Source: an uncultured Veillonellaceae bacterium (GTDB lineage Bacteria > Bacillota > Negativicutes > Selenomonadales > Selenomonadaceae). Taken from it: a DNA stretch of 37,037 nucleotides. The stretch covers positions 1 through 37,037 of the forward strand of contig ONCF01000017.1 of assembly GCA_900316275.1 (NCBI GenBank). Direction: 5' to 3'. The position numbers were made by a program, and so were the translations under genes. This document shows, piece after piece, positions 1-37,037 of this stretch; within the stretch, counting starts at the first letter, position 1; every line of letters begins with the position of its first letter. The notes below the pieces were generated by a model. That model was not told the origin of the DNA. It made no database searches and worked only from the letters and a program-made list of their open reading frames with translations.

Positions 1-85
1 AGGTGTCCGAGTGGTCGAAGGTGCTTGACTCGAAATCAAGTGTGGTGATGAGCCACCGTGGGTTCGAATCCCACCCTCTCTGCCA
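1..85 (+). tRNA. tRNA-Ser (anticodon CGA), 5' end cut by window edge
   Basis: The sequence folds as a class II tRNA. The anticodon stem CTTGA/TCAAG encloses loop CTCGAAA, so the anticodon is CGA and it reads UCG serine codons. There is a long variable arm, a T arm with GTTCGAAT, and an encoded CCA end at 83-85. The 3' acceptor strand is CCTCTCT and only the last three bases of its 5' partner (AGG) are inside the window, so about four bases lie to the left. Confidence 0.93.
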
Positions 86-94
86 TGTAAATTC

Positions 95-126
95 AAGGCT
101 TCGCGCGTAAAGGTGCGAGGCCTTTT
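95..126 (+). terminator. Intrinsic terminator of the tRNA-Ser gene
   Basis: AAGGCTTCGC (95-104) pairs with GCGAGGCCTT (115-124), giving about 10 bp with one G-T pair. The TTTT ending at 126 follows. It begins ten bases after the tRNA CCA end. Confidence 0.75.
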
Positions 127-154
127 ATTATGCCCCAAACGAAGTAGAAAAGCT

Positions 155-220
155 TTTTGGACACATTTTGGACCTCTTTTATGAAAAAAGAGCAGCTGCC
201 AATCGCGTAACAGCTGCCAA
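155..220. repeat. Two short direct-repeat pairs beside the tRNA gene
   Basis: TTTTGGAC occurs at 155-162 and 166-173 (11-bp period). CAGCTGCCAA occurs at 193-202 and 211-220 (18-bp period). No gene lies in the interval between the tRNA and base 287. Short tandem sites beside a tRNA 3' end can be recombinase arm sites or att debris, but no integrase is visible, so the function is unknown. Confidence 0.4.
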
Positions 221-267
221 AAGAGAGAGATTATAATGTTGATTAGGCAAACTATTTCTAAAATGAA

Positions 268-303
268 GGCGCATTTAGGCTATGATTTTAAAATGCATGC
301 GCC
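268..303 (-). terminator. Possible terminator overlapping the end of the GH3 gene
   Basis: GGCGCAT (268-274) and ATGCGCC (297-303) form a perfect 7-bp stem. Read on the minus strand it is followed by a T-rich stretch. It overlaps the last codons of the GH3 gene. The long loop and weak U-tract make it tentative. Confidence 0.35.
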
Positions 304-1460
304 AACTTCGCTTTGACGACGCGCTGCACGGCAGCGTCAATCTGCGCCTCGCTGAGCATGGCCTGCTGGGCCGCCGCCAGCAGGCCGAGGTAGACCTCCT
401 GCTCGTGCGCGTACTCGTGGCAGATCATCACGATGTCCGCGCCAGCCTGTATGGCGTTGACGCCGAGCTCGCGGTAGCTCGCGTGGTTCGCTACGGCGCC
501 CATTTCCATATCGTCGGTGATGATGACGCCCTGATAGCCCATTTGGCCGCGCAGGAGCCCTGTGATGATGGCGTGCGACTGGCTGGCGCTGTGCGTGGCG
601 TCCAGTGCGGGATAAATGAGGTGCGAGACGAGTACAAAATAGTTCTCGGGCGGCCGCGTGGTGATGACGCGCTGGAACGGCATAAGGTCTTCGTTTTGCA
701 GCGTAGCCAGCGGCGCGTCGACGGTTGAGACCTCAAGGTGCGAATCCACGCGTCCCTTGCCGATGCCGGGAAAATGCTTCAGTGCGTAGAGCAGGCCCTC
801 CTGTTCGTAGCCTGCAGCCGCCTGTTCTACAAAGGCCGTCACCTGCGCCGCGTCCGTGGCGAACGCGCGCCCGCGCGGTGAGCCGACGTCAGCCACGGGG
901 GCAAAATTCACGTTAAAGCCGAGGCTTTTGAGCGTCCGCCCAACCTGTGCGGCACTGCGCGCGGCGGCCAGCGGGTCGCCTGTCTGTCCGAGTTCCTGCT
1001 CAGCAGGCGGTGGCGCAATAAAGTTACGCCCGCGCACGACAGCGCCGCCCTCCTCGTCAATACCGATGAGCAGCGGCACCTTTTGCCCGGCCTCACCCTG
1101 CGCATAGCCCTGTAACTGCGCCGTGAGTGCCTGCGTCTGCGCCGCGCTCACGAGATTGCGATCAAAGAGTATCACACCGCCGATGTGATACTGGCTGAGC
1201 ATGAAGCGGCTGTCATCTGTGAGCTCCGTGCCGTGCACGCCAATCATGACCAGCTGCCCGACTTTTTCCTCGAGCGACATCTGCGCCACGATGGCCGCCG
1301 CCCGCGCATCGAGCGTCTGGACCTCATTGCCCGCCTGCGATGTAGTCCCTGTTGTCAGCTGCGTCACACAGGTATAATACGCATAAATGGCCCCGCTCAG
1401 CACCGCCAACATCCAGGCATAAACCAGTAAAATAGCTAAATACCGCCTGGGGATATGCAT
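288..1460 (-). CDS. Membrane-anchored GH3 beta-N-acetylhexosaminidase (NagZ-like)
   Basis: A 390-aa glycoside hydrolase family 3 protein. Members of the NagZ branch remove N-acetylglucosamine from peptidoglycan fragments. Visible marks are KHFPG at about 228-232 followed by the D239/H241 pair (NagZ-type K-H-F-x-G...D-S-H loop), and ITDDMEM at 314-320, where D316 fits the family nucleophile. Residues 8-29 are hydrophobic after a basic start, so the enzyme is probably a signal-anchored extracytoplasmic form, unlike cytosolic NagZ of proteobacteria. The ATG at 1460 follows a purine-rich GAGGTGAGG ribosome site. It lies 62 bases downstream of the DUF896 gene on the same strand and is probably co-transcribed with it. 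The family call is firm; the exact substrate is inferred. Confidence 0.88.
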   Translation of the reverse strand: MHIPRRYLAILLVYAWMLAVLSGAIYAYYTCVTQLTTGTTSQAGNEVQTLDARAAAIVAQMSLEEKVGQLVMIGVHGTELTDDSRFMLSQYHIGGVILFDRNLVSAAQTQALTAQLQGYAQGEAGQKVPLLIGIDEEGGAVVRGRNFIAPPPAEQELGQTGDPLAAARSAAQVGRTLKSLGFNVNFAPVADVGSPRGRAFATDAAQVTAFVEQAAAGYEQEGLLYALKHFPGIGKGRVDSHLEVSTVDAPLATLQNEDLMPFQRVITTRPPENYFVLVSHLIYPALDATHSASQSHAIITGLLRGQMGYQGVIITDDMEMGAVANHASYRELGVNAIQAGADIVMICHEYAHEQEVYLGLLAAAQQAMLSEAQIDAAVQRVVKAKLAHAF

Positions 1461-1522
1461 ACAACCTCACCTCGATATAAAAAGCGTAAGCCTGGCGAAA
1501 ATCGCTCGGCTTTGCCCAAAGC

Positions 1523-1774
1523 TTAATGCTTTTTGAGCGTACGGCGCAAGGAGATGGCGATTTCCTCGGTGCGCAGGACCTGTGGTGGCACAGAGCTCGG
1601 GGCGGCGTCGACAAATTCTATGTTGTCGAGCATGCCTTTCAGCTGGCCGCGGATACCGGCGAGGTAGGTTTGGCGCAACTCGGTCTGCTCCTGTTTTTCC
1701 TCGGGCGTGAGGCCGACGCTGCGCTGTTTGCGCGAGAGTGCGTTGATACGCGCGATAAGTTCTTTCGTAATCAT
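1523..1774 (-). CDS. DUF896 (YnzC/UPF0291) family small protein
   Basis: An 83-aa protein of the DUF896/YnzC family, a short cytosolic helical-hairpin family common in Firmicutes with no settled biochemical role. The recognisable core is the N-terminal ITKELIARINALSRK helix and a following LTPEEKQEQTELRQTYL segment, then a basic tail ending TLKKH. I start it at the ATG at 1774 (MITKEL), which has an AAAGGA site about 8 bases upstream and matches the usual N-terminus. A longer reading to 1804 adds ten residues that do not fit the family. The Bacillus subtilis homologue sits in an SOS operon; I see no LexA box here. It probably shares a transcript with the GH3 gene. Confidence 0.85.
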   Translation of the reverse strand: MITKELIARINALSRKQRSVGLTPEEKQEQTELRQTYLAGIRGQLKGMLDNIEFVDAAPSSVPPQVLRTEEIAISLRRTLKKH

Positions 1775-1820
1775 GGATAATTCCTTTCCCTGGCCGCGGA
1801 GCATGCTTGAACGCGGCCGG

Positions 1821-1835
1821 TGACAGTTGATGTCA
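1821..1835. promoter_or_regulatory. Inverted repeat TGACA-N5-TGTCA before the DUF896 gene
   Basis: A perfect 5-bp inverted repeat lies between the proposed promoter (1853-1858) and the DUF896 start. That is where a repressor site would act. No regulator is assigned. Confidence 0.3.
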
Positions 1836-1852
1836 ATTCATTTGCTGGTCCC

Positions 1853-1861
1853 ATTATAGCA
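1853..1861 (-). promoter_or_regulatory. Extended -10 promoter for DUF896-GH3
   Basis: The minus strand reads TGCTATAAT, a perfect -10 with the extended TGn. The -35 region is weak (TTTCCT at 17-bp spacing). It would give a 5' leader of roughly 70 bases before the DUF896 start. Confidence 0.5.
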
Positions 1862-1883
1862 TGATACAGATAGGCAGGAAATA

Positions 1884-1917
1884 AAAAGAACAGCCCTCAT
1901 GGTGGGACTGTTCTTTT
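1884..1917 (-). terminator. Terminator of the exported nuclease gene
   Basis: AAAAGAACAG (1884-1893) and CTGTTCTTTT (1908-1917) are perfectly complementary. Read on the minus strand the stem ends in a run of U. It lies just past the stop of the nuclease gene and upstream of the DUF896 promoter. Confidence 0.8.
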
Positions 1918-1939
1918 CACTATGTGGTTCAGCCTATGC

Positions 1940-3772
1940 TCACGGCAGGTCTACCTGCACGAGCAGCGGGTCATGGTCGGAGACGCGATCGTCTGCCATG
2001 AACGGGGAGTTGACGTGCACGATGTCGAACGTGCAATGCGGCACGAGGTTGTTCGACACGATGATATTGTCGAGAATCTGATTGTTGCCGCCGTAGAAAT
2101 AGGAGTAGCGGTCCGCGGCATCATGCTTGCCGACGAGGTTTGTGAGCGTCGTGCCCTCCAGCGTCTTGATGACGGGGGAGAACTCAAAGTCGTTGAAGTC
2201 GCCCATGAGCATGATGTTCTTCGTCGGATCCTGTGCGAGGCCCGTGTCCACGAACTTACGGATGACCTGCGCGAGCTGGAGACGCTTCGCCTCGGAGCGT
2301 AGCTGCACGGGCTGGTGCTGACCGTAGAGCGTGTCATCGCCGCGCTTGGAGTTCAGGTGGTTGGCGATGAGCGTGATGTCCTTGCCGTTGAAGGTGAACT
2401 CGGCGGCGAGGGATTTACGCGTGTAGTTAAAGAGCTCGTTCTGCGGTTCAATGCGGCCCGGATTGAGCGTGAGGTGGCCGTTCTGCCACTGCACGTTCTG
2501 CGTCGTCTTGCCCTCGGGCGCGCCAGACTTCAGCTGCACGCGCGCCGGATTGTAGAAATAGGCCACACGGATATTCGCACCCGGCTGGCCGCCGTCGGCG
2601 TTATCCACGGGGTTGATGTTCACGAGCTTGTACTCGGGGCCGCCGGCCGCCTTGACGGCATCGATGACGCACTGGCCGCTCTGGCTGGCATCCGTGTTGC
2701 CGCTGTCGTCTTTGCCGTCATTATCCTGCAGCTCGAGCACCGTGATGATGTCGGGGCTGTGCAGGTCGTTGACGATGGACTGGCCGAGGCGGTTCACCTT
2801 CGTCGGCGAGGTGTATTTTTTGGAGAAATTCTCAATGTTATAGGAGGCGATGAGCAGTTTCTCTGCCGCCGGCGAAATCTTCGTTTTGTCAAAATCATGC
2901 GTCAGACCACCGTCAATGATGGGCGGCATCTGGTTGGCGAGCGTCATGACCTGATAGTTGCCAAACGCGTAGCTCACGACGCCCGTAATCGGCTGGTCGT
3001 AGTGGTCGCCTGCCTTGGCACGGTACTGTTTGCCGCCGTCGCCCGCGAGGTAGACGCAGACATGCTCAGGGTGCATGTCATCCGCCGCGATGGAGAGGCC
3101 GCCGCAGTTGTTGAACGGACCCTCGTGCGTGCCGGGCACGACCCAGACGTCGGCGTATTTCTGCGGGCCGAGCACCTTGGCGTTTTCGATGGAGACGCGC
3201 ATGCCTTCGATGGACTCCCAGAAGTCAATGGCATCCTTATCCGGGTTGAACACTTTCAGGCCGTCGCTGTCGATGGTTTTGCGTGGGATTTTGCGGTCCT
3301 TATCCAACACGATAGGCTTCGGCAGACCAGCGCGGCCGAGGCTCTTGATAACCTTGACCTTGTCGGCCTTGATTTCCGTCACGGGCAGGTCGGTCTGCTT
3401 TTTCTCGCGGTAGCCGGCGTTGAAATACTCGGTGACCTCACCGCTGACGCTCACGAGGTCACCGATACCACAGCTGGCATCCGGCGCGTAGACCATGATG
3501 GCGTCCGAGGTCGCATTGTCGCCGTCGCCCTCAGGGTCCTGGATAAAGAAGCTGCTCGCACCGGCGCGGAACGTCACGACGCCCTGCACCTCAACATCTT
3601 TGCCGACATAGGGCGAGTACTGGGCCGCGCCCTGCACCTGGCCGATGTGGGCAACCTTTTCGGCGGCCCAGGCCTGGTCGGGCGTCAAAGCCTGCCCACA
3701 GATGGCGGCCCCGGCCAAAACAGCCGCTGCCAGCAGGCGCTGCGCGATATGCTTGCGAATCGTTCTTTTCAT
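1940..3772 (-). CDS. Exported endonuclease/exonuclease/phosphatase-family nuclease with OB-fold domain
   Basis: A 610-aa protein built like extracellular nucleases of the ExeM/YhcR type. It has a signal peptide (residues 1-37, ending near QAWAA). An OB-fold-like nucleic-acid-binding region spans about 38-290. The EEP domain is at about 305-610. EEP catalytic marks are YNIEN with N312, the Mg-binding E347 in LELQD, H472-N473 in ANHLNSK, GDFND at 524-528 and SDHDP at 598-602. The likely substrate is extracellular or periplasmic DNA/RNA for scavenging, but phosphatase or lipid substrates also occur in the EEP superfamily. The ATG at 3772 has a strong GGAGGAG site. It is monocistronic, with its own promoter and terminator. 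Confidence 0.88.
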   Translation of the reverse strand: MKRTIRKHIAQRLLAAAVLAGAAICGQALTPDQAWAAEKVAHIGQVQGAAQYSPYVGKDVEVQGVVTFRAGASSFFIQDPEGDGDNATSDAIMVYAPDASCGIGDLVSVSGEVTEYFNAGYREKKQTDLPVTEIKADKVKVIKSLGRAGLPKPIVLDKDRKIPRKTIDSDGLKVFNPDKDAIDFWESIEGMRVSIENAKVLGPQKYADVWVVPGTHEGPFNNCGGLSIAADDMHPEHVCVYLAGDGGKQYRAKAGDHYDQPITGVVSYAFGNYQVMTLANQMPPIIDGGLTHDFDKTKISPAAEKLLIASYNIENFSKKYTSPTKVNRLGQSIVNDLHSPDIITVLELQDNDGKDDSGNTDASQSGQCVIDAVKAAGGPEYKLVNINPVDNADGGQPGANIRVAYFYNPARVQLKSGAPEGKTTQNVQWQNGHLTLNPGRIEPQNELFNYTRKSLAAEFTFNGKDITLIANHLNSKRGDDTLYGQHQPVQLRSEAKRLQLAQVIRKFVDTGLAQDPTKNIMLMGDFNDFEFSPVIKTLEGTTLTNLVGKHDAADRYSYFYGGNNQILDNIIVSNNLVPHCTFDIVHVNSPFMADDRVSDHDPLLVQVDLP

Positions 3773-3824
3773 GAACTGCTCCTCCTATCGATATAGGTAT
3801 TACTATAGCGTATTTACCTTGTAT

Positions 3825-3852
3825 TTTATAGTGTTACGAGCCGCGTGGTCAA
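3825..3852 (-). promoter_or_regulatory. Promoter of the exported nuclease gene
   Basis: On the minus strand TTGACC (3852-3847) and TATAAA (3830-3825) are separated by 16 bp. Both boxes match the housekeeping consensus at five of six positions. The leader before the ATG is about 45 bases. Confidence 0.6.
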
Positions 3853-3909
3853 TGTCATATGTCCTTTTTTATGTGTATCATAGCTAATTCTCCGTGTATC
3901 CTTGCACGC

Positions 3910-3936
3910 AAAAAGGCCCCCGCCTAAGCGGGAGCC
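3910..3936 (-). terminator. Terminator of rpmF
   Basis: Minus-strand hairpin GGCTCCCGC-TTAG-GCGGGGGCC followed by TTTTT. It lies about 50 bases past the rpmF stop. Confidence 0.8.
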
Positions 3937-3985
3937 GTCATTTTGCCTGTTTGTCAGACTCACGTGGAGCCATTAAAGCAGCGGC

Positions 3986-4165
3986 TTATTCAGCTGCCGC
4001 TACGACCTCTTTGCCGTCATAGTAGCCGCACTCAGGGCATACGTGATGAGGCATTTTCGGCTCATGGCACTGCGGGCAGGCAACGTAGCCCGGAGCAGTG
4101 AGTTTCCAGTTGGCGCGACGCTGATCGCGGCGGGCCTTGGACATTTTACGCTTAGGTACTGCCAT
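3986..4165 (-). CDS. rpmF: 50S ribosomal protein L32
   Basis: A 59-aa protein starting [20 protein letters not shown], the standard L32 N-terminus, and carrying four cysteines (C30, C33, C43, C46) as the CxxC...CxxC zinc ribbon found in zinc-containing L32 forms. L32 is a late-assembling large-subunit protein near the peptidyl-transferase region. The ATG at 4165 follows a GGAGG site with 8-10 bases spacing. In many Firmicutes rpmF follows a DUF177 (YceD) gene; here the upstream neighbour is the FtsA-like gene and no DUF177 gene is present in the window. It has its own promoter and terminator. Confidence 0.97.
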
Positions 4166-4261
4166 CTGATGTTCACCTCCAAGATTACGTGGTTATGACC
4201 ACGGGTGAAACCAATGCGCTGGGTTGATGCTGAATTGATTTCCTCGTTGACACATAAAATA

Positions 4262-4290
4262 ATGATACATGTTTTGGCCGGTTAATGCAA
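4262..4290 (-). promoter_or_regulatory. Promoter of rpmF
   Basis: The minus strand carries TTGCAT (4290-4285), a 17-bp spacer and TATCAT (4267-4262). It lies in the AT-rich gap between the FtsA-like gene and rpmF, giving a leader of roughly 90 bases. Confidence 0.55.
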
Positions 4291-4315
4291 GAAAAATTTG
4301 CTCTTAAGCGCGATT

Positions 4316-7009
4316 TTAATGCTTGTCCGGCGGCGTCGGCATGCCCGGGATGTAGGGGATGGGCTTTTGCGGCGGCGTTGTGGGCGGCTGGCTGATGCCG
4401 AAGCGTGCGAACGGCGAGACGTGTGGTGCGGCACCAGGCTGGGCCGGCTGTGCTGCTGGCGTTTGGGCGGTGGATTGTGGCGCTGCGGCAGCAGGCTGTG
4501 GTGACGGCGCTGCGGTCGGTGCAGGCGTGGCCGCGGTGGTGGCAGGTGTCGCGCTCGGACGGGCTGGCTGGGCCATGCCCGCGTTGATGGCCGCGAGCGT
4601 GGGGACACCGGAGATGCCTTTTGGCTGCTGCGCGGCGGTGGTTGTCGCTGTTGTAGCGGCCGTATTTGCCGTCTGTGCTGGCTGGTCGAGGGAGGTGAAT
4701 TTCACCTCGAGGTTGTCGCCGTTCTTGATGGGCGCCGTGAAGTCGACGGGCAGGCCATTGACGAGGATGTCAAATTTCACGCGTGTTGTGGCAGCCGGCG
4801 GTTGGAAATTGATGGCTGCGAGCGCCTCACTGACCGTTGTGGCGTGGCGTTCACTCTTTTGGAAATGTACGTCTGCGCCCTCGTCAAGCAGCGTGCCCGC
4901 GCTGGCTTTGCGTCCGTTGACCGTGAGCGTGAGGCTGGCGGCGGGGATTTTGTACTCGGTGTTATTATAGTAGATGGTGATATCCGTATCGAGGTCAGAG
5001 AGGCCAAGTACGGTGCTGAGTTTCGGCGCCTCGTCGACGCTGTACTCGATATGGTCGCCCTCATGCACGGGCATGGAGATGGCAGTGGGGGCATCGTTGA
5101 GCAGGATTTCCGGTGCACAGGTATGCGTGGCCGCGCTGTCATTCAGCGTATAGTGTATCTGGCGGCCTGTCGGCGGGTAGCCCGCGGCCTTCAGAACCTC
5201 GCCGAGTGTATGGAACTCGCGGTTCTCCACGACATCACCGTCCTGCAGCTGGTAGTCAGCGGGCTGCTGCTTGCCGTTGACCGTGGCTGCCTGGCTCACG
5301 TGCTTTTCCCGGCCGTTGATGTAGACGGTGAACTCGGGCGTTGTGGTCACGAGGTCGCTGAGGCGCACGACGGGCGCTGCGCCGTCCGTGCCGCGTTCTA
5401 TGGTAATCTGGCTGCCGTCGTGTACGACGCTGTCGAGGTCTGCCTCGGCGCCGTCGAGCGTGATTTTCGCCAGCGTACCGAGCGAGCCGGGGAACGATTT
5501 GCGTTCACCACCGACGTTGACCATGAGGCCGAGACCAGGGCGGCCGTTATATTCGCGCAGGTTGATACCCGCGTTGAGCAGCGCGTCGCTGACCGTGAGC
5601 TCGCGGAAATTGAACAGGCTGGCCTCTTCGCCGTTGACGTAGACGGAGAGGAAATGCAGCGTGTTCAGCGAGGCGATTTTCAGGATGCCCAGCGGCGTCA
5701 CGGCGTCGGGGCTGTGCAGTTCCTCGGGAATGTCGGTGATACCGTCGACGATACCAGGACGGCGCACGGCCACGCGGTTCTCCGGCATGCCGAGCGCGCC
5801 GGCCACACACTCCTGTAAATGCGGCGTGAGGGCGCCGCCGCCCACGAGCATGACGGCCTGCGGCGCGTCACCGTTGAGTTCGAGAATCTGCTTTGCGATG
5901 GCGCCCGCGAGGTTCTCGATGTTCGGCATGATGGGCTTGAGTACCTCTTCAGCCTTGAGCTGGTACTCCTGTCCGAGAATGTCCGCGAAGCTCACGTCCT
6001 CGCCGTTACTAGCCTGACGCTTGATCTGTTCGGCGACATTGAAGTCGAGCAGGAATTTCTGCGAAATGGCCTCGGTAATTTCATCGCCTGCGAGCGGTAC
6101 CATGCCATAGGCCACGACGGAGCCGTTTTTCGTGATGGCTACATCGGATGTGCCCGCGCCGATATCGACGAGCACGAGGTTCAGGTGGCGCATCGTGGGC
6201 GGGATGAGCACGTTGATGGCCGCTATAGGCTCCAGCGTGAGCGCACGCATCTCGAGGCCCGTGTAGTGCAGGGCCGACTGCATGGAGTCGATGACCTGAC
6301 GCGGCAGGAACGTCGTGATGACGACGGCCTTGGCCTTGTGGCCGCGTTGGCCCACGAGCGTCTTGAGCTGCACGTCATCCAGCAGGTAGCGGATGGTGCT
6401 GTAGCCGACGCAGTAGTAGCGCGTCGGGTCGTCGACGGCGTGCGATTTCGTGAGCTTGGCCTGCGCGGCCTGCACGCCCGCAAAATCGAGGTCGCGCTGC
6501 TGCTCGGCCGTGATGAGGCCGTTGACCTCCACCTCGGCCTCGGCGGTCATCGTGTAGAGCGCGCGGCCGGCGGCGGCTACGGCAGCAGAGTGCAGCGCCC
6601 CCGTATCCTTGACCAGCGCGTCCTTGACGTTCTGAATGACGGCGGCGACCTGCGGTACATCGTGAATCTGGCCGTCGAGCATGGCGCGCGTCTTGTGCTC
6701 CTGGCGTTCGGTGGCCACGATATGCAGCTGGCCGTCCTTGCCCGGCTCGGCCACGATGCCGATAACACTGCGTGTGCCGATGTCGAGTGCGAACAGGTAG
6801 TCATGATGCACGCGCGGCGTGCTGTTTTTGCGCGGCGTGGTCTTGCGTGTGGACGGCTTGCGCGTCGTCGTGCGGCGCTGGCGCGTGGACCTGGCTGGTG
6901 TGCTGGCGGCCGCCGCTTCTGCGGCCGGGGCCGGTGTTTTACGCGGACGGCCGGGCCGGCGTTTCGCCGGTGCAGCGGGCGTGGTGGTGTTTTCTATTTT
7001 TTCTGGCAT
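4316..7009 (-). CDS. FtsA/PilM-like actin-fold ATPase with AT-hook-like N-terminus and repeated C-terminal modules
   Basis: An 897-aa protein. Residues 1-70 are basic and Ala/Pro/Thr-rich with an AT-hook-like core KRRPGRPRK (16-24). Residues 71-450 form an actin-like ATPase of the FtsA/PilM/DnaK superfamily: LDIGTRS (75-81) is phosphate loop 1, VDIGAGTSD (281-289) phosphate loop 2 and MLVGGGALTPHL (387-398) the adenosine motif. Residues 455-775 hold beta-rich modules that each end in a G-D-x-hydrophobic turn (about 531, 590, 650, 709 and 763). Residues 776-897 are a Pro/Ala/Gln-rich tail. FtsA tethers FtsZ to the membrane and PilM supports pilus assembly; neither a clear membrane helix nor pilus genes are seen here. 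The ATG at 7009 has AAGGAG. The ATPase fold is sure, the role is not. Confidence 0.8.
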   Translation of the reverse strand: MPEKIENTTTPAAPAKRRPGRPRKTPAPAAEAAAASTPARSTRQRRTTTRKPSTRKTTPRKNSTPRVHHDYLFALDIGTRSVIGIVAEPGKDGQLHIVATERQEHKTRAMLDGQIHDVPQVAAVIQNVKDALVKDTGALHSAAVAAAGRALYTMTAEAEVEVNGLITAEQQRDLDFAGVQAAQAKLTKSHAVDDPTRYYCVGYSTIRYLLDDVQLKTLVGQRGHKAKAVVITTFLPRQVIDSMQSALHYTGLEMRALTLEPIAAINVLIPPTMRHLNLVLVDIGAGTSDVAITKNGSVVAYGMVPLAGDEITEAISQKFLLDFNVAEQIKRQASNGEDVSFADILGQEYQLKAEEVLKPIMPNIENLAGAIAKQILELNGDAPQAVMLVGGGALTPHLQECVAGALGMPENRVAVRRPGIVDGITDIPEELHSPDAVTPLGILKIASLNTLHFLSVYVNGEEASLFNFRELTVSDALLNAGINLREYNGRPGLGLMVNVGGERKSFPGSLGTLAKITLDGAEADLDSVVHDGSQITIERGTDGAAPVVRLSDLVTTTPEFTVYINGREKHVSQAATVNGKQQPADYQLQDGDVVENREFHTLGEVLKAAGYPPTGRQIHYTLNDSAATHTCAPEILLNDAPTAISMPVHEGDHIEYSVDEAPKLSTVLGLSDLDTDITIYYNNTEYKIPAASLTLTVNGRKASAGTLLDEGADVHFQKSERHATTVSEALAAINFQPPAATTRVKFDILVNGLPVDFTAPIKNGDNLEVKFTSLDQPAQTANTAATTATTTAAQQPKGISGVPTLAAINAGMAQPARPSATPATTAATPAPTAAPSPQPAAAAPQSTAQTPAAQPAQPGAAPHVSPFARFGISQPPTTPPQKPIPYIPGMPTPPDKH

Positions 7010-7043
7010 AAAAAAACTCCTTGCTCAGACAATATTTTAAAGG

Positions 7044-7078
7044 TTATTGGTAACATTTCGCGAAATATATAATATAAT
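7044..7078 (+). promoter_or_regulatory. Promoter region of the FakA-like gene
   Basis: Two overlapping TATAAT boxes (7068-7073 and 7073-7078) lie in an AT-rich stretch. TTATTG (7044-7049) sits 18 bp upstream of the first. A small TTCGCGAA palindrome lies in the spacer. The region is the divergent gap between the FtsA-like and FakA-like genes. Confidence 0.5.
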
Positions 7079-7133
7079 CCTGTTTTTTGCACGCATTTTC
7101 TGCAAAAAAATTCAATGGAAACGGGTGGTTAGC

Positions 7134-8390
7134 ATGACAGAACAGAATCGGGAAGTCATTACAGGCAGCGATTTCAAGCGCATGCTCTCGGGCGCGCACA
7201 GCGAATTCCTGCTGGAATACGAGCAGCTGAATGCGCTCAAGGGCGGTGGCCAGTTGCCGGGCACGCATATCCTGCGCACGATGGGCGCGGCCATCATGGC
7301 GCTCTACGAGGTGCAGGACGACAGCATCGGCGGTCTCGCGCGGCGGGCGGCCACGGGCGCGGTGTTTGGGGCACGCGGCAGTGCGGGCGTCGTGCTAGCG
7401 CAGATGTTCCGCGGTCTCGGCAAGGGGCTGCTCGGCAAGCAGGATGCGACGTCGTCGGAGTTCGGCAAGGCGTTCCAGTACGGCATCCTCTACGCGCAGC
7501 GCGTGATACCGGAGCAGCAGGAGAGCCCGTTCATCGCTTCGGCGCGCGCCGTGGCGAAGGGCGCCTATCACGCCGTGCGCGCGAACAAGCCTATCACGGA
7601 AATCCTGCAGGCGGCTATCGCCTCGGGTCGGGCGGCACTGGCGGACCACGACCAGACGGAGGTTGGGCCGCGCATCATGTTCACGTTCCTCGAGGGCTGT
7701 CTCAAGGGCCTCGACGGCAATTTCGTCTCACCGGCTGTGAGCCTGTCGCTCGGCCTGAATGCGCGCCAGCCCGGCCTGCCAAATCCCGTCGACGACAAGG
7801 TCCGTCCCTACTGCGTGCGCCTGCTCGTGCGCAACGCGAAAATCAACGTGCCGGCGCTGGAGAAACAGCTGCACGAGTTCTCCTCGTTTGCGCTCGTGGA
7901 GCGCGAGGACCGCTACATCAGCATTCACGTGCATACGGACCACGTGGGCCAGCTGCTGGAGCGCGCCGTGGGCTGGGGGCCGCTCAGGGACATCCACGTC
8001 ACCAATATGAGCGAGAGCCACGCGCTAGGCGTGCACGATGCCCTCATGCCCGTCGCGCTCGCGGCCGTGGCCGAGAACAAAGTGCAGGCCAAGGAGCTCG
8101 AGGAGGCGGGCATCAACATCATCGTGCCGGGCAGCGAGCAGGCCAGCCCGTCCGTCGCGGAGCTCTTGAACGCCGCGCACAGCGACCTCGCCGAGTCCTA
8201 CGTCATGGTTGCCTGGAGCCGTGAGTTCTGGCTCGTGTTCCGCCAGGCCAAACGCCTGCTGGGCAGCCGCGTCGAGCTCGTGCTCTGCGCGAACAAACAG
8301 CAGCAGGCCGCCGCCATCAAGGCCTTCGACCCGCTGAAAACCGCCGCCCAGAATGCCCACGACATGACCATAGCGGCGGGGCTGAAATAA
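7134..8390 (+). CDS. FakA-like DAK2-domain protein with degenerate kinase motifs
   Basis: A 418-aa protein with the layout of FakA, the fatty-acid kinase subunit: an N-terminal DAK2 (DhaL-like) domain (about 10-200) and a C-terminal DegV-partner-type domain. Recognisable parts are GARGSAGVVLAQMFRGL (79-95), matching the GARGNSGVILSQ element, HVHTDHVG in the middle, and a PGSEQASPSVAELL stretch that aligns with the GGQTMNPST element. The Mg/ATP-binding DxDTGTN loop of true FakA is replaced by a GGGQLPGTH sequence (37-45) and the DAGG element after it is not seen. It is therefore probably inactive as a kinase or repurposed. No fakB/degV gene is adjacent. The start at 7134 (MTEQNREV) follows a weak GGGTGG; an upstream in-frame start adds a poor hydrophobic leader. 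Confidence 0.75.
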   Translation: MTEQNREVITGSDFKRMLSGAHSEFLLEYEQLNALKGGGQLPGTHILRTMGAAIMALYEVQDDSIGGLARRAATGAVFGARGSAGVVLAQMFRGLGKGLLGKQDATSSEFGKAFQYGILYAQRVIPEQQESPFIASARAVAKGAYHAVRANKPITEILQAAIASGRAALADHDQTEVGPRIMFTFLEGCLKGLDGNFVSPAVSLSLGLNARQPGLPNPVDDKVRPYCVRLLVRNAKINVPALEKQLHEFSSFALVEREDRYISIHVHTDHVGQLLERAVGWGPLRDIHVTNMSESHALGVHDALMPVALAAVAENKVQAKELEEAGINIIVPGSEQASPSVAELLNAAHSDLAESYVMVAWSREFWLVFRQAKRLLGSRVELVLCANKQQQAAAIKAFDPLKTAAQNAHDMTIAAGLK

Positions 8391-8406
8391 GATTGTAACG
8401 ATTGTA

Positions 8407-8435
8407 TTGCTGTTGTCAGGCCCAATGGCTATAAT
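8407..8435 (+). promoter_or_regulatory. Promoter-like site before the toxin remnant
   Basis: TTGCTG (8407-8412), a 17-bp spacer and a perfect TATAAT (8430-8435). It precedes the ParE-like remnant by about 40 bases and may be a leftover of a toxin-antitoxin operon promoter. Confidence 0.45.
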
Positions 8436-8472
8436 ATGACCATTTTGCTGACATTAGACGGGATTATGGCCT

Positions 8473-8580
8473 ATGATAACGTATGCAGTCACCGTAGCTA
8501 AACAGGCTGAGGCGGATTTGCGCGCCATGTATGCATATATGAAAGTAGCGACGCTGGTAACGGCGCCGCTTTTTGTTTAG
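8473..8580 (+). pseudogene. N-terminal remnant of a RelE/ParE-type toxin
   Basis: A 35-codon frame starting MITYAVTVAKQAEADLRAMY resembles the first strand and helix of RelE/ParE-family toxins (x-Y-x-V-x-x-x-x-x-A-E-x-D-L). After about 24 residues the similarity stops in VATLVTAPLFV and a stop codon, whereas a full toxin has 85-100 residues. No antitoxin gene is recognisable upstream. I read it as a deletion relic; a chance short frame cannot be excluded at this length. Confidence 0.45.
8547..8574 (+). terminator. Possible terminator after the toxin remnant
   Basis: AGCG (8547-8550) pairs with CGCT (8567-8570) with further imperfect GC pairing inside, followed by TTTT. It lies inside the remnant frame. 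It may originally have served the FakA-like gene or a lost gene. Confidence 0.35.
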
Positions 8581-8621
8581 TTTTGGATAAAATGCTGAAA
8601 AGTGTTGTATAACTTCTAAAT

Positions 8622-8671
8622 TCCCTGGAAAAAATGTAATAACAACAGAAAACTCCCTTGAAAAAATGTAA
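8622..8671 (+). repeat. Two 18-bp direct repeats upstream of the AAA ATPase
   Basis: TCCCTGGAAAAAATGTAA (8622-8639) and TCCCTTGAAAAAATGTAA (8654-8671) differ at one base and are spaced 32 bp start to start, about three helical turns. They end 34 bases before the ATPase start. Paired half-sites on one DNA face suggest an operator or a recognition site for the gene that follows. Confidence 0.75.
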
Positions 8672-8704
8672 AGGACCAGTTATTATCCTTTTAGGGAGGG
8701 ATGT

Positions 8705-10024
8705 GTGGTGCTCAAAAGGAAGATGGAGGCACAATTGCGCCAATGGAAAGCGGAGGCCAATCACAAGCCCCTGGTCTTAAAAGGTTGCCGTCAATGTGGC
8801 AAGACGTACTCCGTGTTGGCGTTTGCCAAGGAAAACTACGAATCAGTTGTGTATCTCAATTTTTTGGAGAATCCGGATTATCGGGATATTTTTGCGGGCT
8901 CGCTGGCGGTAGACCATCTTATGCTGTTGTTATCAACTATCGTCGCACCGAATATTTTGCTGGTACCGGGCAAGACTTTGTTGGTATTTGATGAAATTCA
9001 AGCCTGCCCTGAGGCGCGGACAGCCTTGAAATTCTTTAAGCTCGATGGGCGGTATGATGTAATCGCGACAGGCTCGTTATCAGGCGTTAAGGGCTATGGA
9101 GAGCCGCGCTCTGTGCCAGTCGGCTATGAGACCGTACTCACAATGCGCCCTTTGGATTTTGAGGAATTTCTTTGGGCCAACGGCATTGGCGAGCCTGTCG
9201 TGCAACTTTTACAAAAATGTCTTGCCTCAGCCTCGCCGGTGCCCCTGGCATTGCATAAGAAGTTGCGGCAATTGCTGCTAGAGTACACGGTAGTCGGCGG
9301 CATGCCGGAAGTGGTACAGGACTACGTGGAGCACCGGCAAATGAACCGGGTTTTGCAACTGCAGCGGGACATCGTGCACGCCTATGAAGATGATATGGTG
9401 AAGTATGCCGAGGCGCGTGACAAGTCGAAAATAAAAGAATGTTTTCAGTCGATTCCCCGTCAGCTCAGTCGTGAGAACAAAAAATTTCAGTATGCGGTTA
9501 TTAAGAAAGGCGGTCGTGCGGCAGAATTTTTGGGCAGTCTGCAGTGGATTGAAGATGCGGGGATTATCGTCCGCTGCTACAACCTGCAATTGCCGGAGTT
9601 GCCGCTTGATGGCAACGCCATGAATGACGTGTTCAAAGTTTACATGGCGGATACAGGTCTTTTTGTGAGCCTGCTGGAAGATGGTACCCAGCTGGATATC
9701 CTGAGGGGGAATCTGTTTGGCTATAAAGGGGCTATTTTCGAAAATCTGGTTGCAGACATTTTCTCCAAGATGGGCCGTCACCTATATTATTATCATAAAG
9801 ACACTGGCCTGGAGGTGGATTTTGTCATTCGTTGGCGAGGGCAAAGTACCTTGGTGGAGGTCAAAGCTACCACGGGAGATACGAAGAGCACGAAGACCAT
9901 CCTAAAACACCCGGAAAAATATCACGTCGGCGGCGCAATCAAACTCGGAGATTATAATATAGGCGGGAGCGGGGCTATTCTGAGGTTGCCGCTTTACATG
10001 GGCTTCTTGTTGAAGCAAACCTGA
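8705..10024 (+). CDS. AAA (AAA_14) ATPase with C-terminal DUF4143 domain
   Basis: A 439-aa protein. The N-terminal ATPase part has Walker A GCRQCGKT (27-34), Walker B LLVFDEIQ (92-99) and a sensor-like ATGS (121-124). The C-terminal DUF4143 region ends in LEVDFVI followed by LVEVKAT, a D...ExK arrangement like PD-(D/E)xK nucleases. This family is widespread and patchily distributed, often in several copies per genome; its biological role is unsettled. GTG at 8705 or 8708 follows a GGGAGGG site; I keep 8705. The gene is clearly less GC-rich than its neighbours and its 3' end overlaps the convergent glycosyltransferase gene by 31 bases, both signs of acquisition. Confidence 0.88.
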   Translation: MVLKRKMEAQLRQWKAEANHKPLVLKGCRQCGKTYSVLAFAKENYESVVYLNFLENPDYRDIFAGSLAVDHLMLLLSTIVAPNILLVPGKTLLVFDEIQACPEARTALKFFKLDGRYDVIATGSLSGVKGYGEPRSVPVGYETVLTMRPLDFEEFLWANGIGEPVVQLLQKCLASASPVPLALHKKLRQLLLEYTVVGGMPEVVQDYVEHRQMNRVLQLQRDIVHAYEDDMVKYAEARDKSKIKECFQSIPRQLSRENKKFQYAVIKKGGRAAEFLGSLQWIEDAGIIVRCYNLQLPELPLDGNAMNDVFKVYMADTGLFVSLLEDGTQLDILRGNLFGYKGAIFENLVADIFSKMGRHLYYYHKDTGLEVDFVIRWRGQSTLVEVKATTGDTKSTKTILKHPEKYHVGGAIKLGDYNIGGSGAILRLPLYMGFLLKQT

Positions 10025-11085
10025 CGGTTCCTTTTTAGTTGTTCGAGCAACTCACAGAGTTTGGCGTGCACTATGTCGGGCTGGATGGCGCGCATGCAGG
10101 CGTTCGTGTGGTGCTGGCAGCGGGTTTTGCAGCAGGCCGTGCAGCTATGTGGGCTGAGGATGAAGGTGTGGCCTGACGTGAGCGGGCCGTAGATGTCGGG
10201 GCTCGTGGGCCCCCAGAGCGAGAGCGTGGGCAGGCCGACGCCCTCGGCGATGTAGAGGGGGCCGGTGTCGCCCGTGAGCAGCAGTGTGGCCGAGCGGAAC
10301 AGGGCTGCTAACTCCATGAGGCTCGTCTCGCCCGCGATACTGATGACTTTGTTCGGCACGTCGCCGAGCACGGCGCGCGCCTCGGCAATGTAGGGCGCGT
10401 CGTTGGGTGCGCCGGAAAAGACGATTTGCACCTCGGAGGGCAGGTCGCGCAGCGCCGCGCCGAAGGCGGCGGGCTCCCAGCTTTTGTCGGGCCAGGTCGT
10501 GCGCGTGTTCACCATGAGAATGGGCCGCGTGGGGTCAATGCCATGCACGGGCCAGAACGTGGCCGCGAAGTCCGCGAGCTCTGGCGGCAGCGTCAATACA
10601 ATGCCGGGCCGGAAATTTTTGGCGTCAAAGCCCAGCGGCTGCAGGGCCGTGAGGTAGCGACGGATTTTATGGGGGCTCGCGATGTCGGGCGCCAGTTCCG
10701 TCATAAAGAGCGGGTTGCCCTCGTGGCGCTCGTGAATGCCGATACGGCGCGGAGCGCCGCTCATTTTGCTCAAAAGGCCCGTGAGGAACAGCCCCTGAAT
10801 GTCCAGTACGACGTCAAACGTGTAGGGCGCGAGCACGGCTTGCGCTTTTTTGAGTTCGCGCCAGGCGGTCAGCGGGTGACGCAGGCCCGCTTTATCGGTG
10901 GGGCGGCGGTCCCAGATGAGCAGACGGTCGATGTCGGGGTTATGCTCCAGCATCGTGGAGGCCGGCGGGCTCACGAGCCAGGTCAGCTCGGCGTCGGGCA
11001 GGAACTGACGCAGATTGTGCACGACAGTCGTGGCGTGCAGCACGTCGCCGATGGCGGAGAGGCGGACAATCAGGATACGCAGCAT
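9994..11085 (-). CDS. Glycosyltransferase family 9 (heptosyltransferase-like)
   Basis: A 363-aa GT9 protein like the ADP-heptose:LPS heptosyltransferases WaaC/WaaF/WaaQ, which build the inner LPS core on the cytoplasmic face. The N-terminal RLSAIGDVLHAT (8-19) is the acceptor-side motif. K201 in PDKSW and the TGDTGPLYIAEGVGLPTLSL stretch (271-290) form the sugar-nucleotide site. A cysteine cluster (C315, C318, C319, C323, C330) follows, as in several GT9 proteins. Exact sugar and acceptor cannot be told from sequence. The ATG at 11085 has AGAAAGGA about 14 bases upstream. Its last nine or so codons and stop overlap the 3' end of the convergent AAA ATPase gene, so its C-terminal tail may have been reshaped by that gene's arrival. 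Confidence 0.88.
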   Translation of the reverse strand: MLRILIVRLSAIGDVLHATTVVHNLRQFLPDAELTWLVSPPASTMLEHNPDIDRLLIWDRRPTDKAGLRHPLTAWRELKKAQAVLAPYTFDVVLDIQGLFLTGLLSKMSGAPRRIGIHERHEGNPLFMTELAPDIASPHKIRRYLTALQPLGFDAKNFRPGIVLTLPPELADFAATFWPVHGIDPTRPILMVNTRTTWPDKSWEPAAFGAALRDLPSEVQIVFSGAPNDAPYIAEARAVLGDVPNKVISIAGETSLMELAALFRSATLLLTGDTGPLYIAEGVGLPTLSLWGPTSPDIYGPLTSGHTFILSPHSCTACCKTRCQHHTNACMRAIQPDIVHAKLCELLEQLKRNRQVCFNKKPM

Positions 11086-11108
11086 AGTATAGGAAAATCC
11101 TTTCTGAT

Positions 11109-11150
11109 GGCGGGGCGTAGTGCAGATTGCTCGGCGCGGCCCGCCTTTTT
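11109..11150 (+). terminator. Plus-strand terminator-like hairpin between the GT9 and helicase genes
   Basis: GGCGGG (11109-11114) pairs with CCCGCC (11140-11145), followed by TTTTT. No plus-strand gene ends nearby, so it would stop antisense or read-through transcripts crossing the GT9 gene. The remainder of the 277-base gap before the helicase shows no clear promoter. Confidence 0.35.
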
Positions 11151-11362
11151 ATGTTACAATAATAGGATAAGTCGTTGACTATCAGTGCCGAAAAATTTGC
11201 TTTGTAAGGGCGAAATGGGCACGTTTTAGCAAGTTGTCGGCCCCGTGTTCAGTTTGGGGCGGTCAATTCACAGTTTAGCATAGAGGGCGGCCCGCTTTCA
11301 AGAAACGGGGCGCGAAAAACGCGGCGCGAGCCGTGGTTTTGGCTGCAGGAAAGGAGCAGGCT

Positions 11363-14300
11363 GTGCTGAAAGATATCGTCATCCGTTCGCTGGCCAGTGA
11401 CGCGGCCTACGAGCAGGGCACGCGCCTAGCGCGGCAGGGCGCCGTGCAGGAGTTCACGCAGGAGCAGGAGAAACCGCCGGTCTATGCAGCGAAAGTGCTG
11501 GACGCGAACGGCACGTTTTACCATCCGCGCATCCGGCTGAGCGGCAACGGCGCGAATGTGGAGCACTATACGTGCGACTGCCCGGCCGCGCGCACGTTTC
11601 TCGGTGCCTGCCGCCACGCCGTGGCGCTCATGCAGGCGACGCAGGGCGAGGCGCTGGCTGCGGAGCAGCCCTCGGTGGCCAGCGCGCACCTGTTTAAATA
11701 CTATGCGGAGAACGCGGCACCCGCAGCGACGGCGGCGCCCGTGCCCGTGCACCTGCTGCCGCGCCTGCAGGTGCAGCAGGAGTACGGCAAGGTCACGAAA
11801 TGGCTGGAGTTCCGCCTGCAGTCAGGGCGCAGCTATGTCATCCAGAATCTGCTGCAGTTCGTGCGCACGGTGCTGCAGGGCGGCACCTGGGAGCTCGGAC
11901 GCAGTCAGCGCGTGCGCGCGGAGCAGCTCGTTTTTGACGACGCCATTTCGCAGGCGCTGTGGGCTATGCTGCGCGAGACCTATGAGGGCGAGGCGGAGCT
12001 GCTCTCGTACAGCAGTGCGTTCCAGTACTACCACGCGCTGAACAAGAGCTACGTGTTCAGCGGCAAGGCATTCAAGCTTACGCCGACGGCGTTCCATCGT
12101 TTCCTCGGCATCATGGGCGAGACGAGTTTTGACATGCGCATCGACGGCGACGAGGTGGGGGACGTGCACGTGGCGGCGGGCAACCCCGCGATAGAGGTGG
12201 CCGTAGAGCAGACGGCGACGGGCGGCCGCCTGCGCCTGCAGGGTGACCCGGGGCTCGTGCTGGATGAGGACTATCACTACATTTACCAGCAGGGTATTAT
12301 CTACGCCACGGACGCGACATTTGCGCAGCAGGCGCGGCCGCTGTATCAGACGTTCAATCTCACGGCGCGCATCAACCTGAACCAGAACGAGCTCGGGCGC
12401 TTTTTCAGTCAGGTACTGCCGAGTATGGAGGACACGGCGGCCGTGCAGGTCGACCGCAGCTTTGCGCAGACATTTCTGCGCGTGCCGCTGGCCGTGGAGC
12501 TCTATATTGAATACTATCAAGATGGCATCGCCGTGCAGCCGCTGTTCCGCTATGATACGCTGACATTCAATCCGCTGCGCGAGCGGCCTATGTACGGGCA
12601 GGAGAAACTGCTCGTGCGCGACGCGCGGGCGGAGCAGCAGGTGCAGGATGTTTTCGTCGCCTACGACTTTACCGTGCAGGGCGACCAGTACGTGCAGCCG
12701 GACGCAGACAGGGCGTTCGACTTCCTCACGGAGGCCGTGCCCGCACTGCCAGCGCATGTGGCCGTGTTCTATGCCGACACGGTGCTGAGCAATCCCGTGC
12801 GCCACGTGCCGCATGTGCGTACGGGCGTGAGTGTGAATGATGACAATCTGCTGGAAATCACCTTTGACTCGCGCGGGCTGGACGTGGAGGAGCTCATGGA
12901 CATCCTCAGCGACTACCGCCAGCGCCGTCGCTACCACCGGCTGAAGGACGGCACTTTCCTCACGCTGCAGGACCAGCAGCTCGCGGCGCTCGCTGATTTC
13001 ACGGCGCAGGCGGGCGTCACGCAGGCCGACCTCGTGGACGGCAAGGCGGTGAAGCCGCTCTCGCAGGCGCTGTATCTCGACGAACTCGCGCAGGAGGATG
13101 CGCGTCTGGACCTCGCACGCAGTCAGGCGTTCCAAAAGGTCGTGCGTGACATCCGCCAGCCACAGCTCGCGCCGGCCATCGTGCCTGCGAGCCTGCAGGG
13201 TGTGCTGCGCGATTATCAGGTGACGGGCTTTAAATGGCTGTCGCAGCTCGCGTCCTACCATTTTGGCGGCATTCTCGCCGACGATATGGGCCTCGGCAAG
13301 ACGCTGCAAGTCACGGCTTTTTTGCTCGCGCAAAAGGAGCAGGCTGCACAGGCGGACAATACGAGCTGGCCGCCCTCGCTCGTTGTGGCACCAACGTCGC
13401 TCGTCTACAATTGGCAGGACGAGGTGCAGCGTTTTGCGCCGCAGCTGCAGGTGGCCGTCATCGCGGGCACGAAGCGCGAGAGGCAGGCCCAGCTAGCCAC
13501 CGCCTGCGCCGCGCCCGTCGACATCGTGGTCACGACGTACAATCTGCTGAAGCGCGACATTGAGCTGTACGGCAGCTACCGTTTCCACTACGTCATTCTC
13601 GACGAAGCACAGCACATCAAGAATCCGGAGACGCAGAATGCGCGCGCCGTAAAGCGCCTGCAGGCCACGGGCTGGTTTGCGCTCACGGGCACGCCGATTG
13701 AAAACACGCTGACGGAGCTCTGGTCGATTTTCGATTTCCTCATGCCGGGCTATCTCGGCAACCACCGCCAGTTCAAGCAGCATTATGAAATCCCCATCGT
13801 GCGCGAGCGTGAGCTCGCTGCGGGTGACACGAGCGAGCCGTCCGCGCACGCGCAGCGTGAGCTGATTGATTTGCGGCGACGCATTCAACCGTTTGTGCTG
13901 CGGCGGCTGAAAAAGGATGTGCTCACGGAGCTGCCTGACAAGGTGGAGACGCGCCTGTTAAATGAAATGACAACGAAGCAGGCCAAGGTCTACAAGGCCT
14001 ATTTCCTGCAGAGCCAGAAGGAATTCGCGCAGACACTCGCCGAGCACGGCTTCAACGAGGGGCGGCTGCGCATCCTCGCCATCCTCACGCGCCTGCGGCA
14101 GATTGCCTGCGACCCCTCGCTGTTCCTCGAAAGCTGGGAGGGCGGCTCGGGTAAGCTGGACCAGCTCGTGGAGCTCGTGACGGAGGCACTGGCAGGTGGG
14201 CATCGTCTGCTCATTTTCTCGCAGTTCACGCAGATGCTCGCGCGTATCCGCGCGCGCCTCGCCACGGAGGGGCTCACGTGCAGCTACCTCGACGGCAGTA

Positions 14301-14659
14301 CACCTGCGCAGGAGCGGCTCGAGCTCGTCAAGGCGTTCAACGCGGGCGGTGCGCCCATTTTCCTCATCTCGCTGAAGGCGGGCGGCACGGGCCTGAACCT
14401 CACGGGTGCCGACATGGTTATCCATTTCGACCCTTGGTGGAACCCCGCCGTGGAGGACCAGGCGACGGACCGCGCCTACCGCCTCGGCCAGGAGCACAAA
14501 GTGCAGGTCGTGAAGCTCATCACGAAAGGCACGGTGGAGGAGAAAATCTATGCACTGCAGGCGAAAAAGAAAAACCTCATCGACCAGATGATACAGCCGG
14601 GTGGCTCGTTCCTCAGCAAGCTTAGCGAGGCCGAAATCCGCAGCCTGTTCCAAAAGTAA
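11363..14659 (+). CDS. SWIM zinc-finger SNF2-family helicase
   Basis: A 1098-aa Swi2/Snf2 ATPase. A SWIM zinc finger with C71, C73, C83 and H85 (CDC...CRH) opens the protein. A long middle region (about 100-600) of the bacterial SNF2-associated type follows. The helicase core has DMGLGKT (about 641-647, motif I), DEAQH (747-751, motif II), LTGTPIEN (motif III) and, near the end, AGGTGLNL and DRAYRLGQ (motifs V and VI). Such proteins translocate on double-stranded DNA and remodel protein-DNA or RNA polymerase complexes. I start at the GTG at 11363, which has AAAGGAG at ideal distance. An in-frame GTG at 11333 would add ten residues without a site. It stands alone, ending at the terminator at 14728. 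Confidence 0.92.
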   Translation: MLKDIVIRSLASDAAYEQGTRLARQGAVQEFTQEQEKPPVYAAKVLDANGTFYHPRIRLSGNGANVEHYTCDCPAARTFLGACRHAVALMQATQGEALAAEQPSVASAHLFKYYAENAAPAATAAPVPVHLLPRLQVQQEYGKVTKWLEFRLQSGRSYVIQNLLQFVRTVLQGGTWELGRSQRVRAEQLVFDDAISQALWAMLRETYEGEAELLSYSSAFQYYHALNKSYVFSGKAFKLTPTAFHRFLGIMGETSFDMRIDGDEVGDVHVAAGNPAIEVAVEQTATGGRLRLQGDPGLVLDEDYHYIYQQGIIYATDATFAQQARPLYQTFNLTARINLNQNELGRFFSQVLPSMEDTAAVQVDRSFAQTFLRVPLAVELYIEYYQDGIAVQPLFRYDTLTFNPLRERPMYGQEKLLVRDARAEQQVQDVFVAYDFTVQGDQYVQPDADRAFDFLTEAVPALPAHVAVFYADTVLSNPVRHVPHVRTGVSVNDDNLLEITFDSRGLDVEELMDILSDYRQRRRYHRLKDGTFLTLQDQQLAALADFTAQAGVTQADLVDGKAVKPLSQALYLDELAQEDARLDLARSQAFQKVVRDIRQPQLAPAIVPASLQGVLRDYQVTGFKWLSQLASYHFGGILADDMGLGKTLQVTAFLLAQKEQAAQADNTSWPPSLVVAPTSLVYNWQDEVQRFAPQLQVAVIAGTKRERQAQLATACAAPVDIVVTTYNLLKRDIELYGSYRFHYVILDEAQHIKNPETQNARAVKRLQATGWFALTGTPIENTLTELWSIFDFLMPGYLGNHRQFKQHYEIPIVRERELAAGDTSEPSAHAQRELIDLRRRIQPFVLRRLKKDVLTELPDKVETRLLNEMTTKQAKVYKAYFLQSQKEFAQTLAEHGFNEGRLRILAILTRLRQIACDPSLFLESWEGGSGKLDQLVELVTEALAGGHRLLIFSQFTQMLARIRARLATEGLTCSYLDGSTPAQERLELVKAFNAGGAPIFLISLKAGGTGLNLTGADMVIHFDPWWNPAVEDQATDRAYRLGQEHKVQVVKLITKGTVEEKIYALQAKKKNLIDQMIQPGGSFLSKLSEAEIRSLFQK

Positions 14660-14727
14660 AGCCATCGTGGTGGCCGCGTCATAGGGAAAATATGCCCGCG
14701 CGCTCATATTACTGGCATATACGCAAA

Positions 14728-14762
14728 CGCCCGCATGACAAAAAATGACCATGCGGGCGCTT
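14728..14762 (+). terminator. Terminator of the SNF2 helicase gene
   Basis: CGCCCGCATG (14728-14737) and CATGCGGGCG (14750-14759) are perfectly complementary, followed by CTTTG. It is the first strong hairpin after the helicase stop. Confidence 0.65.
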
Positions 14763-14771
14763 TGTATGCAT

Positions 14772-14814
14772 AAAAAGACGAAGAGGAACTGCTGCGGTGC
14801 AACAGTCCCTCTTC
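14772..14814 (-). terminator. Terminator of the 6S-like RNA
   Basis: On the minus strand GAAGAGGGACTGTTG pairs with the CAGCAGTTCCTCTTC arm with one mismatch, followed by GTCTTTTTA. It is a strong intrinsic terminator directly abutting the RNA body at 14814. Confidence 0.85.
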
Positions 14815-15000
14815 AAAGCAGGGGTCTAAGGTGCCGGTCGCTTTATATGCCTAAAACCTGCGACTCGCAGGTGGGTGCCTTAAGTCCGGGCTCACGTTAC
14901 GCCGAGGCATACATCCTCCGGAATCAAATCGGGCTCCCTAGGTAAAATGTAGGTTAGACACTGTTAAAGCTAACGCACATCTGAGGCTTGTCCTTCTTTG
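14814..15000 (-). ncRNA. ssrS: Probable 6S RNA
   Basis: About 187 nt with its own promoter and terminator and no coding frame. The two ends close on each other: CAAAGAAGG (15000-14992) pairs with CCTGCTTTG (14822-14814) at 8 of 9 positions, then TCAGATGTGC (14984-14975) pairs with GCACCTTAGA (14834-14825) at 8 of 10. The middle can form a small ACCTGCG/CGCAGGT hairpin (14872-14856) and an apical GGAGG/CCTC-type rod, leaving a large open bubble. 6S RNA mimics an open promoter and sequesters housekeeping RNA polymerase in stationary phase. Length, end-to-end pairing and a CTCAGATGTGCG 5' segment resembling E. coli 6S CUGAGAUGUUCG support the call. No Rfam search was run. Confidence 0.62.
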
Positions 15001-15006
15001 GCTATT

Positions 15007-15035
15007 ATCTTAGCATAAATTATTTTTGTGTACAA
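15007..15035 (-). promoter_or_regulatory. Promoter of the 6S-like RNA
   Basis: On the minus strand TTGTAC (15035-15030), a 17-bp spacer and TAAGAT (15012-15007). The predicted start falls at or next to base 15000, exactly where the folded RNA begins. Confidence 0.6.
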
Positions 15036-15105
15036 GCCTTGACAAACGCGATTTCACGGCTTATGCGAAAAATTCTGATAAAAGTAAACCAAAGTGCGAT
15101 AAAGC

Positions 15106-15135
15106 TTGCCATGCAGGGCCCTGATAGCTTATAAT
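15106..15135 (+). promoter_or_regulatory. Promoter of the 104-aa protein gene
   Basis: TTGCCA (15106-15111), an 18-bp spacer and a perfect TATAAT (15130-15135). It gives a leader of about 100 bases before the start at 15243. A second candidate, TTGACA at 15039 with TATGCG at 15062, is weaker at the -10. Confidence 0.5.
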
Positions 15136-15242
15136 AGAGGGACGGACGCAGGCAAAAGATAGACGCACCGGCGTATGGGAGACAGCTGCATGTACGTCGG
15201 TTGCGGGTGAAGGCCTGAGTGTGCAGAAGGAGATTTGACAAC

Positions 15243-15557
15243 ATGGCAAATACGTATAGTGTCGCCATCAGCTACCAGCGCGATTTGGGCTGGATTGATT
15301 ACGACGGCGATAAAAAGACGGCGGAGGTGCACCTCGCCAATGCGGAGGGCAAACAGCTCACCGAGGACTGGCTGCACCACAAGCATGAGATCAGCGTGCC
15401 GCACGAGACGCTCATGGATTTCACGGCGGAGACCGTGGATCCGCTGGCGGATGTGGAGAGTTTCAAGCTGGCGTTGACGCGCCTTTGGAACAACACGCAG
15501 GTGACGGTCGACTGGTCGCGCCCCGTGGAGTATGTCAAGGAGCATCCGCATTACTAA
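15243..15557 (+). CDS. Uncharacterised 104-aa cytosolic protein
   Basis: I do not recognise this family. The protein is soluble, without signal peptide, membrane segment or cysteine, and moderately acidic. It opens MANTYSVAISYQRDLGWIDY and has several aromatic and histidine residues spread to the C-terminal YVKEHPHY. The ATG has an AAGGAG site at good distance and codon use matches the neighbours, so it is a real gene. It has its own promoter and a strong terminator, placing it alone between the 6S-like RNA and the membrane protein at 15717. Confidence 0.8.
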   Translation: MANTYSVAISYQRDLGWIDYDGDKKTAEVHLANAEGKQLTEDWLHHKHEISVPHETLMDFTAETVDPLADVESFKLALTRLWNNTQVTVDWSRPVEYVKEHPHY

Positions 15558-15590
15558 GCGCGTGCGGGCCTCGGCAGGTGGCTGAGGCAG

Positions 15591-15620
15591 AGCCTTCCCC
15601 CAGGGTGGGGAGGGCTTTTT
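15591..15620 (+). terminator. Terminator of the 104-aa protein gene
   Basis: AGCCTTCCCC (15591-15600) pairs with GGGGAGGGCT, followed by TTTTT at 15616-15620. Confidence 0.85.
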
Positions 15621-15716
15621 GCATATGTGGCGCTGGCTGACTAGCCCTGTGCAGTCAACTGGCGCGCTGGTTACTGTTGTTTTACCAGTGTGTGATGTTG
15701 AAAGGAAGGACTGCCC

Positions 15717-16619
15717 ATGGCCGTGGTACCACCGACGCCACCGACACCGCCTACGCCGCCGTCGGTGACGCTGCAGGAGGGCGGCAGCGTGACGCAGAGC
15801 ACGGCACCGCAGGACGTGCAGGGGCAGTCCGAGGACGCGCACAACGAGGCGCTCGCCAGGCAGGCGGTCGCACAGGGCGACGGTGCGCTCACGAAGGCGA
15901 CGCGCAGCCAGCCACAGACGGATGCCAAGGTACAGCAGACGCCGCCGGGTGGGCAGCAGAGTCAGGAGCAAACGCCGACGCAGGGCGGTGCACAGCTTGA
16001 CCCGCAGACGGCGGCGTTGTTGCAGGACGGGCAGCAGGGGCAGCAGAATGCTCAGGCAAACGGCGCACAAAACGGACAACAGACCAGTATGGTTGCCCAG
16101 GCTGCGCAGGCTTTGACGCCGGGCACACATTTAGGAGGTCAGGGTGCCATGTTCTGGATAGGCGTGATTTTGCTCTGCACGGTCGTGGGCGGTTTTTTCC
16201 TGCGCCGCTTTATGCAGCGCAAGCAGGGCGGGCTGAGTTTTCATGATTTTGCGCCCGAGGAGCCCGTCGACCCGCAGCAGTATACAGGCATGCATCCTGA
16301 TGAAGTGCTGGCGCAGCTGGAAGCGGAGCCGACGGGCAGACAGACAGTAGCGACGGCACCAGGGGGCAGACGGCAACTGGCACCAGCGTATGCCGCAGAG
16401 CCCGAGGCCGATGTTTCACAGGCACAGAGGGCACGTCAGCAATTGCAGGCTGCGGCGCGGCGGCAGGGAGGTACCGCGCCGGCCACGCCGCCGGTCAGGC
16501 CGGTGCCAGCTACGCAGGTCAACAGTTACGTGCCACCCACTGCCCCACCGGATGAGGCTGTCGTGGTCCAGCGCCCTGTGCCCGAGCGTACGGACGGGCA
16601 TTTTGAGGTGAGAGTTTAG
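15717..16619 (+). CDS. Uncharacterised single-pass membrane protein with Pro/Gln-rich arms
   Basis: A 300-aa protein with no recognised domain. Residues 5-15 are a PPT repeat. Residues 20-140 are Gln/Gly/Ala-rich and likely disordered. A hydrophobic segment spans about 146-161 and is followed by the basic RRFMQRK. Residues 170-300 are again low complexity and Pro/Gln/Ala-rich. The positive residues after the helix favour a cytoplasmic C-terminal arm. The ATG at 15717 has a GAAAGGAAGG site. There is also an in-frame ATG at 16149 with its own AGGAGGT, giving a 156-aa form that starts right at the membrane helix. It precedes serS with its separate promoter. Real gene by composition and start signals; function unknown. 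Confidence 0.7.
   Translation: MAVVPPTPPTPPTPPSVTLQEGGSVTQSTAPQDVQGQSEDAHNEALARQAVAQGDGALTKATRSQPQTDAKVQQTPPGGQQSQEQTPTQGGAQLDPQTAALLQDGQQGQQNAQANGAQNGQQTSMVAQAAQALTPGTHLGGQGAMFWIGVILLCTVVGGFFLRRFMQRKQGGLSFHDFAPEEPVDPQQYTGMHPDEVLAQLEAEPTGRQTVATAPGGRRQLAPAYAAEPEADVSQAQRARQQLQAAARRQGGTAPATPPVRPVPATQVNSYVPPTAPPDEAVVVQRPVPERTDGHFEVRV
16132..16151 (+). promoter_or_regulatory. Internal Shine-Dalgarno and in-frame start inside the 15717 gene
   Basis: AGGAGGT at 16133-16139 lies nine bases before an in-frame ATG at 16149 (codon 145). The match to the anti-SD is better than that of the upstream start. Translation from here gives MFWIGVILLC..., a natural signal-anchor N-terminus. Confidence 0.55.
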
Positions 16620-16621
16620 CG

Positions 16622-16651
16622 TTGACAGGCTTTTCCGCCTGCGCGTATAAT
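16622..16651 (+). promoter_or_regulatory. Promoter of serS
   Basis: TTGACA (16622-16627) and TATAAT (16646-16651) are both perfect consensus boxes, with 18-bp spacing. The leader before the TTG start is about 40 bases, too short for a T-box. Confidence 0.85.
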
Positions 16652-16698
16652 ATATAAGGTTGAACAACGAAATTTTGCGCTATGAAGGAGCGATTATC

Positions 16699-17979
16699 TT
16701 GTTAGACATTAAATTCGTACGCGAGCATCTGGACGAGGTCAGGCAGATGCTCAAGAACCGTTGCAACCCGCTGAACCTCGATGACTTCGCCGCGCTGGAC
16801 AAAAAGCGCCGTGAACTGTTGCAGGAGACGGAGGGCTTGAAGAGCCAGCGCAACGCGGTTTCGAAAGAAATCAGCGTTATGAAGAAGAATAAAGAGGATG
16901 CGACGGAGAAAATCGCGGCCATGCGCGCCGTGGGCGAGAAAATCTCCGCGCTGGACGGCGAGTTGAAAGACGTCGAGGCCAAACTGCGCGACATCATGCT
17001 GCACATCCCGAACATGCCACGCGAGGATGTGCCTATCGGCAAGGATGACACGGAGAACCCCGAGGTGCGTAAATGGGGCGAGCCACGCCAGTTTGACTTT
17101 GAGCCGAAGGCACATTGGGACCTCGGCACGGAGCTCGATATCCTCGACGCCGACCGCGCCGCGAAGGTCACAGCCGCGCGCTTTACGTTCTACAAGGGGC
17201 TCGGTGCCCGCCTCGAGCGCGCCTGCATCGCGTTCATGATGGACCTGCATGCGAACAAGCACGGCTATACGGAGATGCTCGCGCCGTACATCGCGAACAA
17301 GGATAGCATGATCGGCACGGGCCAGCTGCCGAAATTCGCCGAGGATATGTACAAGCTGGAGGGCATGGACTACTACCTCGTGCCGACGGCTGAGGTGCCG
17401 ATGACGAACTACCACCGCGACGAAATCCTCGACGGCAGCAAGCTGCCCGAGTACTACAGCTGCTACACGGCTTGTTTCCGCGCCGAGGCGGGCAGCGCGG
17501 GCCGCGACACGCGCGGTCTCATCCGCCAGCACCAGTTCAACAAGGTGGAAATGATTAAATTCGTGACGCCGGAGACGAGCTGGCACGAGCTGGATACGAT
17601 GGTGGAGGCCGCCGAGGACGTGCTGAAGACGCTCGAGCTGCCGTACCACATTGTGAAACTCTGCACGGGCGATATGAGCTTTACCTCCGCGACGACGTAT
17701 GACCTCGAGGTCTGGTTCCCGTCGCAGCATAAATACCGTGAAATCAGCTCCTGCTCGAACTGCACGGATTATCAGGCGCGCCGCGCGAATATCAAGTTCC
17801 GCCGTGACAGCAAAAGCAAGCCGGAGTACGTGCACACGCTGAACGGCTCCGGTCTCGCCGTGGGCCGCACGGTCGCTGCTATCCTCGAGAACTATCAGCA
17901 GGCCGACGGCAGCGTCGTCATCCCAAAGGCGCTCGTGCCGTACATGGGCGGCGTCGAGGTCATCCGCAAGCCGGAGTAA
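16699..17979 (+). CDS. serS: Seryl-tRNA synthetase
   Basis: A 426-aa class II aminoacyl-tRNA synthetase that charges tRNA-Ser (and tRNA-Sec where present) with serine. The N-terminal coiled-coil arm (about 30-100) contacts the long variable arm of tRNA-Ser. VPTAEVP (about 228-234) is the serine-binding TxE loop. Motif 2 runs through [16 protein letters not shown] (from 258) and motif 3 is GSGLAVGRT (from about 383). I start at the TTG at 16699 (reading [10 protein letters not shown]), the standard SerRS N-terminus, which has AAGGAG nine bases upstream; an in-frame ATG-less extension to 16660 overlaps the promoter leader. The length matches the usual 425 residues. Confidence 0.97.
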
Positions 17980-18015
17980 GCGGCAGCTGCGAGTTTTCAC
18001 TATTTCATTAAAGAC

Positions 18016-18055
18016 AAAGCCATGCCTTAGCGCGAATTGTTAAGGCATGGCTTTT
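18016..18055 (+). terminator. Terminator of serS
   Basis: AAAGCCATGCCTTA (18016-18029) and TAAGGCATGGCTTTT (18041-18055) form a perfect 14-bp stem with a terminal T-run. Confidence 0.9.
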
Positions 18056-18141
18056 ATGTTTATGACGTTGCGGTGGTGCAGCCAGGAAAGACTGGTCAAT
18101 GTACTGACAGGGGGTCAGGTTGGCGCGGGCGCTGGTGTGTT

Positions 18142-18909
18142 CTAGTCACGGCTGTGCATAGCAGCGGTGCGGGCCAGCTCGTCACAGCGCTCGTTGAGAG
18201 GATTGCCCGCATGGCCCTTGACCCAGTGGAACGTGACCTGATGCCGGCTGAACAGTTCATCGAGCTGCTGCCAGAGCGGCTGGTTCAGCACGGGCGAGCC
18301 GTCGGCCTTGCGCCAGCCGCGACGCTTCCAGGCCGCGACCCAGTGGCGGGTAAAGCCGTTCTTGAGGTACTGGCTGTCCGTGTAGAGCGCAATTTTCGCG
18401 GGCGCAGGCGGGAAGGAGAGCCCTTTGATGGCGGCTGTGAGCTCCATGCGGTTGTTCGTTGTGCCCGGGTCGCCGCCGGAGAGCTCTGTGACCTCGCCCG
18501 TGGCCACGCAGCGCACGACGGCTGCCCAGCCACCGGGGCCATTGGGGTTGCGCAGGCAGGAGCCGTCCGTGAAAATGACATAGTCCTGCGCGTCGTCGGA
18601 CAGTGTAGTTGCTGCGGCCGTGTGGCTGTCAGAGGTGCGGGAGGCGGCGGCACCGGCTGAAACGGTGTGGCGGCGCGCATATGGGGAAGTACCGTGGGCA
18701 GTACTGCGTCCGGTAGAGGCAGTCTGCCGGTCTGGCAACGTAGCACGTGTGTGGCCACCGTTCAGCCAGGCCAAGGCCTCGCGGACATCAGTGAAGCCTT
18801 TGAACTGTGCACCAGCGTAGCCTGTGACCTGCTTTTGGCACTCGTCCCAACTCGTGAAGATACCGCAGGCGCGCCCGCGCCGTACGGCATAGACTTTCTT
18901 GCTTGCCAT
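18142..18909 (-). CDS. rnhA: Ribonuclease HI with N-terminal hybrid-binding domain
   Basis: A 255-aa RNase H1 that cuts the RNA strand of RNA-DNA hybrids. Residues 4-49 are a eukaryote-type RNase H1 N-terminal (hybrid-binding) domain with VYAVRRGRACGIFTSW and FKGFTDVREALAWL. Residues 50-108 are a Ser/Thr/Ala-rich linker. The catalytic domain has D115, E156, D178 and D243 in the expected DGS, MEL, TDS and CDE contexts, plus H233 in KGHAGN. The ATG at 18909 follows GGAGGAGC. A longer in-frame reading to 19053 runs through the promoter and is not used. This two-domain form tends to bind hybrids more tightly than the short E. coli type. Confidence 0.93.
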   Translation of the reverse strand: MASKKVYAVRRGRACGIFTSWDECQKQVTGYAGAQFKGFTDVREALAWLNGGHTRATLPDRQTASTGRSTAHGTSPYARRHTVSAGAAASRTSDSHTAAATTLSDDAQDYVIFTDGSCLRNPNGPGGWAAVVRCVATGEVTELSGGDPGTTNNRMELTAAIKGLSFPPAPAKIALYTDSQYLKNGFTRHWVAAWKRRGWRKADGSPVLNQPLWQQLDELFSRHQVTFHWVKGHAGNPLNERCDELARTAAMHSRD

Positions 18910-18953
18910 TTCGCTCCTCCTGTGCGCTGTCGCTCTTGTTGTTATCTGTTCCG

Positions 18954-18983
18954 ATTTTAGCATGAAAAGGGCGCAGGGGGCAA
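18954..18983 (-). promoter_or_regulatory. Promoter of rnhA
   Basis: On the minus strand TTGCCC (18983-18978), an 18-bp spacer and TGCTAAAAT, an extended -10 with its hexamer at 18959-18954. Confidence 0.5.
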
Positions 18984-19021
18984 CGCAAACGCAGAAAATC
19001 GCCTTTTTTGTCCGGAAAATG

Positions 19022-19061
19022 GTAAAGTAATGTTTACTATTTTGACGGAGCATATTATAAT
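19022..19061 (+). promoter_or_regulatory. Promoter of the mla operon with overlapping inverted repeat
   Basis: TTTACT (19033-19038), a 17-bp spacer and a perfect TATAAT (19056-19061). GTAAA (19022-19026) and TTTAC (19033-19037) form an inverted repeat covering the -35, a position suited to a repressor. The leader before mlaE is about 100 bases. Confidence 0.55.
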
Positions 19062-19167
19062 GAGCTCATGGCAGCCCGCCGGAAATTTGCGGCAGGGTAT
19101 TACATCAAGAGGTCATTTAGTGGTAGAATGACCCGTAGTTTTGCGTCAATCGGGAGAGGAGGCCCTG

Positions 19168-19938
19168 ATGCTCAATAGATTTTTGGAAGCTATCGGCGGC
19201 TTCGTGCTGCGGCGGTGCGCAGAGCTCGGCCGCATGGTGCTCCTGTATATGGAGACGATGCGTCAGCTGTTTCACCGGCCGCGCTACAAGCAGATTCTCT
19301 ACCAGATGTCACATCTCGGTGTTGACTCGCTGCTCATCGTGAGCCTCACGCTGGCCTTTACGGGCGTCGTGCTCACGCTGCAGACGGCGGATGAGCTCAT
19401 CAAGTACGGTGCGCAGAGCACGGTCGGTGCTATCATTTCCATCGGTATCGGACGCGAGCTCGGTCCCGTGCTCGTGGCCGTCGTCTGTGCGGGCCGCGTG
19501 GGTTCGGCCATCACGGCCGAAATCTCCACGATGAAGGTCACGGAGCAGATTGATGCGCTGCGCGTCATGGCCGTGAGTCCGGCGGACTACCTCATCGTGC
19601 CGCGCATGCTGGCCTGCATGGCCATGGTGCCTGTGCTCACGGTGTTCGGCGATGTCATCGGCGTCGTGGGCGGCTATCTCATCGCTGTCTACTACTCGGG
19701 CATCAGTTCCGTGACGTTTATGAATTCCATTCATACCTACGTCGATGTCTACGACTTCACAGGCGGGCTCATCAAGGCGATTTTCTTCGGCAATATCATC
19801 GCGGTGCTCGGCTGCTACTACGGCCTGAACAGCCCTGACGGCGCCGAGGGCGTCGGCAAGGCCACGACACATACGGTCGTGACGTCCATCATCGTGATTT
19901 TTATTTTGAACGCGCTTTTGACGTTCATCCTGTTTTGA
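19168..19938 (+). CDS. mlaE: MlaE-family lipid ABC transporter permease
   Basis: A 256-aa inner-membrane permease (MlaE/YrbE, DUF140 family), the membrane part of the Mla phospholipid transporter. It has about five hydrophobic segments and the family core GRELGPVLVAVVCAGRVGSAITAE split around residues 93-120, plus the EQIDALRVMAVSP loop that contacts the ATPase. The ATG at 19168 has a GAGAGGAGG site; a TTG at 19141 upstream in frame lacks one. mlaF starts 7 bases after its stop, so translation is probably coupled. In diderm Firmicutes this operon stands at the head of the outer-membrane gene block, as here. Confidence 0.95.
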   Translation: MLNRFLEAIGGFVLRRCAELGRMVLLYMETMRQLFHRPRYKQILYQMSHLGVDSLLIVSLTLAFTGVVLTLQTADELIKYGAQSTVGAIISIGIGRELGPVLVAVVCAGRVGSAITAEISTMKVTEQIDALRVMAVSPADYLIVPRMLACMAMVPVLTVFGDVIGVVGGYLIAVYYSGISSVTFMNSIHTYVDVYDFTGGLIKAIFFGNIIAVLGCYYGLNSPDGAEGVGKATTHTVVTSIIVIFILNALLTFILF

Positions 19939-19945
19939 GGTTGCT

Positions 19946-20695
19946 ATGATAAAAATAGTGGATGTGTGCAAAGAGTTCGCGGGCAAACCGGCGCTCCGGC
20001 ATATCAACCTGACTATCGAGGACGGCGAGACCATCGCCATCATCGGCGGCTCCGGCTCGGGCAAGAGCACGCTTCTGCGCCTGCTCATCGGTCTCATCCG
20101 GCCGACGAGTGGTGAAATCTGGATTGGCAACGATGAAATCAGCCAGCTGGACGAGCGGGCACTAGATGCCGTGCGGCTGCGCATGGGCATGGTGTTCCAG
20201 TACTCAGCGCTCTTTGACTCTATGACCGTGGGTGACAACGTGGCCTTTGGCCTGCGCGAGCACACAAACAAGAGCGAGGCGGAAATCCAGCAGATTGTGC
20301 AGGAAAAGCTGCACCTCGTGGGACTGGACGGCGTGGAGCGCATGATGCCACCGGAGCTCTCGGGCGGTATGCAGAAGCGCGTGAGCCTTGCGCGGGCCAT
20401 CGCCATTGAGCCGGAAATCATCCTCTACGATGAGCCGAGCTCGGGCCTCGACCCCATCATGACAGAGAAAATCGACGAGCTCATCATTCACACGCAGCGC
20501 GAGCTGCACGTGACGAGCGTCGTGGTTACGCACGACATGGCGAGTGCCTGCCGCATCGCGGACCGCATCGCCATGGTGTACGCGGGCGAGCTCATCGCCG
20601 TGGCACCCGTGGAGGAGTTTAAACAGATCAAGGACGAACGCGTGCAGGCCTTTTTCCATAGCCTGCGCACGGTAAAGGAGGCGCAGGCCGTATGA
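19946..20695 (+). CDS. mlaF: MlaF-family ABC transporter ATPase
   Basis: A 249-aa ABC ATPase that powers MlaE. Walker A is GGSGSGKST (34-42), the signature is LSGGMQKR (about 141-148) and Walker B is IILYDEPSSGLDP (about 161-173), with the switch histidine in VTHDMA. The FQYSALFDSMTV stretch in the Q-loop is typical of the MlaF/Mkl branch. Its stop overlaps the mlaD start as ATGA, so the two are translationally coupled. Confidence 0.95.
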   Translation: MIKIVDVCKEFAGKPALRHINLTIEDGETIAIIGGSGSGKSTLLRLLIGLIRPTSGEIWIGNDEISQLDERALDAVRLRMGMVFQYSALFDSMTVGDNVAFGLREHTNKSEAEIQQIVQEKLHLVGLDGVERMMPPELSGGMQKRVSLARAIAIEPEIILYDEPSSGLDPIMTEKIDELIIHTQRELHVTSVVVTHDMASACRIADRIAMVYAGELIAVAPVEEFKQIKDERVQAFFHSLRTVKEAQAV

Positions 20696-21978
20696 CGACA
20701 GAGGCCAAAGTAGGAGCATTTACCATCGCGGGCATTGCGCTGCTCGTGGCCGTCGTGATGCTGCTGGGGAATTTCTCGTTGCACAGCAGTAAGGGCTACA
20801 CGCTCTATGCGGGCTTTACGCAGGTCAACGGCATTCAGGCGCAGGCGCCGGTCTGCCTGTCCGGCGTGCCCGTGGGCACGGTGCAGCAGGTCAGCAACGA
20901 GGGCGGCGGCGTCACGGTGGCGCTGGCCATCAATGCAGATACGAAAATCCCGCGCGGCTCGCACGTGACCATCGGCTCGCCAGGCGTCATGGGCGATAAA
21001 TTTATCAACATTCTGCCCGCGAAGGACGGCGGCGACTACCTCACGAATGGCGATTACCTCATCGGCGAGGACGAGACGGGCATGGACACGCTGTTCACGG
21101 GGCTGAATCAGGTCGTCGTGCAGGCACAGGGCCTGCTCGACAGCATGAACAAGGTGCTGGGCAACCCGAAGTTCCAGGGCAGTATCATCCAGATGACTGC
21201 GAACATGCGCGATGCCACGGCCCACATGAGCGGCCTCATGGCGGCGCTCGAGGCCACGATGCAGCAAAATCAGGGCAATATCAACGCCATGATGCAGAAC
21301 TTCAATGCGATGTCCGCGAGCCTCGAGCGCACGATGAGTGCGGCGGAGGCCGTGATGACGAATATCGAGACCGTGGGCGCTGACCCGCAGACGGCGGAGA
21401 ATCTGCGCCTCACGGTGTCGAACATCGCCGATGCCAGCGCGCGTATCCAGCACATGGCGGCGAACCTCGACGGCTCGCTCGGCGACCCCGAAACGGCGAA
21501 GGAATTTACGGAGACGGTCAAGCATGCGCGTAACGTCTCCGTACGTGCGAAGAACCTCATGGATAAAATCGATAAAATCGAAGTCAAACCCAGCGTAGAT
21601 GTACTTTACAGCGGCAGCGCCGATGACTGGACGACGAATGCGAATTTCGATTTCTCCACGGGAGGCAACGCCTATGCGCGCTTCGGCTTTGAAGATATCG
21701 GCGATGGCAACGACGTCAACGCCCAGTTGGGCACGCGCTTTGGTCGCCACCTCGGCGCGCGCGCGGGCGTGATTGCCGGTGACCCGGGCCTGGGGGTTGA
21801 CGCCTATGCAGGGCGTTTCAAATTCGGCACGGAGGTCTATGCTTTCGACAATACGCAGGTGCGGCTCACGGGGCAGTACGACCTCACGGGTGACGGCACG
21901 TACCTTATGGGGCGCTGGGATGACCTGCGCAACCAGCACGACCGCCGTGCCTATTTCGGCCTGCGGCAGGAATTCTAA
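20692..21978 (+). CDS. mlaD: MlaD-type MCE protein with C-terminal outer-membrane barrel-like domain
   Basis: A 428-aa substrate-binding component of Mla. An N-terminal membrane helix (about 8-27) is followed by one MCE domain (35-112, with LSGVPVGTVQ and PGVMGDKFINI). A long helical stretch (135-297, rich in N/A/M/T) comes next, then a C-terminal 130 residues of alternating polar/hydrophobic strands (ARFGFEDI, QLGTRFGRHLGARAGV, YAGRFKFGTEVYAF) ending in Phe as outer-membrane barrel proteins do. E. coli MlaD has only about 180 residues. The layout would span from inner to outer membrane, as described for the Mla system of Veillonella parvula. The fusion is read directly; the barrel nature is inferred. 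Confidence 0.92.
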   Translation: MTTEAKVGAFTIAGIALLVAVVMLLGNFSLHSSKGYTLYAGFTQVNGIQAQAPVCLSGVPVGTVQQVSNEGGGVTVALAINADTKIPRGSHVTIGSPGVMGDKFINILPAKDGGDYLTNGDYLIGEDETGMDTLFTGLNQVVVQAQGLLDSMNKVLGNPKFQGSIIQMTANMRDATAHMSGLMAALEATMQQNQGNINAMMQNFNAMSASLERTMSAAEAVMTNIETVGADPQTAENLRLTVSNIADASARIQHMAANLDGSLGDPETAKEFTETVKHARNVSVRAKNLMDKIDKIEVKPSVDVLYSGSADDWTTNANFDFSTGGNAYARFGFEDIGDGNDVNAQLGTRFGRHLGARAGVIAGDPGLGVDAYAGRFKFGTEVYAFDNTQVRLTGQYDLTGDGTYLMGRWDDLRNQHDRRAYFGLRQEF

Positions 21979-22010
21979 TTTTGATTTTAATGTCAGGGCA
22001 TTATACTAAA

Positions 22011-22045
22011 GCAAATTTGCGATAGTTGCCTGTAGCATTTATATA
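22011..22045 (+). promoter_or_regulatory. Promoter of tolC with palindrome GCAAATTTGC
   Basis: TTGCGA (22017-22022), a 17-bp spacer and TATATA (22040-22045). The perfect 10-bp palindrome GCAAATTTGC (22011-22020) overlaps the -35. The same half-site recurs before ompH at 33074-33095. Confidence 0.5.
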
Positions 22046-22081
22046 TGTGGATGATACACGATTTTTGAGGAGGAACAGACC

Positions 22082-23677
22082 TTGAAAAGCAAGAGCATTT
22101 ATAAAAAACTGACGGCCCTCGTTTTATCCAGTGCGCTGCTGGGCACTGGCGCGACGGCGATGGCGGCGGACACGGTGGAGCTCGGCCTCGGCGACAGCGT
22201 GCAGATGGCACTGGAGAACAACCGCACGATTAAGGAGTCCCTCGCGGACGTGGACACGGCGAAATGGGCCATTTCCCAGTATCGTCGTAAATTTGGTCCC
22301 ACGCTCAGCTGGAGCGGCACGATGAACCGCATCGGTGGCGAGGCCTATCAATTGACCGGTCAGGACTACGACTGGAACTATGGCAACACGCTCTCCGTGG
22401 GTATGCCGCTCTATAACGAGCCGCTGCGTCAGCAGGTAGAGGCGAACAAGCTCGCGCTCAACGCGGCCGACCTCACACTGGAGAACACGAAGCAGGCCAT
22501 CCGTTTGCAGGCCACGTCGGCTTACTACAACATTTTGCAGTGCCGTAATCTCATCGACGTCCAGCAGGATGCCGTGAATACGCTGCAGACGCATCTCGAC
22601 AATGTCAACGCGCAGTACCGCGTGGGCACGGTCGCGAAGTCCGATGTTCTGGCTTCGCAGGTGCAGCTGGCGAATGCGCAGCAGTCACTGGTCTCGGCGC
22701 AGAACAACTACGATGTGGCGGTCTCGACGCTGAACAACATCATCGGCCTGCCGACGAATACGAACCTTTCCATTCACGACCAGTTGAAATATACGAAATA
22801 TGACCTCACGCTCGATGATTGCACGCGCTATGCGCTCGCCAACCGTGCTGACGGTGCAGCAGCTGTCTACAAGGTGAAGCAGGCTGAGCAGGGCGTCAAA
22901 GCCGCGAAAGCGGGCGATTATCCGACACTCAACGCGGCGGTGTCGCGCAGCATCGGCGGTGAGGAGCCGTTCCGTGCCAACCACGGCAGCAGCAATAACT
23001 GGGCAGCCGGTCTGAGCGCGGGCTGGGATATTTTCGATAACGGCGTGACGCAGGCCAATACGCATGCGGCAGAGGCCTCGGTGACGAAGGCGAAGGAAGC
23101 CTCCGCGCAGACGGATGAGAGTATCCAGCTCGACGTGCGCACGGCCTATCTGAACCTGCAGGCGGCGGAGAAGAATATCCATACGACTGAGGTCGCGGTG
23201 GCGCAGGCCCAGGAAGATTATAAAATCGCGCAGGTACGTTACAGCGCTGGTGTCGGCGTAAACCTCGACGTCATGGATGCCGAGGAGAAACTCACGGCGG
23301 CACGCACGAACTACTACACGGCGCTCTACAACTACAACACGAGCAAAGCTTCGCTGGACAAGGCCATGGGTATCCCCGTGGACCTCGATGTGACGAAATA
23401 CATGGCGGCCCAGCAGGCGGGCAAGACGGCCGTGGAGTCGCGCGAGGCGGGACGTCTGAACGCGAACGCGCTGTTTGAGACGCCAAAGGCTGAGACGGCA
23501 GACGCCCAAGACAAAAAGGCCGCGCAACCGGCTAAGCAGAAAAAGGCCAAGGCGGAGAAGCAGGCTAAGGCCGAAAAAGCTAAGGCCAGCCAGCAGGCGG
23601 CCAGCACGGCTAAAACGCAGCCTGTAAGCCAGCAGGCGGCGACAGCGCAGGAGGTTGCGGCCGAAGCGGCAAAATAA
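22082..23677 (+). CDS. tolC: TolC-family outer-membrane efflux/secretion channel
   Basis: A 531-aa outer membrane efflux protein. Signal peptide 1-28 ends ATAMA-AD. The two OEP repeats are visible as paired long helices: SAYYNILQCRNLIDVQQDAV and later RTAYLNLQAAEKNIHTTEVA, each followed by a QxRYxxG-type turn (NAQYRVGTVAKSDVL and QVRYSAGVGVNLDVM). TolC trimers form the exit duct of efflux pumps and type I secretion. A Lys/Ala/Gln-rich tail of about 70 residues (from about 462) is unusual and likely periplasmic. TTG at 22082 follows GAGGAGG. It lies between mlaD and tamB, probably in the same transcript plus its own promoter. Confidence 0.93.
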   Translation: MKSKSIYKKLTALVLSSALLGTGATAMAADTVELGLGDSVQMALENNRTIKESLADVDTAKWAISQYRRKFGPTLSWSGTMNRIGGEAYQLTGQDYDWNYGNTLSVGMPLYNEPLRQQVEANKLALNAADLTLENTKQAIRLQATSAYYNILQCRNLIDVQQDAVNTLQTHLDNVNAQYRVGTVAKSDVLASQVQLANAQQSLVSAQNNYDVAVSTLNNIIGLPTNTNLSIHDQLKYTKYDLTLDDCTRYALANRADGAAAVYKVKQAEQGVKAAKAGDYPTLNAAVSRSIGGEEPFRANHGSSNNWAAGLSAGWDIFDNGVTQANTHAAEASVTKAKEASAQTDESIQLDVRTAYLNLQAAEKNIHTTEVAVAQAQEDYKIAQVRYSAGVGVNLDVMDAEEKLTAARTNYYTALYNYNTSKASLDKAMGIPVDLDVTKYMAAQQAGKTAVESREAGRLNANALFETPKAETADAQDKKAAQPAKQKKAKAEKQAKAEKAKASQQAASTAKTQPVSQQAATAQEVAAEAAK

Positions 23678-23737
23678 ACGCTGACGCGTAAAGCGCGTTG
23701 GCAATAATAAATCCCTGCGGGGAATGGGGATGACACG

Positions 23738-26700
23738 ATGAAAAAACGCACGTTGGCCTATGGTCTCGGGGGTATCTGCGCCGTTTTGCTGCTCGTGGCA
23801 GCGGGCGTGTGGTACTATGTCCAAAGCCAGGCCGATGTGCTGCTCGCGCAGGTCGCGGCAACGGCCGAGACCAAAGCCTCGGACACGCTCGGCGTGCCCG
23901 TGAAGATTGGCGATATCGAGGTCAAATCCCTACGCCAAATCGAATTGCATAATGTAGCCCTGTATGACAAGCAGGCGGAGTGCATCGCCCGCGCCGAGAC
24001 GGCGCAGGTGAGTTTCCGCCTGCTTTCTGTCTTTGACGCACAGGCGCTCCTGCAGCAGCCAGCCGACGCGGTCAAGGAAATTAACCTGACAGGCGTACAG
24101 GCGACGCTCCGCCAGCGTGACGACGGCAGCTGGAATGTCGCTGATATCACGAGCGAAAGCTCGGGCTCGACGACGTTTCACGCGCTTGTCACTATTGCGG
24201 ATAGTGAACTGACGCTCGTACGGCCCGATATGACGGCCACGCTCACGGACGTGCAGGGCACGGTGGACTTTGCGGACTATCCGGTGCTGCAGGCGGAGGT
24301 CACGGCGCGCAGCCACGGAGCACCCGTCACAGTGCAGGGCAATATCAGTAAAGACAAGCAGATTGTCAACGTCACGGCACAGGATGTGGACCTCGCCGAC
24401 TATCTGGAGTTTATCCCGGCGGACACACTGCCCGCGGGCCTGACCATCAACGGCGGCCGCATTACGCAGGTGCAGGTCGCCGTGCTGAACCGGCAGGGCG
24501 CGCCGCTCTCGCTCACGGGCACGGCAGAGTTTACGGACGGCAGCCTCGTCGTGCGTGAGACGCCGGTCGAGCAGCTGGCGGGGCACGCGCAGTTCACGCA
24601 GCGCGGCGCACTCGTGCAGGCGACGGCAGAGGCAGCGGGACAGGCCGTGCAGGCGCACGGCGCCGTGCGTTGGGATACGGGCACGCCCTATCTCGATATC
24701 TACGCACAGTCCGCGGCGTTTGACCCCGGTCAGGTGCTCAGAAATCTCCCCTATAGCGGTGCGGCAGCTTTTGATTTGCATGTGACGGGATTGACGAGCA
24801 ATCCGGCCGTCGAGGGCACCGTGCAGGTGCCGGCAGGTGAGTGCTACGGCGTACCGTTTACAGACGCCAGCGCGCAGCTGCGCTTCCGCGATCGGCGCGT
24901 CTATGTGCAGGATGTGCACGCCAGTATTTGGGGCGGGCAGGTCACGGGCGAGGCCGAGGTGGCCCCGCAGGACCTCAGCTATACGGGGCATGTGCAGATC
25001 ACCGGCGTCGACGTGGCGCAGGCGGGCGCGCTCGTGCCCGCACTCGCGGCGCAGGGCGTGACGGGCCAGGCTACGGCCGACCTCGGCTTTAACGGCATGG
25101 GGACGGACATGGACACCATGCAGGCCTACGGCAGTGTGCGTCTGCGTGACGGCAGCGTGCGCGGCGTGACGCTCGAGGATGTGGCGGGCTCGTTCCACGT
25201 GCAAGGGCAGGATATCACCATCGACTACCTCTCGGCGAATCTGCCGCAGCGCAGCAGCCTGGGTGTCGAGGGCACGATCCGTGGCGGTCAGGCTCTCGAT
25301 CTCGCTTTCTACGGGGGGCATCTCGACCTCGCGCTCGCACAGCAGCTCGTGCCCGAGGCGGACCTCACGGGTACGGGTGACCTCGAGGGTACGGTGCAGG
25401 GGCCACTCGCGAATCCGCAGGTGGAGCTGAAGTTCTCCGCCATGCGCGGCACATTCTTTAAGCAGCCGTTTGATACGCTGAAAATCCGCGCAGGCGGCAG
25501 CCTCGACGGCGTGCACGTCGACGACTTCCTGCTGGAGAAAGACGGCCAGCAGACGTGGTTCGTACAGGGCACGGTCGGTTTCACGGGCGAGCGCAAGGTC
25601 GATCTGCGCATCGATACCAAGGGCGCGCGCATGGAGGATGTCGTGGCGCTCGTGGCTCCGGACCAGCCGCTCACCGGTAATGTCGATAACGTCATCCAGC
25701 TCAAGGGTACGCTGGACAACCCGCAGGGCGTCGGCTACATTCATTTCTATCGCGGCAGCTACAGTGGTGTGCTGCTCTCGGGCATGGACGGCGACTATTT
25801 CCTCAACGACGGCGTGCTGCGCCTGCAGGATTTCCATCTGTTCAGTCCCATGGTCGATGCCGTGCTCAACGGCACTATCGACAGCGCGCGGCGGCTCGAT
25901 ATGGTTATCAAGGCCGCTGACCTCGATATGGCGCGTTTCCAGGTGAAGCTGCCGTATGCGGTCAGCGGGCACGGCACGTTCGATGGCCAGATAAAAGGCA
26001 CGCTCGCCGCACCGGAATTCCACGGCGTGCTCGATGCCCCCAGCGTCGTGCTCAACGGCCAGACGGTGGAACAGGTGCACGGCTTCGTAAACTACAAAAA
26101 CGACCAGATTTCCGTGGAGCGTTTCGGCTTCGTGCAGAATGCGGGTACCTATGATATGGAGCTTGGCTACAATCGCGTGACGCAGGCACTCAAAGGCAGC
26201 ATTGTCGTGCAGGATGCGGATGTGAATGCCATCGCGGCTATCCTGAACTACCGCAACGACAAACTGCAGGGCCGTCTGACCTGCGCGGCCGATATCGGTG
26301 GCACGCTCGCGAACCCGTTGGCCACGGTACATGGCGAACTCGCACAGGGCACGGTCGCGGGGCACGATGTGCACGGTGTGGCACTTGACGCGCATCTGCT
26401 CGACCAGATTATCTACATCGATAAACTGCAGGGGCAGCAGGGCACGGACGGTCAGTTCAGCCTGCAGGGCTCGGCGGCACTCGACGGGCCACTGGCGGGC
26501 ACACTCTCGGCACAGAACATTGAGCTCGGTATCTTTACGGGGCTCGCGGATATGCCGCTGGCGACGGTGGGCACGGCGGATGTCGAGGCGGCTATCGGTG
26601 GCTACACGCATAATCCGACGGTCGACGCGACGCTGCGTGCACGCGACGGCGGTATCAAAGGCAGCACATTTGACACGCTGAACAGCGTCGTGCATCTCAA

Positions 26701-28102
26701 AAACGGCCAGATTGATATCGACTCGCTGAACGTGCAGAAAATGGTAGGCCAACAGACCTACCAGCTCAGTGCCGAGGGCGTCGTGCCGCTGAATGCGCTG
26801 CGGGCGACGCAGGACCAGGACGCGGTGAACGACATTGAGCAGATGCAGCTGCAGGTGTCGCTCGACCATGCGGACCTCTCGCTGCTGCCGGTGCTGTCCT
26901 CACAGGTGGAGTGGGCCGTCGGCGCGACGCAGGGCGGCCTCACGCTCACGGGTACGGCGGCGAATCCGCGCCTCCAGGGCGCACTCGTCATCCCCGATGG
27001 CGGCATCAAGCTCAAGGCGCTGGAGAAACCTTTGACCAACGTGCATGTGCAGGCAGATTTTAATGGTCACACCATGACATTGAAAGATATTTCTGCTAAA
27101 ATGGGCGACGGTACCTTGAAGGGAAACGGTCACGCGACACTCGCGGGTCTGGCGCTGCATGACTACGCGCTCGACGTGCAGGCGGATAAAATGGATGTCC
27201 AGAGCGACTTTTTCCGCGGGCCCATCACGGGCGAACTGCACGTGAGTGAGGGTGAGCTCTTCAATTTCAAACTGCCCAAATTATCCGGGCGGCTGGATTT
27301 CGCGGACTGTCAGGTCTCGGTGCCGACCATCCCCGATACGAGTGGCGAACTGCCGGATATCCTGCTCGATATGCAGGTCAACGTAGGGAACAAGGTGCAT
27401 TTCTACAGTGCCTATCTCTACGACATGTTCCTCACGGGACAGGTCCACTTCGGCGGTACGACGCGGCATCCGCGTACGTCGGGTTCGCTCGCGGTCAAGC
27501 GCGGCGGCTCGGTGAACTACCTCAAGACGGTGTTCAAGATTGACGAAGGTGCGGCCTATTTCAATCAGGTCGACTCCTTCCTGCCGAGCATCACGTTCCA
27601 CGCGATGACGAAACTCACGCAGGCGAAAGTCTACCTCGCACTTGACGGGCCGCTCGATGCCATGAACATCACGTTGACGGCGAGTCCGGAGATGAGCCAG
27701 ACGGAGATTATCCAGTTGCTCACGCTGCGCAACGCCTACAAGGCGGGCAAGCAAATCGATGCGGGCGACTTGCTGAACGTGGGCCTGCAGATGAGCTTTC
27801 TCTCCGAGGTGGAGGACGTCATGCGCAAAATGCTCTGGCTGGACGACTTCACGCTCTCGCGCGGCAGTGGCTCGGCGCTCGACCAGCATGACCGCGAGAG
27901 CAAAAATGACAACGAGGATGTCTACAATGTGGAAATGGGCAAGTACATCAGCGACAAGCTCATGCTGAAGTATACGCAGGGCATCGGTGATAATGTACAC
28001 CGTTATGGTCTGCAATACGATATGAACGACCGCTACAGCTTTACGCTGGAAAATGAAGACAACGCGACGATTGTCGGCGCGCAGGTACAGGTGAAATTCT
28101 AG
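23738..28102 (+). CDS. tamB: TamB/YtfN-type AsmA-like lipid-bridge protein
   Basis: A 1454-aa protein with an N-terminal inner-membrane anchor (about 8-27), a very long repetitive beta-rich body and a C-terminal TamB (DUF490) domain that ends NDRYSFTLENEDNATIVGAQ then VQVKF. TamB-type proteins form hydrophobic grooves across the periplasm and move phospholipids to the outer membrane; TamB of proteobacteria also works with TamA, an Omp85 protein. No tamA is seen, but bamA lies 1.6 kb downstream and could be the Omp85 partner. The ATG has GGGGATG-type purines upstream. It is somewhat longer than E. coli TamB (1259 aa). It lies 60 bases after tolC and 36 before the sigma gene. Confidence 0.93.
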   Translation: MKKRTLAYGLGGICAVLLLVAAGVWYYVQSQADVLLAQVAATAETKASDTLGVPVKIGDIEVKSLRQIELHNVALYDKQAECIARAETAQVSFRLLSVFDAQALLQQPADAVKEINLTGVQATLRQRDDGSWNVADITSESSGSTTFHALVTIADSELTLVRPDMTATLTDVQGTVDFADYPVLQAEVTARSHGAPVTVQGNISKDKQIVNVTAQDVDLADYLEFIPADTLPAGLTINGGRITQVQVAVLNRQGAPLSLTGTAEFTDGSLVVRETPVEQLAGHAQFTQRGALVQATAEAAGQAVQAHGAVRWDTGTPYLDIYAQSAAFDPGQVLRNLPYSGAAAFDLHVTGLTSNPAVEGTVQVPAGECYGVPFTDASAQLRFRDRRVYVQDVHASIWGGQVTGEAEVAPQDLSYTGHVQITGVDVAQAGALVPALAAQGVTGQATADLGFNGMGTDMDTMQAYGSVRLRDGSVRGVTLEDVAGSFHVQGQDITIDYLSANLPQRSSLGVEGTIRGGQALDLAFYGGHLDLALAQQLVPEADLTGTGDLEGTVQGPLANPQVELKFSAMRGTFFKQPFDTLKIRAGGSLDGVHVDDFLLEKDGQQTWFVQGTVGFTGERKVDLRIDTKGARMEDVVALVAPDQPLTGNVDNVIQLKGTLDNPQGVGYIHFYRGSYSGVLLSGMDGDYFLNDGVLRLQDFHLFSPMVDAVLNGTIDSARRLDMVIKAADLDMARFQVKLPYAVSGHGTFDGQIKGTLAAPEFHGVLDAPSVVLNGQTVEQVHGFVNYKNDQISVERFGFVQNAGTYDMELGYNRVTQALKGSIVVQDADVNAIAAILNYRNDKLQGRLTCAADIGGTLANPLATVHGELAQGTVAGHDVHGVALDAHLLDQIIYIDKLQGQQGTDGQFSLQGSAALDGPLAGTLSAQNIELGIFTGLADMPLATVGTADVEAAIGGYTHNPTVDATLRARDGGIKGSTFDTLNSVVHLKNGQIDIDSLNVQKMVGQQTYQLSAEGVVPLNALRATQDQDAVNDIEQMQLQVSLDHADLSLLPVLSSQVEWAVGATQGGLTLTGTAANPRLQGALVIPDGGIKLKALEKPLTNVHVQADFNGHTMTLKDISAKMGDGTLKGNGHATLAGLALHDYALDVQADKMDVQSDFFRGPITGELHVSEGELFNFKLPKLSGRLDFADCQVSVPTIPDTSGELPDILLDMQVNVGNKVHFYSAYLYDMFLTGQVHFGGTTRHPRTSGSLAVKRGGSVNYLKTVFKIDEGAAYFNQVDSFLPSITFHAMTKLTQAKVYLALDGPLDAMNITLTASPEMSQTEIIQLLTLRNAYKAGKQIDAGDLLNVGLQMSFLSEVEDVMRKMLWLDDFTLSRGSGSALDQHDRESKNDNEDVYNVEMGKYISDKLMLKYTQGIGDNVHRYGLQYDMNDRYSFTLENEDNATIVGAQVQVKF

Positions 28103-28138
28103 TTTTGTTTAGTCAGGTAAAAGAGAGGAGGTGCAGCG

Positions 28139-28783
28139 ATGCGTTTTGAACAGTACGTGGCCGAATTGCGCCAGGTCGAACTGTTGGCGCCCGAGGAGGA
28201 GCAGCAGCTTTGGCGGGCCTGCAAGGAGCAGGGCGACCAGGCGGCGCGGCGGCGGCTCATCGAGTCGTATCAGCCGCTCGTGTTCAAGCAGGCGCTGCCC
28301 TTCCGTCAGTATCAGGGGATTATGGACATTGTGCAGGAGGGCACCATCGGGCTCATCGAGGCCGTGGAACGCTATGACCACACGCGCGGTGTGGCGTTCA
28401 GCCTGTTCGCCGTGCACCGCATCCGCGGGCGCATGCTCGATTTCCTGCGGCGCGAGGGTGCGGTGGATTTGCCCTGCCTGGAGGCCGCAGCGGGCTACGG
28501 TGACGAAGAGGGGCTGCCACTCAAGGAGCAGCTGCCGGACACGGCGGCCTCCGTGGCCGAGCAGGCAGAGACGCACGAGCTCGTGCGGCGCATCCGGCAG
28601 TCACTGGAACGCCTGCCCGTCAAGGAAAAGGCCGTGCTCGAGGGCATGTATCTGCGCAGTGAGGAGGCGGGCACGGTAGCCGAGGCACTGCAGGTGACCC
28701 CCTCGCATATCTACCGCCTGCAGAAAACGGGTATCCGCCGCGTGCGGGGTATGCTCGCGAAATTTATGCATTACTGGGAGTAA
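28139..28783 (+). CDS. Sigma-70 family alternative sigma factor
   Basis: A 214-aa sigma factor. Region 2 (about 38-105) includes DIVQEGTIGLIEAVERYD (63-80) for core binding and the FSLFAVHRIRGRMLDFLRR recognition helix. A short linker replaces most of region 3. Region 4 (about 145-207) has LERLPVKEKAVLEGMYL and a helix-turn-helix AEALQVTPSHIYRLQKTGIRRVR. The layout is like SigB/SigF/FliA-type group 3 or sporulation-type factors, not ECF. The ATG has AGGAGGTG. It is the last gene of the mla-tolC-tamB run, so it may control envelope genes; the target promoters are unknown. Confidence 0.88.
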   Translation: MRFEQYVAELRQVELLAPEEEQQLWRACKEQGDQAARRRLIESYQPLVFKQALPFRQYQGIMDIVQEGTIGLIEAVERYDHTRGVAFSLFAVHRIRGRMLDFLRREGAVDLPCLEAAAGYGDEEGLPLKEQLPDTAASVAEQAETHELVRRIRQSLERLPVKEKAVLEGMYLRSEEAGTVAEALQVTPSHIYRLQKTGIRRVRGMLAKFMHYWE

Positions 28784-28862
28784 GCCGCTGTCTCTTTGGC
28801 GGTGGTCCTACTCACATTTGTAAAATAGCGCTTTCACCAGCAAACAAGCCAAACAGACCATC

Positions 28863-28916
28863 AAAAGCCAGCCAGTTGGCGTTAAAACGCCTTAATCGCG
28901 GCTGACGCTTTTTTTT
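28863..28916 (+). terminator. Terminator of the mla-tolC-tamB-sigma run
   Basis: AAGCCAGCC pairs with GGCTGACGCTT (two-base bulge) around an inner hairpin GGCGTT-AA-AACGCC, followed by eight T. It closes the operon 80 bases after the sigma gene. Confidence 0.7.
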
Positions 28917-28985
28917 GCCCAGTGCTAAACCTCCAGCCTACGGCGAATATAGCAATATAAACGCAACCAGAGGGAGGTGAGCAGC

Positions 28986-29576
28986 ATGAGCAGGCGGCAT
29001 AAATCGCAGGAGCATATCCGCGCTGCGCGGGACTGGCTGGGCGAGGCCGAGCATTCGCTGGCGCGCGAGGATGACATCCAGGGCGATTTGAAAGTTATGC
29101 TCGCGAAGGCGGAACTGGCGCAGGTACAGGACAGTCCGCGCACGTCGCGGCTGCGGCGTTGGGGCAAATGGCTGCTGCCGCCCGTGACGGCGGTGCTGCT
29201 CGTCACCGCCGCCTTCGCGGGTTGGCAATATTATACGTCCGTGCCCGCTGCCCCGGCTGAGCCGACGGTCATCACCGTGCAGGCGGATAACGCGGCGGAT
29301 AAGACGCAGGAGGCGTCAGCAGATGCGCCCGTGACGGTGACCCCGCCACCAGGCACGCTGCCGGCAGCTACGGCACAGGCTGAGGCGGAGGTTGTCACTC
29401 CCGCGCCTGCACTGGAGCCGCCGCCAGCACCAGTGCTCACGCCCGCACCGGCCATAGTCGAGACACAGGAGTCGGCCGTGGCACCACAAACGGCGGCCGG
29501 GGAGCCGCCCACCGCCCCCGATGCGCGCAAGCAGCGGCTCATGCAGGCGGCGGGACAGGTACTCAAAGCGCCTTGA
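28986..29576 (+). CDS. Uncharacterised single-pass protein with Pro/Ala-rich periplasmic arm
   Basis: A 196-aa protein. Residues 1-58 are a charged helical cytoplasmic part (SRRHKSQEHIRAARDWLGEA). A basic RLRRWGKW precedes a membrane helix (about 62-78). The remaining 115 residues are Pro/Ala/Val/Glu-rich and ends LMQAAGQVLKAP. Basic residues before the helix put the N-terminus in the cytoplasm. The layout resembles anti-sigma factors, and the neighbour upstream is a sigma gene, but a terminator separates them and no anti-sigma domain is recognised. The ATG at 28986 has GGGAGG 8 bases upstream; a GTG at 28977 falls inside that site. Function unknown. Confidence 0.7.
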   Translation: MSRRHKSQEHIRAARDWLGEAEHSLAREDDIQGDLKVMLAKAELAQVQDSPRTSRLRRWGKWLLPPVTAVLLVTAAFAGWQYYTSVPAAPAEPTVITVQADNAADKTQEASADAPVTVTPPPGTLPAATAQAEAEVVTPAPALEPPPAPVLTPAPAIVETQESAVAPQTAAGEPPTAPDARKQRLMQAAGQVLKAP

Positions 29577-29602
29577 GGCAATGGGTAATAAATTCGCGGT
29601 CA

Positions 29603-29633
29603 GTACTTGCAATAAAGTACAATACCTTATAAT
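29603..29633 (+). promoter_or_regulatory. Promoter of bamA with inverted repeat
   Basis: TTGCAA (29607-29612) and a perfect TATAAT (29628-29633), with a short 15-bp spacer. GTACTT (29603-29608) and AAGTAC (29615-29620) form a perfect inverted repeat over the -35. Confidence 0.45.
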
Positions 29634-29724
29634 ATATACTAAGACTGTTTGAACATTTGCGCGAAGCAGCTGCGCCAGAGGGCACAACGCTTTGCTATGG
29701 CAACATATTAGGAGGTTTCTATCC

Positions 29725-31770
29725 TTGAGTAACAAAGAGTACAAGCAATTGGCCTATGCGGTAGCACTGGCCGTCAGCGTGGTCACGCTCCCCCAGACGG
29801 GCTACGCGGAGGAGCAGGCGGCTGCGGCCCAGACGGTGGATAGTCAGGCCACGGCCACAGCGACGGCACAGAATGCGGCCGTAACGGAGCAGGCCGCTGC
29901 GCCAGCGGCACCGACGGCGACAGCTACGCAGGCCGCTGCAACGGGGCAGGCAGCCCAGGCCACGGCAGCAGGTGAGCAGCCGGCCGCCAAGGACGACAAG
30001 CAGGGCACGGCTCAGGATGCGCGCACGCAGGCCTGGGTCAAGGCCCGCCCCGCCGAGGATGTCATCACGCAGGCCATGAAGCAGTACGAGGGCCAGACCA
30101 TCGTCGACACGACGTTCGACGGCACGACGGAGCTCACGCAGCAGGCCGTGAAGTCAGCCATCACGATGCACACGGGCGACATGTTCACGACGGGCGGTCT
30201 CGCCAAGGACCGTGAGGCCATTTTTGCCACGGGCTATTTCTACGACCTTTATCCGACGGTGGAAAAGGTGCCCGAGGGCATTGTGCTCACGTACCATATG
30301 CTCGAAAACCCGGTGCTCAAGAGCGTGAAGATTACGGGCAACACGGTAGAGAAGACCGTGGACCTCGAAAAATTACTCACGGTTAAAACGGGCGAAATTC
30401 TCAACAGCCGTACGCTGCACGAGAATGTGCAGGCCATCCAGGGCCAGTACCGCAAGGACGGCTATATCCTTGCGAAGATTACGGATCTGAATATTTCCCC
30501 GGACGGCGACCTCGTGATTAAAATCAACGAGGGCACGCTCGAGGGCTTCAAGGTCAAGGGCAACACGAAGACGAAGGACTACGTCATCCTGCGCGAAATG
30601 CGCCAGAAGGTCGGCGAGCCGTTCAACTCGACGAAGGCCCGCCGCAGCATGCAGCGCGTGTATAACCTCGGCTTCTTCGAGGATGTCAATATCAAGATGA
30701 ATCCGGGCGTGAACCCGAATGCCGTCGTCATGGAAATCGACGTCAAGGAGAAACGCACGGGCTCGTTCGGCATCGGCGCCGGTTACTCCAGCGAGGATGG
30801 CGTCGTCGGCATGCTGAGTGTTTCGGATACGAACTTCCGCGGCACGGGCGATGCGGTGAGCATCAGCTATGAGGTCAGCGGCGATGACTCCGATGCGCAC
30901 GGCTACACGTTCTCCTGGCGCCACCCCTATATCGATGCGAAAGAAACCGTAGGCACGTTGAAGGTCTATAACCGTACCTACGAGTACAGCGATTACTATG
31001 AGAACGGTGACCTAAAAGAGGAGTTTATGCGTAAATACTCCGGCGGTGAGGTTACGTTTGGCCGTCCCGTCAGCGAGTATTCTACGAACTACGTCACCTT
31101 GCGCAATCGTAAAGATGAATATGATAATTTCGATCCTAGTGATGAAAGTACAACATTTTATGAAGATGTTGATGCCAATGGTAATTATATGGGGCGCAGT
31201 GGCCCAACCTATGCACAGTGGCGTAAGGATAACTTCGGTCTCACGCGCAGCGTGATTCTCGAGCATGTGACTGATAACCGCGATAATGTCTACAATCCGA
31301 CGACGGGCGGCCGCGTGAGCCTCTCGGGTGAGTTTGCCGGCCTCGGCGGTGACTTCAGCTATCAGAAATTCGATATCGAGGATCAGCGTTACTTCAAGGT
31401 CGGCCATGCACAGGTCATCGCAACGCGTGGCCAGTTGGGTGGCGTTCATGGTAATATTTCAGAATACAGCCAGTTCCGCATCGGTGGTCAGAACAGCCTG
31501 CGCGGCTACCGCGACGAGCAGTTCCGTGGCACGCGCATGTTCCTCGCTACGGTCGAGTACCGTTTCCCGATTGTCTCGAAGGTGCAGGGTGCCATCTTTA
31601 CGGATTGGGGCAGTGCGTGGTCGGATGATTATCAGCCGAGCATGGATGAAATCCACGGCAGCATTGGTATCGGCCTCTCACTGAATACGCCGGTCGGTCC
31701 GTTGCGCCTCGATTATGGTCGTGGTGACCAGGGCGGACGTGTCCACTTCACGGTGGGCGGCAGCTTCTAA
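29725..31770 (+). CDS. bamA: Outer-membrane protein assembly factor BamA (Omp85)
   Basis: A 681-aa Omp85 protein that inserts beta-barrel proteins into the outer membrane. Signal peptide 1-28. An Ala/Thr/Gln-rich linker (29-100) precedes POTRA domains (about 115-385; for example VLKSVKITGNTVEK and GFKVKGNTKTKDYVILREM), three by eye rather than the five of E. coli. The 16-strand barrel follows, with the conserved RGYR at 593-596 (the VRGF/Y loop motif) and a C-terminal FTVGGSF ending in Phe. TTG at 29725 has AGGAGG nine bases upstream; the longer ORF start is in the leader. It opens the bamA-ompH-lpxD run. Confidence 0.95.
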   Translation: MSNKEYKQLAYAVALAVSVVTLPQTGYAEEQAAAAQTVDSQATATATAQNAAVTEQAAAPAAPTATATQAAATGQAAQATAAGEQPAAKDDKQGTAQDARTQAWVKARPAEDVITQAMKQYEGQTIVDTTFDGTTELTQQAVKSAITMHTGDMFTTGGLAKDREAIFATGYFYDLYPTVEKVPEGIVLTYHMLENPVLKSVKITGNTVEKTVDLEKLLTVKTGEILNSRTLHENVQAIQGQYRKDGYILAKITDLNISPDGDLVIKINEGTLEGFKVKGNTKTKDYVILREMRQKVGEPFNSTKARRSMQRVYNLGFFEDVNIKMNPGVNPNAVVMEIDVKEKRTGSFGIGAGYSSEDGVVGMLSVSDTNFRGTGDAVSISYEVSGDDSDAHGYTFSWRHPYIDAKETVGTLKVYNRTYEYSDYYENGDLKEEFMRKYSGGEVTFGRPVSEYSTNYVTLRNRKDEYDNFDPSDESTTFYEDVDANGNYMGRSGPTYAQWRKDNFGLTRSVILEHVTDNRDNVYNPTTGGRVSLSGEFAGLGGDFSYQKFDIEDQRYFKVGHAQVIATRGQLGGVHGNISEYSQFRIGGQNSLRGYRDEQFRGTRMFLATVEYRFPIVSKVQGAIFTDWGSAWSDDYQPSMDEIHGSIGIGLSLNTPVGPLRLDYGRGDQGGRVHFTVGGSF

Positions 31771-31772
31771 GC

Positions 31773-33062
31773 ATGTCTGCCCGCAAACGGCGGGCCTGCC
31801 TGATTTTGGCAGCGCTCCTGTTCTTCTGCCTGCCGGCGGCAGCAGGAGCTGCGGCTCGCCTTTCGTCGGTCACGAGCACGGTAACGGGTGAACAGCTGCC
31901 ACCGCTCGTGCAGCAGCGCATGCAGGAGAGCGTGCGCGTCATCAGCGAGCAGGTGCTGCTCGGTCATCCCGTGCAGGCAGCCTACCCACAGGAGGCGGCG
32001 CTCATCCGCGAGGTCTTTGACAAGGTGCTCGTGGGCTATACAGTGCAGCAGGTCGCGGTCCAGGCGACGGACGCGGGCGAGGCCAGCGTGCAGGTCACGC
32101 TGCTGCCCTGGTCGGACGTCATCCAGTCCGTGCAGGTCGTGACGCAGGTCGAGGGCATGCCGCCAGAGGTCGAGCGCCTCGTGCGGCAGGATCTGGCCGC
32201 CGTGGACGCGGTGTTCCGCGAGGCACTGCAGGGCCTGCCCGTGGCGGCGACGGACTGGACGAACGGCATCCTGAAACGGCAGCTCAATGCCTATCTGGCT
32301 GCGCACTTGCCGGAGTTCCGGGCGGACTTCGACCTCGTGCCCCAGGCGGATGGGCAGATGCAGATAGCGCTCACGGTGTTCCCGCGCCTGCCCGTCGTGC
32401 GCACGACGGACCTCTCCATGCGTTCGGACACCATCCCCAACTTCTCCCTGCTCAGCCACCGCGAGCTCATGCAGCAGCAGGCAGATTTACTCGTGGGCGT
32501 ACCAGTAGCTTTTGTGGCGCGGCATCAGGCGGCATTTGAGCAGCTGCTCGCGCAGACACTCGACACGCTGCCCGATGCGCGGCAGCTTCACCTGCAGACG
32601 CAGGTCACGCTCACGCCGGGCGAGCGGCTCTATGTGATGAGCCGCTCGGACACGCGTGCGTTCCGCCTGCGCCTCACGGGCTGGCTCGATATGGGCCGCA
32701 GTGCCAACAGCGACCACGACCTCATGTTCCGTCTGCACGCGGGCAGCATGCTCTCACAGCAGGACGAGCTGCTCGCGCTGCTCGATGTCTACCCGCAGGA
32801 TGTGGACTGGGACTGGCAGCTCGGCTGGCGGCACTGGCTCTCGCATAAAGGTACGGCGGATGTGCGCTACGACATGCGCGGCAAGCGTTTCCTCTTTGCC
32901 GCACGGCAGGAGTTCCTGCCGCGCTGGTGGCTGCGCTATGAGTACCGCTGCCTCACCAGCAGCGGCGAGGCGGCCGTGGGCTATAAGCTGCACGATTTTC
33001 TCAGCCTCGAGTGGCTGCGCGACCGTCACGACAACTGGCTGCGGCTCATCGGCAACTTTTAG
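31773..33062 (+). CDS. Uncharacterised exported beta-rich protein between bamA and ompH
   Basis: A 429-aa protein, start two bases after the bamA stop with no clear SD, so probably translated by coupling. Signal peptide 1-26 (LILAALLFFCLPAAAGA). Residues 30-300 look mixed alpha/beta, with repeated VQVTLLP- and LQTQVTLTP-type strand pairs like POTRA or BON modules. Residues 300-429 alternate as amphipathic strands (FRLRLTGWLDMG, ADVRYDMRGKRFLFAARQEF, WWLRYEYRC) and ends WLRLIGNF, with terminal Phe. That suggests an outer-membrane or BamA-associated protein. I do not recognise a named family. Confidence 0.75.
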   Translation: MSARKRRACLILAALLFFCLPAAAGAAARLSSVTSTVTGEQLPPLVQQRMQESVRVISEQVLLGHPVQAAYPQEAALIREVFDKVLVGYTVQQVAVQATDAGEASVQVTLLPWSDVIQSVQVVTQVEGMPPEVERLVRQDLAAVDAVFREALQGLPVAATDWTNGILKRQLNAYLAAHLPEFRADFDLVPQADGQMQIALTVFPRLPVVRTTDLSMRSDTIPNFSLLSHRELMQQQADLLVGVPVAFVARHQAAFEQLLAQTLDTLPDARQLHLQTQVTLTPGERLYVMSRSDTRAFRLRLTGWLDMGRSANSDHDLMFRLHAGSMLSQQDELLALLDVYPQDVDWDWQLGWRHWLSHKGTADVRYDMRGKRFLFAARQEFLPRWWLRYEYRCLTSSGEAAVGYKLHDFLSLEWLRDRHDNWLRLIGNF

Positions 33063-33073
33063 TCACCCACACG

Positions 33074-33095
33074 GCAAATTTACGCACAAATTTGC
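33074..33095. promoter_or_regulatory. Perfect inverted repeat GCAAATTT-N6-AAATTTGC
   Basis: 8-bp arms at 33074-33081 and 33088-33095 abut the -35 of the ompH promoter. The two 8-bp half-sites are joined in the tolC palindrome (22011-22020), suggesting one shared regulator. Confidence 0.6.
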
Positions 33096-33124
33096 TTGAA
33101 GTGCACTAAAGACTTTGCTATAAT
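33096..33124 (+). promoter_or_regulatory. Promoter of the ompH-lpxD run
   Basis: TTGAAG (33096-33101), a 17-bp spacer and a perfect TATAAT (33119-33124). Leader of about 65 bases before the first ompH gene. Confidence 0.7.
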
Positions 33125-33195
33125 GAGAATGCTTTGATTTATAAGTATTTTCCTCTATTCATAACCCGTACAGGGAAAAGGAGTAAAGAAACAAA

Positions 33196-33660
33196 ATGGT
33201 ACAGTTACAGAAAAAGACGGTCAAAATCGTCAGCGTCCTCATTGCCCTCGTGTTCGTGGGTTCCGTCGTGGCCCTGGCCCTGACGCAGTCAGGCTCGGGC
33301 ATTGCCTCGGCGGCCAGCTCCAATGTGGGCGTCGTTGATATGCGCCAGGTCTACAGCCAGCATCCGCAGACCCAGAGCATGCAGTCCGAGATGCAGAAAG
33401 CAGCCGCTGACGCTCAGAAAGAGTTCGAGGAGAAATCCAAGAACATGAACGATCAGGAAAAGAACGACTACTATCAGCAGACCATGCAGCGCCTGCAGCA
33501 GAAACAGCAGGAGCTGACGGATCCGATTGAGAAGGACGTCGAAGAGAAAGTCAAGACGGTTGCCCAGGCTAAAGGCCTGAGCGTTGTGCTCCTGAAAGAT
33601 ACCGTCGTCTATGGCGGCACGGATATCACGCAGGACGTCGTCAACAAGCTCACGAAGTAA
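33196..33660 (+). CDS. OmpH/Skp-family periplasmic chaperone 1
   Basis: A 154-aa OmpH-family protein. Skp/OmpH trimers hold unfolded outer-membrane proteins in the periplasm for delivery to BamA. An N-terminal hydrophobic segment (about 9-30) serves as signal peptide or anchor. The OmpH start VGVVDMRQVYSQHP follows at 43-56. A coiled-coil stretch rich in Q/K/E (60-115) and the C-terminal VVLLKDTVVYGGTDITQDVV (127-148) complete the family layout. ATG at 33196 has AGGAG 12 bases upstream. It is the first of three related genes in a row. Confidence 0.9.
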   Translation: MVQLQKKTVKIVSVLIALVFVGSVVALALTQSGSGIASAASSNVGVVDMRQVYSQHPQTQSMQSEMQKAAADAQKEFEEKSKNMNDQEKNDYYQQTMQRLQQKQQELTDPIEKDVEEKVKTVAQAKGLSVVLLKDTVVYGGTDITQDVVNKLTK

Positions 33661-33747
33661 TTTTACGCTATGACAGTACCGAGCCGCCTCGTGCCCTCGG
33701 TGCTGTTTTGCGTGTAGGGATAATCGTGGCGGAGGAGGTGCTGCCGG

Positions 33748-34827
33748 ATGGCGGAGGAACCAGCACAAAAGGACGTGCCTGCGCACCCACGGCGGCATCG
33801 GCGGCTCGTCGTGGGTGCGCTCACGGCGGCCATCCTCATGGCCTGCGGCGGTTGGCTTTACCACACGCTCGTGACACCGGCGGTGCCGGCCAGCGTGACG
33901 GAGGAGCCGGAGACGGCGCTCATGGACCTGCGCCAAGTCATGGCGGCGCACCCGCGTTATGCGGAGCTCACGCAGCTGCGTGAGGAACGGCAGGCACTGG
34001 AGCTGGAGCTCGAGGACCTGCAGGCCCAGCAGCCGCCTGAGCTCACGGTGCAGCCACCGGCGGTGGAGAGCAAGCCGTTTGACGACTCCGTCTGGCAGAA
34101 AAATGCCCAGACGGTCATCGGCGGTCGCTCGGAGCTCGCGCGCGAGCAAAAGGCCCTGCGTGAGCAGTACAGACAGGAGCACGAGGCCGAGTACACGGCG
34201 CGGCGTGATGCGCTGGACGCCGAGTACCGCAACACTATTCTGAACCTGCAGCTTAAGCTGGACAACCGCGACGTCATGCGCCTCTCGGCACAGTCTGTGG
34301 CCGAGCTCGAGCAACAGCTCACGCAGGTCAAGCAGGAGCGTGGCGAGCGGCAGTGGCAGATGTATCAGGCCTGGCAGCAGGAAATCAATGCCTATGTGCA
34401 GTCGGTCATGGGGCCGAAGCTCGCGGCCTGGCGGCAGTCGGCAGAGCAGGCCAAGGCTCGCCAGCAGAGCGAGGCACTTGCCAGGCAGACGGCAGCCCAG
34501 GCGCGTGACACGGCGGCCATGGATAGTCAGATGGATGCCTCGCGTCGGCTGCAGGACCAACTCGTCAAGCGGCAGGCCCTGCAGGCGAAGCAGGACGCGT
34601 GCAATGCCCTCGAGGCGCATATCCTTAACGATATCGCGGGACGCGCGGCGAAACTGGCTATCTTGCACCACTACACGTTGGTGCTTGTCACACCTGTGCG
34701 CCCGGTGCACCTCTATGTACCGACGGTCATACCCAGCGTGGAGACAGAGGAACACTATGAGGACCTCATCGGCGTGACGACGACGGATGTGACCGAAGAA
34801 ATGATAGCAGAAATGCAGAGCCTGTAA
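33748..34827 (+). CDS. Enlarged OmpH-like coiled-coil protein 2
   Basis: A 359-aa protein. An N-terminal membrane anchor (about 19-42, after the basic HPRRHRRL) precedes an OmpH-like start ALMDLRQVMAAHP (about 55-68). A very long coiled coil (70-305) is rich in Q, E, R and A. The C-terminal segment has HHYTLVLV and GVTTTDVTEEMIAEM, matching the OmpH end pattern (LD..I...DVT..I). It is more than twice the size of its neighbours, with an expanded tentacle. ATG at 33748 has GGAGGAGGTG. Probably a membrane-tethered Skp-like chaperone; not assigned to a named family. Confidence 0.75.
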   Translation: MAEEPAQKDVPAHPRRHRRLVVGALTAAILMACGGWLYHTLVTPAVPASVTEEPETALMDLRQVMAAHPRYAELTQLREERQALELELEDLQAQQPPELTVQPPAVESKPFDDSVWQKNAQTVIGGRSELAREQKALREQYRQEHEAEYTARRDALDAEYRNTILNLQLKLDNRDVMRLSAQSVAELEQQLTQVKQERGERQWQMYQAWQQEINAYVQSVMGPKLAAWRQSAEQAKARQQSEALARQTAAQARDTAAMDSQMDASRRLQDQLVKRQALQAKQDACNALEAHILNDIAGRAAKLAILHHYTLVLVTPVRPVHLYVPTVIPSVETEEHYEDLIGVTTTDVTEEMIAEMQSL

Positions 34828-34865
34828 CGGGCTTAAAGATTTGAGAAAGAAGCGAGAAAAGCAAA

Positions 34866-35303
34866 ATGAAACTGAGCAAGAAAGCCGTTGCCCTGCTGGC
34901 AACCGCCCTGTTTTCGGCAGCCATCATGAGCGGTTGCGGTAAGACCAATATTGGCTATATCGATGGTGCCCGCGTGATGAAGGAAGCCCCGCAGCTAACG
35001 GCGATTGTCGAGGAAGGCAACCAGAAAATGACGCAGACGCAGCAGGAAGCAGAGCAGAAGCTGAAGGACAATCCGGACATGTCTCAGGAGGAGGCCCAGA
35101 AGCTGCAGATGGATACGCAGCGCAAGCTGCAGGGCCTGAACCAGTCCTACACCATCCAGGTCAAGCAGAAGCTCGACACGGTGCTGGCGGATATTGCGAA
35201 AGAGAAGAAGCTGGATGCCGTCATCGACAGCGAGAAGGAGAATAAGACGGCCATCATGGGCGCCACGGACGTGACGGATGACGTCATCCAGAAACTGCAG
35301 TAA
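34866..35303 (+). CDS. OmpH/Skp-family lipoprotein 3
   Basis: A 145-aa OmpH-family protein with a lipoprotein signal (lipobox IMSGC, Cys23), so it is membrane-tethered by lipid. The OmpH core begins NIGYIDGARVMKEAPQL, continues as a short Q/K/E coiled coil (50-105) and ends KLDAVIDSEKENKTAIMGAT then DVTDDVIQKL. ATG at 34866 has a weak AGAAAG site. lpxD starts 15 bases after its stop, so the two are co-expressed, as skp and lpxD are in proteobacteria. Confidence 0.88.
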   Translation: MKLSKKAVALLATALFSAAIMSGCGKTNIGYIDGARVMKEAPQLTAIVEEGNQKMTQTQQEAEQKLKDNPDMSQEEAQKLQMDTQRKLQGLNQSYTIQVKQKLDTVLADIAKEKKLDAVIDSEKENKTAIMGATDVTDDVIQKLQ

Positions 35304-35318
35304 GGACGGAGATGCCAC

Positions 35319-36344
35319 ATGAAAAAGCGTTTGCAGGAACTAGCGGAGCTCGTCGGCGGCCGTCTGGCTGCGGGCACAGACGGGGATATCGTCATCACGG
35401 GGCTCGATAACCTCGAGGGCGCGGGCACGAGCGATTTGACGTTCGCGGTTGAGCCACATATCGAGGAGGCCAAAAGCACGCAGGCGGCAGCGGTCATGCT
35501 GCCCGAGGGCGTGGAGAATTTCCCGAAGCCGGCCCTGTACGTAACCGATCCGCGCGCGGCGTTTGCGAAACTGCTCGCGCATTTCACACCGAAGCTCGAG
35601 TTCCCGCAAGGAGTGAGTCCGCAGGCGCATATCGGTGCGGACGTCAAAATAGGTAAAGACGTGACGATTATGCCATTCGCCGTCGTGGATGACCACGCGG
35701 TCATCGGCGACCGGGTGACGATTTATCCGCACGTCTACGTCGGACAGTACACGGAAATCGGCGACGATACGCTCATCTATGCGAACGTCTCCATCCGCGA
35801 ACACTGCCGCGTGGGCAAACGCTGCATCATCAACTGCAATGCGGTCATCGGCTCGGACGGCTTCGGCTTTACGACGCAGGACGGCGTGCACACGAAGGTG
35901 CCGCAGGTCGGCAACGTCGTGCTCGAGGACGACGTGGAGCTCGGGGCGCAGGATGCCATCGATCGTGCCGCCATGGGCTCGACGGTCATCGGTCACGGCA
36001 CGAAGGTCGACAACCTCGTACATATCGGCCACAATTGCAAAATCGGCCCCAACTGTCTCATCGTGGCGCAGACGGGCATCTCCGGCTCCACGAATGTCGG
36101 CCATAATGTGACCTTCGGCGGCCAGGTGGGCACGGTCGGCCATATCAACATCGGCGCGAACTCCGTCTATGCGGCGCGTTCCGGTATCATCGGCAACATG
36201 CCCGAGGGCGTGTTCGGCGCGGGCTTCCCCGTGCAGCAGCATACGGAATGGCTGCGCATGCAGGCGGCCATGAAGCATCTGCCCGAGATGTACAAGAAAG
36301 TGAAAAAGCTCGAAAAACAGCTCGCCCAGTACGAGAAGAAATAA
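35319..36344 (+). CDS. lpxD: UDP-3-O-acylglucosamine N-acyltransferase
   Basis: A 341-aa LpxD, third enzyme of lipid A synthesis, which N-acylates UDP-3-O-acyl-glucosamine from acyl-ACP in the cytoplasm. The N-terminal uridine-binding domain (about 1-100) has SDLTFAVEPHIEEAK. The left-handed beta-helix of hexapeptide repeats runs 104-265 and contains GFGF (181-184), AIDRAAMGSTVIG and H238 in VHIGHNCKIG, corresponding to the catalytic His of E. coli LpxD. A helical C-terminal tail (290-341) ends basic. ATG has a GGAG site. It lies next to the ompH genes and just before a terminator. Confidence 0.95.
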   Translation: MKKRLQELAELVGGRLAAGTDGDIVITGLDNLEGAGTSDLTFAVEPHIEEAKSTQAAAVMLPEGVENFPKPALYVTDPRAAFAKLLAHFTPKLEFPQGVSPQAHIGADVKIGKDVTIMPFAVVDDHAVIGDRVTIYPHVYVGQYTEIGDDTLIYANVSIREHCRVGKRCIINCNAVIGSDGFGFTTQDGVHTKVPQVGNVVLEDDVELGAQDAIDRAAMGSTVIGHGTKVDNLVHIGHNCKIGPNCLIVAQTGISGSTNVGHNVTFGGQVGTVGHINIGANSVYAARSGIIGNMPEGVFGAGFPVQQHTEWLRMQAAMKHLPEMYKKVKKLEKQLAQYEKK

Positions 36345-36389
36345 GGCAACGCGGACGCTTTCGGCAGTGTTGTCCTGAGTTCACAAGCA

Positions 36390-36420
36390 AGCCTTCTTCG
36401 TGGGGAGAGGGCTTTTTCTT
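36390..36420 (+). terminator. Terminator after lpxD
   Basis: AGCCTTCT pairs with AGAGGGCT (one G-T pair) around an eight-base loop, followed by TTTTTCTTTTT. Confidence 0.75.
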
Positions 36421-36431
36421 TTTAGGCAACT

Positions 36432-36460
36432 TTGATGCTGCCGTCGGCATTGTGTAATTT
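36432..36460 (+). promoter_or_regulatory. Possible promoter of the LpxL-like gene
   Basis: TTGATG (36432-36437), a 17-bp spacer and TAATTT (36455-36460), between the lpxD terminator and the acyltransferase start. Confidence 0.35.
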
Positions 36461-36494
36461 GGTTTTGTGAAATAATGCATAAAGGATGATAGGC

Positions 36495-37037
36495 ATGGTT
36501 TCGTATTATCTGCTCAAGGCACTGAGCTGGCTGTGCTGCCGTTTGCCGCGCGGCTGTTGTGAGGCACTCGGGCGGGCGCTCGGGACGGCACTCTGGCCGC
36601 TCGTGCCGGCGAAGCGCAAGCGGCTGGCCTTTACGCAGGTGCAGCGCTGTTTGCACGTGAGTGACGCGGAGGCTTGGCGTATCGCGCGAGAGAGCTCAGT
36701 GCGCTTTGGCCCCATGCTGTTCGAGGTGCTGCGTTTCCCGGTCATCCGTCAGCATATCGAGCAGTACGTGCGCGTCGAGGGGCTGGAGAAGCTGCAAAAG
36801 GCCATGCGGGAAGGAAAAGGCGGCATCATCGCGACGGGGCACAGCGGCAACTGGGAACTCATGGGTGGCGCATTTGCGCAGTACGGTATCCCGCTCGTCG
36901 GCGTGGCCATGCAGCAGAAATCAGCGGGCACGGACCGCTTCATCATGGAATACCGCACGCTCATCGGCATGCATATTACCTACAAGACGGGCGTACGGGA
37001 GATGTTCCGCATGCTGAAAGAGGGCTGGTTCATCGGC
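36495..37037 (+). CDS. LpxL/HtrB-family lysophospholipid (lipid A) acyltransferase, 3' end outside window
   Basis: The first 181 codons of a lipid A biosynthesis acyltransferase. These enzymes add a secondary acyl chain to Kdo-lipid A at the inner membrane. The N-terminal hydrophobic stretch (5-35) is a membrane anchor. The catalytic HX4E motif is HSGNWE (115-120) in ATGHSGNWELMGGAF, and the following KTGVREMFRMLKEGW matches the family. The reading frame stays open to the right edge; a full protein has about 290-310 residues. ATG at 36495 has AAAGGATGATAGG upstream. A phospholipid or ornithine-lipid acyltransferase is the alternative within the family. Confidence 0.87.
   Translation, partial: MVSYYLLKALSWLCCRLPRGCCEALGRALGTALWPLVPAKRKRLAFTQVQRCLHVSDAEAWRIARESSVRFGPMLFEVLRFPVIRQHIEQYVRVEGLEKLQKAMREGKGGIIATGHSGNWELMGGAFAQYGIPLVGVAMQQKSAGTDRFIMEYRTLIGMHITYKTGVREMFRMLKEGWFIG

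Follow-up and report, generated by a model that had tools for sequence, protein, structure and literature searches.

A three-gene Mla locus of a Selenomonadaceae genome encodes a long MlaD with a predicted C-terminal outer-membrane barrel

The Mla system of Veillonella parvula includes a MlaD protein of 419 aa in which a transmembrane helix, an MCE domain and a helical region are followed by a ten-strand C-terminal barrel (Grasekamp et al., 2023, PMC10665443). In fractionation of V. parvula the MlaD barrel alone was recovered with the outer membrane and the part comprising the transmembrane helix and the MCE domain with the inner membrane, mla showed lipid-asymmetry phenotypes, and the mla mutants were suppressed by mutations in tamB (PMC10665443). 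The same authors described the order mlaEFD-tolC-tamB as "conserved in all Negativicutes", considered a single barrel too narrow for a lipid, raised the fusion of barrels into a trimer-like barrel and judged six separate barrels per hexamer unlikely (PMC10665443).

Other known systems share only part of this architecture. MlaD of E. coli (183 aa) likewise has a transmembrane helix and an MCE domain, but it lacks both the long helical region and the barrel and works with the partners MlaA, MlaB and MlaC in a six-component Mla system. In mycobacterial Mce1 (8fed) and E. coli PqiB, as in the MlaD studied here, the MCE domain is followed by long helices, which in the hexamers of Mce1 and PqiB form a hydrophobic tunnel; a comparable tunnel is probable for our protein. 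However, neither Mce1 nor PqiB carries a ten-strand barrel in each chain, and in Mce1 the six chains instead contribute one strand each to a single small barrel (PMC10665443).

The window, that is, the whole stretch of 37,037 nucleotides analysed here (GenBank assembly GCA_900316275.1, contig ONCF01000017.1), belongs to a 2.19-Mb genome whose completeness is listed as 100%. On its plus strand, mlaE (19141-19938) encodes the permease (PF02405, E 7.4e-79; TIGR00056 above the cut-off), with an ORF of 265 aa counted from a TTG and a true start which may lie a few codons downstream. Immediately upstream of mlaE, a good match to a sigma-70-like promoter (TTTACT-17-TATAAT) was found at 19033-19061. 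The mlaF gene (19946-20695, plus strand) encodes the ATP-binding subunit of 249 aa (PF00005, E 8.1e-35), which is near the MlaF model PRK11831 yet falls under the equivalog cut-off of that model. The mlaD gene (20692-21978, plus strand) begins with an ATG at 20692 that overlaps the mlaF stop by 4 bases, ends with the final stop base at 21978 and encodes 428 aa, the length given in the initial annotation. It is followed, also on the plus strand, by genes for a TolC-like outer-membrane efflux protein (22082-23677; PF02321, E 1.2e-61) and for a TamB-like protein (23738-28102; PF04357, E 3.2e-42), proposed to be the opposing (anterograde) lipid transporter. The order mlaE-mlaF-mlaD followed by tolC and tamB is the one that characterizes loci with the long MlaD of V. 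parvula type. The initial annotation had also pointed to a V. parvula precedent, and the published description of that system contains both the same anatomy and the same gene order.

Beyond tamB, genes for a sigma-70-like factor (28139-28783), BamA (29692-31770), an OmpH/Skp-like protein (33196-33660) and LpxD (35319-36344) extend the cluster; in the stretch from bamA to lpxD, the ORFs at 31773-33062 and 33748-34827 gave no Pfam match. Two long antisense ORFs, at 20488-21939 over mlaD and at 23930-26869 over tamB, were attributed to the GC richness of the genome and rejected as shadow ORFs.

The possible presence of the remaining Mla partners was studied over the whole genome. No profile match was obtained for MlaA (PF04333) or MlaC (PF05494), with positive controls in E. 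coli and Caulobacter, nor for a MlaB-like protein of the STAS_2 family (PF13466; E. coli control positive), the family to which the search for STAS proteins was confined. The absence of mlaA, mlaB and mlaC, first claimed for the cluster, extends to the genome as far as matches to these three profiles are concerned, and the components by which a six-component system of the E. coli type is recognized (MlaA, MlaC and a MlaB-like STAS protein of PF13466) were not found. MlaA was also absent from all 150 genomes sampled in Negativicutes. The V. parvula system and that of the window thus agree in lacking MlaA and MlaC as well as in the mlaEFD-tolC-tamB order.

A full-length AlphaFold2 model of MlaD was obtained as a single chain from an alignment of 60 orthologs. 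The protein starts with a hydrophobic helix (residues 3-25; 20698-20766, plus strand), predicted to be the inner-membrane anchor, followed by the MCE domain (residues 34-109; 20791-21018, plus strand), whose strands occupied residues 36-125 in the model. This was the only PF02470 domain in the protein (E 1.2e-18, 67.5 bits, with a curated cut-off of 25.1), which assigns it to the MCE/MlaD family and bears out the single MCE domain described at first, and structure comparison of the domain with the solved E. coli MlaD gave Z of about 16-17. Amphipathic helices were predicted for residues 131-294, about 160 residues (21082-21573, plus strand), and the helical amphipathicity of residues 136-299 was higher than that of all 2000 shuffles. 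Confidence of the model was high in the MCE domain and in the barrel and low to middling (pLDDT 41-72) across much of the helical region, which would form the wall of a putative periplasmic tunnel. The best Foldseek match of the full-length model was the Mce1 complex 8fed. The MCE domain and unrelated helical bundles (STAT proteins) accounted for most of what structure searches with this model returned, and the barrel was searched alone instead.

The C-terminal domain (residues 297-428; 21580-21975, plus strand) was predicted in the full-length model as ten antiparallel strands at residues 297-427, with pLDDT mostly above 90 and with Phe428 at the end, in agreement with the succession that had been read from the sequence, in which about 160 residues in helices precede about 130 in strands ending in Phe. 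The same ten strands were obtained when the domain was predicted alone with 60 relatives (pLDDT 95.7, pTM 0.85). AlphaFold2 and homology together thus place a transmembrane helix, an MCE domain, a long helical region and a C-terminal ten-strand barrel in one chain, as in the V. parvula protein, with which the window MlaD shares domain order, barrel and approximate length (419 versus 428 aa). The strand-like alternation of the domain, measured on the family-average profile, was matched by 16 of 2000 shuffles. Across 60 relatives, the hydrophobic face of strands 1, 2, 5, 6, 7 and 8 contained 0-2% charged residues and strands 3, 4, 9 and 10 had a weaker face pattern, while the polar face of the barrel carried the conserved charged or polar residues Arg357 and Asp370. 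The C-terminal signal of outer-membrane proteins is a pattern with a terminal Phe that is read by the BAM complex. In our protein the final strand reads YFGLRQEF, with Gly423 present in 60/60 relatives and Phe428 in 58/60, and is similar to this signal except at position -2, which is occupied by Gln versus the usual aromatic or aliphatic residue.

Structure comparison of the barrel revealed similarity to Legionella porin I (Z 15.7, 136 residues, 2.9 A), to the omptin Pla (Z 14.9, 127 residues, 2.4 A) and to the designed transmembrane barrel TMB10 (Z 13.3, 126 residues, 2.6 A). The omptins (Pla, OmpT) and TMB10 are ten-strand transmembrane barrels which score Z 13-15 against the MlaD barrel with only 5-11% sequence identity, a relation to the protease is not indicated, and the omptins are about twice as long as the MlaD barrel owing to their large loops. 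The likeness is at the fold level only: the barrel sequence was unmatched in the PDB, no Foldseek match of the barrel alone was below E 0.001, and Pfam, including the omptin and OMP_b-brl families, gave no match for the window domain and stray weak ones for the 60 relatives. Phage records contained no useful match to the barrel.

The predicted fold favours a transmembrane barrel, but it is not decisive by itself because soluble ten-strand barrels of calycin type (Rv2717c, FABP, lipocalin-like) also matched the model with Z 8-12. We therefore considered that the C-terminal domain could be a calycin-like periplasmic barrel holding a lipid inside, with MlaD anchored in the inner membrane only, and a lipid-binding barrel of this kind would indeed suit a lipid transporter. 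However, the model is closer to transmembrane ten-strand barrels (Z 13-16), and its last strand follows the pattern of outer-membrane proteins, the Gly at -5 and the terminal Phe being invariant or nearly so. In V. parvula, the barrel expressed without the rest of MlaD was recovered in outer-membrane fractions (PMC10665443). On these grounds a soluble barrel appears highly improbable. The strongest support for an outer-membrane barrel is orthology to this V. parvula protein. The barrel of MlaD is thus very probably located in the outer membrane. The initial annotation had proposed a C-terminal barrel of outer-membrane type, and the confident ten-strand prediction, with transmembrane barrels among its best structural matches, sustains this proposal; the soluble sandwich at residues 300-428 that it named as the opposite outcome did not appear, although soluble calycin-type barrels still score as indicated.

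Taking these data together, we consider it highly likely that the locus encodes the standard three-component Mla system of Negativicutes (MlaE, MlaF and MlaD), with MlaD anchored in the inner membrane and its barrel in the outer membrane. In such a system the N-terminal helix would anchor MlaD in the inner membrane, and the MCE domains of six copies of the protein would probably assemble into a ring on the MlaE-MlaF ATPase. The helical regions would probably build a closed tunnel with a hydrophobic lining across the periplasm, whose mouth would most likely be anchored in the outer membrane by the C-terminal barrel. With the barrel holding the mouth of the tunnel there, the MlaC shuttle and the MlaA lipoprotein would therefore be unneeded. 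Phospholipids would most likely leave the outer membrane for the inner one, in the direction opposite to that of TamB. In this respect the first claim, that a single protein bridges both membranes, stands as regards the predicted barrel, but MlaD is expected to act as a hexamer, of which this protein would be a single chain.

This arrangement places six separate barrels on one hexamer, which is without earlier description and counts against the explanation that we prefer. Alternatively, the barrels could be more than anchors: several of the six could open and merge into a larger barrel, or their outer walls could form a lateral groove, lipids entering in either case via the barrel region. The V. 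parvula authors raised a trimer-like fusion precisely on the grounds that single barrels are too narrow, and the small barrel that Mce1 makes from six chains offers a parallel (PMC10665443). However, one chain of MlaD already yields a confident ten-strand model, and the polar face with the conserved Arg357 and Asp370 is more like that of a plugged barrel; for these reasons we regard merging or a lateral groove as unlikely. The conserved polar face with these two residues and the published remark on the narrow barrel favour an anchor over a pore, as in the three-component system with a barrel in the outer membrane described above.

An ortholog of MlaD was detected in 120 of the 121 genomes sampled from the order, full-length in nearly all of them, and the closest named relatives were Selenomonadaceae (80% identity in MlaD). 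The MCE domain was present in 148/150 Negativicutes genomes; the two with no MCE match (G148 and G224) are each 92% complete. In every aligned relative across Negativicutes the C-terminal domain had 124-132 aa. The window MlaD aligned end to end with a 419-aa MlaD from genome G166 (30% identity, E 7e-53). The OmpM of this genome is nearly identical to PDB 8bys, which we take to be V. parvula OmpM, and G166 was accordingly taken as Veillonella. The window MlaD and the Veillonella MlaD share about 30% sequence identity, and no difference of functional note was found between them.

The order mlaE-mlaF-mlaD-tolC was retained in the Negativicutes loci examined, with tamB next wherever the locus extends far enough, whereas Bacillota loci outside Negativicutes retained mlaEFD and lacked the tolC-tamB neighbourhood. 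In a set of 199 Bacillota genomes, the barrel profile and the MCE profile matched the same 11 genomes and the other 188 had neither. In one genome (G138:C36; L057/L085) a 720-aa frame seemed to join MlaF to MlaD, but it was discarded as an artefact of a masked N run between the genes.

The helical region varied in length from about 125 to about 475 residues among MlaD relatives, while the MCE and barrel ends kept their size. In most Negativicutes it comprised about 165-205 residues, 205 being the class maximum. In small-genome Negativicutes of one family (f28; L066, L074 and L075) and in genome G172 (L073), it had 125-134 residues, around 55 fewer than the usual 187-190 or so. The MCE and barrel domains of these proteins are as large as elsewhere, and the short helical region predicts a shorter tunnel or a narrower periplasm. 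At the other extreme, a family of Bacillota outside Negativicutes (f87; L096, L097 and L098 in G340, G302 and G403, and also G374) has MlaD proteins of 715-726 aa. In these, on the basis of three of the four proteins, the helical region has 465-476 residues with a 19-residue periodicity, and the MCE domain before it and the C-terminal barrel domain after it are normal. It is possible, but in our opinion rather doubtful, that the MCE ring and the barrel are fixed modules and that the length of the helical tunnel tracks the width of the envelope. The variation itself may be partly known already: some MlaD sequences have been reported to bear an additional helical extension, the main text of the report giving no length range for the helical region (PMC10665443).

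The barrel-bearing MlaD is hence the normal and already published form of this protein in Negativicutes, and the Selenomonadaceae genome together with the denser sampling confirms the three-gene trans-envelope Mla design as the rule in this class. Every MCE protein found in the sampled Bacillota bears the barrel, which supports that barrel and MCE domain are one functional unit in these bacteria, and the differences in helical length among MlaD relatives provide natural material for testing the tunnel model.
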